Source: Alistipes sp. ZOR0009 | GTDB lineage: Bacteria; Bacteroidota; Bacteroidia; Bacteroidales; ZOR0009 | Length of the DNA: 64,000 nucleotides | Reading direction: 5' to 3' | Assembly: GCF_000798815.1 (NCBI RefSeq) | Contig: NZ_JTLD01000033.1 | Location: 124,001-188,000, forward strand | Shown here: in pieces, positions 1 to 64,000 of the stretch | Layout of the letters: every line of letters starts with the position of its first letter | Position numbering within the stretch: the first letter of the stretch is position 1 | Program-made: the position numbers and the translations under genes | Notes under the pieces: generated by a model | What the model was told of the DNA's origin: nothing | Databases searched by the model: none | Seen by the model: the letters and a program-made list of their open reading frames with translations, nothing else

Positions 1-576
1 AAGACCTAACGTGAAGGAAGAAAGGTGCGAAATGTGTGAGACATAGGCTAGGTGCTTGTCATGCTCTTCCGAACCAATTCTTTTTAATTCCATCCCAATT
101 TGAACAAAAAGGTCCTCCACCTTATTTACTGCATCTGGAGCGCTTTGTTCCACATCGCAGATTATGCCCAACTTGCTAAAGAATAGTCCTGAATGGGCTG
201 CTGAAGGGCCGCTATATTCCGTTCCTGCAATAGGATGTGCCGCTACGAATCTATTCCGTCGAGGGTGCCCCTCTAGCTCTTTGCAAATCTGCTGTTTGGT
301 AGAACCAACATCAAAGATAACACCCTCTTGAGGTAAATGTTTTAGCGCTTCTTTGATGATTGCTGGCATTGAGCCTACAGGAACAGCGACAACCACAATG
401 TCCGATGCAGAGACAGCTTGTTCCAGCGGTAGGCACTGATCTACCAGCCCAAGATCAAGCGCTTCACGCTGGTGAAATGGGTTGTTGTCAACTCCAACAA
501 CTCGATGCCCCAGCATTTTTAAATCTAGAGCCATGGAGCCTCCTATTAGCCCAAGGCCGATTATGCTTATATTCAT
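1..576 (-). CDS. tyrA: Prephenate dehydrogenase, 3' end outside window
   Basis: The gene makes 4-hydroxyphenylpyruvate from prephenate for tyrosine synthesis, a cytoplasmic NAD-dependent step. About 192 codons are visible and the C-terminus lies beyond position 1. The N-terminus carries the Rossmann motif GLGLIGGS (residues 7-14), with Asp30 at the end of the second strand, which suggests NAD rather than NADP. The active-site motif HPIAGTE follows at residues 114-120. The ATG at 576 is one base after the stop of the upstream aminotransferase, so the two are probably co-transcribed and translationally coupled. It is the third gene of the pheA operon and should be under the tandem attenuators upstream of pheA. 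It is too short in view to exclude a C-terminal fusion. Confidence 0.9.
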   Translation of the reverse strand, partial: MNISIIGLGLIGGSMALDLKMLGHRVVGVDNNPFHQREALDLGLVDQCLPLEQAVSASDIVVVAVPVGSMPAIIKEALKHLPQEGVIFDVGSTKQQICKELEGHPRRNRFVAAHPIAGTEYSGPSAAHSGLFFSKLGIICDVEQSAPDAVNKVEDLFVQIGMELKRIGSEEHDKHLAYVSHISHLSSFTLGL

Positions 577-577
577 T

Positions 578-1744
578 TTAGTCGAGTTCAAAAGTACTTA
601 AAATGTTGGCAGCCTCTTTCAGTGTTGGTTCATCAGCACAAAGAGAAATGCGTAAAAAGCGATTACCATTGCTGCCAAAAACAGATCCTGGTGTTATGAA
701 TACTCCTTTTTGGTACAGAATTTTATCTGCCATAATTTCTGCGTTTTCGATGTTGTCTGGTATTTTTATCCAGAGAAACATGCCCGAATGTTGTCGGGGA
801 AGCTGGCATTCAATGTTGCTGGCAATTTCTTTTGCAATGGTAAGCCTTTTGGAGTATTCCGTATTTAGGAGGTCAAACCACTCCTGTTTTGCAGTTAGCG
901 CAGCCGAGGCGGCCATCTGAATTGGTTGTGCCATTCCCGAGTCCATATTACTTTTAAAGGTAAGCACTGCGCCAATGTGTTCTGATTTCCCCGCAAGCAT
1001 ACCAATACGCCATCCTGCCATATTATGGGATTTACTCAAGGAGTTTAGCTCTAGCACCACATCCTTAGCCCCGTCAACTGATAGCATGCTTATCGGTTTC
1101 GAGTTAAGAATGAAGCTGTACGGGTTGTCGTGGCAGATCAGAATTTTATGCTTTTTCCCGAATTGCACGAGCTTTTCAAAAAGATATTGTGATGCTTGAG
1201 CGCCTGTTGGCATATGCGGGTAGTTTACCCACATCAGCTTAACCTTGCTCAGGTCCTGCTTTTCAATCTCTTCGAAATTGGGATGAAAATCATTTTCCTC
1301 CAGCAGGTTGTATTCTACGGGTATTCCACCTGCAAGCTTGGTTGCGGCAGAGTAGGTAGGATAACCGGGGTTTGGAATAAGGACCTCATCACCTTCGTCT
1401 AAAAAAGCCATCGAGATGTGCATGATGCCCTCTTTAGATCCTGTAAGTGGAAGAATTTCATTTGCAGGGTCTAAATCGACACCATAGTAGCGCTGGTAAA
1501 AATCGGCAAATGACTGTCGAAGCGTTGTGGTTCCTATGTAGCTTTGGTACCCATGTACGCCGCTCTTTTGGCTGGTTTCGCAAAGCTTCTCTATCATCTC
1601 CGATGCTGGTTGGAGATCAGGATTGCCGATGCCTAGGTTGATGATCTTGACGCCATTTGCTCTCATTTGATCAATTTCCTTAAGCTTCTTTGAAAAGTAG
1701 TATTCGCTAACTTTTTCGATTCGACTCGATGGTTTTACGTGCAT
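578..1744 (-). CDS. PLP-dependent class I/II aminotransferase, probably aromatic
   Basis: This is a fold-type I aminotransferase of 388 residues. The PLP lysine is Lys238 in SLSKSHNMAGWRIG. The conserved NYPHMPTG (174-181) and Asp206 in CHDNPY bind the cofactor. Relatives are annotated as aspartate, aromatic or LL-diaminopimelate aminotransferases, so specificity cannot be read from sequence alone. Its place between pheA (18 bp upstream) and tyrA (1 bp downstream) argues that it transaminates phenylpyruvate and 4-hydroxyphenylpyruvate, completing phenylalanine and tyrosine synthesis. That function is inferred from context. The start at 1744 gives a normal N-terminus for the family. Confidence 0.88.
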   Translation of the reverse strand: MHVKPSSRIEKVSEYYFSKKLKEIDQMRANGVKIINLGIGNPDLQPASEMIEKLCETSQKSGVHGYQSYIGTTTLRQSFADFYQRYYGVDLDPANEILPLTGSKEGIMHISMAFLDEGDEVLIPNPGYPTYSAATKLAGGIPVEYNLLEENDFHPNFEEIEKQDLSKVKLMWVNYPHMPTGAQASQYLFEKLVQFGKKHKILICHDNPYSFILNSKPISMLSVDGAKDVVLELNSLSKSHNMAGWRIGMLAGKSEHIGAVLTFKSNMDSGMAQPIQMAASAALTAKQEWFDLLNTEYSKRLTIAKEIASNIECQLPRQHSGMFLWIKIPDNIENAEIMADKILYQKGVFITPGSVFGSNGNRFLRISLCADEPTLKEAANILSTFELD

Positions 1745-1762
1745 TTTTTGCTGTTTAATTCG

Positions 1763-2614
1763 TTAGAATATCTCAGAACCTGCTTGGTATTCGCCTAATA
1801 TTTTGAAGTAGGTGACGCTTTCGCTTAGCATTTTAACGGTGGCCAAATACTGCATGTAGTTGTTGTAACTCAGGTCGGCATGGAATACGTACTCCCATTT
1901 GGAACCCACTTTAGGTAGTGAGTGAAGCATTGTGAGGTTTACTCCGCACTCCGCAATGTCGTTTAGAATCCGAGCTAGTGCGCCAGGTTCGTGCTTGGCA
2001 GAGAAGCAAATGCTGGCTTTGTCCGATGTGGTGTTATGTATTCTTCCATTTTTACGGGTAAGAATAAGGAAGCGCGTATAGTTTTCTTTGTTGGACTCTA
2101 TTTCTGGGGCGATGATTTCTAGCCCGAAAATTTCTGCTGCAAGCGATGAGCCGATAGCCGCTTTACCTTTAAGTCCTTTTTCAGCGATCTTTTTTGCGCT
2201 TAAGGCGGTATCTTCCGATTCCACTACGCGCATGTGCGGATGTTGTTCCAAAAAATCAACGCATTGCTGTATTGCCATTGGGTGTGATGCTACTTCTGTA
2301 ATATCATCTAATGTTTGGCCTGGTTGTGCAATCAAATTTTGAACAATACGGAGGTATACTTCTCCGACAATTTGAAGTTCGGAATTTCGAAGAAGTGCGT
2401 AGTTGGGGAGGATTCCTCCTGCTACAGAGTTTTCAATTGCCATAAGTGCAGCATCTGCTTGCTCTGAGGAGGTTGCCTCTACGAGCTCTCTAAACGTAAG
2501 GCACTCGACGGTGACAATGTCGTTACCTAGCGCTTGGCGTGCTGCTATTTCGTGAAAAGCGCCTCTAACACCTTGGATTGCTACCATTATTGGCGATTCG
2601 TATTCTAATGTCAT
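1763..2614 (-). CDS. pheA: Prephenate dehydratase with ACT domain
   Basis: The enzyme converts prephenate to phenylpyruvate, the committed step to phenylalanine. The catalytic domain starts with GVRGAFHE (15-22) and contains the family TRF motif at 180-182 (in NYTRFLIL). A C-terminal ACT domain follows from about residue 203 (FSAKHEPGALARIL) and normally binds phenylalanine for feedback inhibition. The usual ESRP of the ACT domain is replaced by HSLP. There is no chorismate mutase domain, so the protein is monofunctional. The start at 2614 is uncertain: Met10 at 2587 lies nearer the conserved region. It is the first structural gene of an operon with the aminotransferase and tyrA, and sits 26 nt after the U-run of the second attenuator. 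Confidence 0.92.
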   Translation of the reverse strand: MTLEYESPIMVAIQGVRGAFHEIAARQALGNDIVTVECLTFRELVEATSSEQADAALMAIENSVAGGILPNYALLRNSELQIVGEVYLRIVQNLIAQPGQTLDDITEVASHPMAIQQCVDFLEQHPHMRVVESEDTALSAKKIAEKGLKGKAAIGSSLAAEIFGLEIIAPEIESNKENYTRFLILTRKNGRIHNTTSDKASICFSAKHEPGALARILNDIAECGVNLTMLHSLPKVGSKWEYVFHADLSYNNYMQYLATVKMLSESVTYFKILGEYQAGSEIF

Positions 2615-2640
2615 TGTTCTAGTTCTTTGAATTGCTAAAT

Positions 2641-2672
2641 AAAAAAAGGCCCCAACCTGTGGGACCTTTATG
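2641..2672 (-). terminator. Attenuator 2: terminator hairpin upstream of pheA
   Basis: On the minus strand a 7-bp stem (AGGUCCC with GGGGCCU, one G-U pair; plus-strand 2661-2667 and 2647-2653) is followed by seven U (2647-2641). The 5' arm and its flank (2661-2672) are complementary over 12 nt to the end of the leader peptide frame (2705-2716), with 11 Watson-Crick pairs and one G-U. The hairpin therefore has a built-in competing antiterminator. It lies 26 nt before the first possible pheA start. Confidence 0.85.
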
Positions 2673-2694
2673 TTTTGTTACTTCCTATTTAATT

Positions 2695-2823
2695 TCAGTA
2701 TACACATAAAGATCCCTGCTTTCTCCAGTAATAGAAAAAGTAAAAGAAATACACGGTAAAGAAGGAATTCGGTGCTTGTCCTAATTCTGCTTTTGTGGGC
2801 GGTATATTGAGCTTGTTTTTCAT
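2695..2823 (-). CDS. pheA leader peptide 2, aromatic-rich, 42 aa
   Basis: This small frame starts at ATG 2823 and ends with TGA at 2695-2697. Residues 21-33 are FFTVYFFYFFYYW: six Phe, four Tyr and one Trp in 13 codons. That is what a ribosome-stalling leader for an aromatic operon needs. The last codons (36-40, Gln-Gly-Ser-Leu-Cys) overlap the segment that pairs with the terminator arm. A stall in the aromatic run would leave that segment free. A ribosome reaching the stop would cover it. The frame was found by reading the pheA leader. No homology is claimed. Confidence 0.85.
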   Translation of the reverse strand: MKNKLNIPPTKAELGQAPNSFFTVYFFYFFYYWRKQGSLCVY

Positions 2824-2837
2824 TTGCGATTTTGGGT

Positions 2838-2869
2838 AAAAAAAAGAGCCCCATTTGGGGCTCCGCTAT
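2838..2869 (-). terminator. Attenuator 1: terminator hairpin after leader peptide 1
   Basis: On the minus strand a perfect 7-bp stem (GAGCCCC / GGGGCTC; plus-strand 2857-2863 and 2846-2852) with loop AAAT is followed by eight U (2845-2838). The 5' arm and its flank (2857-2869) can pair with leader codons 24-28 (2895-2907) as seven base pairs (one G-U), a 2x2 internal loop and four more pairs. This is an antiterminator that excludes the terminator stem. It lies 15 nt before the start of leader peptide 2. Confidence 0.85.
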
Positions 2870-2887
2870 ATGTCGTATTCGTTAAGT

Positions 2888-2977
2888 CTACACAATAGTT
2901 AAGCCCCCTCTTTTTTCAAAAAAGAAGTAATAAAAGAAATAAAACCAATTTGCTATTTGCTGACTTGCTTTCATCAT
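2888..2977 (-). CDS. pheA leader peptide 1, aromatic-rich, 29 aa
   Basis: Starting at ATG 2977 (or the adjacent ATG at 2974) and ending with TAG at 2888-2890, this frame encodes a 29-residue peptide. Residues 11-20 are WFYFFYYFFF, ten consecutive aromatic codons. Codons 24-26 (Gly-Gly-Leu, GGGGGCTTA) form the antiterminator strand. The spacing fits ribosome-mediated attenuation: a ribosome stalled in the Phe/Tyr run leaves these codons exposed, while one at the stop codon masks them. I see no clear promoter between here and the uvrA stop. A one-mismatch -7 box (TAATATTG) lies near 3000. Confidence 0.85.
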   Translation of the reverse strand: MMKASQQIANWFYFFYYFFFEKRGGLTIV

Positions 2978-3110
2978 TTCAATGCTTAACGATGCAATAT
3001 TAATCGTTTATTCCTTCCGTGCTCCTGTATTGGTGAAGTAAATAGCTGAATTTAACTTTTGTTAAAAAGTTGATTCGTGGTGCTATTCTCTCAATTACAG
3101 GATCTTTCTC

Positions 3111-5963
3111 TTATTTAAGATATGCTTTCAGGAATTGTCCGGTGTAGCTTTTTTTGTTTTTGGCAACTACTTCGGGAGTGCCAGTAGCAACAACTACGCC
3201 TCCTCCGGCTCCCCCTTCAGGCCCCATATCAATAAGGTAGTCGGCAACTTTGATTACGTCAAGATTATGCTCTATAACGATCATTGTATTACCTCTGTCT
3301 ACCAGCTTTTGTAGTACATCCAGCAGCTGGCGTACATCGTCGAAGTGGAGGCCTGTTGTTGGTTCGTCTAGTATATATAGGGTGTTACCGGTATCCCGTT
3401 TGGCGAGTTCGGTAGCGAGTTTTACTCGCTGACTTTCTCCTCCTGAAAGGGTGGTTGATGGCTGCCCTAAGGTTATATAGCCAAGTCCAACATCTTTTAG
3501 TGCTTTAATTTTTTGATGTATGGATGGGATATGCTCGAAGAAAACGGCAGCTTGATCGATGGTCATGTTTAGCACATCGCTAATCGTTTTGCCTTTATAC
3601 TTAACCTCCAACGTTTCGCGGTTGTAACGCTTTCCGTTGCATGTTTTGCAGGTTACGTATACATCGGGGAGAAAGTTCATCTCTATAGTCTGTACTCCAG
3701 CCCCCTTACACTTTTCGCAGCGTCCTCCTTTTACGTTGAAGGAGAATCGTCCCGCTTTAAATCCACGAATCTTGGATTCTGGGGTTGATTCAAATAGCTT
3801 CCTAATGTCGCCGAACACGTTGGTATAGGTCGCAGGGTTGGATCGTGGGGTTCTACCGAGCGGAGATTGATCTACATCAATAACCTTATCGAGATGTTTA
3901 AGCCCTTCCAGATCCTTATATGGCATTGGCTCTTTTGTAGATCGGTAGAAATGCTTGCTGAGTATGGGGTGTAGCGTTCCGTTTATAAGCGTTGATTTTC
4001 CGCTTCCTGACACTCCCGTTACGCAGATAAAACTTCCTAGAGGAAGGGATACCGACACATTTTTCAGGTTGTTGCCTGTTGCTCCTTTTATGGTAAGGCA
4101 TTCGCCGTTGCCTTGGCGTCGTTGCTCGGGGATTGCTATCTTTTTTTCGCTGCGAAGGTATTTTCCCGTTAAGGAGTCGGCGTTTTTAATCGTTTCGAAA
4201 GTGCCTGCAGCAACCACATCTCCACCATGAACGCCTGCGCGAGGTCCCATGTCTACAATATAGTCTGCTTCCTTCATCATATCTTCGTCGTGTTCTACTA
4301 CAATTACGGAGTTTCCCGAATCGCGTAGCTGCTTGAGCGAGGTGATGAGCTTCATGTTGTCGCGCTGATGCAAGCCGATGCTAGGTTCATCTAAAATGTA
4401 GAGTACGTTAACCAGCTTAGAGCCAATCTGGGTAGCCAAACGTATGCGCTGACTCTCACCCCCAGAAAGGGTTCCCGAAGAGCGGCTTAACGAGAGATAA
4501 CCTAAACCAACATCAATTAGGAAGCTTAGGCGCTCGCGAATCTCCTTTAAAATATCCCGAGCTATCGCTTTTTGCTTGCTATTTAGCAGCGGGTCGACAT
4601 GGAGAAACCATTCAAGAAGGGTTTCGATATCCATGGCCGACAGCTCTGATATGTTTTTTTCTGCCACCTTAAAGTAAAGCGCCTCCTCCTTAAGTCGAGT
4701 GCCGTTACATTGGGGGCATACGGTATATCGGGTAAACTGTTCTACCTTTTTCTTGGCCTTTTCGCTATCGTCGTCGTCTTTGCTCAGGTACGCAATTATA
4801 CCATCGAAGCTAAGAACGTATCCTGTTGTTCCCATTGGCGTTTCCGATAGGCGGAATGTTTCGTCAGAGCCGTATAGAATGATGTTCATGGCATCCTCCG
4901 AAATATCTTCGATAGGATCGTTTAGGGTAAAGCCATACTTGCGGCCAATAGCCTCGATCTGCCAAAAGATGAGGGCATTCTTAAAAGCTCCAATTGGCTC
5001 AATCCCTCCCTTGCGGATGCTAAGCTTGGGGTTTGGAATAATCTTGTCTACGTCGAGTTCCACCACATGTCCAAGTCCGTTACAGTGCGGGCAAGCTCCC
5101 TGTGGGGAGTTGAACGAGAAGGAGTGGGGGGCTGGTTCGTTGTAGGAAATACCGGTAGATGGGCACATCAGATGGCGGCTATAGAAACGGGTTGCATCCG
5201 TTTCGTAGTCGAGCACCATGATGGTACCTTTACCTTGGTTCATGGCGGTAACAACCGATTCGCGAAGGCGCTTGCGGTCGTCCTGTTTTACGACCAGCTT
5301 ATCAACCACCAGCTCTACATGGTGAACCTTATAGCGGTCGAGCTTCATCCCCGCCTTAATTTCGAGGATATTACCATCGACGCGGGCGTATAGAAAGCCC
5401 TTTTTACTTAGCTGCTCAAATAGCTCCTTGTAGTGTCCCTTTCTTCCTTTTACCAGAGGGGCAAGCACCGCCGCCTTTTTGCCTTCCATGTTCTCGGTGA
5501 TGAGATCCACAATTTGGTCGTCGGTGTAACGTACCATTTGCTCTCCCGTATTTTTGGAGTAGGCAATGGAGGCACGCGCAAAAAGAAGACGCATAAAGTC
5601 GTACACTTCGGTAATGGTACCGACTGTTGAGCGGGGATTCTTGTTGGTTGTTTTTTGCTCGATGGCAATAACGGGGCTAAGGCCAGTTATCTTATCTACA
5701 TCAGGGCGCTCCATGTTGCCCATAAATTGGCGGGCGTAGGCCGATAGCGTTTCGAGGTAGCGTCGTTGTCCTTCGGCATATATTGTCTCGAACGCTAAGG
5801 ATGATTTACCGCTGCCGCTGAGGCCTGTAATTACGGTTAGCGCGTTGCGAGGTATGGTTACGTCGATGTTGCGTAGGTTATGGACGCGCGCACCAAGCAC
5901 ATTTATTTCTCCTTCATCATGAAGGAGTGCGTCGTCAATGGTCTTATCGTTGTGTGTAGGCAT
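3111..5963 (-). CDS. uvrA: Excinuclease ABC subunit A
   Basis: UvrA is the damage-sensing ATPase of nucleotide excision repair and loads UvrB on DNA. The 950-residue length is normal. Two ABC modules are visible: the first Walker A is GLSGSGKS (47-54) and the second is GVSGSGKST. Both signature motifs read LSGGESQR. Zinc-binding cysteine pairs occur as CPHCNG, CPQCNG and CEKCKG...CKTCNG. The start overlaps the 3' end of the upstream lytic transglycosylase gene by 20 bp, so the two are probably co-transcribed. No strong terminator follows. A weak AACTTTT/AAAAGTT hairpin lies downstream, before the pheA leader. Confidence 0.97.
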
Positions 5964-6870
5964 TCTCTCTAAAACCTTCCTTTGGAATTTTAATAGTGTA
6001 CACCTTTCCTGGGTTTTTAGGTAGGGTATTAGTTCTCAACCATGGGTTGTAGAGCTTTAACAGCTTATAGTTGGTTTTGTTTGCGATGGCAAAACTAGCT
6101 AAATCTTCGATAGTAGAGTCAACCTGAACCTGGGTGTATTGTAATGGTGGGTACAGGTCTTTTTTCGTCAAATCAAAGCCGTACGACTTAGGATCTGAAA
6201 GAATAAGCTTAAAGGCAAGCACCCTAAAAATGTAGCGTCCTGTTTCATCTCCAAGAAGAAGGTCGTAGTATGATGCTTGTTTCTGCCTTTCGATGTGGCG
6301 CTTTAGCCCTGTTAGCCCGATGTTGTACGAGGCGGTAGCCAATGTCCAGCTTCCTAGCGATTCTTTAGCACGGCTAAGATATTTGACGGCGGCTTCTGTT
6401 GCCTTTTCGACATGGTAGCGCTCGTCGACATTCTCGTTTACCTCTAAGCCGTACTGCTTGGCTGTACCTTCCAGTATTTGCCAAGGTCCTGCCGCTTTAG
6501 CTGGCGATACCACGTTTTGCAAGCTGCTTTCGGCAATTGTAATATACTTAATGTCGTCGGGGACGTTGTTTGCTTTGAGTATTGGCTCTATAAGCGGAAA
6601 GTATCTTGAGGCTTGCATCAGGTTAAATAGCGTCTGGGAGTGCCAGAACGTGTTCACCATAATTTCGCGCTGTAGGCTTTCGTAGGTATCGAAGTTTACA
6701 AGGGGAACAGGCTCGTTGGCGTAGCTCATCTCCTTAGGGATGGGGGGTAATTCTGAGATGGAGGCCGTGCTTTTTTTATCTCCCGTACCGTTATCAGCGC
6801 ATGCAAATGCGATGCTGACTAAAATGGTAAGTGCGGAGGCTATTGCAATTTGGTATATTCTCATCTTCAC
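5944..6870 (-). CDS. Lytic transglycosylase, SLT domain, MltD-like
   Basis: This 308-residue envelope protein should cleave peptidoglycan between MurNAc and GlcNAc. An N-terminal hydrophobic segment (about 5-24) ends at Cys24 in IAFAC. That is a poor lipobox, so the protein is either a lipoprotein or simply secreted. The SLT domain spans about 85-220. The likely catalytic Glu is Glu114 in IAESSLQ, followed by AAGPWQIL and ATASYNIG, both typical. The C-terminal 50 residues (VDSTIEDLASFAIANKTNYK..) resemble a degenerate LysM. The gene overlaps uvrA by 20 bp. Confidence 0.85.
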   Translation of the reverse strand: MKMRIYQIAIASALTILVSIAFACADNGTGDKKSTASISELPPIPKEMSYANEPVPLVNFDTYESLQREIMVNTFWHSQTLFNLMQASRYFPLIEPILKANNVPDDIKYITIAESSLQNVVSPAKAAGPWQILEGTAKQYGLEVNENVDERYHVEKATEAAVKYLSRAKESLGSWTLATASYNIGLTGLKRHIERQKQASYYDLLLGDETGRYIFRVLAFKLILSDPKSYGFDLTKKDLYPPLQYTQVQVDSTIEDLASFAIANKTNYKLLKLYNPWLRTNTLPKNPGKVYTIKIPKEGFRENAYTQR

Positions 6871-6886
6871 TTTCTTATATGAACTG

Positions 6887-6920
6887 CAAATTTAGGTTTT
6901 AGAGGATGAAAACTAAGCAA
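6887..6920 (-). promoter_or_regulatory. Bacteroidota-type promoter for transglycosylase-uvrA
   Basis: Read on the minus strand, TTG (6920-6918), 23 nt and then TAAATTTG (6894-6887) match the TTG / TAnnTTTG consensus 17 nt before the start codon. The -7 element is perfect. The spacer is at the long end of the accepted range. Confidence 0.5.
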
Positions 6921-7102
6921 ATTATTTACGACGAAATAGAATCTTAGCTTAAAAAAGCTGCTATATTAGAGGAATGTTGTAGAGCAACAAATGCCCCAAA
7001 AACTTGTTATTAAGAGTGGCGTTTGGTGGTATTACGACCGGCAACTTTCGTTTTACGCAAGTAAAATGCCAGATTACCCAACCTCTATAAAATCTGACGT
7101 GT

Positions 7103-7669
7103 ATGAAATCACTTGTTATTTATGCTCATCCCAATCCCTTTAGCCTTAACCATTCGATTAAGGTGGAGGTGGTTCGTTTGCTTAAGGCTAAGGGCGACGA
7201 CGTGAAGGTTTCCGATTTGTACGAAATGGAGTTCAATCCGGTGCTAATGCCCGAAGATTTCAACCTTATTTTTAGCGGCACTGTGGCCGAAGATGTGAAG
7301 GTTGAGCAGGATAAAATTCGTTGGGCAGATAGGATTATTGTTATCTCGCCCATTTGGTGGACGGGGTTTCCGGCAATACTAAAGGGGTACTTCGACAGGG
7401 TGCTAACCTACGGTTTCGCCTATACGGTTGACGAGAGCGGATTTGGGCAGCCCCTAAAAGGGAAGAAGTCATTGCTGATATCTACCCATGGACAGCCGGA
7501 GTCGGTATACCATGATGGCATGTACAGCTCGTTTGTGGATACGCAGGACAAGGGTGTGTTCGGCTTCTGTGGTTTTGAGCTCGAGCAGCATAAGTTTTTT
7601 GCAGGCATTATGGGATCAACCGAGGAGCAGCGAAAGGCATTTCTGGCGAGCTTAAAGGATATAGTATAA
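7103..7669 (+). CDS. NAD(P)H-dependent oxidoreductase, flavodoxin-2 fold
   Basis: The 188-residue protein belongs to the flavodoxin-2 family of FMN/FAD quinone reductases (NQO/KefF/MdaB relatives). The nucleotide-binding start is YAHPNPFSLN (7-16). The central PIWWTGFPAILKGYFDRV is the typical flavin-contacting segment. It is cytoplasmic with no signal peptide. Substrate is unknown. It stands alone, with its own bidirectional terminator immediately downstream and a convergent lysozyme gene. Confidence 0.85.
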   Translation: MKSLVIYAHPNPFSLNHSIKVEVVRLLKAKGDDVKVSDLYEMEFNPVLMPEDFNLIFSGTVAEDVKVEQDKIRWADRIIVISPIWWTGFPAILKGYFDRVLTYGFAYTVDESGFGQPLKGKKSLLISTHGQPESVYHDGMYSSFVDTQDKGVFGFCGFELEQHKFFAGIMGSTEEQRKAFLASLKDIV

Positions 7670-7670
7670 A

Positions 7671-7701
7671 AAAGAGAGAGCCCCATTGGGGCTCTCTCTT
7701 T
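7671..7701. terminator. Bidirectional terminator
   Basis: A perfect 14-bp stem (7671-7684 / 7688-7701) with a 3-nt loop is flanked by A and T runs on both sides. It serves the oxidoreductase on the plus strand and the GH25 gene on the minus strand. Confidence 0.9.
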
Positions 7702-7702
7702 T

Positions 7703-8425
7703 TTATCTTTTCATCAGCAGCTCTCGCAGCTCTCTTTTCGAGCCTACAAAAACGTTGCGATCGACTCTGGTGTTTACCCCAGGTATTTTGTATCGGTCTG
7801 TTTGCTGCCAGAAGGTCCAGTCTTCAGGTTCTCCGTAGTAATCGGTAATCCAGAGAACGTAGTCTTTGCTGATTGACCCCTTTAAATATTTTTGGTAGAA
7901 ATCGTAATCTAGGTAAATGATGGGCTTTACGCCGTAGTGGTTTTCCACATCTTTTAGCCACGACTTCACCTCGCTGATGATCTTCTTGCGCGAAGGCATT
8001 CTGCGCTTGAACTCGACATCGAGTACTGGAGGAAGGTCGCCCTTATCAAGCCTTACGGTGTTGATGAAGTTTTTGGCCTGATCCTTACCGGTTGATTTGT
8101 AGCTGAAGAAGTGGTAGGCCCCACGAATTATTTGGTGCTTTTTGAGCTCCTCGAAGTGATTCTTGTATAGCGGATCTCGAACGGTAACCCCTTCGGTAGC
8201 CTTTACGAACACAAAATCGATGCCCGAATCGGAAACCTTTTCCCAGTTAATGTGGCTTTGGTGGCGCGATACGTCAATTCCCCAAACAGGGTATCTGGTT
8301 TTGTCTACGTCAAAGTAAAACTCGTTGCCACCATCGCTTGATTTGCTGCCGCAGCACGGCATTATAATTAATGCTACCAGCGCTGGCAGCAGGGATTTCG
8401 AAAACTTCAGCCTCATTTTTTTCAA
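7703..8425 (-). CDS. GH25 lysozyme (muramidase), exported
   Basis: This 240-residue GH25 family protein hydrolyses the MurNAc-GlcNAc bond of peptidoglycan. The N-terminus is a signal sequence ending near Cys24/Cys25 (IIMPCC), so it may be a lipoprotein. The GH25 barrel begins with GIDVSRHQ (49-56). The catalytic pair is in LDVE (Asp136 and Glu138). The C-terminal WITDYY and FWQQTDRY segments are also typical of the family. It is divergently transcribed from the PBP1A gene, so a cell-wall turnover role is plausible but not proven. A phage origin is unlikely given the context and signal peptide. Confidence 0.88.
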   Translation of the reverse strand: MKKMRLKFSKSLLPALVALIIMPCCGSKSSDGGNEFYFDVDKTRYPVWGIDVSRHQSHINWEKVSDSGIDFVFVKATEGVTVRDPLYKNHFEELKKHQIIRGAYHFFSYKSTGKDQAKNFINTVRLDKGDLPPVLDVEFKRRMPSRKKIISEVKSWLKDVENHYGVKPIIYLDYDFYQKYLKGSISKDYVLWITDYYGEPEDWTFWQQTDRYKIPGVNTRVDRNVFVGSKRELRELLMKR

Positions 8426-8512
8426 CTAACGTAATAATGGCGGCAAAAGTAATTATTATTGGGCGAGTTACCCAGCATTAAAATCATAGAAAAGCTATTT
8501 TAAACTGTTAAA

Positions 8513-8545
8513 TTTGCGTTCAAAATCCCAGAAAAGCTATCTTTG
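8513..8545 (+). promoter_or_regulatory. Promoter of the PBP1A gene
   Basis: TTTG at 8513-8516, a 21-nt spacer and a perfect TATCTTTG at 8538-8545 match the Bacteroidota consensus, with the start codon 20 nt further on. On the other strand TACTTTTG (8451-8444) is a candidate -7 box for the divergent lysozyme gene, without a clear -33. Confidence 0.65.
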
Positions 8546-8565
8546 GCGCAAATCTAAGATGTAGA

Positions 8566-10974
8566 ATGAAGATTACAAAGGAGCGTTTGTTAGAGCTGCT
8601 CATTTGGCTGAAAGATTTTGTAAAAAAGGTCGTTAGCCTAATTAAAGGACAATTCAAAAAGGCAAAGTCCTACAACTGGTACCAGAAAATCCTATTTTAT
8701 ATAGGTGTCGTTCTGGTTTCCATTTTCCTATTTGCATTTATAATTGACATCAATCTCTTTTGGCTATTCGGTCGTTCGCCCAGAATTTCGGATCTGATGA
8801 ACCCCAACATGAACGTGGCCTCGGAGCTATACTCCCAAGATGGCCAGCTTATTGGGAAGTACTTTGTCGAAAATAGAACGCCTGTTGGCTATAAGGATTT
8901 ACCTCCTGCATTGGTTAACGCCCTTGTGGCTACCGAGGATGCTCGCTTTTACGATCATATCGGGGTCGATTTTAGAGGTACCGTCAGCGCCCTATACTCC
9001 ACCGCACGTGGCGATAGGCGAGGAGGGAGCACCATCACCCAGCAGCTGGTTAAGAACCTATTCAAAACCAGAGACGACTACTCTCGTGGGCTGCTAGGAT
9101 ATGTTCCGGGAGTAAAGGTTGCCCTATATAAGATAAAGGAGTGGATTACCTCGTTGAAGATTGAGCTCTTTTACGATAAGCAGGAGATCCTTACCATGTA
9201 CTTCAATACGGTAACCTTTGGTAGCAACTCGCACGGGATAAAAACGGCGGCAGCCACCTTCTTCTCCAAGAAGCCGCGCCTGCTGAAGCCCGAAGAGGCG
9301 GCCCTTTTGGTGGGCATCCTTAAGGCTCCCACCTACTATAGCCCCGTTCGTAAGCCCGAGCGCGCCTTGGCTCGCCGTAACGTGGTGCTCGAGCAGATGG
9401 AAAAGTACGGGTATATTACCAAGGCCGTGTGCGACTCGCTAAAGAAGCTGCCGCTGGTGCTTGCCTATAACCCCTACGAAAACATCGACGGCAACGCCTC
9501 GTACATTCGCGATGCGGTGAGCAGCTACCTAAAGGCGTGGCTTAAGGAGAACGAAATAGACCTGTACGAAGACGGGTTGAAAATCTATACAACCATCGAT
9601 CCTACCCTGCAGCAGTATGCCGAGGAGGCGGTGGCGCAGCAAATGAAGCTGCTGCAGCGTCGTTTTACATGGCACTGGGAGGGACGCAACCCTTGGGCCG
9701 ACGATAGGGGCGTGGAGATTCCTAACTTTATAGAGGATGCTGCCAAGCAAACCTCGCGCTACTCTGCTCTATCCATTAAGTTTAAAGGAAACAAAGATTC
9801 GATATACTACCATCTTAATAAGCCCAATAGAATAAAGGTGTTTACTTGGGATGGCGTTAAGGATACCACCTTTAGCCCAATGGACTCGTTGCGCTACTAC
9901 AAGAAATTCCTGCATACAGGCTTTATGTCGATGGATCCGAATACGGGTTACATTAAAACGTGGGTGGGCGGTATCAACTATCCATTCTTTAAGTACGACC
10001 ACGTAAAGCAGTCGAGGCGTCAGCCAGGCTCGCTATTTAAGGCCTACGTGTACACCGCCGCTATGGATGCTGGTATGGGCCCTTGCGACAAGATGGTGGA
10101 TAGATCCATCACCGTAAACTACGTGGAGAAGGGGCAACCCAAATCGTGGACACCCAAAAATGCCGACGGCCACTTTACGGGTAGCGAGGTGACGCTGAAG
10201 TATGCCTTCGCCAAATCGATCAACTCCATAGCCGTACAGCTAACCCAGCAGGTGGGTTGGGATAAGGTGATTGAGTATGCCCACAAAATGGGAATCACCA
10301 CACCGCTGGCTAGCGTTCCATCCGTATCGTTAGGATCGAGCGATGTTTCGCTATACGAAATGGTAGACTCGTACGCCCCGATGATTAATGGAGGATACGC
10401 CGTTAAGCCGATTCTTGTAACAAAAATAGTAGACCGTAAGGGGCATGTCATTTATGAGGCTGCTCCCGAAAAGAAGCGGGTTATCAACGAGTACACCGCA
10501 TTTTACATGCTCGAGATGCTGAAGGCTGGGCTAACCGAGCCTCGTGCTACCACCCAAGCGCTTTTCGAGTACGACCTATTTAAGTCGAACACCGAATTTG
10601 GTGGCAAGACGGGTACCTCGTCCAACCAATCGGACGGATGGTTTATCGGGATATCGCCCAACCTGGTATCTGGCTGCTGGGTAGGTGCCGAGTCGCGTGC
10701 GGTTCACTTCCGAACTACCGATACCGGCGAAGGCTGTAAAACGGCTCTCCCTGTTTACGGGCTCTTTATGGAGAAGGTGATGAAGGATGCGCGCTACCCT
10801 CAGTATCAAGGCAAGTTCGAGAAACCCAAGGGGAAGATTGCCAAGATGTATACCTGCCATACCCGATATGTTCCGCAGAGGGACTCGCTGGATGGGCTGC
10901 TCGATAACGAGCTCCACCTCGACGACAATCAGGATGGCGCAGCCACTCCACCTAACGACGAATTCTTTAACTAG
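8566..10974 (+). CDS. Bifunctional penicillin-binding protein 1A
   Basis: A class A PBP of 802 residues polymerises glycan strands and cross-links peptides on the outer face of the inner membrane. A single transmembrane segment spans about 41-61. The GT51 transglycosylase domain shows EDARFYDH (124-131) and RGGSTITQQ (152-160). The transpeptidase domain carries all three motifs: SLFK with nucleophile Ser489, SIN (551-553) and KTGT (681-684). The C-terminal 40 residues are acidic and disordered. It has its own promoter and terminator. Confidence 0.95.
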   Translation: MKITKERLLELLIWLKDFVKKVVSLIKGQFKKAKSYNWYQKILFYIGVVLVSIFLFAFIIDINLFWLFGRSPRISDLMNPNMNVASELYSQDGQLIGKYFVENRTPVGYKDLPPALVNALVATEDARFYDHIGVDFRGTVSALYSTARGDRRGGSTITQQLVKNLFKTRDDYSRGLLGYVPGVKVALYKIKEWITSLKIELFYDKQEILTMYFNTVTFGSNSHGIKTAAATFFSKKPRLLKPEEAALLVGILKAPTYYSPVRKPERALARRNVVLEQMEKYGYITKAVCDSLKKLPLVLAYNPYENIDGNASYIRDAVSSYLKAWLKENEIDLYEDGLKIYTTIDPTLQQYAEEAVAQQMKLLQRRFTWHWEGRNPWADDRGVEIPNFIEDAAKQTSRYSALSIKFKGNKDSIYYHLNKPNRIKVFTWDGVKDTTFSPMDSLRYYKKFLHTGFMSMDPNTGYIKTWVGGINYPFFKYDHVKQSRRQPGSLFKAYVYTAAMDAGMGPCDKMVDRSITVNYVEKGQPKSWTPKNADGHFTGSEVTLKYAFAKSINSIAVQLTQQVGWDKVIEYAHKMGITTPLASVPSVSLGSSDVSLYEMVDSYAPMINGGYAVKPILVTKIVDRKGHVIYEAAPEKKRVINEYTAFYMLEMLKAGLTEPRATTQALFEYDLFKSNTEFGGKTGTSSNQSDGWFIGISPNLVSGCWVGAESRAVHFRTTDTGEGCKTALPVYGLFMEKVMKDARYPQYQGKFEKPKGKIAKMYTCHTRYVPQRDSLDGLLDNELHLDDNQDGAATPPNDEFFN

Positions 10975-10980
10975 GCATAT

Positions 10981-11006
10981 AGGCCCGCAGCAGTGCGGGC
11001 CTTTTT
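10981..11006 (+). terminator. Terminator of the PBP1A gene
   Basis: A 9-bp GC-rich stem (10981-10989 / 10994-11002) with a 4-nt loop and five T lies directly after the stop codon. Confidence 0.85.
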
Positions 11007-11202
11007 ATTTATCGCAAGGGCGGTACACGCCGCATCGGCTCCAAATGTACTTCCCTGTTGCTATAGGAGTGCTGTAGGGGCGCGATGCTCGTATTTCTAC
11101 TTTATAGGTTGGATGCATTAACGGCCCTGCCTTGCCCCGACACCTATTCTACCATAAAACACCGTTCGGGATACGTTCAGAACCCCTCCGTTTAGGTTGT
11201 GT
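11007..11202. other. Intergenic stretch, nothing recognised
   Basis: Between the PBP1A terminator and the first regular 22-nt repeat I see no gene, RNA or regulatory motif. Fragments such as AACCCCTCCGTTTAGGTTGTG near 11181 already resemble the repeat unit, so the array probably decays into this stretch. Confidence 0.4.
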
Positions 11203-11656
11203 AACCCCAACGTTGTGGTCCACCAACCCCAACGATGTGGTTCCCTAACCCCAACGATGTGGTTCCCTAACCCCAACGATGCGGTTCACCAACCCAAACG
11301 TTGTGGTTACCTAACCTAAACGATGTGGTTGTACAACCCCAACGTTGTGGTTCCGTGACGAACCGATGTGGTTCCGATAGCCATCGTTCCGTCAAACTAC
11401 CCCATCGTTCCGTCAAACAACCACAACCGAGGGGTTAGCTAACCCCATCAATTCGTCAACTTAAGGCAACGTTGCGTCAAAACATGCCTCCGTTTGGGTT
11501 ACATAACCCCAACGTTGGGGTTACTGTAGCCGAAGGTTTATATAATTTGACGCAACGATGGGGTAAAACACCCCAACGATGTGGTTACCTAACCTAAACG
11601 TTGGGGTTCACCAACCTAAACGATGTGGTTGTATAACCCCAACGATCGGATAAGTT
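11203..11656. repeat. 22-nt degenerate tandem repeat array
   Basis: Seven consecutive 22-nt units of the type AACCCCAACGATGTGGTTCC begin at 11203, 11225, 11247, 11269, 11291, 11313 and 11335. The same phase returns at 11569, 11591, 11613 and 11635. Between the two blocks the units are degraded and partly inverted: CCATCGTTCCGTCAAAC near 11393 and 11421 contains CATCGTT, the reverse complement of AACGATG. Substitutions cluster in fixed columns (GAT/GTT, CCCC/CCTA) while length is strictly kept. There are no unique spacers, so it is not CRISPR. It lies between two convergent genes. Confidence 0.85.
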
Positions 11657-11773
11657 GGGGCAAGAGTAGGGTAAATTGGTGGAGCGAACTTCTGTAGAGT
11701 TAGTAAGATTTAAACCTCTTTGATGGCGGGAAACTTGATTAGCGCGCTTACGCGTTAGTGGCTCCACAAAACA

Positions 11774-11802
11774 AAATCGGGCCTCCAATGGAGGCCCGAT
11801 TT
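11774..11802. terminator. Terminator of the TSP3 outer-membrane gene
   Basis: A perfect 13-bp stem (11774-11786 / 11790-11802) with a 3-nt loop lies just after the minus-strand stop at 11811. The T-rich tail is interrupted by a G. Confidence 0.8.
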
Positions 11803-11810
11803 GTTTTCGT

Positions 11811-13082
11811 TTACTGAGCAAAGAAGTATTCGTAAAGCTCGTTTATATCCTGTGTGGTAAAGGTCGATTTCTTATCGAGGAAGTCGTTAACCGTTTGCTT
11901 GAGCTCCTCGTAGGAGATGTCGCCATCCCTATTCTTATCTACGCTGGCAAACTTGGTGGGCATTGCGCCCTTTTGCTTGTACTTTCGGGCTCCTCTGTCC
12001 GATAGGGTAACGGCTGCATCCTCGCGGCGTACGGCACCAAACTGGTTGTCGAGTATGGCAAAGTCGTCCTTCGAGATGGCAACCCCCTTGCCGTTTACGT
12101 TTGTTCCGAGCGGGGTGCTGTTATCCTGGTCGAGGTAGTCGGGTACGCCGTCGTTGTCCTTATCCAGCGGGCAGCCCTTCTCGTCGACCTCCACGCCCGA
12201 TGGCGTATCGGGGCACATATCGTCGAAGTCGAAAACGCCGTCGCCATCCTGATCCATGGTAAGCGCATCCTCATTCTCGAGCACCTGCATGTAGGTTTTG
12301 CGCCTAAATGTTTTAGGGTCGGAGAAAAGGTCGAGGTTGAGGCTTAGGTAGGTAAACAGGTAGCTATCGGTTTGCGAGTTCGTTTTTTTTGCGTACGAGT
12401 CGGGGCGGTTGGTGGGCGATACGTTGTCCAGATAGTCGGAGAACGTATAGTTGTAGGTTGCACCAAGACGTATGGCTACCCTATCGTGCAGCGCATAGTT
12501 AAGCCCCGCATCCACCGGTATTGTAAATGATGTTTCGCCGTACTTTGTTCCTTTCTTCTCGCTTTCTTTTCTAAGGTTTCGGTCGTACTTGCCCGTTAGG
12601 GGGTTAAGGCCCATGGGCGAGAAGTTGATGGGCGAAAAGCCAACCGAGAGGTACGGATTAAACTTGCCACGCTTGAATAGGGTGGCAAAGGTGTACTCTA
12701 GGTTTACGCCATACTGGTTAATCTGCGTCTTAAAGTTGATGTCCTTATCGTAGTAGCCCGATATCTCGCCGTTTATCCAAAACACATTCCACTTAAAGTT
12801 GTGCTTGCGATCTATAAAACCCGATAGGTTGAGCTTAAAGGCGGGCTTTCCGAGTAGGGGAGAGTTTCCCTGATTTTGCACGTCGCCCCAGAATGTCATA
12901 AACCCGGTGCTAAGCCCAATAACCGGACGGTAGGTCGGGTTTTCGACCTCCACCTCTGTTCGGAGCTTATCCTGGTAGTACTTTTCCAGCAGCTTGGTAA
13001 TCTCATCGTCCTGCGCGCCTGCAACGCTAGCTATGGCAAGAAATGCGACTGCTGCCGTAATTTTTTTTATAAAACGCTTCAT
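11811..13082 (-). CDS. Outer-membrane beta-barrel protein with TSP3 repeats and EF-hand
   Basis: This 423-residue protein has a clear signal peptide (cleavage near AGAQ, residue 23). Residues about 50-270 alternate hydrophobic and polar residues like an outer-membrane barrel (GLSTGFMTFWGDVQ, LEYTF, PYLSVGFSP). From about 277 it has calcium-binding thrombospondin type 3 repeats (DQDGDGVFDFDDMCPDTP, DKDNDGVPDYLD). Near the end is a canonical EF-hand loop DKNRDGDISYEE (382-393). There is no OmpA peptidoglycan-binding domain after the TSP3 repeats, unlike many relatives. It is 8 bp downstream of the SPOR protein gene in the same operon. Function is unknown; calcium binding is inferred from the motifs. 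Confidence 0.8.
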   Translation of the reverse strand: MKRFIKKITAAVAFLAIASVAGAQDDEITKLLEKYYQDKLRTEVEVENPTYRPVIGLSTGFMTFWGDVQNQGNSPLLGKPAFKLNLSGFIDRKHNFKWNVFWINGEISGYYDKDINFKTQINQYGVNLEYTFATLFKRGKFNPYLSVGFSPINFSPMGLNPLTGKYDRNLRKESEKKGTKYGETSFTIPVDAGLNYALHDRVAIRLGATYNYTFSDYLDNVSPTNRPDSYAKKTNSQTDSYLFTYLSLNLDLFSDPKTFRRKTYMQVLENEDALTMDQDGDGVFDFDDMCPDTPSGVEVDEKGCPLDKDNDGVPDYLDQDNSTPLGTNVNGKGVAISKDDFAILDNQFGAVRREDAAVTLSDRGARKYKQKGAMPTKFASVDKNRDGDISYEELKQTVNDFLDKKSTFTTQDINELYEYFFAQ

Positions 13083-13090
13083 CCAACAAC

Positions 13091-14635
13091 CTAATTTTTT
13101 TCTGATGCAAAAGCATCCTTAATGCTAATCCGTACACCCTTGCTATTGTAGGGGGCTATAAATACGTCTTTAATGCCATTACTTTTTGCCTTATTCTTGG
13201 CATCCAGCGCCTCCTGGTACGTTTGGTAAGGGCCAATTAAGTAGCGTATAAGACCATTTGCTTCCTCCTTTGCGAAGGAGCTTAGTATTTTAAATTTCTC
13301 GTCGGCACCTGCCTTGTCGGCCTCCTTGCTAACAGCGGCCAGCTGCACCTTAAAGATGACGCCTTCTACAGGCTTTTTGCTGGTACTTTCGTTGGCCTCC
13401 TTGGTGGTTTCCTTGGTTACGGTTTTCGAAGTCTCTTTGGGGGCTTCTTTGGTTACCGCTTTGGAGGTCTCCTTGGCTGGTTCGGGCTTTTGGGTATCAG
13501 GTTTTGTTGCCACAACAGGGGTGGTGGTCGCTGGTGCTTTGTCGTCAACCTTTGCTGCAGCCTTCTTCTCAGCGGCAGGTTTTACCTCTTCGTGTGGAGC
13601 CTTCACTTCTGCCGTTTTGGTTTCCTTGCCAGCTTGCTTTGCAATACCTACATATTTAATAGGTATGTCGCGAGCGCCGCCTTGCGAGGTAGCGGTGCCA
13701 ACCTCGGAGCCAAGTGCAAACTTCTTGATATCGTCCTGTACTTGGGCAACCTCGTGCACCTCGGTATTGTCGCCGTTGATAAAGGCAAAGTACCCGCTGA
13801 TGGTAGGTCGGCTGGTTGCCGTTGTTGCGCCTTTGGGTTTCAGCCTGTAGCTAACAAAGTAGCGGGTTTGGCTGGGTAGCTCGAGCCAAAGGAATTTTAC
13901 CTTTCCCTCCTTAAAGTCGAAGATTCCTCCACGTGTCTCCACCGGTTCGGCGGTATACCCTTCGGGGATGGCCTCCTCGAGCTTGGCATATTTGGTGGCA
14001 TTGCCCTTATCTAGCAGTATGCTTACTAGGTACGAGTTACTTTTTGGGTCGAAGTTGGGTGCCTGCCTTAGCGCCTTCGATACCATTTTTACCGACTCCA
14101 TTTGCTGGGTTGCGGGTACAAAGGTTAGCGTCCTATCTTCGGCAGGAGTTTCTTTGGGTTTGAAGTTCTTTAAGTCTACAACCGTGCTTGGGTTTACCCC
14201 TGGCGACTGGGTGATGTCGACCAAGATGGCTTCGGCTGGTATGTTTTTGGTGATATTGGCAGAGGTAATGCAGATAAACGAGCCGCCAATGGTTAGGTCT
14301 CCCTTAATGTTGGTGTGCGTTTTAACCTTAAACGAGAACTTTAGCGAGGTAGTTTTGGGAAGACGGTACCACATGAGCTTTAGCACCTGGTTGCTAAACT
14401 CAAAATCGGCATTAGAGCAGGTACCAGGTTCAATGCTGATACCTTGAGGAAGCGCCAGCTGGTAGCGGGCAATCCCTTCTATTTCATTTTTTGCTATTTC
14501 TACGTTAACTGTAAAGGATGTCCCCGCAACAACCTGCTTTGGAGCCGTAATTATTAACGACGGATTATCTCCAGCACTTGCATAGGAGCTCGAAAGCAAC
14601 AAAAACACCACCAACATTCCCAAAAAACGCACCAT
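13091..14635 (-). CDS. Secreted SPOR-domain protein with Lys/Thr/Glu-rich linker
   Basis: This 514-residue protein starts with a signal peptide ending near SYASAGD. The N-terminal half is beta-rich with two similar modules (about 25-145 and 170-310) of immunoglobulin/cohesin-like look. I cannot name the family. A low-complexity linker follows (about 340-430) with repeats such as KETSKTVTKETTKE. The C-terminus (about 428-505) is a SPOR domain (FKVQLAAVS, LIRYLIGPYQTYQEALDAK), which binds denuded glycan strands in other proteins. It is therefore likely periplasmic and peptidoglycan-associated. The gene is first in a two-gene operon with the TSP3 outer-membrane protein. Confidence 0.75.
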   Translation of the reverse strand: MVRFLGMLVVFLLLSSSYASAGDNPSLIITAPKQVVAGTSFTVNVEIAKNEIEGIARYQLALPQGISIEPGTCSNADFEFSNQVLKLMWYRLPKTTSLKFSFKVKTHTNIKGDLTIGGSFICITSANITKNIPAEAILVDITQSPGVNPSTVVDLKNFKPKETPAEDRTLTFVPATQQMESVKMVSKALRQAPNFDPKSNSYLVSILLDKGNATKYAKLEEAIPEGYTAEPVETRGGIFDFKEGKVKFLWLELPSQTRYFVSYRLKPKGATTATSRPTISGYFAFINGDNTEVHEVAQVQDDIKKFALGSEVGTATSQGGARDIPIKYVGIAKQAGKETKTAEVKAPHEEVKPAAEKKAAAKVDDKAPATTTPVVATKPDTQKPEPAKETSKAVTKEAPKETSKTVTKETTKEANESTSKKPVEGVIFKVQLAAVSKEADKAGADEKFKILSSFAKEEANGLIRYLIGPYQTYQEALDAKNKAKSNGIKDVFIAPYNSKGVRISIKDAFASEKN

Positions 14636-14739
14636 TCCCTATATTTTGGTTACTTTTTAATCCACGGAACTAATGTAATTTGATGAAATTACATCAAAAG
14701 GAAGCTTAAAAATATAAAAGAAAATCAGAAAAAACAGGA

Positions 14740-14789
14740 ACACCAACGCTCTCTACCCTTTTTTTATTTAGGGTAAAGCGCGTTGGTGT
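14740..14789. terminator. Long hairpin after the nucleoside kinase gene
   Basis: ACACCAACGC (14740-14749) pairs perfectly with GCGTTGGTGT (14780-14789), and TACCCT/AGGGTA pairs inside it. It lies 31 nt past the minus-strand stop of the kinase gene. It is followed on that strand by TCCTGTTTTTTC, so it probably ends that transcript. Confidence 0.65.
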
Positions 14790-14820
14790 TTGTAAGGGTC
14801 ATGTATTAAGTGTAATACGA

Positions 14821-16488
14821 TTAAAACTTAAAGCTGCTTCCTCCTAAAAATTCTCTTAAAATAGATGTAGGCGGAATTTCGTTTTCGGCAAGAGGGACAA
14901 AGTATCCTAAGAACTTAAGAAGCCGATGGGCCTCTGCAAATTCGTGTGCAGTGGGCGGAACTTCCCTAAGAAGCGGCTCGGCATAGTGCTTCAGCACGGC
15001 CAGCTCGTAAAGGAGCGCCGAGTTGAACATCACGTCGGCGTACTCTTGGTAGGGAAATATGTTTTTATCCTCTCCTTTTCTTACGCTTGGCCAGCGCTTT
15101 ATGGTGTCGTACGCCGAGTAGCTGCGGTAGCGCGCATCTCGAACAATACGGCGAATAAGCCGGTTGTCGGTGGTCGGTATGTGGTTGTGCCTATCCATCG
15201 AAATGGAGGTTAGGGCAGAGAGGTAGATTTTAAACTTTCTCCGCTCCTCTATTTTTGAGGTAAGCAGCGGGTTTAACGCGTGGATGCCTTCCACAACAAT
15301 TATGCTGTTCTTCTCTAGCGCTAGGGTATGCCCATCGTACGTGCGCCTTCCGGTTGCAAAGTCGAATCGGGGCACCTGTATCGACTCTCCGTTCATAAGG
15401 GCGGTAAGATCTTTGTTGAAGAGATCGATATCTACGGCGTAAATGGATTCGAAGTCGTAATCCCCATTCTCGTCCTTTGGGGTATGCTCTCGGTCTACAA
15501 AGTAGTCGTCCATGCCAATTACAACTGGCTTTAATCCAAGCACCCGAAGCTGTATGGCCAGCCTTTTGGAGAAGGTTGTTTTTCCGCTGGATGATGGCCC
15601 TGAAATTAGAGCTAGCTGCACATCCTTGCGGCAAAATATTTGGTCGGCAACTTGGGCAACCTTTTTTTCGTGGAGCGCCTCTGCCACCTTAATAAGGTCG
15701 CCGCCGTTTCCGTCTAGTATTATGCGGTTGATATCGCCAATCGTTTCTGCTCCAATAATTGTTAGCCAATCTTTTTGCTCTTGGAATACATCGAACATCT
15801 TATTCTGAAGGATGATATCCTCGAGCTTTTCGGGGTTGTCCTTTCGGGGAATCATCAGCAGCATTCCTTCGAAGTAGTTAACCAAGTCGAAGTTGGTAAG
15901 TAAGCCTGTCGATGGAATTAGCTCTTCGTAGTAGTAGTCTATGATGCCGTTTAGGAAGTATACCGAGGTAAATAGCTTGGGCTTAGTTTTTAGAAGCTTC
16001 ACTTTTTGGAGCATACCTTCCTTTTCGAACATCGGTATTGCATCCTCGGTGAGCATTTTTTCGCGTCGGAATGGCAGGTTTTCGTTGATAATCTCCTTCA
16101 TCCTGTTCGATATCGCCATCACGATTTTGGGGTCGATGCTTGCCATTCCCTCTATTTCGCAGTAGTAGCCTTTCGATATGGAGTGCTCCACCCGAAGGTT
16201 TTTGCCCGGAAGAATCTCCTTGATCGCCATCGATAGCACAAAGAAGAGCGAGCGTTCGTACATTCTTCGGCCCGAAGGATGATTTATGTCTATAAACCGA
16301 ACAACCTTTGGTGAGAATACTTTGTAAGAAAGTTCCCGGAGCTTGTTGTTTACGAAGGCGCCAAGAATAGGTTGCTTTAAGCCAACGTTAAGCTGCTGCG
16401 CGATTTCTCCAAGCGACATTCCTGGATCTATCTTCTCTCTTAATCCTACATTTTCGACTATAATTTCAACTTTGTGCTGCATCATCAT
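14821..16488 (-). CDS. Nucleoside (uridine-type) kinase with N-terminal TGS domain
   Basis: The 555-residue protein combines an N-terminal TGS-like ubiquitin fold (about 6-65) and a ThrRS/AlaRS second-additional-domain-like region (about 70-200) with a C-terminal P-loop kinase of the uridine kinase/phosphoribulokinase family. Walker A is GPSSSGKTT (297-305), followed by VIGMDDYFVDREHTP and VVEGIHALNP. This architecture is common in Bacteroidota and Firmicutes and is annotated as nucleoside kinase. The substrate is not proven. It is cytoplasmic. Three successive Met codons open the frame, so the exact start is arbitrary by one or two residues. Confidence 0.85.
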   Translation of the reverse strand: MMMQHKVEIIVENVGLREKIDPGMSLGEIAQQLNVGLKQPILGAFVNNKLRELSYKVFSPKVVRFIDINHPSGRRMYERSLFFVLSMAIKEILPGKNLRVEHSISKGYYCEIEGMASIDPKIVMAISNRMKEIINENLPFRREKMLTEDAIPMFEKEGMLQKVKLLKTKPKLFTSVYFLNGIIDYYYEELIPSTGLLTNFDLVNYFEGMLLMIPRKDNPEKLEDIILQNKMFDVFQEQKDWLTIIGAETIGDINRIILDGNGGDLIKVAEALHEKKVAQVADQIFCRKDVQLALISGPSSSGKTTFSKRLAIQLRVLGLKPVVIGMDDYFVDREHTPKDENGDYDFESIYAVDIDLFNKDLTALMNGESIQVPRFDFATGRRTYDGHTLALEKNSIIVVEGIHALNPLLTSKIEERRKFKIYLSALTSISMDRHNHIPTTDNRLIRRIVRDARYRSYSAYDTIKRWPSVRKGEDKNIFPYQEYADVMFNSALLYELAVLKHYAEPLLREVPPTAHEFAEAHRLLKFLGYFVPLAENEIPPTSILREFLGGSSFKF

Positions 16489-16686
16489 ATCTTTTTAAGC
16501 GTAGATAATTGAATGTTTTGCCTTTTGATCGAACTTTGGCAATGTATAAAAATAAGCGTTCATCTTGATTTAAGCTGTTTTAAAGTTTTTATGCGGATAT
16601 TTCACAAAAAGGATGGATTTGTTTCGTATCTAAAATCTTTACTATATATTTAAAGTCAGGTTGTTGACTTTTTAAAAGTGACGATT

Positions 16687-17964
16687 ATGAACGAAGAGTT
16701 TCTTCAGTTTTTGTGGAAATTTCAGCTTTTCGATGTTGAAAACCTGTACTGCACTACGGGCGAAAAGGTGGTGCCTCTCCATGTTGGTAGCCACAACACT
16801 GCTGCCGGGCCCGATTTTTTCAATGCAAAGATCCAAATTGGCGAGGAGGTTTGGGCTGGGAATGTTGAGATTCATCAGCGAACATCAGATTGGGTGCGGC
16901 ATAACCATCATAAAAATAAGGCGTACGACAATGTAATTCTACATGTTGTTGCTCATGATGACGACTCTACTATACATAGGACAACCGGTAGCCTCATAAA
17001 GTGCGCTGTGATGAACTTTAACTCGCAGTTGGAGGAGCGCTACCGCGAAATACAAAATTCAACCGGCTGGGTGGCATGTGAGCCGCACATCAAAAAGGTC
17101 GACGAGTTTGTTGTTAAGCAGCTGATGGGCCGATTGCTGGTGGAGCGGCTGGGGAAGCGGGTAGAGGCCATACAGCAGGAGCTGATCCGAACTTCGAAAA
17201 ATTGGGAGGAGGTATTTTACATTTTCCTGTTGAGAACCTTTGGTTTCTCCATAAACGCCCTTCCGTTCGAGCTGCTGGCTAAGTCGCTTCCTTATCAGCT
17301 GATCCTAAAGCATCGTAACCGAAGAATGGCCGTAGAAGCGCTGCTTTTTGGGCAGTCGGGCTTGTTGGAGAAGGTTGTTGATGATGAGTATTACCGTAGC
17401 TTAAAAGCGGAGTATGCTTTTTTGCGCGCTAAGTATAAGCTAAAGCCGCTGGAGGGCAGCTTGTGGAAATTTTTACGCACTCGTCCCCATAATTTCCCAA
17501 CTATCCGCATCGCTCAGCTTGCTGCCGTGCTATGCCGCGAGGTGAATCTTTTTTCGATGGTCATTTCGTGTAGAAACATTCAAGAGTTTAAGCGTTTTTT
17601 CGAGGATGCCGAAGTGTCGGATTACTGGATCTCCCATTTTGCATTTGGGAGCCCTTCTAAAGGTCGCTCAAAATGGCTGGGCGATAGCGCTCTTAACTTG
17701 CTGGCAATAAATCTCTGGATTCCTTTTGTTTTTGCATATGGCCATTTTAACGATAGCTACTCGTTTAAAGAGCGAGCCTTGGATTTGCTTGAGACTATTT
17801 CTCCTGACGACAATTCGCTTATTGATAAGTGGAGGGAGTTGGGGATGCCCACAGGTAGCGCCTTCTACACTCAGGCGCTGCTGCATCTAAAGAGCGAATA
17901 CTGCGATCTGAAAAAATGTCTGCACTGCTCGATAGGCAAAAAAATAGTGGAGGGGGCATCTTAA
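16687..17964 (+). CDS. DUF2851 family protein
   Basis: The protein matches the DUF2851 family, found across Bacteroidota and of unknown function. The recognisable start is MNEEFLQFLWKFQLF, so I place the start at ATG 16687 rather than the in-frame ATG at 16678. The conserved GPDFFNAKI and GNVEIHQRTSDW segments follow. The C-terminus has a Cys-rich LKKCLHCSIGKK that could be a metal site. It lies upstream of rpsO but has its own spacing, and the rpsO promoter is in the gap. Confidence 0.8.
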   Translation: MNEEFLQFLWKFQLFDVENLYCTTGEKVVPLHVGSHNTAAGPDFFNAKIQIGEEVWAGNVEIHQRTSDWVRHNHHKNKAYDNVILHVVAHDDDSTIHRTTGSLIKCAVMNFNSQLEERYREIQNSTGWVACEPHIKKVDEFVVKQLMGRLLVERLGKRVEAIQQELIRTSKNWEEVFYIFLLRTFGFSINALPFELLAKSLPYQLILKHRNRRMAVEALLFGQSGLLEKVVDDEYYRSLKAEYAFLRAKYKLKPLEGSLWKFLRTRPHNFPTIRIAQLAAVLCREVNLFSMVISCRNIQEFKRFFEDAEVSDYWISHFAFGSPSKGRSKWLGDSALNLLAINLWIPFVFAYGHFNDSYSFKERALDLLETISPDDNSLIDKWRELGMPTGSAFYTQALLHLKSEYCDLKKCLHCSIGKKIVEGAS

Positions 17965-18020
17965 AAAATCTGAATGGTGGGCTTTTAGATAAAAAATATC
18001 GCTTAAATATGAGCGATTGG

Positions 18021-18051
18021 TTGTTAAGTAAAAAAATAATCAGTAGTTTTG
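18021..18051 (+). promoter_or_regulatory. Promoter of rpsO
   Basis: TTG at 18021-18023, a 20-nt spacer and TAGTTTTG at 18044-18051 match the Bacteroidota consensus and lie 42 nt before the rpsO start. Confidence 0.65.
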
Positions 18052-18093
18052 CACGTCCTTTTTGTAAGGCGAACGTTATAAAAATTTTTAGAG

Positions 18094-18366
18094 ATGAGCT
18101 ATTTAACAGCAGAAAAGAAAGAAGAGATTTTTCAACAGTACGGGAAGTCTAATATCGACACTGGCTCAGCAGAAGGTCAGATTGCGCTATTTTCATACCG
18201 TATCAATCACTTAACCGGGCATCTCAAAACTCACCGTAAGGACTATGACACTCAGCGTTCGCTACTTAAGTTGGTGGGTAAGAGAAGAAGACTGCTCGAA
18301 TATTTGAAGGATACAGAAATTGAAAGATATAGAGCAATCATTAAGGCTCTTAACTTGAGAAAATAA
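18094..18366 (+). CDS. rpsO: 30S ribosomal protein S15
   Basis: S15 binds 16S rRNA early in small-subunit assembly. The 90-residue length is normal. The conserved [22 protein letters not shown] and [12 protein letters not shown] segments are present. It is followed by a terminator and then pnp, the classical rpsO-pnp order. Confidence 0.97.
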
Positions 18367-18370
18367 TTTT

Positions 18371-18423
18371 AAAAGGCAATTGCAAAATTGCCTTTTTTTA
18401 TACTCCCTTTTGTTAAAAGGGAG
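18371..18423 (+). terminator. Terminator after rpsO plus a second hairpin before pnp
   Basis: AAGGCAATT/AATTGCCTT with seven T (18373-18399) is a good terminator. It is followed at once by a second stem, ACTCCCTTTT/AAAAGGGAGT (18402-18424). A TATATTTG at 18424-18431 resembles a -7 box for pnp but lacks a -33 at the right distance. The second stem could act in pnp mRNA decay or autoregulation, as at rpsO-pnp in other bacteria. That is inference. Confidence 0.65.
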
Positions 18424-18469
18424 TATATTTGTTTCTAATACAGAGTTTAGAATTAAATAAACAGTTTAT

Positions 18470-20662
18470 ATGTATAATGCTATCCAGAAAACAATCGACC
18501 TTGGTGATGGCAGAGTTATCGAGATTGAAACTGGCAAGTTAGCCAAGCAAGCCGATGGCTCAGTGGTTGTTAAGATGGGCAAGACAATGCTTCTTGCTAC
18601 GGTTACCGCCGCTAAAGATGCTAAAGAGGATGTTGATTTTATGCCTCTATCGGTTGATTACAAGGAAAAATTTGCAGCTACAGGGCGTTTCCCTGGTGGC
18701 TTTATGAAGCGTGAAGCAAAGCCTTCTGACTACGAAATTCTTGTATCTCGTTTGGTAGACCGAGCTCTTCGTCCGCTATTCCCTGATGATTTTCATGCAG
18801 AAGTTTTTGTTACCGTAAACCTAATTTCTGCCGATAAAGATATTATGCCCGACGCCCTAGCCGGATTGGCAGCATCGGCAGCATTAGCCGTTTCTGATAT
18901 TCCGTTCAACGGACCTATTTCGGAGGTGCGCGTTGCCCGTGTTAACGGTGAAATGATGATTAATCCTACTTTTTCTCAGCTAAAGCAGGCAGATATCGAC
19001 ATCATGGTTGCCGCTACTATCGACAATATAATGATGGTAGAAGGTGAAATGAAGGAAGTTTCTGAAACTGACATGCTAGAGGCTATTAAGTTTGCGCATG
19101 AGGCAATAAAAAAGCATTGTACTGCTCAAATGGAGTTGGCTGAAATGGTGGGAAAAACCGTAAAGCGTACTTACTGCCATGAGCGTAATGATGATGAGCT
19201 TCGCGAGCAGGTTTGGACTGCTACCTACGATAAGGTATACGAGGTGGCTAAAGGAATGACCTCTAAGCATGAGCGTTCTGACAAGTTTGCGGCCGTTTTA
19301 GAGGAGTATAAAACCACTCTTCCTGAAGAGGTTCTTGCAGAAAAGGCAGCCTTAGTAGGTCGCTACTTCCATGATGTGCAAAAGGAGGCAATGCGTCGTA
19401 TGATTATTGACGAAGGGTTGCGTTTGGATGGTCGTGATACCAAAACGATTCGTCCAATTTGGAGTGAGGTAGACTACCTTCCTGCAGCTCATGGTTCTGC
19501 TGTGTTTACTCGTGGCGAAACCCAGTCGCTTACGACCGTAACCTTAGGTACTAAACTTGACGAAAAACAAGTTGATGAGGTTCTTATTCAAGGAACTGAG
19601 CAATTTGTATTGCATTATAACTTCCCTCCATTTTCGACAGGTGACGCTCGTGCATCACGTGGCTTAAGCCGTCGTGAGGTGGGACACGGAAACTTGGCAT
19701 TCCGCGCTCTTAAGCCTGTGGTACCTTTGAATCCAGAAAATCCATACGCAGTTCGTATTGTTTCTGATATTCTAGAATCAAACGGTTCTTCATCTATGGC
19801 TACTGTATGTGCAGGTACACTTGCGCTTATGGATGCTGGTGTTAAGATTAAGCGTCCAGTTTCTGGTATTGCCATGGGGCTTATCGCTGATAAGAAGACC
19901 GGTAAATTTGCTGTACTTTCAGACATTCTTGGAGATGAAGATCACTTAGGTGATATGGACTTCAAGGTGACCGGTACTGAAAACGGGATTACGGCTACCC
20001 AGATGGACATCAAGGTGGATGGTTTATCCTATGAGGTGCTATCTCAAGCTTTAGAGCAAGCTCGTGCTGGACGTATGCATATCCTAGGTAAGATCCTAGA
20101 AACAATGAAGGAGCCTCGCGAGGACTTCAAGCCTCACGTGCCACGTATTGAGCAGTTGATTATTCCAAAAGAATTTATTGGTGCTGTTATTGGGCCAGGA
20201 GGAAAGATCATTCAAGAGATCCAAAAAGAAACCAATACTACCATTACTATTTCTGAAGTAGACAGCAAGGGTATTGTTGATATCTACAGCGAAGATAGAG
20301 ATGGGCTACAGGCTGCCGCTCAGAAAATTAAGGCAATAGTAGCTGTTCCTGAAGAGGGTGAAATCTACCGAGGTAAGGTTAAGTCAATTCTTCAGTTTGG
20401 TGCATTTGTAGAGATTCTTCCAGGTAAAGACGGGCTTCTTCACATTTCGGAAATTGATCATAAGCGTGTAGAAAAGGTTGAAGACGTTCTTAAGGAAGGC
20501 GATATCATTGATGTTAAGCTTATAGAGGTTGATAAAAAAACTGGCAAGCTGAAGTTGAGCCGTAGGGCGCTTCTTCCAAAACCAGAGCAGGCTCCAAGAG
20601 AACCTCGTCCTGATGGACCTAAAAGAGGGGATAGACCAGCCAATCCAAATAAGGCCGACTAG
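18470..20662 (+). CDS. pnp: Polyribonucleotide nucleotidyltransferase (PNPase)
   Basis: PNPase degrades RNA 3'-5' phosphorolytically and can add tails. The 730-residue protein has two RNase PH-like domains (about 1-220 and 310-550), the second with [24 protein letters not shown] domain follows with GPGGK (near 580) and then an S1 domain (about 622-690, [20 protein letters not shown]). The last 25 residues are Pro/Arg-rich and disordered. Length and order are standard. Confidence 0.97.
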
Positions 20663-20684
20663 CATTATCGAATAGAGATAGAGG

Positions 20685-20712
20685 AGGGGGAGAATCATTT
20701 TCCCCCTTTTTT
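20685..20712 (+). terminator. Terminator of pnp
   Basis: AGGGGGA (20685-20691) pairs with TCCCCCT (20701-20707), followed by a T run. Confidence 0.8.
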
Positions 20713-20918
20713 GCTAACAAGGATAAATGGAATAGGATATTTTTTGAACTTTTGGCCTAAAAGTTGCTTACTGTAGACTAAATGCCGAACGGCGTTTTTG
20801 TTTTTTAAAAAGAGCATTTATTTGTTGCATTATTTCGTTTTTAGCTTAAAGATTTATAAGTTTGCAAGTAAATGACCTGTATTTAAATAAAACTTTAATA
20901 CAAAATAGACAAGCGATT

Positions 20919-22655
20919 ATGAGAAACATTCGTATTAGCTATTTAGCATCGATGGTGGCTGCTATTCTACTTCTAGGAAGTTGTAGCAATCCAGAAAAGA
21001 TGAAGAAAGCTGCTGATCAAGTGAAGGTGACTTGTGTTCCTACCTCATTGGAAGCTAAGGCTGGAGTGGTAAAGGCGAAGATTAACGTTAGCTTTCCTCC
21101 AAAATTCTTTAACAAGAAGGCGGTTCTAGAAGTAACTCCTGTTCTTGTTTACAGTGGTGGCGAAGTTCTTGCACCAACCAAGGTTCTTCAAGGTGAAGAC
21201 GTAAAGGATAACTACCAAGTTATTAACTACGAAACAGGTGGTAGCTACGAGCAAGAAGTTGAATTCCCTTTCAACGATCAATTGCGCATGGCAACACTTC
21301 AGCTTCGTGTAAATATTCTTTACAAGAAGAAGTCAATTCCTTTCGATCAACCATTTAAGTTGGCAGATGGAGTTAGCGCTCTTTACACAATGGCAAACAA
21401 CGCTGCTCAACCTATTTTCTACCAACAAACTTACCAAAGAGTTACCCCAGAGCAACAAAGCGCTGACATTCTATTTATGATCAACCAAGCAGTTGTTCGT
21501 AAGAAAGAACTTACAAAAGATCAAGTTAAGGCTCTAGAGTCTTACATTGCTGCTGCTAAGGCTGACTCTGTAAACAAATCTTTCGAAGGTCTTGCTATCA
21601 AATCTTACGCTTCTCCAGACGGTTCTGTAGAGCTTAATGATAAGCTATCTGCAAAGCGTGGTACTGAAACTAACAAGGCTGTAGCATCTGTTTTTGCACC
21701 TAAAAAAGCGAAGAAGGCTAAGGTTGCTAAGGGATCTTCAATCAATGCTCAAGTTTCATCTCTTGGTGAAGACTGGGACGGATTTGTTGCTTTAGTTAAC
21801 AAGTCTAATATTGCTGATAAGGAACTTATTCTTCGCGTTGTTTCTATGTACAATGATCCAAACGTACGTGATCGCGAAATCAAGAATATTTCTGCTGCAT
21901 GGCCAGATCTTAAGAACACCATTCTTCCTGCTCTTAGAAAGTCTAGCTTAATTGCTAATGTTAACAACATTGGTCTTTCTGACGATCAGATCAAGGCTAA
22001 GATTGCTAACAAAGACTTTACTAATGTATCTGCAGATCAGTTGGTTTATGGTGCAACTCTTTCTTCTGATATGAACTACAAGATTGCAGCTTACCAAGGT
22101 GCTATCCAACTAGATTCTAAGAACTACAAGGCAATTAACAACCTAGGAGCTATCTACCTACTTCAAGGTAAGGTTGCTGACGCTGCTTCTCAATTCGAGG
22201 CTGCTGCTGCAATCAACAATGACGGTATTGTAAAGAATAACCTAGGAGCTGTTGCTCTAGCTCAAGGCAAGGTTGCTGAGGCTGAAAAATTATTCATCCA
22301 AGCAGGTGATGCTGGTGAGCAGGTTAAGTACAACCTTGGTGCAATTGCTATAACTAAGGGTCAATACACTGCAGCAGTAGATTACCTTGCAGGTACAAAC
22401 TCATTCAACCAAGCTCTTGCTCTTCTTCTTGTAGGCAAGACTGAAAATTCTGCAAAAGTTCTTGAGCAAGTAAATTCACCTAAGGGGTACTACCTAAAGG
22501 CTGTTATTGCTGCTCGTCAAGGAAACGAATCTGCAGTATTGAGCAACTTGAAGCAAGCTATTTCTGGTGATGCTTCTTTAAAGAAACTTGCTGTAACAGA
22601 GTACGAATTCCGTGCTTACCTTCAAAATGCAGCATTCCAGGCAATTGCTCAGTAA
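20919..22655 (+). CDS. OmpA-like/TPR lipoprotein
   Basis: I choose ATG 20919, not the upstream in-frame ATG at 20862, for two reasons. The protein then begins with a clean lipoprotein signal (LLLGSC, Cys22). A TAAGTTTG -7 box occupies 20857-20864, so the longer version would start on its own promoter. The 578-residue protein has an N-terminal beta-rich part, an OmpA-like middle (FEGLAIKSYASPDGSVELNDKLSAKR broken here as seen near residue 210-240), and TPR-like repeats from about 395 (YKAINNLGAIYLLQGKVADA, VKNNLGAVALAQGKVAEA). Codons are strikingly uniform (GCT, AAG, GTT, CAA), as expected for a very abundant protein. It is probably a periplasmic-facing outer-membrane lipoprotein. Function is unknown. 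Confidence 0.78.
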   Translation: MRNIRISYLASMVAAILLLGSCSNPEKMKKAADQVKVTCVPTSLEAKAGVVKAKINVSFPPKFFNKKAVLEVTPVLVYSGGEVLAPTKVLQGEDVKDNYQVINYETGGSYEQEVEFPFNDQLRMATLQLRVNILYKKKSIPFDQPFKLADGVSALYTMANNAAQPIFYQQTYQRVTPEQQSADILFMINQAVVRKKELTKDQVKALESYIAAAKADSVNKSFEGLAIKSYASPDGSVELNDKLSAKRGTETNKAVASVFAPKKAKKAKVAKGSSINAQVSSLGEDWDGFVALVNKSNIADKELILRVVSMYNDPNVRDREIKNISAAWPDLKNTILPALRKSSLIANVNNIGLSDDQIKAKIANKDFTNVSADQLVYGATLSSDMNYKIAAYQGAIQLDSKNYKAINNLGAIYLLQGKVADAASQFEAAAAINNDGIVKNNLGAVALAQGKVAEAEKLFIQAGDAGEQVKYNLGAIAITKGQYTAAVDYLAGTNSFNQALALLLVGKTENSAKVLEQVNSPKGYYLKAVIAARQGNESAVLSNLKQAISGDASLKKLAVTEYEFRAYLQNAAFQAIAQ

Positions 22656-22671
22656 CTGAGTTAAGATAAAT

Positions 22672-22703
22672 AAAAAAGGCGATCCTTTAGGATCGCCTTT
22701 TTT
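22672..22703. terminator. Bidirectional terminator
   Basis: A perfect 14-bp stem (22672-22685 / 22690-22703) with A and T runs separates the lipoprotein gene from the convergent methyltransferase gene. Confidence 0.9.
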
Positions 22704-23233
22704 TATAAGGCCATTTTTCTAAAAAAGTCCCACATAATAATACCTGCCGTTACCGACACATTTAGGGAATGTTTTGTCCCTTCTTGTGGAATTTCTATGG
22801 CGAGATTACTCGCCTTGACAACTTCTTCGTCCACACCTTTTACTTCGTTACCGAATATTAGCGCGTATTTCTCTTCTTTTTTCACCTCGAAATTTTGGAG
22901 CTTAATGCTACCTTCCACTTGTTCTACAGCAATTATGGTATAACCCTCTTCTTTTAGCTGTTTTATGGCATCGAGGCATTCGCCAAAGTATTCCCATGTA
23001 ACGCTCTTTTCTGCGCCCAATGCCGTTTTGTGGATTTCCTTATTGGGGGGAGTTGAACAAATTCCTGTTAGCACCACTTTTTCAACTCTAAAGGCATCTC
23101 CTGTACGAAATACGGAGCCTATGTTGTTTTGGCTTCTGACGTTATCGAGAACGATTGCTATAGGGTATTTTTCGACTCTTTTGAACTCTTCAACATCTAT
23201 TCTGTTTAACTCGTGTATTTCTAGCTTCCTCAT
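22703..23233 (-). CDS. TrmH/SpoU family RNA 2'-O-methyltransferase
   Basis: A SPOUT-class SAM-dependent methyltransferase of 176 residues, acting on tRNA or rRNA. Motif 1 is NNIGSVFRTGDAF, motif 2 is LIFGNEVKGVDEE and motif 3 is IPQEGTKHSLNVSVTAGI; together they form the knotted cofactor site. It lacks the N-terminal substrate-binding domain of RlmB, so the target cannot be named. Divergent from sucC. Confidence 0.85.
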   Translation of the reverse strand: MRKLEIHELNRIDVEEFKRVEKYPIAIVLDNVRSQNNIGSVFRTGDAFRVEKVVLTGICSTPPNKEIHKTALGAEKSVTWEYFGECLDAIKQLKEEGYTIIAVEQVEGSIKLQNFEVKKEEKYALIFGNEVKGVDEEVVKASNLAIEIPQEGTKHSLNVSVTAGIIMWDFFRKMAL

Positions 23234-23302
23234 TTTAATTTCAAAATTGAGGGGTAAAGATACAACAACCTAACATTTAAACCACTCCTAACTTTTATCA
23301 AT

Positions 23303-24490
23303 ATGAATCTACACGAGTATCAGGCTAAAGAAATTCTCACCGGATATGGAGTTCAAGTTCCATATGGAATTTTGGCGTATACACCTCAAGAGGCTCGAAA
23401 TGCGGCAACGCAGATAGAGGATAAAACGGGCTCAAAACTCTGGGTGATTAAGGCACAAGTACATGCTGGTGGACGCGGTAAGGGTGGCGGTGTAAAGGTG
23501 GCCAAAACATTGGATATGGTCGAAGATGTTGCTGAGAAGATTATTGGAATGCATCTCGTTACGCCGCAAACAACATCAGAAGGAAAACTTGTCAGAAAGG
23601 TGTTGGTCACTCAGGATGTTTACTATCCAGGAGAGTCTGAACCCAAGGAACTCTATTTATCCATATTGCTTGATAGAAAACTCGGTAAAAATGCCATCGT
23701 CTTTTCGACCGAGGGTGGTATGGATATAGAGGAGGTTGCACATAAAACACCTCAGCTAATCCACAAGGAAGTTGTGGAGCCAGTCGGTTTACAGGAAAAT
23801 CAGATTCGAAATATTGCATTTAAGTTAGGCTTGAGAGGAGAAAGCCTAAAGAACTTCGGAAAGTTTATTAGAGCGGCTTACGATGCTTACCTGAAATCGG
23901 ACGCTTCTTTACTTGAAATTAATCCGCTTTTAAAGGCTTCTGATAATAAAATATTCGCTGTTGATGCCAAAATGAGCATTGATGATAACGCGCTATTTCG
24001 TCATCCTAATATTGCGGCTTATAGAGATAAAGACGAGGAGGATTTATTTGAAGTAGAGGCTTCAGAAAGCAACCTTAACTTTATAAAACTGGATGGGAAT
24101 GTCGGGTGTATGGTGAATGGAGCCGGCTTGGCAATGGCTACAATGGATATTATTAAGCTTTCAGGTGGAGAGCCCGCCAACTTTTTGGATGTTGGAGGAG
24201 GGGCTAATGCAACTACCGTCGAAGCAGGGTTTAGAATAATTCTTAAGGATCCCAATGTAAAGGCGATTCTCATTAATGTATTTGGCGGTATTGTTCGCTG
24301 CGATAGGGTTGCTCAAGGTATTGTTGGCGCTTATCAAAAAATAGGAGCCATTGATGTGCCAGTGATAGTTCGTTTGCAGGGGACAAATGCTGTAGAAGGT
24401 AAGAGAATTTTGGATGAATCTGGACTAAAAGTTTTATCTGCGATATCCTTGCTAGATGCTGCAAAGCTGGTTAAGGATGCAGTTGGTTGA
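23303..24490 (+). CDS. sucC: Succinate-CoA ligase beta subunit
   Basis: The beta subunit binds nucleotide and, with the alpha subunit SucD, interconverts succinyl-CoA and succinate with ATP/GTP formation. The 395-residue protein begins [11 protein letters not shown]. The ATP-grasp region contains [14 protein letters not shown]. The C-terminal ligase domain has LDVGGGAN and [11 protein letters not shown]. The usual downstream sucD is absent: a terminator follows and the next gene is convergent. The alpha subunit must be encoded elsewhere. Confidence 0.95.
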
Positions 24491-24503
24491 ATTGTTTACT
24501 AGC

Positions 24504-24533
24504 AAAAAGGCTGATCATCTGATCAGCCTTTTT
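24504..24533. terminator. Bidirectional terminator
   Basis: AAAAAGGCTGATCA / TGATCAGCCTTTTT (24504-24517 / 24520-24533) separates sucC and the convergent arcA. Confidence 0.88.
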
Positions 24534-24537
24534 TATT

Positions 24538-25788
24538 TTACCAGTTAACGCTTTGTCTTCTTACGGGCATTGTCATACATCTGGCACCACCTCCACCACG
24601 AGGAAGTTCAGATCCATCTATTGTTACAACGCATTTGCTGTAGCTGTTGATGTCAACAATATTGTTGATTACGTCTTTTGCTCTGAGGATTTCAAATCCA
24701 TGCTTATTCATTTGCTCCATGGTGTAGATGTTGCGGGCGTACCCCATCACTTTTCCTGGTGCAAAGGCAAAGAAGTTGGCGCCGCTATGCCACTGCTCGC
24801 GCTCTTGATTCCAAATGTCTTTAGTTCCTCCACAAACAACAGGCTCCAAATCCATTCCTAGCGACTTAAGTGCAACAAGCATATTGTCGACAGCCTTAAT
24901 ATCAACTTTGTTGTTGTCAATGGTGATATGCACTGTTTGATACTTGTTGTTCTCAAGGATAATTGGTTCGTAAACCATACACTTGTTGTAGTCCAGTAGA
25001 GTAAACACCATGTCTAGGTGGATAAATGACTCTGGGGTATCGGGTAGTTCCTGTACAATGATGTGGAACTTCTTTTTATTAGTCCTTTTCAGAAGGCGAG
25101 TTAAAATGAAGTCGATTCCTTGAGTGGTTGTTCTGCATCCATTGCCAATGAGCAATACGTCTTCTCGGGCTACAATAACATCTCCTCCTTCTATGGATAT
25201 CGCTTTTGCATCCATGGAGTTGTATGGGTTGACCGTTGAGGTTATAAATTCACCAGAGTGGTTGAATATTGCCTCCATAATGATGGCTTCTCTATCGCGG
25301 ACGCCGTTGGCCATCTTCCCGATTAAAACTTTGTCGTTTACCGAGATTGAAGCATCTCTAGTGAAGTAGAAGTTGTAAAGGGGTTGTAGGGAATAGCGAT
25401 CTTTGCTTAAAAAGTTGGTAAGCGTATTACGCTTAAGCGGTAAACCTTCTACTAGAAGCTTGGCTAATGTGGGCGCTGGTAGGTCTATTAGATCTTCTAC
25501 AAGCGGGAGAACCTTTTCTGACGCGCAGATATTTTGAATAAGAACTTCCTTGACCGTCTGATTCGATAGGGTTTTGGTTAGCAGGTCGCCAATTTCAAAA
25601 GTCTGAGTTACTTTACTTAGTACGCCTTTTACTTGCTGGTATTCCTTCTTGGCTACGGCAAGATTAAGGATATCGCTGTATAATGCCCTTTGAGCATTCT
25701 CTGGAGTCATATTCTCAACTTCAGCACCTGGCGTATGGAGTATAACGCCTTCCAGTACTCCAAATTCAGAGCTTACACTTACTTCCAT
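24538..25788 (-). CDS. arcA: Arginine deiminase
   Basis: The enzyme hydrolyses arginine to citrulline and ammonia, the first step of the arginine deiminase energy pathway, and also gives acid protection. The 416-residue protein shows the guanidino-group-modifying signatures FTRD, EGGD and HLDMVF. The catalytic Cys404 is in GGARCMTMP near the C-terminus. No ornithine carbamoyltransferase or carbamate kinase gene is adjacent, so the pathway is not clustered here. It has its own consensus promoter and is divergent from a LuxR-like regulator gene that could control it. Confidence 0.93.
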   Translation of the reverse strand: MEVSVSSEFGVLEGVILHTPGAEVENMTPENAQRALYSDILNLAVAKKEYQQVKGVLSKVTQTFEIGDLLTKTLSNQTVKEVLIQNICASEKVLPLVEDLIDLPAPTLAKLLVEGLPLKRNTLTNFLSKDRYSLQPLYNFYFTRDASISVNDKVLIGKMANGVRDREAIIMEAIFNHSGEFITSTVNPYNSMDAKAISIEGGDVIVAREDVLLIGNGCRTTTQGIDFILTRLLKRTNKKKFHIIVQELPDTPESFIHLDMVFTLLDYNKCMVYEPIILENNKYQTVHITIDNNKVDIKAVDNMLVALKSLGMDLEPVVCGGTKDIWNQEREQWHSGANFFAFAPGKVMGYARNIYTMEQMNKHGFEILRAKDVINNIVDINSYSKCVVTIDGSELPRGGGGARCMTMPVRRQSVNW

Positions 25789-25819
25789 GAGTTAATAGTT
25801 TCATTTTTATGAATGAGGC

Positions 25820-25850
25820 CAAAAATACGATTAAGGTTACACATTCCAAA
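25820..25850 (-). promoter_or_regulatory. Promoter of arcA
   Basis: On the minus strand TTG (25849-25847), a 19-nt spacer and TATTTTTG (25827-25820) are a strong Bacteroidota promoter 31 nt before the arcA start. Confidence 0.68.
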
Positions 25851-25934
25851 ACTAAATTTAGGACTTTTTAGGCACGTTGTAATGTGTGAAAAATATTTAA
25901 ATTTAAACCAGTAAAGCATACTAAAGTTAATATT

Positions 25935-26708
25935 ATGGGTTTCGGGTATTTTGTCTCTAATTCTTTGTTGATTTTCAAGGAAGTGGATGTCGGTTGTATG
26001 GCCTTTCGTGATTTCCATTCTGATTTTGGGCTCTTTTTTGTACGCGAAATGGGGCATACGAAGGTTGCAGATAATATTTTGATTTGCTGTTTACATTCGA
26101 ATGTTATTGTAGAAGAGTTGATAGGAAACTCCATATGCAGCATAACCTTCTTTGTTCTGTTTTTATGCTTGGTGATGCTGGCTGCTTATCTCTGGATTGC
26201 GAACAAGAATCTTCGGCGGCAGGTTGCTGAGGTTGAAAATAGATTTGAGCAGATCAAAAAGGAGCAAGACGAAATTTTGCAGAATGTGACAAACAAGGAG
26301 ATTGCTCTGAAAATTATGGAACCGATATCTCGGAACAACCTCATTCGTAGCTTAAAAATAAAAATCAAAAAGGTGCGCGAAAAGTTCACAGGAAAGGACG
26401 TTGGGGTGATAGATGGGCTCGTGATAGAGCTGAGCAAGCATGAGGAAACAAGGCTTTGGCTGTTGTTTGAAAAGAAATTTTCAGCTGCTTATCCTACTTT
26501 TTTTAAAAACCTGAAGAAAGATTATGCTGATTTGACGCTTGCCGATCTTAAGATATGCGCGTTGGTTAGGGTTGGAATTACCACAAAAGATATGGCCGAA
26601 ATTGTGAACGTTGGGTTTAAGACCGCAGAAGCAATACGAACTAAGCTTAGGCGGACATTTGAGCTAGAACATAATGAGTCGTTAGGCGAATTCTTGCAGA
26701 AGTACTAG
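25935..26708 (+). CDS. Membrane-anchored LuxR-like HTH regulator
   Basis: This 257-residue protein has one transmembrane segment (about 66-88), then a basic coiled coil (about 90-125). At the C-terminus it has a helix-turn-helix of the LuxR type (LTLADLKICALVRVGITTK..., about 198-250). Many Bacteroidota regulators have periplasmic TPRs, a transmembrane helix, a coiled coil and this HTH. Here the TPR part is missing and the first 65 residues look unstructured, so either the start is downstream (Met22 or Met39) or the gene is a 5'-truncated relic. It is divergent from arcA, so arcA is an obvious candidate target, but nothing proves it. Confidence 0.6.
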   Translation: MGFGYFVSNSLLIFKEVDVGCMAFRDFHSDFGLFFVREMGHTKVADNILICCLHSNVIVEELIGNSICSITFFVLFLCLVMLAAYLWIANKNLRRQVAEVENRFEQIKKEQDEILQNVTNKEIALKIMEPISRNNLIRSLKIKIKKVREKFTGKDVGVIDGLVIELSKHEETRLWLLFEKKFSAAYPTFFKNLKKDYADLTLADLKICALVRVGITTKDMAEIVNVGFKTAEAIRTKLRRTFELEHNESLGEFLQKY

Positions 26709-26766
26709 AAAGGGAAAGGATGTCGAAGCATCCTTTTGATTCCCCGTAATGCATATAAATTCAAAC

Positions 26767-26796
26767 AAAAAAGCCACCGATAAATCGATGGCTTTT
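26767..26796 (-). terminator. Terminator of the tRNA cluster
   Basis: AAGCCATCGA / TCGGTGGCTT on the minus strand forms a 10-bp stem with one G-U pair and a T run. It follows the last tRNA-Pro. Confidence 0.75.
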
Positions 26797-26797
26797 G

Positions 26798-26872
26798 TCG
26801 GGGTGGCAGGATTCGAACCTGCGACCTCCTGCTCCCAAAGCAGGCGCGATAACCGGGCTACGCTACACCCCG
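26798..26872 (-). tRNA. tRNA-Pro (anticodon TGG), copy 2
   Basis: On the minus strand the acceptor arms CGGGGTG/CACCCCG (plus discriminator A) and the anticodon loop TTTGGGA (anticodon TGG) are intact, as is the T-loop GGTTCGAATCC. CCA is not encoded. The tRNA body is identical to the neighbouring copy. Confidence 0.95.
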
Positions 26873-26886
26873 TCGTTTTTATTTTA

Positions 26887-26907
26887 AGACAAGCGACGAA
26901 CTTGTCT
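26887..26907 (-). other. Spacer hairpin between the two tRNA-Pro genes
   Basis: AGACAAG/CTTGTCT forms a 7-bp stem in the 46-nt spacer. It is probably a processing or stabilising element of the tRNA precursor. Confidence 0.4.
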
Positions 26908-26918
26908 CCGGTTTTTTG

Positions 26919-26993
26919 TCGGGGTGGCAGGATTCGAACCTGCGACCTCCTGCTCCCAAAGCAGGCGCGATAACCGGGCTACGCTACACCCCG
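26919..26993 (-). tRNA. tRNA-Pro (anticodon TGG), copy 1
   Basis: Same 75-nt cloverleaf as the next copy, with acceptor CGGGGTG/CACCCCG, anticodon TGG and no encoded CCA. It is transcribed after tRNA-Ser from the promoter near 27110-27138. Confidence 0.95.
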
Positions 26994-27001
26994 TTTAACT
27001 G

Positions 27002-27088
27002 CGGTGAGGGGGGGATTCGAACCCCCGGTACGGTTACCCGTACGGCAGTTTAGCAAACTGCTGGTTTCAGCCACTCACCCACCTCACC
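27002..27088 (-). tRNA. tRNA-Ser (anticodon GCT)
   Basis: The acceptor stem is GGTGAGG/CCTCACC with discriminator G. The anticodon stem GCAGT/ACTGC encloses TTGCTAA (anticodon GCT). The long variable arm GTACGGGTAACCGTAC is typical of serine tRNAs. CCA is not encoded. Confidence 0.95.
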
Positions 27089-27108
27089 AGTTTTTCGTGA
27101 TTGCGGTG

Positions 27109-27139
27109 CAAAGATAAGGACATTTTCCAAGTTGCCAAA
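27109..27139 (-). promoter_or_regulatory. Promoter of the tRNA-Ser-Pro-Pro cluster
   Basis: On the minus strand TTTG (27139-27136), a 19-nt spacer and a perfect TATCTTTG (27116-27109) lie about 20 nt before the tRNA-Ser 5' end. This is one of the clearest promoters in the window and supports the phylum assignment. Confidence 0.75.
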
Positions 27140-27273
27140 CATTCGAGGAACATTTTATCTACATTATTTTGCCTCTACACCGATTTTACGCTTGGTTTTG
27201 CTCCTCATTGTTCTGAAAATTAAGAGAGTTGTTAAAAAATGACAATCCCCTTAATTTGTTTGAATAGGTGATA

Positions 27274-27552
27274 TTATTCAATTGTAGCACTTATTCCGCG
27301 TAGCAAAAGCGCCTCGCGCATGGGTTCGAGATACGAGTATTCGCCATGCTTAACATCGCATTTTCCTTTTAGATGGGCCAAAAGAGTGCATTGTTCGGCC
27401 TGCTCGCTATTGTGGCGGCATACTTCAATTAGCGATTCCATTACGTGTTCAAAATCATTTACCTCATCGTTGTGAAGTATTAACGCGTACTTGTTGGTCT
27501 GTTTTTTTTTAATGTTTTCCTTCAAATCAGGAAAAAGGCTCTCCAAACTCAT
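27274..27552 (-). CDS. clpS: ATP-dependent Clp protease adaptor ClpS
   Basis: ClpS delivers N-degron substrates to ClpA/ClpC-ClpP. The 92-residue protein has the family core ALILHNDEVNDFEHVMESL (27-46), where Asn28-Asp29 help form the N-degron pocket, and the C-terminal helix/strand region. Its start is 10 bp past the stop of the large TPR/PD40 gene upstream, so the two may share a transcript. Confidence 0.9.
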   Translation of the reverse strand: MSLESLFPDLKENIKKKQTNKYALILHNDEVNDFEHVMESLIEVCRHNSEQAEQCTLLAHLKGKCDVKHGEYSYLEPMREALLLRGISATIE

Positions 27553-27562
27553 TGTAACCTCC

Positions 27563-30289
27563 CTATTGTGCTGCTTGGTTTAAATCTATTTTAGTAACAA
27601 AAGCTTCAACTAATCCTTCGGATATAAGCTTATCTTTTATTGAAATTGCTTGTTCAAAGTTATCAAAATTCCCGATGCTGAAAGTGGTGCTTCCATCTGC
27701 CAAATCGGATCGAATAATTTCTTTGTCGCCAAGATATCCTTCTGCAATCTTCTTTATGTTTGAAGGGAGTTCCTTGTTAAACGTGCCCAAAACAACTCGA
27801 AACATGAGCGAAGATGCTGTTGGAGAGGGTTGGTCTTTTATTGCAACCTTTCCTTCTTGCTGACGGGCTTTGGCTACCGATGTCGCTTTTTTATCGGCAA
27901 ATGCTACTACAAAGGCATCTTTAAAGCCGTTAATCTTAACCTCGGGTAGCGCATTTTGTGCCGCTTGATAGCTCCTGAAAATTCCCGCATATACCTTCTT
28001 TACGGCTCCTTGTCCGCTTGTTTCGTAGAACATGGGAGCGAATTTGAAGAGCGAATAATTTAAATCTTGCGAGAAAGATCCTAACTGTATCGCAAAAATG
28101 ATACCAGATGGTATTGTTTGGATACTTGGTATTTGAGCTTGTTTATTGTAGAGAGCTGTTGTCCCGATGCTGAATTCGCTGGGTAAACTTGCAGCGGAGA
28201 AGGTTATTGTTGGCAGGTGAACGTTGTCTCGTTTTATAGCACCAAAATCGTTTAACGGGGTATTTTGACTTGATGTTTCAGCAGCGTCAGCAATTTCGAG
28301 ATCTGGAGCAAGGGTGCTTTTGATAGAGTCCGCTAAGGCTTTTTCGCCCGCTATTTGGGCCAAAAAGATGTTGAGCCTATTTAAAGATGCAGCCTCCACT
28401 TGGTAGGCTTCCTGTAGCTTGAGGTAGTCTTTCGGGGTATCGCCTGTTTGATCCATGTTGTTTCGGATACCTTTGGCTGCAAGATTATTTTGTATCGCAG
28501 CTTGGATTAAGGTTGTGTCAGCGCTACTGTTTATTCCTTTTGTGGTGCTTGCAAGGCTAGCCATCACTTCGAAGTAGGCGTTGTAGAACCATCCCCATTT
28601 TAGGGTTGCATTGTTCATTAGTCGTGCAGACAGGGCCTGTAGCTCCTCCATTTTCTTCCCGGCTCCACTTTTTTCTTCGCCACTTGAGGCTTCGTATATC
28701 TGCTTGATATCGCTAATCTGTGTAGTGGTAGATGCGATGCTATCGATCATTGCAATTGCGGCACCCATTCTTAACGGGGATTGCTTCAACTTCTCCAGCT
28801 GTTCAGTGCTAAGGTATCCTGATAGCTTACTGTTTAGCGCAAACCATTCGTTAACTATGGGTTTGGCTTCAACCTCAATTTTTAATTTCCCCGAAATGAA
28901 GTCTTGCTCCATGCTCATTGCTTTTTCTGTCAGCTGCGAATGCATGGTGTTTAGTTCTGCAAGCTTCTTTTCGTTGAGGTATATGAGCTTCTCGATATCT
29001 TTTCGTGAAGAATCAGGAAGGTCTGACCAAACCGCCCGCAGCCGTTCTATTTTGTTTACGGTAGAATCTGCCAGCATATCGTTGTTTGCTAGCATATCTT
29101 TTATTTTGCGGTAGCTGGCTAGCTGCTCTACCCCTGTGGCTGGCTTTATATTTGTATTGACTTCTGTTGTCTCGCTTTGTGAGGTTTCTGTCTTTGGTGC
29201 TAGCTGTAAAGACTGCATCTCTAATGCCATGGGAGCCGTAATTTCTAGATGCAGCGGATTTCCGATCTCACCAATTTTGAAAACGGAAAGGCTATCTGCC
29301 GATTTAGTGCTGCGCGAAGAGGCAAAGCATGCGTACGATTTATCGGGATTGGGTACAAATAGAAAATCATCATAGGGGCTGTTGATGGGAAAACCTAAAT
29401 TTTCGGGGGCGCTCCATTCTTTTGACTCTTTATTGTAGGTTGCTTTGTAAATATCAAACCCTCCAACGCTGTATAGGCCTTTAGATGCAAAGTATAGGGT
29501 GGAATTGTCAGCGCACATGTAAGGGTAACTCTCGTCGAACGGTGAGTTTATCGAGCTAGGTAGCCGTTGAGGACGGCTCCATGTGTTGTCAGAAAGCTTT
29601 TCTATATAGTACAGATCTAAGCTGTTGGTTTCTCCCAGCCCATAGCTGGCGTAAACGGAAATGTCGCCAACTGCTCCTCCGTCTTTTTTCGAAAAAATTA
29701 GCGACTTATTTCCCTTTCGTTTATCTACGACGGTTTTTAGGTTATCTGGGATGGCGCCAAACCCAGCATCCTCAGCGTAGCTATCGTATGCCTTGTAGAA
29801 CTCGGACGAAGGGACTTCTGCCGTAGCGATGGGGGTTACTTTAGCTGCGTACTTTAGCATATTTTGTCCGTTAGAGGCAGCGCTGGCAGCCATTTCGATG
29901 GTTGTTTTGGAGATATCGGGAGAGCCTCCGTTCATCATAAAACGTTTGTAGTACTCCAACGATTCGTCAAATCGGTAAAGGTAGCGGCACACCTCTCCAA
30001 GGTAGTAGTATACCATAGAGGGAACTTCCTTGGTGGAACTTATTTTTAGGTACTTATATGCTTCATGTAAATTTTCGTTGGATAAAAAGTAGGCCACACC
30101 AACTCGGTAGTTGAAGGTGGGATCTTCTGGAAAGCGGTTGAGTAGCGTGCGGTATATCGGGATAGATTGCGCATACTTCCCTTTTGCAAAAAGGTCGTTA
30201 GCCTCGGACGACGAGCCGGTTTGTGCCTCCCCCCTAAATCCCAAAAAAAGAAGTAGCAGTAATGTTAGGTATTTCTGAAGATTATGCAT
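27563..30289 (-). CDS. Large secreted TPR / PD40 / double-SPOR protein
   Basis: This 908-residue protein has a signal peptide (to about residue 22, GEAQ). TPR-like helices span about 28-115. A WD40-like PD40 beta-propeller segment follows (about 190-345, with FDESYPYMCADNSTLYFAS and SPYDDFLFV). A long alpha-helical middle runs from about 390 to 660. Two C-terminal SPOR-like domains follow (about 735-815 and 825-900; FAIQLGSFSQ and FRVVLGTFNK). PD40/TPR proteins of this kind occur in Bacteroidota envelopes, and some (PorE, with OmpA) belong to the type IX secretion system. Here SPOR replaces OmpA. It is likely periplasmic and glycan-binding. The role is unknown. Confidence 0.75.
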   Translation of the reverse strand: MHNLQKYLTLLLLLFLGFRGEAQTGSSSEANDLFAKGKYAQSIPIYRTLLNRFPEDPTFNYRVGVAYFLSNENLHEAYKYLKISSTKEVPSMVYYYLGEVCRYLYRFDESLEYYKRFMMNGGSPDISKTTIEMAASAASNGQNMLKYAAKVTPIATAEVPSSEFYKAYDSYAEDAGFGAIPDNLKTVVDKRKGNKSLIFSKKDGGAVGDISVYASYGLGETNSLDLYYIEKLSDNTWSRPQRLPSSINSPFDESYPYMCADNSTLYFASKGLYSVGGFDIYKATYNKESKEWSAPENLGFPINSPYDDFLFVPNPDKSYACFASSRSTKSADSLSVFKIGEIGNPLHLEITAPMALEMQSLQLAPKTETSQSETTEVNTNIKPATGVEQLASYRKIKDMLANNDMLADSTVNKIERLRAVWSDLPDSSRKDIEKLIYLNEKKLAELNTMHSQLTEKAMSMEQDFISGKLKIEVEAKPIVNEWFALNSKLSGYLSTEQLEKLKQSPLRMGAAIAMIDSIASTTTQISDIKQIYEASSGEEKSGAGKKMEELQALSARLMNNATLKWGWFYNAYFEVMASLASTTKGINSSADTTLIQAAIQNNLAAKGIRNNMDQTGDTPKDYLKLQEAYQVEAASLNRLNIFLAQIAGEKALADSIKSTLAPDLEIADAAETSSQNTPLNDFGAIKRDNVHLPTITFSAASLPSEFSIGTTALYNKQAQIPSIQTIPSGIIFAIQLGSFSQDLNYSLFKFAPMFYETSGQGAVKKVYAGIFRSYQAAQNALPEVKINGFKDAFVVAFADKKATSVAKARQQEGKVAIKDQPSPTASSLMFRVVLGTFNKELPSNIKKIAEGYLGDKEIIRSDLADGSTTFSIGNFDNFEQAISIKDKLISEGLVEAFVTKIDLNQAAQ

Positions 30290-30419
30290 AGCCAGTTGAA
30301 ATTTACCTCGCTAAAATAGCTATTCGTAGGGGTTTAACAACCTAAAAATCATCAGCGATATTAAAAAAGCCCATATTTTATCAGATTTATTTCTTAGTTT
30401 TATTGTAAAATTATTGGAT

Positions 30420-30884
30420 ATGGCAGCACTACAAATAGGAGATGTAGCTCCTCATTTCGAGGGACGCGATCAGAACGGAGAAAAGATTAGCTTGAGTGAC
30501 TTCAAGGGGAAGCGTTTAATTCTGTACTTTTATCCCAAAGATAACACCCCTGGATGTACCGACGAAGCGTGCAGCCTGCGCAACGGATGGGAGCAACTCA
30601 AAGCTCAAGGTTTTGAGGTGGTTGGCGTAAGCGCCGATTCCGAGGAGTCGCATAAAAAATTCATAGCAAAGCATAGCCTTCCTTTTACGCTGGTTGCCGA
30701 TACCGACAAGGTAATTCTGGAGGCTTACAACGCTTGGGGTGAAAAGAGCATGTACGGTAAGAAGTACATGGGGGTTATCCGAAAAACTTACGTGATTGAC
30801 GGCAACGGGATCATCGAGCAAATTTTTGAAAAGGTAAAGGTGAAGAGTCACGATCAGCAGATTTTAGACGCGTACAAAAAATAA
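30420..30884 (+). CDS. bcp: Thioredoxin-dependent thiol peroxidase (BCP/PrxQ)
   Basis: It reduces hydroperoxides using thioredoxin. I place the start at ATG 30420 ([11 protein letters not shown]); the TTG six bases upstream is less likely. The peroxidatic Cys46 is in TPGCTDEAC and the resolving Cys51 is five residues on, the atypical 2-Cys arrangement. Length (154) is normal. The recA start is 11 bp downstream, so the two probably form an operon. Confidence 0.93.
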
Positions 30885-30895
30885 CATTCCATAAA

Positions 30896-31906
30896 ATGAC
30901 CGCTGTAAAACAAGAAATTAACAAGGACAAGCTAAAAGCACTTCAGGCGACCATTGATAAAATTGAGAAGGATTTTGGTAAGGGGGCTATCATGAAGATG
31001 GGCGATAAGCCTACTCAAGATGTTCCAGTTATCTCTTCTGGTTCTATTGGCTTGGATGTCGCTCTGGGTATCGGTGGATATCCTCGCGGACGTGTGATCG
31101 AAATATACGGGCCAGAGTCATCTGGTAAGACAACGCTTGCCATTCATGCTATTGCCGAGGCTCAAAAAGCAGGAGGTATTGCTGCCATTATTGATGCCGA
31201 GCATGCTTTCGACCGTTTTTATGCCGAGAAGCTGGGCGTTGATGTGGAAACGTTGCTAATCTCTCAACCCGACAATGGAGAGCAGGCCTTGGAAATAGCC
31301 GATCACCTAATCCGTTCTGGAGCAATTGATATTGTGGTAATCGACTCTGTTGCGGCACTTACCCCTAAAGCTGAAATTGAGGGGGACATGGGCGAAAATA
31401 AGGTTGGCTTACAGGCTCGTTTGATGTCTCAGGCGCTTCGTAAGCTAACGGCAACTATTAGCAAAACCAACACGACCTGTATTTTTATCAACCAGCTGCG
31501 CGAAAAGATTGGCGTTATGTTTGGTAACCCCGAAACAACTACAGGGGGTAATGCGCTTAAGTTCTATGCTTCCGTGCGTATTGATATCCGTAAGAGCACC
31601 CAAATCAAGGATGGTGAGGATGCTACGGGTACGCGCGCTAAGGTGAAGATTATTAAGAATAAGATGGCTCCACCTTTCCGTAAAGCCGAGTTCGACATCA
31701 TGTACGGCGAAGGTATTTCGAAGATTGGTGAAATTATCGACCTTGGTGTGGAGTATGAAATTGTGAAGAAAAGCGGCTCGTGGTTTAGCTACGGCGACAC
31801 TAAGTTGGGACAAGGACGCGATGCGGTTAAGCAGCTGCTAAGCGATAACCCCGAGTTGGCCGAAGAGCTCGAAGGAAAAATACGTGCAGCCCTTACTACG
31901 GTGTAG
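30896..31906 (+). CDS. recA: Recombinase A
   Basis: RecA catalyses strand exchange and triggers SOS autoproteolysis. The Walker A motif is GPESSGKTT (72-80). The DNA-binding loop L2 region reads [22 protein letters not shown] across residues about 197-218. The MAW and L1 regions are also intact. The 336-residue length is slightly short because the acidic C-terminal tail is brief. I see no LexA box upstream in the bcp leader. Confidence 0.97.
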
Positions 31907-31924
31907 GGATAGCCTAAGCGATAA

Positions 31925-31956
31925 AAACAGGCCGTTGCTCATGCAGCGGCCTGTTT
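31925..31956 (+). terminator. Terminator of bcp-recA
   Basis: A 14-bp stem (31925-31938 / 31943-31956; one G-U) with loop TCAT follows the recA stop by 18 nt. The T run is interrupted (GTTTAGTTTT). Confidence 0.8.
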
Positions 31957-32006
31957 AGTTTTGCATCTATCAATATTTATTATCTAAAAGATAACCGCTA
32001 TTTTCT

Positions 32007-32014
32007 TACTTTTG
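32007..32014 (+). promoter_or_regulatory. Candidate -7 box of the ABC-F gene
   Basis: TACTTTTG matches the TAnnTTTG consensus 22 nt before the start codon. No TTG is at the expected distance, so this is only a half promoter. Confidence 0.4.
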
Positions 32015-32036
32015 CAGCCAATAAATTAGGCGAGAA

Positions 32037-33983
32037 ATGATATCTATCAATAATGTAACCGTTTCGTTTGGGGGAACCGACCTCTTTTCGGGCATATCCT
32101 TTATGATTAACAAGCGCGACCGTATTGGTCTTGTTGGTCGTAATGGTGCCGGTAAGTCTACCTTGCTAAAGGTAATTCTCGGCGAGCGCCAGCCCGATGG
32201 AGGGGTGATTGCTATACCCAGCGAGGTTACCATCGGATATCTACCTCAGCAGATGAAGGTGAACGATACCCGATCGGTGGTGGAGGAGACGCTAACGGCT
32301 TTTGAACACCTGAAGGCCTTAGAGCGAGAGCTCGAGGAGCTGACAACCCTCATTGCTTCGAGAGAGGATTATGAGAGTGATGAATACGCTAAGCTGTGCA
32401 GCCGGTTATCCGATGCCAACGAGCATTACCATATGCTTGGTGGAGGTAACCAGGAAGGCGAGGCAGAGCAGGCTCTTCTTGGTTTAGGTTTTAAGCGAGA
32501 GGAACTCGAGCGCCCTACATCGACTTTTAGCGGAGGATGGCGCATGCGCATAGAGCTAGCCAAGCTGCTGCTACGCCGCCCGTCGGTGCTGCTGCTTGAT
32601 GAGCCCACCAACCACCTCGATATTGAGTCTATCCAATGGTTGGAAGCCTACCTGAAGGATTATCCTGGCGCGCTGGTGTTAATTTCGCACGACCGTGTTT
32701 TTCTGGATAATGTGACCGACCGAACCATCGAAATATCGTTGGGTAAGGTGTACGACTATAAAACGTCTTACAGCCACTATGTGGAGCTGCGCAAGGAGCG
32801 CCGCGAGCAGCAGTTGGCGGCCTACACCAACCAGCAAAAGCAGATTGCCGACACAGAGGAGTTTATAGAGCGTTTCCGCTACAAGGCTACCAAAAGTAAC
32901 CAGGTGCAGAGCCGCATTAAGCAGCTCGAAAAGCTCGATATTATAGAGGTAGACGACGAGGATAACTCCCGTTTGAACATCAAATTTCCGCCAGCACCCC
33001 GATCGGGACAGGTGGTGGTGGAAACCAAGGAGCTAGGTAAGAGCTTCGGCGAGAAGCACGTTTTTAGCGGAGCCAATATTGTGGTGGAGCGCGGAGAAAA
33101 GGTGGCGCTCGTTGGCCGTAATGGCGAGGGTAAATCGACTTTGGCCAAGATTTTAATGGGCGAGCATCCCAAAACAAGGGGCGAATACGCGTTGGGGCAC
33201 AACGTAAAGATTGGCTATTTTGCCCAAAACGAAGCCGATGTGATGGACGGAAATATTACCGTCTACGATACCCTAGAGCACGTTGCTGTGGGAGATATTC
33301 GTACCCGTTTGCGCGATATTTTGGGAGCATTCCTATTTCGTGGCGAGGAGGCCGATAAGAAGGTAATGGTGCTTTCGGGAGGCGAACGGTCGCGATTGGC
33401 TATGGCTCGGCTAATGCTCGAGCCTCACAACCTGCTGATTCTCGACGAGCCCACCAACCACATGGACATGCGCTCGAAGGATATTCTAAAGCAGTCGTTA
33501 TTGGACTACGATGGCACGCTGCTGGTGGTATCGCACGACCGCGAATTCCTCGATGGGCTGGTGAGCAAGGTGTACGAGTTTCGCGATGGGGTGGTAAAAG
33601 AGCACCTCGGGGGCATTCAGGAGTTTCTCTCCAAGCGTAAGATGGAGCGCCTGCAGGAGCTGGAGCGCAAGGCAACGCCGCTGCAGTCGGGCAAGAACGA
33701 CGGTGGCGTATCAGATGGTAAGCAGTCGTACCTCGAAAAGAAGGAGCTCGACCGCCAAATTCGCAAGGCCGAAAACCTTGTTGCTAGCATCGAAAAGCAG
33801 GTGGAGGAGCTGGAGGAGGCGGTTGCCCGCATGGACGAGATGTTCAGCAACCCATCCGACCATAATATAGACCCTTCCGATCCGGAACTATTTAAGAAGT
33901 ATAATGCCCTTAAGAAATCCATAGAGGAAAAAATGTACGAGTGGGAGATAGCCCACGAGGAGCTGGAGGGGCTAAAAGGATAG
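32037..33983 (+). CDS. ABC-F family ATPase (ribosome-associated type)
   Basis: ABC-F proteins have two ATPase modules and no membrane domain; characterised members act on the ribosome in translation or antibiotic protection. Walker A motifs are GRNGAGKS (34-41) and GRNGEGKS. Signatures are FSGGWRMR and LSGGERSR. The Walker B lines LLLDEPTNHLD and LILDEPTNHMD are intact. A charged linker between modules (about 235-310) and a C-terminal coiled coil (about 560-645) resemble Uup/YdiF-type members. The subfamily cannot be fixed by eye. Confidence 0.9.
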   Translation: MISINNVTVSFGGTDLFSGISFMINKRDRIGLVGRNGAGKSTLLKVILGERQPDGGVIAIPSEVTIGYLPQQMKVNDTRSVVEETLTAFEHLKALERELEELTTLIASREDYESDEYAKLCSRLSDANEHYHMLGGGNQEGEAEQALLGLGFKREELERPTSTFSGGWRMRIELAKLLLRRPSVLLLDEPTNHLDIESIQWLEAYLKDYPGALVLISHDRVFLDNVTDRTIEISLGKVYDYKTSYSHYVELRKERREQQLAAYTNQQKQIADTEEFIERFRYKATKSNQVQSRIKQLEKLDIIEVDDEDNSRLNIKFPPAPRSGQVVVETKELGKSFGEKHVFSGANIVVERGEKVALVGRNGEGKSTLAKILMGEHPKTRGEYALGHNVKIGYFAQNEADVMDGNITVYDTLEHVAVGDIRTRLRDILGAFLFRGEEADKKVMVLSGGERSRLAMARLMLEPHNLLILDEPTNHMDMRSKDILKQSLLDYDGTLLVVSHDREFLDGLVSKVYEFRDGVVKEHLGGIQEFLSKRKMERLQELERKATPLQSGKNDGGVSDGKQSYLEKKELDRQIRKAENLVASIEKQVEELEEAVARMDEMFSNPSDHNIDPSDPELFKKYNALKKSIEEKMYEWEIAHEELEGLKG

Positions 33984-33987
33984 CATT

Positions 33988-34015
33988 GGGGCGAAGTAAC
34001 TTTCGCCCTTTTTTT
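33988..34015 (+). terminator. Terminator of the ABC-F gene
   Basis: GGGCGAA (33989-33995) pairs with TTCGCCC (34002-34008), followed by seven T. Confidence 0.85.
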
Positions 34016-34139
34016 ATTCTGCTGCCTAAAGGCAACGGAAAGAGCCGTTTTCTTTAAGCTGTAAAAATGGAGAGTTGCCTCCAGCTTACCAACCAGCCTC
34101 CCCTTAAGTCGCAAGGCGTCCGTAAGCCTAATGGTAGCG

Positions 34140-34345
34140 CCGATAAGCGGTGCATTACGTCTATAAGCGCACTTGAAACCTTGCTGCACGGTGGATGTAT
34201 CCTGCAAGAGTAGTTGAAATCTTGCTGCACGGTTGATATATTCTGCAAGAGTAGTTGAAACTTTGCTGCACGGCGGAGATATTCTATAAGGGTAGCTGAA
34301 ACTTTGCTGCACGGCAAAAGTAGCCTACAAGAGTAGCTGAAGCGT
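34140..34345. repeat. 41-nt degenerate tandem repeat array
   Basis: The core TTGCTGCACGG recurs at 34181, 34222, 34263 and 34304, exactly 41 nt apart. Each is preceded by (A)GTAG(T/C)TGAAA and followed by a variable part ending in CTATAAG or CTGCAAG. Degraded half-units flank both ends (ATAAGCGCACTTGAAACC near 34164; AGTAGCTGAAGCGTC near 34331). Outside the array, the gap 34016-34413 holds nothing recognisable. Long open frames across it on the minus strand are a by-product of the repeats. Confidence 0.85.
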
Positions 34346-34413
34346 CAAGGATAGGTAGCAAGCGTAACAAAACGGCACCATTTTGCAACCTTCGCTACGG
34401 CTATCCGTAAAAC

Positions 34414-34444
34414 TTAATCGGATGAAATAGTATTAACCGATTAA
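34414..34444. promoter_or_regulatory. Inverted repeat upstream of the small HTH gene
   Basis: TTAATCGG (34414-34421) and CCGATTAA (34437-34444) form a perfect 8-bp dyad with a 15-nt spacer, ending 11 nt before the HTH start codon. An autoregulatory operator is a reasonable guess. Confidence 0.45.
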
Positions 34445-34455
34445 AATCTAACTTT

Positions 34456-34821
34456 ATGCTAAAGTTAAACGTAGCCCGTGCGCTAAAGCTTAAGGGGATT
34501 GACGATGTTACCAGCTACCTTAAAAAGCTAGGTTACCAACGCACAAAGGCCTACAACATATCCAACGGCAGGCATCGAATGGTGGAGCTGGCCGACATGG
34601 AGCATCTTTGCCTGCATCTCCGCTGTACGCCCAACGACCTACTGGAGTGGACGCCCACCAAGCCTACCGACGATATGGCCGAACATCCGCTGCAGGCCAT
34701 CCGCCGAAAGGATAGCGCGGTGGCCCTGGTGGAGCTCGTGCAGAGCCTGCCTGTGGAGGATATGGCAGAGGTGGAGCGCTTCATCCTAGAGCGGCACAAG
34801 GGGCAACAGCCATCAACGTAA
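34456..34821 (+). CDS. Small XRE-like helix-turn-helix protein
   Basis: The 121-residue protein begins with a Cro/C1-like helix-turn-helix (about 5-65; VTSYLKKLGYQRTKAYNISNG and LEHLCLHL-like helices, ending CTPNDLLEW). The phage-repressor-type segment is common in Bacteroidota single-domain regulators. A Pro-rich linker leads to a short C-terminal helical region. There is no toxin or partner gene next to it. The inverted repeat upstream suggests autoregulation. Confidence 0.7.
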   Translation: MLKLNVARALKLKGIDDVTSYLKKLGYQRTKAYNISNGRHRMVELADMEHLCLHLRCTPNDLLEWTPTKPTDDMAEHPLQAIRRKDSAVALVELVQSLPVEDMAEVERFILERHKGQQPST

Positions 34822-34846
34822 AAGCCCGACAGCATGGCCGGGCTTT
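34820..34846. terminator. Terminator between the HTH gene and the convergent lipoprotein gene
   Basis: AAAGCCCG (34821-34828) pairs with CGGGCTTT (34839-34846). The T run is short on both strands. Confidence 0.6.
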
Positions 34847-34868
34847 GGGTATGCGGTGCGGGCGTTGG

Positions 34869-35480
34869 CTATTTCAGCGTAATGAAGTTGTAGTAGTCTT
34901 TTACGCCAACATCAAATCTTCCTTTGCTTAGAACCACCCGCGAGCCATTACCTCTATCTCCAGCTAGCTCAAAGTAGCCAGATATGATCATTTGGCTATA
35001 TTTTTTGTCGATTAGCACCTTCTGGACACGGTTGAAGGTCAACTTTCCGGTGGTGATATGGAGCGGCTGCGTTGCGCCATCATCATAAACGGTAACAGCA
35101 ACAGCGGGGTCGGACAACGAGATGGATTTTCCGTTGAGTGACTCTATCTCCTCAATAGCCTTAAGCGTAAGCGCGGTAGTTTTGATCGCGAGCACGGTTG
35201 TTTTCCCATTTTTATCGAAGTAGTTCTCGCCGATGTAGCCCTCAAAACGGAATTCGGTGCTGGTGCTCGATGCGTATATGGTTACTGGCTTCGAGACTTG
35301 CTCGTTGGTAAATGCCTCTTCGTTTAGGTAGGCTCCAAAGGTGTTGTAGCCCCACTCGGTGTAGGCGGGCAGGCGGGCGTCGTCGGGATCGGGAATAAAG
35401 ATGGATTTTCGGAGATCGGACTCCCTGCTGCAACCAGCTACTGCAAAAAGGGCTACTATAAGGTAGGCTATGTTTTTCAT
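34869..35480 (-). CDS. Lipoprotein of unknown function
   Basis: The 203-residue protein has a clear lipobox (AVAGC, Cys17). The mature part is beta-rich. The segment YTEWGYNTFGAYLNEEAF near 40-57 (GyNTFGA...) is a recurring opening of Bacteroidota surface or periplasmic lipoproteins of unknown role. It lies 4 bp after a beta-barrel protein gene, so the two are likely co-transcribed and may work together at the outer membrane. Confidence 0.7.
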   Translation of the reverse strand: MKNIAYLIVALFAVAGCSRESDLRKSIFIPDPDDARLPAYTEWGYNTFGAYLNEEAFTNEQVSKPVTIYASSTSTEFRFEGYIGENYFDKNGKTTVLAIKTTALTLKAIEEIESLNGKSISLSDPAVAVTVYDDGATQPLHITTGKLTFNRVQKVLIDKKYSQMIISGYFELAGDRGNGSRVVLSKGRFDVGVKDYYNFITLK

Positions 35481-35484
35481 TTTC

Positions 35485-36267
35485 TTAGTTTATGGGATAG
35501 GAGATGAATAGCTGCACGCCGATACCAGCCTTGCTGGTTACGATCGACGAGGTGTTGTTGCTGAGGATGTAGGCAGGAAGCAGCACCTCGAAGTTGGCGT
35601 TGAGGCTGTGCTCCTTGCCGAGCTTAAATCCGATACTGGGATTAAACGTGGAGAGGAACGACGCTGGAGCGCCAAGCGAATTGGCTACCAGATGCTCGTA
35701 GGGGCGCATGGTTGGGCTTACCAGATCGACTTTGGTGCGGTGTCCTACCTTGAAGCTGAGATCGAACCCCATTTTTACAAATAGCCGAAAAAAGCGGGGG
35801 CGCATGGTGTACATTCTCATCTCTAAGGGAATCCCTAGATAGTCGGCCGACTGCTTCACGTTTCTGGCTTGGGCGTATTCGGTGAGTGTCCCGTTTTGGT
35901 TGTAAAGAATGTAAAATTTGGAGGTGTTGCTACTTAGATTCCAAAAATCGTCGCGCTCAATAGTACTTTCGAAGTGGGTGTAGCGAACTCCCGAAAGTAG
36001 GGTCAGATAGCCATCGCTCGATAGGTATTCGCCTTTAATACCGGTATAGAAGCGGTTAAGGGAGGTTTCTATTTCGTCGTGTGCGGTGCTTTCCCATAGC
36101 GAGATGGAGTTGGTGGCTCTAATAGAGGCGCTCTCCCTAAATTCCGAGACGTAGGTGGATGTTCCACTTTCGATCCCAATCCGTAGTTTGCCAATTTCCT
36201 GCGCTTTGGCTTGTGTAAGCAAAAGGGTGGCACCAAGTATACATAAAACGTTGTTGAGGTATCTCAT
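35485..36267 (-). CDS. Outer-membrane beta-barrel protein
   Basis: The 260-residue protein has a signal peptide (cleavage after QAKA, residue 22) and alternating beta strands throughout. It ends with QLFISYPIN, an aromatic-containing final strand as expected for barrel assembly. It resembles the general PorT-like/OMP_b-brl families but carries no diagnostic motif I recognise. It is the first gene of a two-gene operon with the following lipoprotein. Confidence 0.65.
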   Translation of the reverse strand: MRYLNNVLCILGATLLLTQAKAQEIGKLRIGIESGTSTYVSEFRESASIRATNSISLWESTAHDEIETSLNRFYTGIKGEYLSSDGYLTLLSGVRYTHFESTIERDDFWNLSSNTSKFYILYNQNGTLTEYAQARNVKQSADYLGIPLEMRMYTMRPRFFRLFVKMGFDLSFKVGHRTKVDLVSPTMRPYEHLVANSLGAPASFLSTFNPSIGFKLGKEHSLNANFEVLLPAYILSNNTSSIVTSKAGIGVQLFISYPIN

Positions 36268-36413
36268 GCGGGAGCTTTTTCAGGTTGGTTTTTGCGAAGA
36301 TAGCCGTTTTCGATCCGCATCGATTCTAAATTTTATATATTTTGAACGAATGGTAGAGGATTGTCTAGCTTTTTACCTTTTATGTTGTTTATCTCCTCAT
36401 AAAAAATGATGCC

Positions 36414-36869
36414 ATGAAATGGATTACGATACTGCTAATGCTGCTTGTTGTAGGTGGTGTTGCGGCGCAGCAGAAGGATGTCAAATCGAAAAAAAGAGGA
36501 AAAATGGAGCTACGTAAGCTAACACCCGAGGAGGAATACGTGATACTTAAGAAGGGAACTGAGCGCCCTTTTGTGGGAAAGTACGATAAGTTTTTTGATA
36601 AAGGAACCTACGTGTGCCGGCAATGTGGCGCTCCGCTCTACCATTCGGATAGCAAGTTTAATTCGGGTTGCGGCTGGCCTGCCTTCGACGATGAGATTAA
36701 GGGGGCAGTAAAGCGCACCACCGATGCCGATGGGCGTCGCACAGAGATAACTTGTGCCCGGTGTGGAGGGCATTTGGGGCATGTTTTCGTAGGCGAAGGT
36801 TTTACAAAGACAAACACGCGCCACTGCGTTAACTCCATCTCGCTGGAGTTTATTCCCGATAAAAAGTAG
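36414..36869 (+). CDS. msrB: Peptide-methionine (R)-S-oxide reductase, exported
   Basis: MsrB repairs the R form of oxidised methionine. Four zinc cysteines are present (Cys68, Cys71, Cys114, Cys117), and the catalytic Cys138 is in [12 protein letters not shown]. The GHVF and GWPAFD motifs are intact. A signal peptide (1-18, ending VAAQ) places this copy in the envelope. No msrA is fused or adjacent. Confidence 0.93.
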
Positions 36870-36891
36870 CCTTCGAGGCAATATGCACAGA

Positions 36892-36930
36892 AAAGCGAGG
36901 AGCCCCATTTAAATGGGAGCTCCTCGCTTT
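36892..36930. terminator. Bidirectional terminator
   Basis: A 19-bp stem with one bulged base (36892-36910 / 36911-36930) separates msrB from the convergent Dabb gene. Confidence 0.8.
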
Positions 36931-36946
36931 ATATTATACCAAGATG

Positions 36947-37255
36947 TTAACCTTTTGCATAGTCCACGCAGATGCGCGCTTCGGTAATTTGCTTTATAAA
37001 CTCAACCACCTTTAGGTGCTCGGGGTGCACGGCGTAGGCTTCCAGATCGCGAAGCGTGGTGAACTCGCTTTCTAATATCAGATCCCAGTTTCCTTCGGGA
37101 GTGCCAGGGGCGTTTATCCCTACGTGGATGTAACGGATCTCATCAATCACCTCTCTTAAACCTTCGAGCCGTTCTTTTGCTTCGAGCGCATTTTGAAGCT
37201 TACTTCTTCCGTTTACCTCACTCTTTAGTTTCCAGCAAACAACGTGTTTTACCAT
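36947..37255 (-). CDS. Dabb family protein
   Basis: The 102-residue protein is a dimeric alpha/beta-barrel (Dabb, stress-responsive A/B barrel). It shows the starting strand KHVVCWKLK, the central IHVGINA and the terminal HPEHLKVVEFIK typical of the family. Cytoplasmic, single-domain. Biochemical role unknown. Confidence 0.85.
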   Translation of the reverse strand: MVKHVVCWKLKSEVNGRSKLQNALEAKERLEGLREVIDEIRYIHVGINAPGTPEGNWDLILESEFTTLRDLEAYAVHPEHLKVVEFIKQITEARICVDYAKG

Positions 37256-37368
37256 ATAGCTTATTTTGCGGCAAATATATTAACTATGGCGTAAGTTTAA
37301 AGTAGGTAGAACTGTTTAAATCGGTGTGGTAGCATCTGTTTTACGCAAAGCGCTTGTGGCTGCATTGG

Positions 37369-38232
37369 CTAAAACGAGTAGGCTAGCCCAACGCTCAAAA
37401 TCTCCTTAAACTGAATTTTGCTGATTACGTTATCGTCGTAAATCAGGTTGGTAGTAAGCGTGGTGGCCAAATATTTGTTTACCTTCATAAAGAGTATCAT
37501 CTGCCAGTTGACGTCGATATTCTGGGGCTTGTCGTTGTAGCTGGAGAAGAGCTGCAGCGATGTTTCGATGTTTACGTTTTTGATGATATTCTCCTTCTTG
37601 TACTTTGCGGCAACTACAGCACCCACTTCCGATTTGCTATGCTCACCTGGCGTTACGCCAAAGGCGCCAATGCTCGAGAGGTAATCGTTGCGCACAAAGG
37701 TGTACTTGGCCGATATGGGCGAGATGAGAATGGAGAGCGTTTGGCTTTTGTTGATAAACTCCATACCCAACGAGGTAATCAGAAACGCTGGAGCAAAGAA
37801 TTGTGAGGTAAACTTTTTTGGATCGACCCCGTAGTCGTAGCCGTTGGCAAATTGCGTTTGGAGGTTGGCGCGTGCCGAGTAGTACCAATGGCCCGACGCC
37901 TTATAGCCAAATTGGGAGTTGAGGCTAATTTGATCGTTCACCTTTTTTGTCCCCTTACTTTCGAGATGCTGAATTCCGTAGCCTAGGTTTACTCCATTTT
38001 GCCAAATAGACTTGCTCCAAGTACGAACAGCGTTTATATTGAAGATGCTGTTTAGGGAGTAGGTGTTTTCGCCTCCCGCAGTCCAGTTGCTCAGAGCCAC
38101 CTGCGAAAACCCTATGCTTCCTTCTCCTTTAACTGCCCATCCATATTTAATGGAATCTTTAGGCGCTTCCTGTGCGCTGGTGTACGCGCATAGCGCCATC
38201 AGTGCTACCGTTAGTAATGTTAATCGTTGCAT
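37369..38232 (-). CDS. DUF3078 family outer-membrane-type protein
   Basis: The protein has a signal peptide (cleavage near SAQE) and the DUF3078 opening FSQVALSNWTAGGENTYSLN. Alternating beta strands follow, and the C-terminus LSVGLAYSF ends in Phe like a barrel. The family is restricted to Bacteroidota and its role is not known. Single gene with no obvious partner. Confidence 0.8.
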   Translation of the reverse strand: MQRLTLLTVALMALCAYTSAQEAPKDSIKYGWAVKGEGSIGFSQVALSNWTAGGENTYSLNSIFNINAVRTWSKSIWQNGVNLGYGIQHLESKGTKKVNDQISLNSQFGYKASGHWYYSARANLQTQFANGYDYGVDPKKFTSQFFAPAFLITSLGMEFINKSQTLSILISPISAKYTFVRNDYLSSIGAFGVTPGEHSKSEVGAVVAAKYKKENIIKNVNIETSLQLFSSYNDKPQNIDVNWQMILFMKVNKYLATTLTTNLIYDDNVISKIQFKEILSVGLAYSF

Positions 38233-38391
38233 ACTAAATAATATTTGCGGTTTAGTTGATAAACTGATAACCTAATCTACTTGTTCAGTTAACGTCTATT
38301 GTAAAATAAGTAACGAATTTTAGAACTGCCAAAAATGGCAAGTGGTTTCGGTCTGATTTTTGTTAATTTTGGAATTCAAAATATTAAATGA

Positions 38392-38892
38392 ATGAGCGTA
38401 GCAGAGAACAACTCTACCATGCAGCAGGAGCAAGAGCCCGAAAAGATGAAGAAATCTCTTGGGGTAAGGTTTAGGGAATACTCCTTAAAGGTAAAAGATT
38501 TGATGGTTGACCCCAACGAGAGCGATTTTACGAAAAGTATCTCCATTTCGGTGGGCGTTTTTATTTCGATAGTTCCGGCTTGGGGATTACAGACCTTAAT
38601 TGCTGTTGGTGCGGCTTTTCTGTTTAGGTTAAACAAGCCGCTGGTTATTGCGGCTAGCTATTTGAGCGTTCCGCCGATACTTGGCCCAATTTTGGTTTTA
38701 AGCATGGGGCTAGGGGCTTTTTTTGTAGATAAGGCGGTGCATATAACGTTAGCAACAGCCAACTACGATTTGGTAATGGCTGCGCTGCATCAGTACATAA
38801 TAGGAAGCGTGGTGCTTGCGCTGATTGCTGCTCCCGTTTTTGGAATTCTAACCTTTGGAATTCTCAAGATATTTGTAAGAAAGCGAGCCTAG
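38392..38892 (+). CDS. DUF2062 membrane protein
   Basis: The 166-residue protein has a charged N-terminus (1-45) and three to four hydrophobic segments (about 48-72, 80-105, 135-160). The signature ISVGVFISIVPAWGLQT belongs to the DUF2062 family of inner-membrane proteins, sometimes linked to glycosyltransferases. Function is unknown. A perfect TAATTTTG -7 box lies at 38364-38371. Confidence 0.78.
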   Translation: MSVAENNSTMQQEQEPEKMKKSLGVRFREYSLKVKDLMVDPNESDFTKSISISVGVFISIVPAWGLQTLIAVGAAFLFRLNKPLVIAASYLSVPPILGPILVLSMGLGAFFVDKAVHITLATANYDLVMAALHQYIIGSVVLALIAAPVFGILTFGILKIFVRKRA

Positions 38893-38905
38893 GTGCTCGC
38901 TTTCT
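38878..38905. terminator. Bidirectional terminator overlapping the DUF2062 stop codon
   Basis: AGAAAGCGAGC / GCTCGCTTTCT (38878-38888 / 38895-38905) pairs perfectly. The first arm uses the last codons of the DUF2062 gene. Confidence 0.75.
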
Positions 38906-38908
38906 TCG

Positions 38909-40324
38909 TTAATTGACTTTTTTAGGGGAGAGGGGCTTTTTCTCTATAATTTCACCTTTACTGTTCACCTTTGTTTTATAGGCCTGCTTTTTCCCATCGG
39001 TACCAACTTCGAAGAAAAAGTATTCGTTATCTCGTTCAACTTTTTTCTTTACGCTGGAGTAGCTGCTTTCTAATTCGGGCGAAATGGTTTTACCCATTTT
39101 CCGTTTTTCGTCAACCTTTCGAAGGAAACTTTTCAGCTCGTTAATTCCTTTAGGAAACTCCTTAAATTCGTTGCTATAGATATCGGAAATGCTATAGTAA
39201 GGGATTGTGCTTTCTGGATCGTACTCTTTGGCCTTGTTGAAGCTCTCTATGGCATCTGAAAATCTTCGAGTTTTTTCGAATATGTTGCCATACTCGATAT
39301 AGCCCATAAATAGCTTGGTGTGATCGGGCTTTAAGTTGTCGATGGCCTTGGCAATATATCTTAATGCGTTTTTATTATCGTTAACTTCGTAGTACGACTT
39401 GCCTAGATAGTAGGGGATTTCGAACATTAAGCTATCCATATCTACGCTTTTGTTGTAAACCCGCTGTAAATATTCCGAAGCATCGAGATAAAATCCTTTT
39501 TTGAAGCTGGCAAAGCCGCCCAGCTTGTCGCAGTAAGTTTCGGTGCTATCACCGTCGTTTATTAGATTCTTTATGTAGGTAAGGCACGAGTCAATCTCCT
39601 CATTTCTGTAATGGGCGTTGGCAATATTGCGGCGGAGTAGAATTGCTAGGCGTGAGTTTTTGTCGGGAAGCTGTGCAAGCCCCATTTGGGCAGTAGCAAT
39701 ACTTTCAGTGTATTTGTTATTCGCTATTTGCGCGCTGGAAAGGAGAAGCACTGTTCCGATATTGGAAGAGTCGAGCTGAACTGCCTTTATGTAGGCCGGA
39801 AGCGCATTTTTTGATTCGTTGTTAGATTCGTATACGCGTCCTAGATTTCGGAAGTAGGATGCGTTGCTGCTATCTATAGCGCAAAGTCTACGAGCAAAAA
39901 AGAGGGCGCTTTGCATGTTTCTACTGCTAAGATAAAATTTTAGCATCAGGCTAAGGGCTTGCGTATTGTTGGAGTCGAGCTCGTTAACTTTTTGTAGGGA
40001 GAGCAGAGCCTTGTCCTCCTCGCCTTTGGCGAGGTAAACTTCGCTAAGCAGCAGGGATGTTTTCACATCGTTAGAGTCGAGTAGGTAGGCTCGGTTGAGG
40101 TAGTCGATGCTTTTGCTGTAGCTGTTCTTGTCCTTGTAGGCAAGCGCCAAACGACTGTACACCTTTTTAGATGGTTGTCCAGTTGACAGCAGCTGTTCGC
40201 CAAACCTGATTATGGCCTCTCTATCGTCGTTTATGATGGCGCGGTTGTACTCCTCGCGTTGTGCGAAGAGGGTAGTGCTGCTAAAGAATAGAAGTGTTGA
40301 TACTAAGATTTGTAATGCTTTCAT
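38909..40324 (-). CDS. Secreted TPR protein
   Basis: The 471-residue protein starts with a signal peptide (ending LFAQ, residue 22). At least eight tetratricopeptide units follow (for example YSKSIDYLNRAYLLDSND and FSDAIESFNKAKEYDPES). TPRs serve as protein-binding scaffolds, so it is probably a periplasmic adaptor. The last 40 residues are Lys-rich. It is downstream of the M56-TonB gene on the same strand, but a strong hairpin lies between them. Confidence 0.8.
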   Translation of the reverse strand: MKALQILVSTLLFFSSTTLFAQREEYNRAIINDDREAIIRFGEQLLSTGQPSKKVYSRLALAYKDKNSYSKSIDYLNRAYLLDSNDVKTSLLLSEVYLAKGEEDKALLSLQKVNELDSNNTQALSLMLKFYLSSRNMQSALFFARRLCAIDSSNASYFRNLGRVYESNNESKNALPAYIKAVQLDSSNIGTVLLLSSAQIANNKYTESIATAQMGLAQLPDKNSRLAILLRRNIANAHYRNEEIDSCLTYIKNLINDGDSTETYCDKLGGFASFKKGFYLDASEYLQRVYNKSVDMDSLMFEIPYYLGKSYYEVNDNKNALRYIAKAIDNLKPDHTKLFMGYIEYGNIFEKTRRFSDAIESFNKAKEYDPESTIPYYSISDIYSNEFKEFPKGINELKSFLRKVDEKRKMGKTISPELESSYSSVKKKVERDNEYFFFEVGTDGKKQAYKTKVNSKGEIIEKKPLSPKKVN

Positions 40325-40352
40325 GGGTAAGCGTTAGATTCGGTTTCGTAGG

Positions 40353-40397
40353 ATTAATTTAAGCACTGCCGAGGGGGGCGGCAGTGCTTAAATTAAT
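40353..40397. terminator. Perfect 19-bp hairpin after the M56 gene
   Basis: The arms 40353-40371 and 40379-40397 are perfectly complementary over 19 bp around a 7-nt purine loop. AT-rich bases replace a conventional T run. It probably ends the BlaI-M56 transcript. It is longer than any other terminator here. Confidence 0.6.
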
Positions 40398-40475
40398 GCT
40401 GACTTGGGAGACTTAATTAAGTGTATAGCTTAAAATGAAAGATTTAGGATTGTTTGTAAGAATGAATCGCTATAC

Positions 40476-42383
40476 CTACTTTTTCCCAATTATGTTTGCG
40501 CCAGTTAGAACTTTTGATTCTGAGGTGCCTTCTACTACAGTCATTTCAATTACACCATTTTTCCCCTTTTCTCCATACTTTGCAACGGCACTTTCTCCTT
40601 TTAGAATAGTAATTTTATCTACGGTTCCGAGGTTGTTAACATCTCCTGTGTACTCTTTGCCGTTCACGATTTTGAGAACCTTTGATAGGTCTTCGCTCGT
40701 TTGTGTAGATTCGGGAGCCCCGTCGAACTTAAACTTAATAGGGAAGGTAAACGATACTCTTACTGGCTTTCCCTTCTGCTTTCCTGGATCCCATTTGGGA
40801 GAATTCTTAACAATTCGGATGGCCTCTTGGTTGAGAGAGGGATCTGTGCCTCTGAGTATTTTTACGTTAGAAACTTCACCTGATGCTTCTACAATGAACT
40901 GTACATATACGGTTCCTTGTATTCCTTTTTTTGCTGCCTCTTCGGGGTATTTCAGCTTTGCACCTACGTACTCCCTAAAGCCTAAGCTGGCCTCTTTACC
41001 ATTGAAGGTGGGCATGTCCTCGGCAACTAAGTAAATTGCCTCTTCTCCTTTACCTTTTTTTGAGACCTTTGTCCAATCGGAGAGCATGTAGTGAATAGGG
41101 AAGGTGAAGGAAATTCGTACTGGCGTTCCTTTTATTTCGCCTGCTTTCCATCCAGTTGCTTGAGATACTACTCGTATGGCCTCCTTATCCAGGGATGGGT
41201 CAACTCCTTTTAGAATATTTACATTGGAAACAGAGCCATCTTTTTCTACAATAAACTGTACGTAAACGTTTCCTTGGATGCCGTTTTTAAGAGCAACCTC
41301 AGGATATTTAAGGTTCTTAACAATGTACTCTCGGAAGCCTAGAGTTGCATCTTTACCTTTAAAGGTGGGCATCACTTCAGCAGTATTGTAGATCTTATCA
41401 TCCTGAAGTGTTGCTTCACTTGCTAATTGAGTAAAATTGGTGGATGCATCGTTCGAAGTTGAGGTTGCGTTATTTTTCGATATCTTATCAACCCCCATTT
41501 CCACGGTAAACGAGGTAAGCGCGAGTGCCGATACGAATGCTACTGGAACGAGTATTCCTTTTACTCGTAACCATGCTGAATTACGATTTTTGTTCATCAT
41601 CTTGATGCGTTTTTTAATAAGGATTAAGCTGAAATGGTTTACCGGAACCACCTCTCTCCCTACCGTGGCGTTTACCAGCGAGGCTTGATACTCGTACGTG
41701 TCGATTCCGAGATCGACAACCGCTCGGTCGGCGGTGTACTCGTGGTTTTCGACAATTAGCCGCTTAAGCATCCACGACGCTGGGTTAAACCATTGGAACA
41801 CCGTAAATATTTCGCCTAAAAGCATATCCAACGAGTGCCAATGCCGGCTATGAACGCGCTCGTGGATGAGCATCTTGGTTAAATCGCGGTGTTCAATTAG
41901 CTTCTCGGGAAAGACAATCCATCCAAAGAAGGCAAAGGGGGAGATGGCCGCGCGGGTCACCTTTATTTGGTAGCTATCGATAGCCAAATTTTTTGCGGTT
42001 GCAATGATATAGATTACTCTGATGTACGAGCCTACCATTTTAAGCAGGAAAATGGCCACTCCAGTAAGGTAAACGGTAAGAATAATGTTGCAGGTGCTGC
42101 CCCAATCGCCGTTGGCGCTGGTGCTGCTGGGGGTAACTACGAGTTCGGGAATATTTATGGTGTAGGTTGGGCTTATGACCACCGCCGGAAGTAAGTTTCC
42201 CTGCGAGGTTCCCTGCTGCATGGTTAGAATGGGAACCACTACGCTCCAAACGATTGCTCCAACCAGATAGAATCGGTTTCGGACGAGCGTCTGGTCGGCC
42301 GATAGGGCTGCCTTAAAGAGCAGCATCAGGAGCAGTATACTTAGGGATGCTTTCCCTAAGTATATTAGAAACTCGACGGTCAT
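40476..42383 (-). CDS. M56 (BlaR1-like) membrane metallopeptidase with two TonB C-terminal domains
   Basis: This 635-residue protein has an N-terminal M56 domain with transmembrane helices (about 5-25, 38-56, 100-120) and the zinc site HERVH (174-178) plus ENHEYTAD (212-219). A further transmembrane helix lies near 275-290. Two tandem TonB C-terminal-like domains follow (about 340-435 and 450-545), each with FKGK/FNGK..LGFREYV..KLKYPE and YVQFIVE. The last segment (about 575-620, ILKGESAVAKYGEKGKNGVI) resembles the plug of SusC-type receptors. M56 proteins signal by cleaving BlaI-type repressors, and the blaI-like gene overlaps by 4 bp. The inducer is unknown. Confidence 0.85.
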   Translation of the reverse strand: MTVEFLIYLGKASLSILLLMLLFKAALSADQTLVRNRFYLVGAIVWSVVVPILTMQQGTSQGNLLPAVVISPTYTINIPELVVTPSSTSANGDWGSTCNIILTVYLTGVAIFLLKMVGSYIRVIYIIATAKNLAIDSYQIKVTRAAISPFAFFGWIVFPEKLIEHRDLTKMLIHERVHSRHWHSLDMLLGEIFTVFQWFNPASWMLKRLIVENHEYTADRAVVDLGIDTYEYQASLVNATVGREVVPVNHFSLILIKKRIKMMNKNRNSAWLRVKGILVPVAFVSALALTSFTVEMGVDKISKNNATSTSNDASTNFTQLASEATLQDDKIYNTAEVMPTFKGKDATLGFREYIVKNLKYPEVALKNGIQGNVYVQFIVEKDGSVSNVNILKGVDPSLDKEAIRVVSQATGWKAGEIKGTPVRISFTFPIHYMLSDWTKVSKKGKGEEAIYLVAEDMPTFNGKEASLGFREYVGAKLKYPEEAAKKGIQGTVYVQFIVEASGEVSNVKILRGTDPSLNQEAIRIVKNSPKWDPGKQKGKPVRVSFTFPIKFKFDGAPESTQTSEDLSKVLKIVNGKEYTGDVNNLGTVDKITILKGESAVAKYGEKGKNGVIEMTVVEGTSESKVLTGANIIGKK

Positions 42384-42751
42384 GATTCCTTCTTATTTTG
42401 TTTTACCATCTCGAGGATCTCCTTCAGGTCGTCTTCGGTAAGCTTCTCGTTTTTGGCAAAAAACGATACGATGTTTTTGTACGAATTCTCGAAGTAGCTA
42501 TTAACGAAGCTCGACAGGAAGCTGGAGGTATACTCCTCTTGCTTTACAATGGGGAAGTAAACGTTTACGTTTCCGTAGGTTTTGTGATCGATAAAACCTT
42601 TAGACTCCAGCACTTTGATAACGGTAGCAAGCGTGTTGTAGTGAGGCCTTTTCTTTTCAGGATAGTTTTCGAGCACATCCTTTACAGTACCTTCGCCGGT
42701 TTTCCATACTGCTAGCATTACCTTCTCTTCTTGACGTGTTAACTTTTCCAT
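42380..42751 (-). CDS. BlaI/MecI/CopY family repressor
   Basis: The 123-residue winged-helix repressor has the family start LTRQEEKVMLAVWKTGEGTV and the recognition region YNTLATVIKVLESKGFIDHK. The C-terminal helical part mediates dimerisation and contains the site usually cut by the M56 partner. The stop overlaps the M56 gene start (ATGA), so the pair is translationally coupled. A large dyad just upstream is the likely operator. There is no beta-lactamase nearby, so target genes other than its own operon are unknown. Confidence 0.9.
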   Translation of the reverse strand: MEKLTRQEEKVMLAVWKTGEGTVKDVLENYPEKKRPHYNTLATVIKVLESKGFIDHKTYGNVNVYFPIVKQEEYTSSFLSSFVNSYFENSYKNIVSFFAKNEKLTEDDLKEILEMVKQNKKES

Positions 42752-42782
42752 TGCTATTTAAAATTATCTACAAACAAATGTA

Positions 42783-42817
42783 ACTATAAAAATAGTAATA
42801 ACAACTATTTTTATAGT
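42783..42817. promoter_or_regulatory. Probable BlaI-type operator
   Basis: ACTATAAAAATAGT (42783-42796) and ACTATTTTTATAGT (42804-42817) are perfect inverted copies separated by 7 nt. Each 14-mer is itself nearly palindromic (ACTAT/ATAGT), so two repressor dimers could bind 21 bp apart on one face of the helix. It ends 32 nt before the repressor start codon. Confidence 0.7.
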
Positions 42818-42888
42818 ATTTATTTTATATTTTTAGTTTTGGAAGGGGCTTGTTGAAGCAACTGCCATTAAATCAGGGATAAAAATGT

Positions 42889-42925
42889 GCTGCTTCTGAA
42901 AAAAAAAGTTTTTTTTTGAAGCAGC
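42889..42925. other. Long A/T-cored hairpin
   Basis: GCTGCTTC (42889-42896) pairs with GAAGCAGC (42918-42925). Inside, nine A and nine T (42899-42907 / 42909-42917) extend the stem almost to the tip. No gene ends here in the right orientation, so it is not an obvious terminator. Confidence 0.5.
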
Positions 42926-43206
42926 GCTTATGGTTTTTTGGGGGATGTATTCCCTTTTCTTCGATTTTGTAGCTGCGACAGTAGCGTATTTAAGCGAAAA
43001 GGGAGGGAACGAGGGGGCTTTTCTGAATCTTTAGTTTGGTTAGGACGATTTTTTATTCGATTTTTTTTATTCGATGGCATCTAAACCCTTTTGATTTGAA
43101 TTTTAGGCTCATTCGGCATCATCTTTTTTCTAATAGGGAAATATGGGCTCAACGATTTTCTAGAAAAACCATTTTGCTTACTCACTTAGAAGGGATACTT
43201 CCAGCA
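42926..43206. other. Intergenic stretch, nothing recognised
   Basis: AT-rich sequence with short direct repeats (TTTTTTATTCGAT at 43048 and 43063) but no gene, RNA or promoter that I can support. Confidence 0.4.
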
Positions 43207-43603
43207 ATTTTAAAAAGTAGGACTCCGAAACGGTTTTGCATACCTCCGAAACTAAAAGGCAGGTCTCCGAAATCGTTTTGCATACCTCCGAAACCCAAAA
43301 GCAGATATGAAAAATGATTTTTCCTATCTACGAAAGCAAAAAGTAGGTCTCCGAAATGGTTTTTCATATCTCCGAAACCAAAAAGTAGATGTGCAAAACG
43401 GTTTTTCATATCTCCGAAACCAAAAAGTAGATGTGCAAAATGCTTTTTCCTATCTACGAAATCAAAAAGCAGGTATGCAAAATGGATTTTCCTATCTACG
43501 AAAGCAAAAAACAGGTACGAAAAATGGTTTTTCCTATCTGCAAAATCAAATTGCAGGTACGAAAAATCATTTTTCGTACCTGCAAAAATAAAACGCAGAT
43601 TAT
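43207..43603. repeat. 42-nt degenerate tandem repeat array with 21-nt sub-periodicity
   Basis: About nine 42-nt units of the type CTCCGAAACC-AAAAAGTAGATGTGCAAAAC-GGTTTTTCATAT follow each other, with first half-unit anchors at 43223, 43265, 43307, 43349, 43391 and 43433 and onward to about 43600. Each unit is two 21-nt halves, both built around CTnCGAAA. Variation is confined to fixed columns (CTCCGAAA/CTACGAAA, GCATAC/TCATAT). Because 42 is divisible by 3, several frames stay open across it on both strands. No frame shows start sites or codon bias pointing to a real gene. Confidence 0.88.
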
Positions 43604-44122
43604 CAAGTGTTTCCTTGTTTTGGTGCATTTGGAATGGCGCTACAAAGCGTATATTGGGGGTCTACCGCCTTGCAAAGCGAGCTTATGAAGGCTATAAGCT
43701 GCTTTATGGGCCACTTTGAGGTGAAAATGCTGGAGAATAAAAATCCGAAGTTCGAAGCCTTGGACAGGAGCATCACCGTAGTGTAATATAATGTTAGAGC
43801 AGAGCGCGGCAAAGGGCAAAATAGGCAAGGAGGGTACGCCTAGCCTGATGCGCTGCTAAGCTGGCCGATTTTAATCGTAGCACCTTTTAAAGAAACTCGA
43901 ATAACCGCCTTAAAAGGATGGCTATTTTACATTGCAAGAGTCTCCTGCTACAAGGGATCTTTGGTGTAGGGTAGAGGGAGGTCTTCTTTCTTTTGGTAGA
44001 CCTGATTTTACGGCTTCTTAGGGGCTCACCCCATAAGAGTCGCTCTGCCTTTTTAGGGGAGGCGTTTTTTCTTGAATAAGCGCGCAAGGGGGTGCTGGGA
44101 CGATATTATGGCGGCTTTGTTG
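43604..44122. other. Intergenic stretch, nothing recognised
   Basis: No convincing gene. A 50-codon plus-strand frame (43634-43786) has unremarkable composition and competes with overlapping minus-strand frames, so I do not call it. No RNA or mobile-element signature is visible. Confidence 0.4.
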
Positions 44123-44154
44123 AAAAAAGAGGGCTGCCCTATGTGGAGCAGCCC
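44123..44154 (-). terminator. Terminator of the fucosidase gene
   Basis: AGGGCTGC/GCAGCCCT forms an 8-bp stem followed on the minus strand by CTTTTTTC. Confidence 0.8.
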
Positions 44155-44180
44155 TATGCTGTTTTGTTACGAGAGCCAGC

Positions 44181-45656
44181 TTATTTTGCGAGCTTCGAGA
44201 CTTTAAGCGTCCAAACGTAGCTGCATGGAGGCGTATTTTTGAGCGAGGAAGGAATGGAAACACGGAATCCGTTACCATCCTTTTTCCAGCTGAGGTTTCC
44301 TTTGTATCCCAGCAGGGTTACCTTAGCCCCTTTGGCTGGCTGGTGCGATTTTATGACAATTTCGGAGGGAATTCTCTCGCCATCCTTTGCCATATACAGG
44401 AAGTAGGTGCTGCTACCTTTTTGAGTCATGCAGATGTTGTTTTCCTTAAAGGGGGCAACGGGTTCGGTGTCGTAAATAGCTTCCTGGTTAACCTTCATCC
44501 AGCTGCTGTACTCCTTTAGCAGGTTGTAGGCGCCATCGGGCCAAGTTCCGTCGGGGGCAGGAGCAATATTTAGCAGCAGGTTTCCACCCTTAGCTACAAT
44601 ATCGACAAGCAGCTGCACGCCTTCGCGTCCGCTCATAAACTTGGCGTTAGGCGTGTACGACCAGCCGCCACCAGCGATGATGCAAGACTCCCAAGGGTAG
44701 GGAAGCGTTTTTTCGGGAACGCGATTTTCGGGCGTTAGGTAGTTTTGGTTTTTACCATGCACCGCTCTGTCTACAACAATGAGGCCTGGTTGCTTTTGGC
44801 GTGCCTTTTCTACCAGCTCGTCCATTTTAATATCCTGATTTACGATGCGGCGCTTTACAAAACCGCCTTTAGCTTCGTCCATAATGCCTTTATAGGCTTC
44901 GGCGATTACCTTGTCGTCTTTTTTGGCAACCCAACCTCCATCTAACCAAAGGATATCGATCTTACCGTAGTCCGATAGCAGCTCGAGAATTTGGTTGTGG
45001 GTAAATTCCACGTACTTATTCCATTTTTCGGGATAGGTAACGGGGTTGTAGTTCACGTTTCTATCGAAAGGAGGGTAGTAAGGATCCCAGTACCACTGGC
45101 AATGCCAGTCGGGCTTAGAGAAGTAGGCTCCGGCCCATAGTCCTTGATTGCGGAATGCCGAAAACACCTCCTTGGCAATATTTGCCTTCGAGTTTTTAGA
45201 AAAAGGGCAGGCTGCATCGGTTACCTTGTAGTCGGTATACTTTGAATCGAACATGCAGAAGCCATCGTGGTGCTTAGTGGTAAAAACCACGTAGCGCATT
45301 CCTGCTTCTTTTGCGGCTTTAGCCCACATGTCGGGGTTAAACTTGGTTGGGTTGAAGGTATTTTTCAATCCTTCGTACTCCTTTTTATATTCGAAGTAGT
45401 TTTTGAAGTTTTTTCCGGCCGTACGTTCGCACCAACCCTCATCTTCGGGGCACAGCTGCCAGCTTTCGACAATACCCCACTGGCTGTAGGTTCCCCAGTG
45501 CATTAGAAGCCCAAACTTTAGGCCCTGCCACTGCTTTACCTTCGCCATTGCTAAAGGATCTGTTTCTGGAACATAGCGTTCGTCTTCGTAGATAGCCTGT
45601 GCAAATCCGCCAAGCTGCGAGAAGGCGATGGCTGCTATCAAAAGTAATTTTCTCAT
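44181..45656 (-). CDS. GH29 alpha-L-fucosidase, exported
   Basis: The 491-residue protein removes terminal alpha-L-fucose from glycans with retention. A signal peptide (1-20, ending GGFAQA) exports it. The GH29 catalytic domain shows FGLLMHWGTYSQWG, TTKHHDGFCMF (126-136) and the nucleophile Asp239 in DILWLDGGW. A C-terminal beta domain follows (about 385-491). There is no type IX secretion tail, so it is probably periplasmic. No susCD genes or other glycosidases flank it. An inverted repeat in the leader may regulate it. Confidence 0.92.
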   Translation of the reverse strand: MRKLLLIAAIAFSQLGGFAQAIYEDERYVPETDPLAMAKVKQWQGLKFGLLMHWGTYSQWGIVESWQLCPEDEGWCERTAGKNFKNYFEYKKEYEGLKNTFNPTKFNPDMWAKAAKEAGMRYVVFTTKHHDGFCMFDSKYTDYKVTDAACPFSKNSKANIAKEVFSAFRNQGLWAGAYFSKPDWHCQWYWDPYYPPFDRNVNYNPVTYPEKWNKYVEFTHNQILELLSDYGKIDILWLDGGWVAKKDDKVIAEAYKGIMDEAKGGFVKRRIVNQDIKMDELVEKARQKQPGLIVVDRAVHGKNQNYLTPENRVPEKTLPYPWESCIIAGGGWSYTPNAKFMSGREGVQLLVDIVAKGGNLLLNIAPAPDGTWPDGAYNLLKEYSSWMKVNQEAIYDTEPVAPFKENNICMTQKGSSTYFLYMAKDGERIPSEIVIKSHQPAKGAKVTLLGYKGNLSWKKDGNGFRVSIPSSLKNTPPCSYVWTLKVSKLAK

Positions 45657-45683
45657 GGTGTTTGAGTCATGGTTAATAAAGGA

Positions 45684-45718
45684 TTAGATTGTAGAGTCAA
45701 TCTAACCATACAAAAATA
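45684..45718 (-). promoter_or_regulatory. Candidate -7 box and operator of the fucosidase gene
   Basis: On the minus strand TATTTTTG (45718-45711) matches the -7 consensus, without a clear -33. Just downstream, TTAGATTG (45684-45691) and CAATCTAA (45698-45705) form a perfect 8-bp dyad with a 6-nt spacer, placed where a repressor would block the start of transcription. Confidence 0.45.
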
Positions 45719-45821
45719 TTAAAACTAAATTGGATAGGCCACTTTTGGCTGGCTACTTTGCTAAAGTACGGTAAGTATGCTAGAATGCGGAGTGCCGCTT
45801 CTTTTTTTGAGTGTATCGGTT

Positions 45822-46748
45822 TTACTTCAGCGCTTTACGGGAGTAAATGGTGTAAACGAAGTTTGTACCAATAATAAGAAGTACGCCAACTATGGCTAGG
45901 AGCGAGTATTTTTCGCCTAGAAAGATGAGCGCAAGTAACGATCCGAATATTGGTTCGAAGTAGGCTATCAGCGGGGCAATATCGGCCCGAACGCTGCTAA
46001 ATCCTTTAAAATAAAAGATACCGCCGATGGTAGTGGCAAAGGCTCCTAGACCTGTCGCAAATCCTATATTTGAAACCGAAATGGTTACCGGAAGAATGAA
46101 CGCGAAGGGTATAAAAAGCACAAATCCTACGGCAATCCCACTTATAAGCGTATGTTCGGGGGCTACATCAACGCTTTTTAATGCGCGCACCATAACCATC
46201 ATAATGCTGAAGAAAAAGCCCGACGAAATGGCGGATACAAGTCCAACAACGTTTAGATTGGCGTTGGAGAGGGTAGAACCCACAATTAGTAGCAATCCGG
46301 TGAGGTTAATGGCCGATGAAACGTAGTATTTTGTTCCGAATGATGTTTTAGGGATGCTGGGGAGGAAATATCGGCGCATCATCTTTTCGGCAAAGGGCAG
46401 ATAAATGGATGCGGTGTAAAGCATCACAACGCTCATGCCCAGCGAAAAAAGAAGCGTACCCCAAACGTAGGTGGCCATTACAAGAGCCGACACCAATCCC
46501 GTAAAAAGGTAGATTACAGGATGCTTTTTTATGGAAGAAAGGTTGCTTTTGATGTATGCGTTGGCCGACTTGGGGCTAAAGGCTAGGCAAAGTGCTGCAA
46601 TAACCAAAAATCCTGCCAGCGAAAAGGTGAAACGGTATAGCAGCACATTAATAGGGTGTGTGCCCTCTATAAAGTGGGCAAAAACGCCCATCGAGCCCAT
46701 TAGTAGGCATCCTAAAATAAGTGTTGAAAGCCCTTTAGTGCTGCCCAT
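45822..46748 (-). CDS. EamA/DMT family transporter
   Basis: The 308-residue inner-membrane protein has ten hydrophobic segments and the two-fold EamA repeat. The second repeat ends AYFEPIFGSLLALIFLGE, typical of drug/metabolite transporters. Substrate cannot be predicted. It starts 3 bp after the stop of the upstream SDR-like gene, so they form an operon. Confidence 0.85.
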   Translation of the reverse strand: MGSTKGLSTLILGCLLMGSMGVFAHFIEGTHPINVLLYRFTFSLAGFLVIAALCLAFSPKSANAYIKSNLSSIKKHPVIYLFTGLVSALVMATYVWGTLLFSLGMSVVMLYTASIYLPFAEKMMRRYFLPSIPKTSFGTKYYVSSAINLTGLLLIVGSTLSNANLNVVGLVSAISSGFFFSIMMVMVRALKSVDVAPEHTLISGIAVGFVLFIPFAFILPVTISVSNIGFATGLGAFATTIGGIFYFKGFSSVRADIAPLIAYFEPIFGSLLALIFLGEKYSLLAIVGVLLIIGTNFVYTIYSRKALK

Positions 46749-46751
46749 AGC

Positions 46752-47417
46752 CTATTCGGGTAAGCTAAAGAAACCGTCGAGCACCAGCTTGGTTGGAACA
46801 ACCTTCATTTGTGCGATGTTGTAAACCAGCTCGGCTACTTCGTCGGGTTGGATGAATGAAAGTACCTTATCTTCGAAATATTTACGTTCGTCGGTACTTA
46901 CGCCAGCCCATAACGACGTTTCGACAGGGCCAAGCTGTAGGTTAAAAACTTTCATTTCGCCAGCACGTCCATAGCGGGCGTTGTAGCTCTTGGCAAGGTT
47001 ATCTATATAGGCAAAGCTGGCGCCGTAGTGTGGAGCGGATGGTAAACCGAAGTCGGCGCTTTGTCCTAAAAGATTTACAAGTAGCCCCACTTTGTTTAGA
47101 TGTTTTTTGGCAAGGGTAAATATCGCAACGTGGCCTCTAAGAAATTTTTCTATACGTTCGTAGTCGTCAAACGAGGCTAAGTCGGTATTGATGTAGGGAA
47201 ATGCGGCAGTAACTACCAAATCCAGATTCCCGATTAGCTCAAAGGTTTTTTCGATGGCCTCTACGTTGGTAATATCGAGCTGCAGGCGATTTCCTTCGGG
47301 CAGATTTTCTTTTGGGGTGTTGTACGTATAGTATATGGTATAGTCTGACTGTAACTTTTGGATGATTGCCTTGCCCATGTCGGAGCCGCCGCCGATTACT
47401 AGCGCATTTTTTGCCAT
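46752..47417 (-). CDS. SDR-fold protein lacking the catalytic lysine
   Basis: The 221-residue Rossmann protein resembles short-chain dehydrogenases, with a glycine motif GGGSDMGKA (9-17) and LDLVVTAA in place of the NNAG strand. The catalytic-site region reads HYGASFAYIDNLAKSYN: Tyr131 is present but the expected Lys135 (YxxxK) is Phe. A Ser lies upstream at about 120. The enzyme may be inactive, use another mechanism, or be a binding protein. It is co-transcribed with an EamA transporter. Confidence 0.7.
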   Translation of the reverse strand: MAKNALVIGGGSDMGKAIIQKLQSDYTIYYTYNTPKENLPEGNRLQLDITNVEAIEKTFELIGNLDLVVTAAFPYINTDLASFDDYERIEKFLRGHVAIFTLAKKHLNKVGLLVNLLGQSADFGLPSAPHYGASFAYIDNLAKSYNARYGRAGEMKVFNLQLGPVETSLWAGVSTDERKYFEDKVLSFIQPDEVAELVYNIAQMKVVPTKLVLDGFFSLPE

Positions 47418-47484
47418 GTTTTACCTTTATTTAGATGGACTGCAATTATAGCAAGAAAGCGCGGCTTTTTGTGGCTTTTGGTAA

Positions 47485-47521
47485 AAGAAAAAATCCCGCG
47501 ACCAATCACAGGGGCGGGATT
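47485..47521 (-). terminator. Terminator of alaS
   Basis: AATCCCGC (47492-47499) pairs with GCGGGATT (47514-47521) and a T run follows on the minus strand. Confidence 0.75.
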
Positions 47522-47564
47522 CTATCTAGAGTTTAACGTTGTTTCTAACGTCTAACAAATCTGA

Positions 47565-50183
47565 CTATTTTGTAGCAAGCTCAACTGCTTTAGCAACTGC
47601 AGCAGCAATTCCGTCGGCATTTTTACCGCCTGCTTGGGCAAAGAATGGCTGTCCGCCACCACCGCCTTGTATCTCTTTGGCTGCTTCGCGCACAATGGTT
47701 GATGCATTTAATCCACCTGCAACGAGGTTGTCGCTAAGCATGATGGTTAGAAGCGGTTTGCCACCATCGTAGGTTCCGGCAACGAAAACAAGGTCTTCGG
47801 TAATTTGGCCGCGAAGCTGGTAGGCTATATCTTTAACCATTTCGCCCGGCATATCAAGCGTAAATCGGATAAGCTTCTTTCCGTTTAAGTCTTCCATGCT
47901 TTTAAGAAGGTGCTCCTTCATGGCAACTGCCTTTTCCTTCATGTACTCTTCTGCCTTCTTTTTAAAGTCGACATTTTCCTCAATAGCCTTTTTGATGGCG
48001 TTAACGAGGTTTGGAGAGTTATGGAATAGGCTACTTACCTCCTTAATAAGATCTTGGTGGAAGTACACCAGCTCTTCGGCCTTTTGAGCCGTTACGGCTT
48101 CGATACGGCGAACACCGGCAGCGATAGCGCTCTCTGTGGTAATTTTTAGGAATCCGATTTGGCCAGTAGCAGGAACGTGGGTTCCTCCACAAAGCTCAAC
48201 CGATTCGCCAAACTTAATAACACGTACCTTATCGCCATACTTTTCTCCGAATAGCGCCATTGCACCCATTTTCTGAGCCTCCTCGATTGGAGTTTCGCGG
48301 TATTCGTTAAGCGGAGAGTTTTTGCGGATAAGCTCGTTTACTATTTTTTCTACCTGACGGATTTCCTCGTCGGTTACCTTTTGGAAGTGCGCAAAGTCGA
48401 AGCGAAGTCCATCGGGGCGTACTAGCGATCCTTTTTGCTCTACGTGTGTGCCAAGCACCTGACGAAGCGCAAAGTGAAGAAGGTGGGTAGCCGAGTGGTT
48501 GTTGGCTGTTGCTGTGCGAGCCTCTTCGTTAACTACCGCCTGGAAATTTGCCGAAGCATCCTGTGGCAGCTTATCGGTAATGTGTACAATCAGGTTGTTT
48601 TCCTTAACGGTATCAATGATGTTGATACGCTCGGTTTCAGATTCAATGTAGCCCGAGTCACCAACCTGTCCGCCGCTTTCGCCATAGAATGGAGTGCGGT
48701 CGAAAACCAGCTGGTAAAGTGTTTTGTTCTTACTTTTTACCGCACGGTAGCGAGCAATAACAACATCAGCCGAGGTGTGATCGTAGCCAATAAACTCTTC
48801 GGTTTCGAACTTACGAAGCTCCATCCAGTCGTCGGTTTCTACAGCGGCAGCGTTGCGCGAGCGGCTCTTCTGCTCCTCTAGCTCCTTCTCAAAGCCTGCT
48901 CTATCGATGGTGAATCCTTTTTCGCGGGCAATAAGTTCGGTAAGATCGTAGGGGAAACCGTAGGTATCGGTAAGGATGAAGGCTGTTTTGCCATCAATCT
49001 CATTTTTGCTTTCGGCTTTCCCTTTTTCGATGATATTATCAAGAAGGCGAATTCCTGTTTCGAGGGTACGAAGGAATGCAGCCTCCTCCTCGGTTATAAC
49101 TTTTTCTATAAGCGTTTGCTGCGACTTAAGCTCTGGGAACTGTTCGCCCATTTGTCCAACTAGGGTTGGAATAAGCTTGTTGATGAACGGTTCTGTAAAG
49201 CCTAGGAAGGTGTACCCGTAACGAACGGCACGGCGAAGGATGCGACGAATCACATATCCAGCCTTTACGTTCGAAGGTAGCTGTCCGTCTGCAATAGAGA
49301 AGGCAATGGCCCGAACGTGGTCGGCAATAACGCGCATGGCGATATCTGCCTCCTTATTTTCGCCGTACTTCTTGTTGGAAAGTTCGGCTAGCTTAAGAAT
49401 CATTGGCTGGAAAACGTCGGTATCGTAGTTGCTCTTCTTTCCTTGAAGGGCCATACACAGGCGCTCGAATCCCATTCCTGTATCCACGTGCTTGGCAGGT
49501 AGCAGCTCTAGCTCGCCGTTTGCCTTGCGGTTAAACTGCATGAATACGTTATTCCAAATCTCTATAACTAGCGGATTGTCCTTATTTACAAGGTCGCGAC
49601 CGGCCACTTTTTGGCGCTCGTCGTCGTCGCGTAGGTCGATATGAATTTCGGAGCAAGGACCGCATGGACCTGTATCTCCCATCTCCCAGAAGTTATCCTT
49701 TTTCGATCCTGGTAGGATTTGTGCCTCTGGCAGGTATTTTTTCCAAATTTCGAATGCTTCAACGTCGGCTTCCATCTTATCGGCTTCGCTACCGCCAAAG
49801 TACGATGCGTACAACCTATCCTTAGGTAGCTTGTAAACTTCGGTTAGGAGCTCCCATGCCCATGCAATGGCCTCTTCCTTAAAGTAGTCTCCAAACGACC
49901 AGTTTCCCAACATCTCGAACATGGTATGGTGGTAGGTATCGTGGCCTACTTCCTCAAGGTCGTTATGCTTACCTGATACGCGGAGGCACTTTTGGGTGTC
50001 GGCCGCACGTGGATACTTGGCAGGCGCATTGCCTAGGAAGATGTCCTTAAACTGGTTCATACCAGCGTTGGTAAACATAAGCGTTGGGTCGTTTTTAACA
50101 ACCATTGGAGCCGATGGCACTATTTCGTGCTGCTTCGACCGGAAGAAATCAAAGAATGTTTTTCTAATCTCATTCGAATTCAT
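47565..50183 (-). CDS. alaS: Alanyl-tRNA synthetase
   Basis: The class II enzyme charges tRNA-Ala and edits Ser/Gly mischarging. The 872-residue length is normal. The aminoacylation domain begins [20 protein letters not shown] across residues 4-23. The editing domain has the zinc motifs HSATH and CGGTH. The C-terminal C-Ala domain ends with a Gly-rich [14 protein letters not shown]. Divergent from the M23 gene pair, a neighbourhood I recall as common in the phylum. Confidence 0.96.
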
Positions 50184-50433
50184 AGAGAACCGACTTTATT
50201 TCAATTTTACTTAATTTCAGGTTATGGCTCATTTTGATGAGCTTTGCAAGTTACCTTTTGGCGCGCTATCTGCAAAGCGGAGCGCCCCTTCTCTGCAATT
50301 ATTAACAGTTACGGGCAATAAAATGGGCGTTTTACCCGTTTCATGGCCAAAATTAGCAGGTTGTAAAATTAGTTTATTTCTGCTAGATTCGCCCTTCCAA
50401 AAGTAAAATGTTAACTTCACAATCCAAGGTTTA

Positions 50434-51435
50434 ATGGCAAAAATGCACTATCGATTCAATCCGGAGACGCTCTCGTTCGATATCGTTGCCATTCCTTTAA
50501 AGACTAGATTCACCCGTGGCCTTGCCACCTTTCTTATTGGCTTTGCCATTGCCTCTGTTTTTATGATTATTTACGGGCTATTTTTCGATACGCCCAAGTC
50601 GCACAACCTTCGTCGTCAGAATGCGGAGCTTAGGGTTAAGTACGAGCTGCTTAACAAGCGCTTTGACGAAACCGATCGGCTGCTTACCGACATACAGGAG
50701 CGCGACAATACCGTTTACCGATCAATTTTTGAGCTAGATATTATTCCATCCGAGGTTCGCGAAGCAGGAATCGGATCGGCTGACAGGTATGCCAAGCTGG
50801 ATGGCTTCGAAAATTCGGACATCCTCATCTCCATGACCGAAAAGCTGGATATGATCACCAAAAAGGTTTACCTGCAGTCTAAGTCGTTCGATCAGGTTTC
50901 TGTTTTGGCCAAGAATAAGGAAAAGATGATGCTTTGCGTACCAGCCATCAACCCGGTTGCTCTACGTGGACCGCTGCGTGTTATGGAGAACTTTGGAGGA
51001 CGTATGGATCCGGTTTACCACCGTTGGGCATACCACGAGGGAATCGATATTTCTGGTCCGAAGGGAACACCCATTTACGCTACAGGCGATGGCTATGTTG
51101 AGCTAACCGAATACTCTTTCCGTGGATATGGAAATCAGATTTTGATTAACCACGGCTTTGGATACCACACCCGTTACGCGCACCTTACTCGGGTATTGGT
51201 GCAGCAGGGGCAGCGCGTTAAGCGCGGCGAAAAGATTGGCTTGATGGGAAGCACCGGAAAGTCTACCGGGTCGCATTTGCACTACGAAGTGCTGGTGCGT
51301 AACAAGCCCGTTAATCCGGTAAACTACCTCAGCCGCGATATGGAGCTATCCGACTACGAGGATATCATCGGCAGTGCGCCTAAGGCTAAGCACGATGTTA
51401 AGGAGCCCAAATCGAAAAAAAGAAGAAGGCGATGA
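50434..51435 (+). CDS. M23 family peptidase, membrane-anchored, copy 1
   Basis: The 333-residue protein has an N-terminal transmembrane segment (about 27-48), a coiled coil (about 55-90) and a C-terminal LytM/M23 domain. The zinc-site motifs are HEGID near 206-210 and HLHYE near 284-288. LytM proteins cleave peptidoglycan cross-links or activate amidases. Both zinc-site motifs are present, so activity is plausible. It overlaps copy 2 by 4 bp (ATGA) and shares the sequence FFDTP and the following coiled coil with it, showing a tandem duplication. Confidence 0.9.
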   Translation: MAKMHYRFNPETLSFDIVAIPLKTRFTRGLATFLIGFAIASVFMIIYGLFFDTPKSHNLRRQNAELRVKYELLNKRFDETDRLLTDIQERDNTVYRSIFELDIIPSEVREAGIGSADRYAKLDGFENSDILISMTEKLDMITKKVYLQSKSFDQVSVLAKNKEKMMLCVPAINPVALRGPLRVMENFGGRMDPVYHRWAYHEGIDISGPKGTPIYATGDGYVELTEYSFRGYGNQILINHGFGYHTRYAHLTRVLVQQGQRVKRGEKIGLMGSTGKSTGSHLHYEVLVRNKPVNPVNYLSRDMELSDYEDIIGSAPKAKHDVKEPKSKKRRRR

Positions 51436-52403
51436 GCAAGCATAGATACCATTTCAACCCCGAGTCGCTCAGCTACCACAAGGTGGTACCTACGCTCAAA
51501 AAGCGTATTGTCCGAATTTTATACATCGTCATTACGGCTGCTGTAATTTCGGCCATCTACTACACGGTGTACTCCTTTTTCTTCGACACGCCCATAGAAA
51601 AGAAGCTGAAGCACGAAAATAAGCTGCTCTCGAAGCAGTATCGCGAGCTAAACAAGCGCTACGAGGAGGTGCAGGAGGTGGTAGGCGATATTCAAACGCG
51701 CGATGAGAATATTTACCGGGTAATTTTTGAGGCCGAGCCCTACAAGGATAGCGTCTTTTTAGCAGGGGGAACCTATGCTCTTAAAATTGAGGAGATCGAA
51801 GGAAAAGATAATACCGAGCTTATCAAGCAAAGCCAATCTACGCTAGAGCGGGTAAACCAAAAGGGAGTGCCTGCAACCTACTCGTTGCTGCGTAGGGTAG
51901 AGCAGCTCTCGGCCCGATTAAAAGATTCAGTAGACTTTATACCCTCTATTATACCGTTAGAAAGTAAGGATATTCGCCAGCTGGCAGCCCCGCAGGGGAT
52001 TCGTATCCACCCTTTCTATAAAACGTTAAAGATGCACAACGGGGTCGACTTTACGGCGCCAGCAGGCTCGGCTGTGCTGGCCGCAGCGGAGGGTACGGTT
52101 GTAAAGATTGACAGCCGCCGATCGAGCGGAAACTCGGTGCTCATTAACCACGGAAATGGGTACATGACTTTTTACGCCCACCTCGAAAGGGTTACGGCTC
52201 GTAGAGGTGCACGCGTGAAAAAGGGAGCCCAAATAGGCACCGTTGGAAGCTCCGGAATGAGCGTTGCGCCTCATCTTCACTACGAAGTAGTAAAAAATAA
52301 TCGCCCAGTTAATCCTGCGCATTTCTTTTTTGCCGATATTAGTCCGGCAGATTACCATAGGCTAATCCAAAAGGTTAGCCGTAGCGGTCAAAGCTTAGAC
52401 TAA
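51432..52403 (+). CDS. M23 family peptidase, membrane-anchored, copy 2
   Basis: A paralogue of the preceding gene, 323 residues. It has an N-terminal transmembrane helix (about 27-48), the FFDTP motif, a coiled coil and an M23 domain with HNGVD (near 199) and HLHYE (near 281). It is probably an inner-membrane-anchored periplasmic endopeptidase or amidase activator. It is translationally coupled to copy 1 and followed 10 bp later by a MerR-like gene. The repeated layout suggests that the two act as a pair. Confidence 0.9.
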   Translation: MSKHRYHFNPESLSYHKVVPTLKKRIVRILYIVITAAVISAIYYTVYSFFFDTPIEKKLKHENKLLSKQYRELNKRYEEVQEVVGDIQTRDENIYRVIFEAEPYKDSVFLAGGTYALKIEEIEGKDNTELIKQSQSTLERVNQKGVPATYSLLRRVEQLSARLKDSVDFIPSIIPLESKDIRQLAAPQGIRIHPFYKTLKMHNGVDFTAPAGSAVLAAAEGTVVKIDSRRSSGNSVLINHGNGYMTFYAHLERVTARRGARVKKGAQIGTVGSSGMSVAPHLHYEVVKNNRPVNPAHFFFADISPADYHRLIQKVSRSGQSLD

Positions 52404-52413
52404 AAATTACGCT

Positions 52414-52752
52414 ATGCCTTACAAGGAAACAAAAGTAGAAAAGCTGTTTTACACCATCGGCGAGGTGTCCGAAATGCTGGCTGTAAACGCTTCGCTCATT
52501 CGTTTTTGGGAGAAGCATTTTCCCATCATCAACCCGAAAAAAAACAAGAAGGGGAACCGTCTATTTACCGTTAAGGACATTGACAACCTTAAGCTCATCT
52601 ACCATCTGGTAAAGGAGCAGGGCATGACGCTCGAAGGGGCTCAAAAGCGCCTGAAGGAGAACAAGGAGGGGGCCGAACACAACTTCGAAATTATCGACCG
52701 TCTAACCAAAATCAGGGAAATGCTGGTAGAGGTTAGCGCAAAGCTACCATAA
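52414..52752 (+). CDS. MerR family regulator
   Basis: The 112-residue protein has the MerR winged helix (FYTIGEVSEMLAVNASLIRFW, 11-31, and NRLFTVKDIDNLKLIYHLVK). It is followed by a short coiled-coil dimerisation helix. There is no effector-binding domain, as in the small MerR proteins that recur in this position in Bacteroidota. It is the last gene of the M23-M23-MerR operon. Targets are unknown. Confidence 0.88.
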   Translation: MPYKETKVEKLFYTIGEVSEMLAVNASLIRFWEKHFPIINPKKNKKGNRLFTVKDIDNLKLIYHLVKEQGMTLEGAQKRLKENKEGAEHNFEIIDRLTKIREMLVEVSAKLP

Positions 52753-52931
52753 AAGGTGCCTCAAGCGCTCCTTGCTGGGCGCTTACGGCAGGTCGGTACG
52801 TTGCCATTAATTAAGAAGGATGGCTAACCATCAGCCTGTAAGTACAGCAGCCCTTTACGGTAGGCGAGCAGCTTGTTCGAGGAGCCCAATTCTCAGCAGG
52901 TCTATGGCTCTTTTCTTTCGGTAGGGATGAA

Positions 52932-53140
52932 TTTTCCGGAGGTAGTTGCCCATTTTCCGAAGGTAGTTGGTAATTTTCCGAAGGTAGATGATGATTTTCC
53001 GAAGGTAGATGGTCATTTTCCGAAGGTAGATGGCGTTTTCCAAAGGTAGATGGTCATTTTCCGCAGTCCGTTTATCGTTTTCCGATGTTCAAAAGCTATC
53101 TTCCGCCGGTAGTGGCGCTTTTCCAAAGGTATTTATTGTT
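52932..53140. repeat. 21-nt degenerate tandem repeat array
   Basis: About ten units of the type TTTTCCGAAGGTAGATGGTCA follow each other. The TTTTCC anchor is at 52932, 52953, 52974, 52995, 53016, 53036, 53057 and 53078, then in more degraded form near 53099 and 53119. The period is 21 nt, with one 20-nt step at 53016-53036 that breaks any reading frame. The rest of the gap (52753-52931) holds nothing recognisable. The array ends about 30 nt before the Nif3 start codon. Confidence 0.88.
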
Positions 53141-53169
53141 TTTCGTGTGATTTTATAGCCATTTATAGG

Positions 53170-54270
53170 ATGAAAGTAAAAGATATAGCAGCGCTGATAG
53201 AGGGAGTTGCCCCCCGCGAGTTCCAGGAGAGCTACGATAATGCGGGGTTGGCTGTAGGCTCGCCTACCATGGAGGTAACCGGTGTGGTTGTCTGCTTGGA
53301 TGTGTCGGAGCAGGTGGTCGAGGAGGCCATTTCGCTTGGTGCTAACATGGTGGTTTCGCACCATCCCGTAATTTTTTCGGGATTAAAAACAATTACCGGA
53401 AAGAATGCTGTAGAGCGTATTGTGCTCAAGGCTATTCAAAACAACATAGCGCTATATGCCGCGCATACCAATCTCGATAGCGTTTGGGGCGGGGTAAACG
53501 ATAAGCTGAGCCGGGTGCTGGGGCTTACCAACAGAAAAATTCTGAGTCCGCTTAAGGGGCAGCTGGTAAAGGTGGCAACCTTTATCCCTATTAGCCATGC
53601 CAACGCGGTTCGTTCGGCCATGTTTGCGGCTGGCGCTGGCGCTATTGGCAACTACGATTGCTGCAGCTTCAACTTTAGCGGCGAGGGGTCGTTTCGTCCG
53701 CAGGAGGGAGCCAAGCCGTTTGTTGGCGAGCTAGGAAAGGTGCATTTTGAGTCAGAGGTGCAAGTAGAGGTTATCTGCACGCGCTTGGTGCTATCTGGTG
53801 TTATAAAAGCGCTAGTAAAAGCGCATCCCTACGAGGAGCCGGCCTACGACATTATTCCTCTCGAAAACGAGTATGCCCAGGTAGGGCTTGGTATGATTGG
53901 CGATTTGGATTTTCCGATGGACGAAGCCGATTTTCTGGCCTACGTAAAGCGAAAGCTTGGAGCCAAGCTGCTTCGCTACTCCAACCCAACCGGAAAACAG
54001 GTGAGGAGGGTGGCTGTTTGTGGCGGTAGCGGAGCCTCGTTTACCCGCCTTGCAGCCGCTCAGCAGGCCGATGCGTACGTTACCGGCGACGTAAAATACC
54101 ACGACTTTATTGATGCCCAAGATAAGCTGCTGCTGGTTGATGCAGGTCACTTTGAAACAGAGCGATTTACTATTGATATTTTTTATGATTTAATTATGGA
54201 AAAAATAGTTAATTTCGCACTTTACAAGACGAAGTACATTGATAACCCAGTAAATTACTTATTTCACTGA
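53170..54270 (+). CDS. Nif3-like dinuclear metal centre protein
   Basis: The 366-residue protein belongs to the Nif3/YqfO family of hexameric, dimetal-binding proteins. Metal ligands appear in VVSHHPVIF (His-His) and AAHTNLDSV near the N-terminus and in DAGHFETE near the C-terminus. A PII/CutA-like insertion lies in the middle (about 125-230). Reported roles include GTP cyclohydrolase-like or hydrolase activity, but the function is not settled. Two bases separate it from the zinc-ribbon gene, a conserved pair. Confidence 0.9.
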   Translation: MKVKDIAALIEGVAPREFQESYDNAGLAVGSPTMEVTGVVVCLDVSEQVVEEAISLGANMVVSHHPVIFSGLKTITGKNAVERIVLKAIQNNIALYAAHTNLDSVWGGVNDKLSRVLGLTNRKILSPLKGQLVKVATFIPISHANAVRSAMFAAGAGAIGNYDCCSFNFSGEGSFRPQEGAKPFVGELGKVHFESEVQVEVICTRLVLSGVIKALVKAHPYEEPAYDIIPLENEYAQVGLGMIGDLDFPMDEADFLAYVKRKLGAKLLRYSNPTGKQVRRVAVCGGSGASFTRLAAAQQADAYVTGDVKYHDFIDAQDKLLLVDAGHFETERFTIDIFYDLIMEKIVNFALYKTKYIDNPVNYLFH

Positions 54271-54272
54271 AT

Positions 54273-55046
54273 ATGGCAACAGAAAAAAACAAAGCCGTAG
54301 AGGCCAACGAGCTTTCGGTAGAGGAAAGACTCAGAACGCTTTATGAGCTTCAGGTTGTAGATTCTGAAATCGATAAGATTAAAACGCTAAGAGGGGAACT
54401 TCCGCTCGAAGTTCAAGACCTTGAAGACGAAATAGAAGGGTTGGACACCCGCGTAAGGAACCTCGAGAACGAAATTCTTAATCTAAATAGCCAGATTGCC
54501 AAGAAAAAATCGGATATCGAAAACTCGAAGGGGTTAATCAAAAAATACGAAGAGCAGCAAAACAACGTTCGCAACAACCGCGAATTTGAGTCGCTAGCAA
54601 AGGAAATCGAATTCCAAACGTTAGAAATAGAGCTTTCAGAAAAGCGTATTCGTGAGTTTACCGTTCAGGTTAAGGACAAGAATCGCCTAATCGAGGATGC
54701 AAAGCTTCACATCCAGGAGCGTGCTATCGACCTAGAAAACAAGCGTCGTGAGCTAAACGAAATCACCTCTGAAACTCAGAAAGAGGAGGACGAGTTGACA
54801 GAGCGTTCTCAAAAGCTGGAGCAGCTTATCGAGCCTCGTCTTATTTACGCCTACAAGCGTATTCGTAGCAACGCTCGCAACGGGTTGGCCGTAGCTACCG
54901 TTAAGCGTGATGCTTGCGGAGGTTGCTTTAACCGAATCCCACCACAACGTCAGCTTGATATTAAGCTAAGCAAGAAGGTTATCGTTTGCGAGTACTGCGG
55001 ACGTATCCTTGTAGATGCTTCGTTTGCTGGCGAAAGCGAAGAATAG
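54273..55046 (+). CDS. Coiled-coil protein with C-terminal zinc ribbon
   Basis: The 257-residue protein is mostly a long coiled coil (about 15-190). It ends in a C4 zinc ribbon (CGGCFNRI...CEYCGRIL, about 212-246). This family (DUF164/CT398-type) is widespread and always near nif3 in Bacteroidota. A structural or nucleic-acid-related role has been suggested. No enzyme motif is present. It is co-transcribed with the Nif3-like gene. Confidence 0.88.
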   Translation: MATEKNKAVEANELSVEERLRTLYELQVVDSEIDKIKTLRGELPLEVQDLEDEIEGLDTRVRNLENEILNLNSQIAKKKSDIENSKGLIKKYEEQQNNVRNNREFESLAKEIEFQTLEIELSEKRIREFTVQVKDKNRLIEDAKLHIQERAIDLENKRRELNEITSETQKEEDELTERSQKLEQLIEPRLIYAYKRIRSNARNGLAVATVKRDACGGCFNRIPPQRQLDIKLSKKVIVCEYCGRILVDASFAGESEE

Positions 55047-55065
55047 CATTCCACCAATTATAAAG

Positions 55066-55094
55066 TAAAGGCTGCCCGTAGTAGGCAGCCTTTA
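55066..55094 (+). terminator. Terminator of the nif3 / zinc-ribbon operon
   Basis: TAAAGGCTGCC / GGCAGCCTTTA (55066-55076 / 55084-55094) is a perfect 11-bp stem. Confidence 0.75.
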
Positions 55095-55126
55095 TTGTTC
55101 TCCTAAATTTAAATTGTATCCAGCGC

Positions 55127-56302
55127 ATGGAACATAACTCCGCAAAGCTATTTACGTCTAGCTTTATTTTTGCCTTTCTAGCCAACTCGTTGATGATGCT
55201 GGCTTTTTATATGCTAATGCCGACGCTGCCAATATACCTTATAAATGTATTGGGCTTCGAACCTTCCGATGTGGGGATTATTGTCTCGTCCTACATTATT
55301 TCGGCGGTAGTAATTCGTCCGCTATCTGGCTTTTTGATAGATTCTCTTAGGCGTAAGCCATTTTATGTGATAGTTTTTTCTCTGTTTACCGTCATCTTTG
55401 GAGGCTATACGCTTTTTGCATCATTTGCAATGCTGCTGGTGGTTCGCATTCTACAGGGATTTGTGTGGGGGATAATTATCCCGTTGGGAAATACGCTGGC
55501 TATCGATATAATGCCATCAGACCGAAGAGGTACGGGCATTGGAATTTATGGAATGTCATCTAACCTAGCAATGGCGTTGGGGCCTGTTGTCGGGCTAACG
55601 TTGCTCGATTCTTTGGGCTTTCCTTCTATTGCAATGGTTTCAATGGCAGCCTCTGCTCTTGGAGTTCTTTTTGCTTTGCTGATAAAGGCGCCTCGCAAGC
55701 AGATTGAGAAAAGGAACGAGCCCATATCGTTGGATCGGTTTATTTTGGTAAAAGCAATCCCAGTAGGGATTAACGTTTTGCTGGTTTGCTTTTCATATGG
55801 TTTCTTGGTGGCCTATGCGGCATTGTATGGGCGCGAAATGGGGATACAGAATGTTGGACTATTCTTTATTCTCATGGCAATTGGTGTAATCGCATCGCGA
55901 TTATTCACAGGGCGGTTTATTGATAAGGGCTTTTTTAACCAAATAGCGCTTATCTCTATGGCTCTCCTTACGATTGGCGTAGGAATGCTGGGGGTGTTTC
56001 AGGTGTCGTTTATTTATTTTGCAATGGCGCTGGTGTTGGGTGGCGGTTATGGAATGCTTTTCCCTGCCATACAAACCATGATTGTGAATTTTGGTGCACA
56101 TAACCAGCGCGGAACGGCTAACTCAACCTACTTTACTGGGTTTGATATTGGAGTTGGCCTAGGTATGCTGCTTGGCGGTATCATTGCCGATAAAACAAGC
56201 TTATCAACATCTCTGATTGTTTCCTCCGTACTCAATTTACTGGCTATAATCTACTACGTTAAGATATCGGCACCGAGCTACAAGGCTCATACTTGTAAAT
56301 AG
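55127..56302 (+). CDS. MFS transporter
   Basis: The 391-residue inner-membrane protein has twelve hydrophobic segments. The loop 2-3 motif is GFLIDSLRRKPF and loop 8-9 is GRFIDKGFF, as in drug/metabolite proton antiporters of the major facilitator superfamily. Substrate unknown. It stands alone between two terminators. Confidence 0.88.
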   Translation: MEHNSAKLFTSSFIFAFLANSLMMLAFYMLMPTLPIYLINVLGFEPSDVGIIVSSYIISAVVIRPLSGFLIDSLRRKPFYVIVFSLFTVIFGGYTLFASFAMLLVVRILQGFVWGIIIPLGNTLAIDIMPSDRRGTGIGIYGMSSNLAMALGPVVGLTLLDSLGFPSIAMVSMAASALGVLFALLIKAPRKQIEKRNEPISLDRFILVKAIPVGINVLLVCFSYGFLVAYAALYGREMGIQNVGLFFILMAIGVIASRLFTGRFIDKGFFNQIALISMALLTIGVGMLGVFQVSFIYFAMALVLGGGYGMLFPAIQTMIVNFGAHNQRGTANSTYFTGFDIGVGLGMLLGGIIADKTSLSTSLIVSSVLNLLAIIYYVKISAPSYKAHTCK

Positions 56303-56328
56303 AAAAAGGTCTCTTCCGAGACCTTTTT
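56303..56328. terminator. Bidirectional terminator
   Basis: AAAAAGGTCTC / GAGACCTTTTT (56303-56313 / 56318-56328) with loop TTCC follows the MFS stop directly. Confidence 0.85.
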
Positions 56329-56348
56329 TATATTTAGCTAGATCGTTT

Positions 56349-57179
56349 TTACCAGCTTCCGCCAGCACCTCCGCCGCCGAAGTCTCCACCGCCAAAGCCT
56401 CCGAAACCGCCGCCGCCACCGCCAGAGAAATCGCTCCAGCCGCTACCGCTATTTCGGTGTCTATCTCCTAAGTTGCTTCCCATACCCATAAGCAAGAGCC
56501 AGAAAGGTAGGTTGCTTGCTGCAGAGCTATGTCTTTGAAATCCACCCGAGGAGTAAACTGACCCAGAGGTGTATTTTTTGGAGCGGGCTATTGCCGCAAT
56601 AATTCCAAAGACGGCTACCAGCACAATAAATATTAGGATAGAGGCAAATGGGGATACTGTTTTAGCCCCTTTTTTATCTGCCTTAAATTCACCTCTGGCA
56701 AATTGTATGAGCTGCGTTGTTGCTTGGTCCAGCCCTTCGTAATACTTGTTTTGCCGAAATGCAGGTATTATAGTCTGGTCGATAATACGATTTGCGCGGG
56801 CGTCAGTTATGGAGCCTTCCATGCCATAGCCCGTAGCAATAAATACCTGACCACGTTCATTTCCAACTTTTGGTTTGATAAGAACGAGGATGCCGTTATT
56901 TTTCCCTTTTTGGCCGATACCCCATTTTTTTCCGAGAGCGAAGGCGTATTCACTTGGATCGTAACCGTCTAGTGAAGGTACAACGACAATCGCAATTTGG
57001 GTAGATGTGGTATCGTTGTATGCCCGAAGCTTAGATTCGAGCTGCTGCACCTCTTGGGGCGAAAGTAGGTTGGCAAAATCGTTGACTATTCGTGGTGGAT
57101 TAGGTTGCTCTGGCAACTTCTGTCCAAAAACGGATAGGGCCGAGATTACAACGAATAGTATGCTGTAAAGTAATTTCAT
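56349..57179 (-). CDS. TPM-domain protein with glycine-rich tail
   Basis: The 276-residue protein has a signal peptide (ending VFGQ), a TPM domain (about 25-165; VNDFANLLSP, TQIAIVVVPSLDG, IATGYGMEG), a transmembrane helix (about 177-196) and a very Gly/Ser-rich C-terminus. This is the YgcG layout. TPM domains are linked to envelope stress, membrane maintenance and, in plants, photosystem repair. The domain faces the periplasm. It is the third gene of a LemA-TPM-TPM operon. Confidence 0.85.
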   Translation of the reverse strand: MKLLYSILFVVISALSVFGQKLPEQPNPPRIVNDFANLLSPQEVQQLESKLRAYNDTTSTQIAIVVVPSLDGYDPSEYAFALGKKWGIGQKGKNNGILVLIKPKVGNERGQVFIATGYGMEGSITDARANRIIDQTIIPAFRQNKYYEGLDQATTQLIQFARGEFKADKKGAKTVSPFASILIFIVLVAVFGIIAAIARSKKYTSGSVYSSGGFQRHSSAASNLPFWLLLMGMGSNLGDRHRNSGSGWSDFSGGGGGGFGGFGGGDFGGGGAGGSW

Positions 57180-57194
57180 TGGCTTTAGTTTTTG

Positions 57195-57644
57195 CTACTC
57201 CGTTGTATTTCCAAAAGAAATATCGTCGGATAGCTCGTTCTTGTCATCGGAGGCTCTTGGAAAATGCTTTTTAAGCTGTAAACCAGCCTCTATAATTCCC
57301 TCAGAAAGCCCTTCGGTGAAAAGGCCTTTTCGGAATTTATCCGCCATTCTTTCCTTGATACATTCCCAGAAGTTGGTAGGAACCTTTTGGTTGATTCCGG
57401 CATCACCAAGTATGGCAAACTTTCGATCGTGGGTGGCAAGGTAGAATAGGACCCCATTGCGGAGGTCTGTTTTGTGCATGCTTAGCTCTGCAAATACTTT
57501 AGAAGCTCGATCAAGCACATTTGCCTCTTTGCAGTAAGCTTCGATGTGTACGCGCACCTCACCAGAGGTGTTCATCTCTGCTTCCTTTATTGAGTTTACA
57601 ATCTTTTTTTTGTCTGCTTCGCTGAACAGCGGTTGGCTTTTCAT
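57195..57644 (-). CDS. Small TPM-domain protein
   Basis: I prefer the start at 57644 (MKSQPLFSEADKK) over 57665, because it begins at the conserved region. The 149-residue protein is a single TPM domain (GEVRVHIEAYC, VLFYLATHDRKFAILGDAGI) with no signal peptide or membrane helix, so it may stay in the cytoplasm. It lies between lemA and the membrane-bound TPM gene. Confidence 0.8.
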   Translation of the reverse strand: MKSQPLFSEADKKKIVNSIKEAEMNTSGEVRVHIEAYCKEANVLDRASKVFAELSMHKTDLRNGVLFYLATHDRKFAILGDAGINQKVPTNFWECIKERMADKFRKGLFTEGLSEGIIEAGLQLKKHFPRASDDKNELSDDISFGNTTE

Positions 57645-57688
57645 GGTAAAAATGTTGAGGAGCAACGTTGCGTTGCTCCATTTGTATG

Positions 57689-58279
57689 CTAGAATTTTAC
57701 CTCAGGAGCCTTTTCTGCGCCCTTGTCAGCCTCGAAGTAGGCTGCCTTTTCAAAACCAAACATCGATGCGAAAATCATTTGAGGGAATTTTCTGATGGTT
57801 TGGTTGTAGGTTTTTACATCTGCATTGAAATCATTTCGGGCAACCGTTATCCTATTCTCAGTTCCTTCTAGCTGCGATTGTAGGTCTAGAAAGTTTTGGT
57901 TTGCTTTTAGATTAGGATAGTTTTCGGCAACAGCCATCAATCTACCCAATGCAGACGAAACTTGGTTTTGCGCATTTTGGAACTTTTGGATGCTATTCTC
58001 ATCTAACTTTTCTGGGCTAATGGTGATTTTTGTCGCATTTGCACGGGCTTCCATTACCTGTGTTAACGTAGATTTTTCGAAGTCGGCATATCCTTTTACG
58101 GTATTTACAAGGTTAGGGATAAGGTCTGCCCTGCGTTGGTATTGCGACTCAACGTTAGCCCATTTTCCCTTAACATTTTCGTCAAGGACAACAAGTCCGT
58201 TGTACGAATTCTTGAACCATAAAAATATAATCAGAATAACTGCGGCAATTACAGCCAAGACAATCCAAGTCTTTTTCAT
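57689..58279 (-). CDS. lemA: LemA family protein
   Basis: The 196-residue protein has one N-terminal transmembrane helix (about 5-23) and a helical bundle starting YNGLVVLDENVKGKWANVE, followed by RRADLIPNLVNTVKGYA, the LemA signature. It is membrane-anchored with the bulk probably outside the cytoplasm. Its role is unclear; pairing with TPM proteins is common and holds here. First gene of its operon. Confidence 0.92.
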   Translation of the reverse strand: MKKTWIVLAVIAAVILIIFLWFKNSYNGLVVLDENVKGKWANVESQYQRRADLIPNLVNTVKGYADFEKSTLTQVMEARANATKITISPEKLDENSIQKFQNAQNQVSSALGRLMAVAENYPNLKANQNFLDLQSQLEGTENRITVARNDFNADVKTYNQTIRKFPQMIFASMFGFEKAAYFEADKGAEKAPEVKF

Positions 58280-58490
58280 AGTGGAACAATTAATTTGTGA
58301 TACTAATCGTAGCAGTATGCATCAAAATGTATGCAAACTTTTTCAAAATAGATGCACTGACATTTTAGGGCTACATGTCTGCAATTTACGGTATAAAAGT
58401 GTAATACTGCCATGCTTTTGTCATTTTTACGATCTTGATGTCGCGACATTTTGGCAGAGGTGTTTGATGCAGCCGCTCAGCAGCATGAAA

Positions 58491-58513
58491 AAGGCTCGAA
58501 TTTATCGAGCCTT
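58491..58513 (-). terminator. Terminator of porV copy 2
   Basis: AAGGCTCGA / TCGAGCCTT (58491-58499 / 58505-58513) with a short T run on the minus strand follows the stop at 58519. Confidence 0.75.
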
Positions 58514-58518
58514 TTTGT

Positions 58519-59697
58519 TTATCTAAATCGTCTTCTGGATGACGATCGTCGTCCGTATTTATCTTTGCCAAGTTCTGTGCCAATCGTGATTCGGAAGGTG
58601 TTGGCCAGAGGGTTGTTTGCTCCATTGGCTGTTGGTACTAAGTAGGCAAAGTCGAGTATAAATGCGCTATACTTAATTCCGCCGCCAAATGTGAAAAATT
58701 TTCTATTCCCCTTGTTTTTGGACTCATTAAAGAGTCCTGCTCTAAGGCTAACTGCACTATTATAGGTGTATTCTGCCCCTGCTGAAAGCATTGTTTCTTG
58801 CAGCTCCTCCTTAAATCCGTTCGGCGCATCTCCGAATGATGAAAATAGCCCTTCTATTACAGATTTATTGGCGTTTAGGTTTTGGTTGTTCTCGTCGTAT
58901 TTTGGGGTTGGAACTAGCAGTTTCGAAATTTCAAGCATGATAGAAAAAAGATGCTTTCTGTCAGCTTCAGCGGTGTATCGTCCGCCTATCCTAAGCGTAG
59001 TGGGAATGAATGCCTTGTTGTTGGCATCGTTGCTGTAGGCTATTTTCGATCCTATGTTAGTTATGCTTGCTCCCAATGCTATTTCGTTTTTGTTGTAACC
59101 TCTACGTAGCTCTTTTTGGTAGTAAAGGGCAATGTCTGCCGCAAAAGAGCTGGCTGTTTTAGTTTCTAACGAGTTTCCTGTTATATCAGAGCGTAGGTAT
59201 CTAAAAGCAATTGCAGATGAAATTTCGTTGCTAAACATGCGGGAGTAGGCGGCATCAAAAGCGAGCTCGTTTGGGCTAAACTGCTTTTGGAGCATGTTAG
59301 ATTCATCTTTGAATTCAATTTTCCCAAGAGCAAAATAGCGAAGCGAGGCGCTCACCGCTTGAACTTGATCTATCTTGTAAAATCCAGCAAGGTAATTTAA
59401 GCTTATTCCACTAATCAAATTTTTTAGCCAAGGGGTATAGGTAAAAGATGCGCCGCCTTTGGCTTCATGAAATGGATATTTAGCGGGATTCCAAAATTGA
59501 GCGTTGTTGTCGGCTATGGATGCGACTCCTTGGTCGCCGTAACCAGCCGCACGCGAATCGGGCGTTATTGACAAAAAAGCAGCGCCGACTTTTATCGGAT
59601 TATATTCCCTTCCAATTATATCTGTTTGTGAATAGCCAAGCGTTGAACACAAACATCCCCCCACAACACACAATCCAACAGCTAGCTCCTTAAACAT
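58519..59697 (-). CDS. porV: Type IX secretion outer-membrane protein PorV, paralogue with basic tail
   Basis: PorV (LptO) is a FadL-like outer-membrane barrel that shuttles cargo to the sortase PorU in the T9SS. The 392-residue protein has a signal peptide and the family start GAAFLSITPDSRAAGYGDQG followed by DNNAQFWNPAKYPF. Its C-terminus continues past the expected last strand with GRRSSSRRRFR, a basic tail absent from the neighbouring copy. The gene lies 137 bp downstream of the other porV with a terminator between, so the two can be expressed separately. No porU is in view. Confidence 0.88.
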   Translation of the reverse strand: MFKELAVGLCVVGGCLCSTLGYSQTDIIGREYNPIKVGAAFLSITPDSRAAGYGDQGVASIADNNAQFWNPAKYPFHEAKGGASFTYTPWLKNLISGISLNYLAGFYKIDQVQAVSASLRYFALGKIEFKDESNMLQKQFSPNELAFDAAYSRMFSNEISSAIAFRYLRSDITGNSLETKTASSFAADIALYYQKELRRGYNKNEIALGASITNIGSKIAYSNDANNKAFIPTTLRIGGRYTAEADRKHLFSIMLEISKLLVPTPKYDENNQNLNANKSVIEGLFSSFGDAPNGFKEELQETMLSAGAEYTYNSAVSLRAGLFNESKNKGNRKFFTFGGGIKYSAFILDFAYLVPTANGANNPLANTFRITIGTELGKDKYGRRSSSRRRFR

Positions 59698-59790
59698 TTC
59701 CGAATACTTATTTTATTTCCTAAATATAGTATTTTTTTGTTAAACCAACTTTTAAAAGAAGCTTGTCGATACTGTTTAACACACATAATA

Positions 59791-59820
59791 AAAAAGGGCG
59801 ATCTTTAAGACCGCCCTTTT
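59791..59820 (-). terminator. Terminator between the two porV genes
   Basis: AAAAGGGCG / CGCCCTTTT (outer stem 59792-59800 / 59812-59820) with TCTT/AAGA inside and a T run on the minus strand. Confidence 0.82.
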
Positions 59821-59834
59821 TTACTGATAATATT

Positions 59835-60929
59835 TTATTTATCAAGCTTAAAGCCAACTGAAAATCTCAGGGTATTTGCAAGCGGGCTGTTGTTTCCGCT
59901 GCTAGTAGGAACAAGATAAGCTACATCAAAGATGAATGATTTGTAGTTTGCTCCTAAACCAAAAGTAAAATACTTTCTGTTACCCTTGGTTTCTGCCTCA
60001 TGAAAGTATCCAGTTCTTAGCGATACTGTCTTGGCATAGGTGTATTCTGCTCCAAGCGAGTATACAAATTCTTTCATTTCTTCGCTAAATCCGCTGGGTG
60101 CATCACCAAACGAGGAAAATATTCCCTCCAGTACTGTTTTGTCGGCATTTTTATCGATTCCATTTTTTATATTAGGCGTAGGAACAAGCAACTTGGAGGT
60201 TTCTGCAAGTAACGAAAGCTTGTTTTGCTCATTTAAATTAAAGGTATAGCGGGCTCCTAAACGCAGGTTGGCAGGGATAAATGATTTTTCACCGTCGGTG
60301 CTGTACGAAATCTTAGGACCGAGGTTTGATACGTTTACACCAAATGCGATCTCATTAATTTCTAACTTTTTTTGATAGTAAAGCGCAACATCTGCAGCAA
60401 AAACGGACCCAGCTTTATACTGCTCATTAGAACTGCCTGTTAAGTCAGATCTAATGTACCTAAAAGCCACAGATGAAGATAGGTTTTCTGAAAATTTCCT
60501 AGAGTAGGCAACATCAATTGCAAACTCATTTGCTTTTACATCTTGCATGAGATTCCCCGAAATATCGGTAAATGGAATACTGCCAAGAGAAAAATATCGT
60601 AACGAAGCGCTCACAGCCTGTCTATCGTCAATTTTATAAAAGCCTGATAGGAAATGAAGGTTCATGTCGTCAGCACTGTTTCTGAGCCAAGGTGTAAATG
60701 TATAGGAGACACCTGTTTTGTAATCAGAGAAGATGTATTTTGCCGGATTCCAAAATTGAGAGTTATTATCGGGTGCTGTTGCGGCACCTTGATCGCCATA
60801 GCCTGCAGAACGTGCATCAGGGGCAATTTTTAGAAAAGGAGCACCAACTTTAGGGGCTTCTTGTGCAAAGGCGGAGTAGATAGGAACAAGAAAAGTACAA
60901 ATTAAAAAGGTTCGAATTTGTTTTTGCAT
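59835..60929 (-). CDS. porV: Type IX secretion outer-membrane protein PorV
   Basis: The 364-residue barrel protein has a signal peptide (ending AFAQ) and the PorV start GAPFLKIAPDARSAGYGDQG and DNNSQFWNPAKY. It ends with the strand LRFSVGFKLDK, a normal PorV end. This is probably the canonical copy. PorV is needed for release and surface attachment of T9SS cargo, so the organism should have a working T9SS. gldJ lies about 1.1 kb away on the other strand. Confidence 0.9.
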   Translation of the reverse strand: MQKQIRTFLICTFLVPIYSAFAQEAPKVGAPFLKIAPDARSAGYGDQGAATAPDNNSQFWNPAKYIFSDYKTGVSYTFTPWLRNSADDMNLHFLSGFYKIDDRQAVSASLRYFSLGSIPFTDISGNLMQDVKANEFAIDVAYSRKFSENLSSSVAFRYIRSDLTGSSNEQYKAGSVFAADVALYYQKKLEINEIAFGVNVSNLGPKISYSTDGEKSFIPANLRLGARYTFNLNEQNKLSLLAETSKLLVPTPNIKNGIDKNADKTVLEGIFSSFGDAPSGFSEEMKEFVYSLGAEYTYAKTVSLRTGYFHEAETKGNRKYFTFGLGANYKSFIFDVAYLVPTSSGNNSPLANTLRFSVGFKLDK

Positions 60930-61031
60930 TTTTCAGGATTTAATGTTGTGTGGGTAAAAGTAGGTTAAATTTTACAAGAATTAAATTTCTGCTTAAGAAA
61001 ACAACGGGAGCCAATCTCCTTTTATACTTGA

Positions 61032-61358
61032 TTAAAGCGTATTATATATTCTGTTAGTGCTGTCTTCTAATTCTTTAATACTTATAATCCGGCTTCTTCT
61101 TAAAATTTCGCGGCCATCAAGAAAAAGAAGAATTGAAGGAACTGTGAATATGGTATATTGCCCGTAAATTTCAGGAGCAAGTGAAGTATCGATATCTAAA
61201 AGTACAATTTCAGGAAATTTAGATGTAACCAGCTCCTTCACTTTGGGTTTTAGAACTACGCAGGTTTGGCATTCTTCTCGTCCAAAGTAGGCGAGAACGA
61301 TCCTGTTTCTTGAAATTTCTTGGGAAAATTCGCTCAGAGAGGTTATATCCTTTCTCAT
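61032..61358 (-). CDS. Thioredoxin-fold protein with CQTC site
   Basis: I place the start at 61358 (MRKDITSLSEF), 4 bp after the ispF stop; the upstream in-frame Met would overlap ispF. The 108-residue protein has a thioredoxin fold with FGREECQTCVVLKP. CQTC is an unusual variant of CGPC. The cis-Pro is in FTVPSILLF. It has no signal peptide. Its redox partner is unknown. Confidence 0.82.
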   Translation of the reverse strand: MRKDITSLSEFSQEISRNRIVLAYFGREECQTCVVLKPKVKELVTSKFPEIVLLDIDTSLAPEIYGQYTIFTVPSILLFLDGREILRRSRIISIKELEDSTNRIYNTL

Positions 61359-61362
61359 AGAG

Positions 61363-61845
61363 TTACTCTTTTTTGAATAAAAGGGCAACGGCATGAGCTT
61401 CGATGCCTTCTTCCCTTCCTACAAAACCCAACTTTTCGGTAGTTGTTGCTTTTATGTTTACCTGATTTCGGTCGATTTCCATCACATTTGCCAACGTTGC
61501 AATCATTAAAGGGATCATATCTTTAATTTTGGGCTGTTGTAAGCAGATGATGCAATCCACATTGCCAATGGCAAACCCGTGTTGAAGTATGGCATAGACG
61601 GTGCGTTTAAGTAGTATTTTACTGTCGATACCTTTAAATTCAACGGAGGTATCGGGGAAATGAAATCCGATGTCTCTCAAACCAGCTGCTCCAAGTAACG
61701 CATCACATAAAGCGTGGATTAGCACGTCACCATCCGAGTGGGCTACGCATCCTTTGGAATGCTCAATCTGAATGCCTCCTAGCCATAAATCGAGTCCTTC
61801 TGCAAGTTGATGTACATCATATCCATTGCCAATTCTAATATTCAT
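61363..61845 (-). CDS. ispF: 2-C-methyl-D-erythritol 2,4-cyclodiphosphate synthase
   Basis: IspF performs the cyclisation step of the non-mevalonate isoprenoid pathway. Starting at Met 61845 (MNIRIGNGYDVHQL), metal ligands Asp10, His12 and His44 are present, as is the CMP-binding AHSDGDVLIHAL and the ATTTEKLGFVGR segment. Length about 160, normal. Co-transcribed with the thioredoxin-like gene and divergent from gldJ. Confidence 0.95.
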   Translation of the reverse strand: MNIRIGNGYDVHQLAEGLDLWLGGIQIEHSKGCVAHSDGDVLIHALCDALLGAAGLRDIGFHFPDTSVEFKGIDSKILLKRTVYAILQHGFAIGNVDCIICLQQPKIKDMIPLMIATLANVMEIDRNQVNIKATTTEKLGFVGREEGIEAHAVALLFKKE

Positions 61846-62020
61846 GTTTCTTCGTTTCAATTTTTGGTGGTAAATGCTGCTTTCTAACTTGTAAAGTTAA
61901 AACTTTTTCCCGCTGTTAGATTTTTTCTATTTCTAAATATTTTATTCTATAGTAGTTGCCTTTTTTGTAAGTTGTACTAAGAAATCTACAGTTAAAATTC
62001 TTCTTCGAATATTAATTATT

Positions 62021-62028
62021 TATATTTG
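62021..62028 (+). promoter_or_regulatory. Candidate -7 box of gldJ
   Basis: TATATTTG matches TAnnTTTG 42 nt before the gldJ start. No TTG is found at the right distance upstream. Confidence 0.4.
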
Positions 62029-62070
62029 GGGTGGAAAAAGAAGGGATAAAGAAGACCAAAGGATTTTACT

Positions 62071-63582
62071 ATGAAAATTAGAAGCAAGGTATTCCCGCTG
62101 TTGGCTATTACCGCATTAGCATTAGTTGGTTGTGGTGGGAATAGCAATACGGCAAGAAAAGGTTCATCCCCAACAACAGGATGGGCCTACAACGATCCAT
62201 CGATGGGCGGGTATGAGGTACGTGAGGCACAGGAGCAGGATTTAGGCCCAAATTTGGTGTTCATTGAAGGAGGTACCTTCCAGATGGGACAAACAAATGA
62301 TGACATTTACTACGATTGGAATAACGTTACTCGAAGAGTTACCATCGACAATTTTTACATGGATGAAAACGAGGTAACTAATGTCGACTATCGAGAGTTC
62401 CTTTTCTGGTTGAGAAAGGCATATCCTAACTACCCTCAGGTTTATAGAAATGCGCTTCCTGACACCAATGTCTGGAGACGCGAATTGGCATTTAACGATC
62501 CATTGATGAAGAACTATCTTCGTTTGCCTCAGTTCAACGATTACCCTGTTGTTGGTGTTTCGTGGAGACAGGCTAACGACTATTGTATTTGGAGAACGGA
62601 TCGAGTTAATGAGCTGCGTTTGATTGAGGCTGGCGTTCTAAAGTACGATCCAAACTCTCAGTTTAATACGGATGCTTACTTGGCTGGCCAGTATGAAGGG
62701 TTGGTGAATAAGAACTTGCCAAGTCTTTCTTCTAAAGATGGCAAGGGAACACGTCGTGTTACTTTAGAAGATGGTATTTTGTTGCCACAGTACCGCCTTC
62801 CTACCGAGGCTGAGTGGGAGTATGCAGCCATTGCGCTTATCGGGAACACGTTTGACGAGCGCGTTGTTGAACGTAAAACCTATCCTTGGAATGGTCACTC
62901 GTTGCGTAACCCTGATCCAAAGAACAGAGGTGATCTAACCGCCAACTTCCGACGCGGGCGAGGTGACTATAAAGGTACTGCAGGTAGCGCGAATGATGGC
63001 TATTCAAAGCCAGCTCCAGTTCGATCATTCTGGCCTAACGACTTCAACTTGTACGATATGGCCGGGAATGTTAACGAGTGGGTTTTGGATGTATATCGTC
63101 CTCAATCGTCTGAAGATGTTGAAGATTTCCGTCCTTTCCGTGGTAACGTATTTACCGAGTACTTGAAGAAGGAAGATGGAACACCAATGGTCGATTCTTT
63201 GAAAAGGCTAAGAATGGATACTGTTAAATCTGTTAATCGTTACAACTATCGTAAGGGTGATAACAGAAATATCAAGGATGGTGATTTAGGTACTTTATTG
63301 GGCTATGAAAATGAGAATGGTTCTGATAGCGTTAGTACCACCAACAAGATGTATTACCCTGGAAATAACAAGGCAAAGAAGCGTCCAAATGAAGGTATGA
63401 CATCTTTAATTAGCGATAAATCTCGTGTTTACAAAGGAGGTTCTTGGAGAGATAGAGCATACTGGTTGATTCCTGGAACACGACGTTACTTGGATGAAAA
63501 TGAATCTAGAGACGATATAGGATTTAGATGCGCAATGGAAAGCCTAGGTGATAGGATTCCGAAGCAAACAAGAAAGAAATAA
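62071..63582 (+). CDS. gldJ: Gliding motility/T9SS lipoprotein GldJ (SUMF1-like fold)
   Basis: The 503-residue lipoprotein (lipobox LVGC, Cys21) has a formylglycine-generating-enzyme (SUMF1) fold: LVFIEGGTFQMGQTNDD, DNFYMDENEVTNVDY, RLPTEAEWEYAA, YDMAGNVNEWVLD and VYKGGSWRD. GldJ and GldK share this fold. The TGWAYNDPSMGGYEV segment after the lipid anchor and the murF gene downstream both favour GldJ. In gliding bacteria GldJ stabilises the T9SS machinery at the outer membrane. Catalytic cysteines of true SUMF1 are not expected. The assignment GldJ rather than PorK/GldK is probable, not certain. Confidence 0.82.
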   Translation: MKIRSKVFPLLAITALALVGCGGNSNTARKGSSPTTGWAYNDPSMGGYEVREAQEQDLGPNLVFIEGGTFQMGQTNDDIYYDWNNVTRRVTIDNFYMDENEVTNVDYREFLFWLRKAYPNYPQVYRNALPDTNVWRRELAFNDPLMKNYLRLPQFNDYPVVGVSWRQANDYCIWRTDRVNELRLIEAGVLKYDPNSQFNTDAYLAGQYEGLVNKNLPSLSSKDGKGTRRVTLEDGILLPQYRLPTEAEWEYAAIALIGNTFDERVVERKTYPWNGHSLRNPDPKNRGDLTANFRRGRGDYKGTAGSANDGYSKPAPVRSFWPNDFNLYDMAGNVNEWVLDVYRPQSSEDVEDFRPFRGNVFTEYLKKEDGTPMVDSLKRLRMDTVKSVNRYNYRKGDNRNIKDGDLGTLLGYENENGSDSVSTTNKMYYPGNNKAKKRPNEGMTSLISDKSRVYKGGSWRDRAYWLIPGTRRYLDENESRDDIGFRCAMESLGDRIPKQTRKK

Positions 63583-63593
63583 TTGTGTTTATT

Positions 63594-63627
63594 AAAGAAA
63601 ACCTCATTTTTGAGGTTTTCTTTTTTT
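63594..63627 (+). terminator. Terminator between gldJ and murF
   Basis: AAAGAAAACCTCA / TGAGGTTTTCTTT (63594-63606 / 63611-63623) with a T run ends 12 nt before the murF start, so murF is either read through or uses an unseen promoter. Confidence 0.85.
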
Positions 63628-63639
63628 AGATGGATAGGT

Positions 63640-64000
63640 ATGAAAGCACTAGAAAAAATTTATCAGCAATTCTTAGAATGTCGTTCAGTATCTACCGATA
63701 CAAGGAAGATTGAGAAAGGTACAATCTTTTTTGCCTTAAAGGGTGGTAATTTTGATGGGAATGACTTCGCTTTACAAGCATTGGAGCAAGGTGCTTCCAT
63801 GGCTATTGTAGATAGGGTTGGGATAACGGGTGATAAGGTTGTTTTTGTAGATAATGTACTGCATGCATTGCAGGAGCTCGCTCGGATGTACCGTCGTTCG
63901 TTGTCAATTCCTTTTGTAGGCCTAACGGGTACAAACGGGAAAACAACTACAAAGGAGCTGATTACCGCTGTGCTTTCGAAAAAATACCGGGTGTCATCAA
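63640..64000 (+). CDS. murF: UDP-MurNAc-tripeptide:D-Ala-D-Ala ligase, 5' part
   Basis: MurF adds D-Ala-D-Ala to the cytoplasmic peptidoglycan precursor. About 120 residues are visible before the window ends. They include the N-terminal STDTRKIEKGTIFFALKG and the ATP loop GTNGKTTTKE (97-106). The start ATG at 63640 is chosen by frame; the ATG at 63630 is out of frame. Confidence 0.92.
   Translation, partial: MKALEKIYQQFLECRSVSTDTRKIEKGTIFFALKGGNFDGNDFALQALEQGASMAIVDRVGITGDKVVFVDNVLHALQELARMYRRSLSIPFVGLTGTNGKTTTKELITAVLSKKYRVSS

Follow-up and report, generated by a model that had tools for sequence, protein, structure and literature searches.

The region upstream of pheA in Alistipes sp. ZOR0009 contains two complete leader-peptide attenuators, and it is very probable that they act in series on one leader RNA, as ribosome-mediated transcription attenuators, to control the aromatic amino acid operon that follows. 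The observation of two attenuators, made in an earlier note on the 64,000-nucleotide stretch of DNA analysed here (the window), was confirmed by our analysis. Leader-peptide attenuation is a classical mechanism, and single attenuators of this type are classical in Proteobacteria. Single leaders are also partly in print for Bacteroidota; what seems to be new is a pair of leaders for the same pathway that recurs within one bacterial order, which is unusual. Since single-module and two-module genomes are found in the same families, the basal level, the range and the sharpness of the response could be compared between them, and the pair constitutes a natural, repeated experiment on why cells stack two attenuators with like signals.

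Two attenuator modules between uvrA and pheA

The gap between uvrA and pheA spans positions 2615-3110 (minus strand, 496 nt) and holds both modules on the minus strand, in the same orientation. In module 1, the ORF of leader peptide 1 (MMKASQQIANWFYFFYYFFFEKRGGLTIV, 2888-2977, minus strand), taken from the ORF list, contains the run WFYFFYYFFF, whose aromatic control codons, as read from the sequence, occupy 2918-2947 on that strand. The left strand of its antiterminator, GGGGCTT (2901-2907, minus strand), pairs by sequence with GAGCCCC of terminator 1. The latter is a predicted intrinsic terminator with a U-run (2838-2864, minus strand; hairpin energy -15.9 kcal/mol), whose hairpin at 2864-2845 reads GGAGCCCCAAATGGGGCTCT and is followed by TTTTTTTA. 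Module 2 starts with the ORF of leader peptide 2 (MKNKLNIPPTKAELGQAPNSFFTVYFFYFFYYWRKQGSLCVY, 2695-2823, minus strand, from the ORF list), which carries the run YFFYFFYYW; the control codons read from its translation are FFTVYFFYFFYYW (2725-2763, minus strand). Its antiterminator left strand, GGGATCTTTATGT (2704-2716, minus strand), pairs with ACATAAAGGTCCC (2673-2661), and the predicted intrinsic terminator 2 with its U-run lies at 2641-2669 (minus strand; hairpin energy -14.4 kcal/mol), the hairpin at 2669-2645 being AAAGGTCCCACAGGTTGGGGCCTTT, then TTTTATTT.

Between positions 2400 and 3300, three terminator-like sites were found on both strands, against 0.9 expected. The terminator hairpin starts 21-23 nt after each leader ORF and, with the hairpins as the module caller described below draws them, leader 2 starts 19 nt past hairpin 1 and pheA 28 nt past hairpin 2. 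Each leader is thus a short ORF with codons for the products of the operon (runs of Phe, Tyr and Trp), and each module has its own intrinsic terminator between leader ORF and pheA, kept in three species. These data agree with the earlier note in its account of two modules in a gap of about 500 nt, of U-runs ending near 2838 and 2641, and of an antiterminator strand in each leader, each of which matches its own terminator. Its description of a Trp/Phe/Tyr run holds as regards a dense aromatic run in each leader, but the runs are mostly Phe and Tyr, with a single Trp per leader.

Upstream of leader 1, we noted a possible promoter -7 element, TAATATTG (2995-3002, minus strand, 17 nt before leader 1), which may correspond to the TAnnTTTG element of Bacteroidota. 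In the alignment it is identical in one other genome of the family (G001) and has two changes in another (G002). A scan for sigma-70-like sites, with a model that does not cover Bacteroidota promoters, gave three sites against 1.9 expected by chance. One of them (2919-2892, minus strand, 9/12) falls within leader 1, so that an internal promoter could exist. An A/T-rich inverted repeat, AACTTTTTAACAAAAGTT (3054-3071, minus strand), lies between uvrA and leader 1 and could be a weak terminator or an operator.

The first structural gene is pheA (1763-2614, minus strand), whose best NCBIfam match is prephenate dehydratase (E 1.6e-57, below the curated cut-off). It is followed by an aminotransferase gene (578-1744, minus strand; LL-diaminopimelate aminotransferase-like in NCBIfam, below cut-off). 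By NCBIfam matches the operon order is pheA, aminotransferase, tyrA, a fused DAHP synthase/chorismate mutase, aroB, aroD, aroE and aroA; only aroB and aroA passed the curated cut-off, the remaining names are those of the best family, and the tyrA (prephenate dehydrogenase) call rests on the last 120 residues of the protein. The products are Phe, Tyr and their common precursor, and a mixed Phe/Tyr/Trp signal in the leaders suits an operon for the synthesis of Phe and Tyr that also feeds chorismate.

Conservation of both modules within the family

Both modules are present in all three genomes of the family that we examined (the window's own, G001 and G002), so conservation of the two frames and hairpins in relatives, a check proposed together with the original observation, was found in the two other family genomes. 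The run of leader 1 is kept in the three species (ANWFYFFYYFFF / TNWFYFFYYFFFY / TSWFYFFYYFFFY) and, in an alignment inspected by eye, only third-position changes occur inside WFYFFYYFFF. The ORF of leader 2 also has a counterpart in G001 and G002. In the module 1 antiterminator, 21 of 21 pair cells are standard across the three species, as are 12 of 12 more in a short extension. For 12 pairs of the module 2 antiterminator, 36 of 36 cells are standard; one double change from A-U to G-C and two one-sided changes alter the encoded residue (Ser/Phe/Leu), yet the pairing persists. Four cells of terminator 2 score as broken in G001, where the loop is longer, and the G001 hairpin itself is complete. 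The peptide sequence ahead of the aromatic run drifts even within the genus, and the distance from hairpin 1 to the start of leader 2 varies there between 19 and 22 nt. Three sequences are few, and conservation in the family alone is therefore modest evidence.

Aromatic leaders upstream of pheA in other genomes

A module caller, which requires a frame 10-60 codons long, at least five F/Y/W among ten residues and a terminator near the end of the frame, was applied to 195 distinct 715-nt regions at pheA. These came from the best 80 of 90 PheA relatives in a scan of genome contigs, a set that includes two Ignavibacteriae (L032 and L068) and two 'uncultured bacterium' records, and from 295 genomes of the window's order, in which PheA was matched 125 times. 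Eight loci without 700 nt upstream and three duplicate regions were dropped to pass from 206 loci to 195; two of these eight, L008 and L065, nevertheless show leaders. An aromatic leader with a terminator was called in 171 of the 195 regions, 155 with one module and 16 with two, and 24 regions had none. On the reverse strands, one module was called in 4 of 195 regions; among dinucleotide shuffles (ten per region), one module appeared in 4 of 1950 and two in none of the 1950. Single aromatic leaders before pheA are thus the rule in these regions, nearly all of which are from Bacteroidota.

One of the 16 two-module calls, L143 (G241), was recounted as a single, which leaves true pairs in 15 of the 195 regions. 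The last 120 nt before its pheA hold one aromatic leader and then two terminators in a row, and the antiterminator of that leader matches the first terminator better (24.5 vs 14.0). When the search for a third module was extended up to 1400 nt upstream (900 for part of the set), only L110 gave an extra call, VGFYCFWPWYATR, which was rejected as not leader-like by eye.

Distribution and origin of the pair

Among the 295 genomes drawn from the window's order (Bacteroidales), 125 had a PheA match, and in five of these the upstream region is cut by a contig end. The remaining 120 divide into 88 with one module, 16 with two and 16 with none. Pairs occur in 11 of 55 families, and for three of the 55 (f7, f27 and f90) all regions are cut. 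In 14 of the 15 tandem loci, 6-29 nt separate hairpin 1 from the start called for leader 2; the remaining locus has 53 nt.

The history of the pair was followed on a PheA tree of 70 of the 125 genomes, picked by hand to include all 16 tandem genomes (30 from the loci set and 40 added). On this tree the pair needs eight changes, compared with an average of 14.5 for shuffled labels, and seven of the eight are forced by branches with SH-aLRT of at least 95; a change may be a loss, gains and losses not being distinguished. Of the eight rows in the group that includes the window's genus (support 83), seven have pairs. The tree comes from a quick search without bootstrap, includes one very long row (G270) and follows a single gene that may move sideways. 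Read in this way, the pair seems to be clustered on the PheA tree but to have come or gone repeatedly, and a single origin is not favoured.

Near-identical terminators in both modules are found in two tandem cases, L026/L098 and L192 (= G148), and they indicate tandem duplication there. Recent duplication was rejected as a general origin: the second module of the same locus is the top-scoring match of the first in only six of 16 loci (L003, L026, L102, L110, L130 and L192) and ranks as low as 16th (L085) and 14th (L113) of 16. Nor does the aromatic make-up of whole leaders point to a division of labour in which the two modules sense different amino acids, being alike across the 15 tandem loci (F77 Y56 W8 in first modules vs F85 Y67 W10 in second modules). 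In L192, counted as tandem only in the 900-nt scan, the ends of the leaders lie unusually far from the matched pheA start (694 and 391 nt upstream of it), and their almost identical terminators point to a recent-looking duplication.

Pairing specificity and predicted folding

Each leader is matched to the terminator of its own module. The mean score of leader against own terminator is 23.6 for first modules (17.2 in permuted sets, n=15), 22.2 for second modules (15.8, n=15) and 21.7 for single modules (16.8, n=156); in each of the three classes the observed mean was reached by none of 5000 permutations. Strong pairing was found in 15 of 15 first modules, 12 of 15 second modules and 134 of 156 singles. 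In 13 of the 15 tandem loci the own pairings beat both swapped pairings; L026 ties in one swap, and in a row-by-row comparison L145 and L146 come nearest to it. This preference for own over swapped pairing fits independence of the modules, and is no proof of it. In strongly pairing modules, the last aromatic codon begins a median of 14 nt (first modules), 11.5 nt (second modules) and 13 nt (singles) upstream of the antiterminator strand. These distances are close to the ribosome footprint of 12 nt from the A site to the leading edge, the value that we assumed in folding.

With the ribosome masked in this way, all six modules of the three species have an antiterminator probability of 0.75-1.0 for ribosome positions in the run and of 0 for a ribosome at the stop codon; the zero is partly built in, because the footprint covers that strand. 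By sequence and folding, therefore, the antiterminator shares the 5' arm of the terminator and is free to pair only as long as the ribosome stays within the run. The same switch behaviour was obtained for 13 of 15 first modules, 12 of 15 second modules and 139 of 156 singles. The five of 30 tandem modules that failed are the second modules of L102, L113 and L118 and the first modules of L110 and L130. The last two loci (G228 and G016) have very short first leaders (MKRNFEYNYFYFN), and their best antiterminator strand would stay uncovered by a ribosome at the stop codon (0.56 and 0.62); these first modules may work differently.

Once the full hairpin is made, a stalled ribosome often does not keep the terminator from prevailing at equilibrium: the terminator probability is 0.85-0.95 throughout for module 2 of G001 and 0.38-0.79 in the run for module 1 of the window. 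The mechanism thus needs the antiterminator to form first, in kinetic order. In all three species, the minimum-energy fold of module 1 without ribosome has the terminator at its end, the U-rich run pairing with the A/G-rich codons behind it like a classical protector, and the corresponding fold of module 2 differs between species.

The failures in the switch test bear on the idea that one module is functional and the other is the decaying leftover of a duplication. Attenuators can duplicate, as the near-identical terminators described above indicate, and the pair comes and goes on the PheA tree. However, the leader, antiterminator and terminator of both modules are kept in all three species of the genus, and the leaders of first modules score higher against their own terminators than in permuted sets, so that we consider this reading improbable.

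A model for two attenuators in series

In the trp and phe leaders of Proteobacteria, a ribosome supplied with charged tRNA arrives at the stop codon, where it covers the antiterminator strand. By analogy, when charged tRNA-Phe or tRNA-Tyr (perhaps also tRNA-Trp) is scarce, a ribosome translating either leader would be held in the aromatic run; the codons behind the run would then be free to pair with the 5' arm of the terminator, and RNA polymerase would read through. With ample charged tRNA, the ribosome would proceed to the stop codon and cover the antiterminator strand, the terminator would form and transcription would end. As only 19 nt separate hairpin 1 from leader 2, both modules are probably carried by a single transcript, and a polymerase coming from before leader 1 must clear terminator 1 before leader 2 exists. 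Since terminator 1 precedes leader 2, full expression would need read-through at both sites. If the modules are independent, the probabilities of read-through would multiply and the logarithmic sensitivities would add. Each module would leak a fraction in a well-fed cell, so that the pair would leak the product, and full starvation would still open both. In the framework of sensitivity amplification, as given in the available part of its source (PMC1183508), logarithmic gains would add in series; applied here, this is arithmetic on the assumed independence.

Two transcripts, one from a promoter before module 1 and one from a promoter inside or just after it, would leave one main attenuator on each RNA. 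The sigma-70-like site at 2919-2892 would suit such an arrangement, but the excess of such sites over chance is small (3 vs 1.9), in a model not made for Bacteroidota promoters, and the short distance from hairpin 1 to leader 2, 19-22 nt within the genus and 6-29 nt in all but one of the 15 tandem loci, argues against it; we regard it as unlikely. Terminator 1, which follows uvrA on the same strand, could also merely end the uvrA transcript, in which case the frame of leader 1 would be due to chance. This is very improbable, given the conserved frame, run and antiterminator of leader 1 and the rarity of modules in shuffled sequences (4 of 1950); moreover, another hairpin, which carries a T-rich tail, is present some 640 nt upstream of pheA in G001 and G002. 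Finally, we give very little credence to a role in trans of the short attenuated RNAs or leader peptides that the tandem copies would serve: a trp leader RNA has trans roles in other systems, but the peptide residues that precede the run vary even among species of the same genus.

The preferred reading thus remains that of two attenuators in series. A broader proposal, which we put forward tentatively and which is rather doubtful, is that tandem leader-peptide attenuators for one pathway are a recurrently evolved logic element in the order and would be the ribosome-read counterpart of tandem T-boxes; the two members of a pair possibly differ in default state and codon order as well. Equilibrium folds hint weakly that, in the window, module 1 would end transcription when untranslated or when a ribosome stalls at the early Trp, and that module 2 would allow read-through except when the ribosome completes its leader. 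If this were true, the pair would open on a shortage of Phe or Tyr and not of Trp alone. Against differing defaults, a co-transcriptional estimate gives an antiterminator probability of 0.89 at the early Trp of module 1, and module 2 of G001 folds otherwise than module 2 of the window.

Comparison with known systems

The closest classical system is pheL/pheA (Rfam Phe_leader, RF01859), in which a short Phe-rich leader, an antiterminator and an intrinsic terminator precede pheA. The window shares the short aromatic leader, the antiterminator and the intrinsic terminator before pheA, and differs in having two modules in series, mixed Phe/Tyr/Trp runs and a larger aromatic operon. In a search of 2500-3200, the best-scoring Rfam match is Phe_leader at module 2 (29.7 bits, E 0.0076), and module 1 scores 22.8 bits (E 0.25) against the same model; both lie far below the gathering score of 55, and we did not file either module under Phe_leader. 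Over seven loci (25,320 bases) searched at E up to 0.5, the only Rfam match was Phe_leader, at module 2 of the window (E 0.27), and this model was matched in neither G001 nor G002. The other matches in 2500-3200 are weak (asX2, Atu_C8, RsaF and others), and none of the 10 matches obtained there with E up to 5 is to the T-box model. The Bacteroid-trp RNA (RF01692), which we take to be a Trp leader, is likewise absent from the matches of 2500-3200 and of the seven loci. Lyubetsky and colleagues have reportedly published comparative work on attenuation. The Bacteroid-trp RNA is named as a Bacteroidetes 5' element in a table of an earlier study available in part (PMC2864571).

For Bacteroidota, the accessible portion of one report describes, for Flavobacterium psychrophilum and other Flavobacteriaceae, structured 5' elements upstream of pheA and hisG, and its authors suggest leader-peptide attenuation for amino acid operons in Flavobacterium (PMC9723704). 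The phylum and the gene are the same as here, and no tandem arrangement is named in that portion. Excerpts of another describe, in Bacteroides thetaiotaomicron, short ORFs that resemble leader peptides (PMC7366714). The earlier note's view that such an arrangement is not described in Bacteroidota therefore holds for the tandem pair, of which we found no example in the open-licence literature, but not for single leaders or a 5' element of pheA, already reported (PMC9723704, as excerpted). A 2010 survey, in the sections at hand, knows of leader-peptide systems in Proteobacteria, in Actinobacteria and in its own Firmicutes find only (PMC2965389), whereas our aromatic leaders in 171 of 195 regions are nearly all from Bacteroidota.

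Other systems share part of the arrangement. According to excerpts of the source, the mgtCBR leader of Salmonella has two short ORFs, each part of an independent attenuator, and is called a singular example by its authors (PMC3641672); the signals differ (ATP and proline) and typical intrinsic terminators are lacking there, whereas aromatic runs and intrinsic terminators are present here. Tandem T-box riboswitches are described, in the available text, as common in Bacillota, in trp and branched-chain operons, the latter of which require, in the authors' view, two uncharged tRNAs (PMC12452182). They resemble our pair as two sensors of tRNA charging with terminators in series, but T-boxes bind tRNA directly, whereas here the sensor would be the translating ribosome. 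The rimP-leader of some Gammaproteobacteria has a second upstream terminator with a potential antiterminator (PMC2965389); it shares with our pair the two terminators in tandem, but the gene and the phylum are different and no leader peptide is named in the part available. ermB has two leader peptides before one gene but, as far as the excerpt goes, shows drug-induced translational attenuation (PMC8274638). A ribosome-read pair of leaders with the same signal and intrinsic terminators was not found in the open-licence literature.

Other leaders in the same genome

Further amino acid operons of the genome have leaders. A His leader, MQLSNLHLHHHYCMPSGMGLMI, precedes hisG (L208, 1183-1301, reverse complement) and a Trp leader, MNFNLQNTQAWWWRNKYLLC, precedes trpE (L209, 1296-1428, reverse complement), each with one terminator close behind. 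Upstream of a second, partial Anth_synt_I_N match (L210), inspection showed no such leader. A branched-chain frame ending RISVIIVLIIIVILPSG precedes ilvD, with one terminator behind (L211, 1173-1350, reverse complement). As hisG, trpE and ilvD have one module each, the pheA operon is the only two-module locus among those inspected in this genome.
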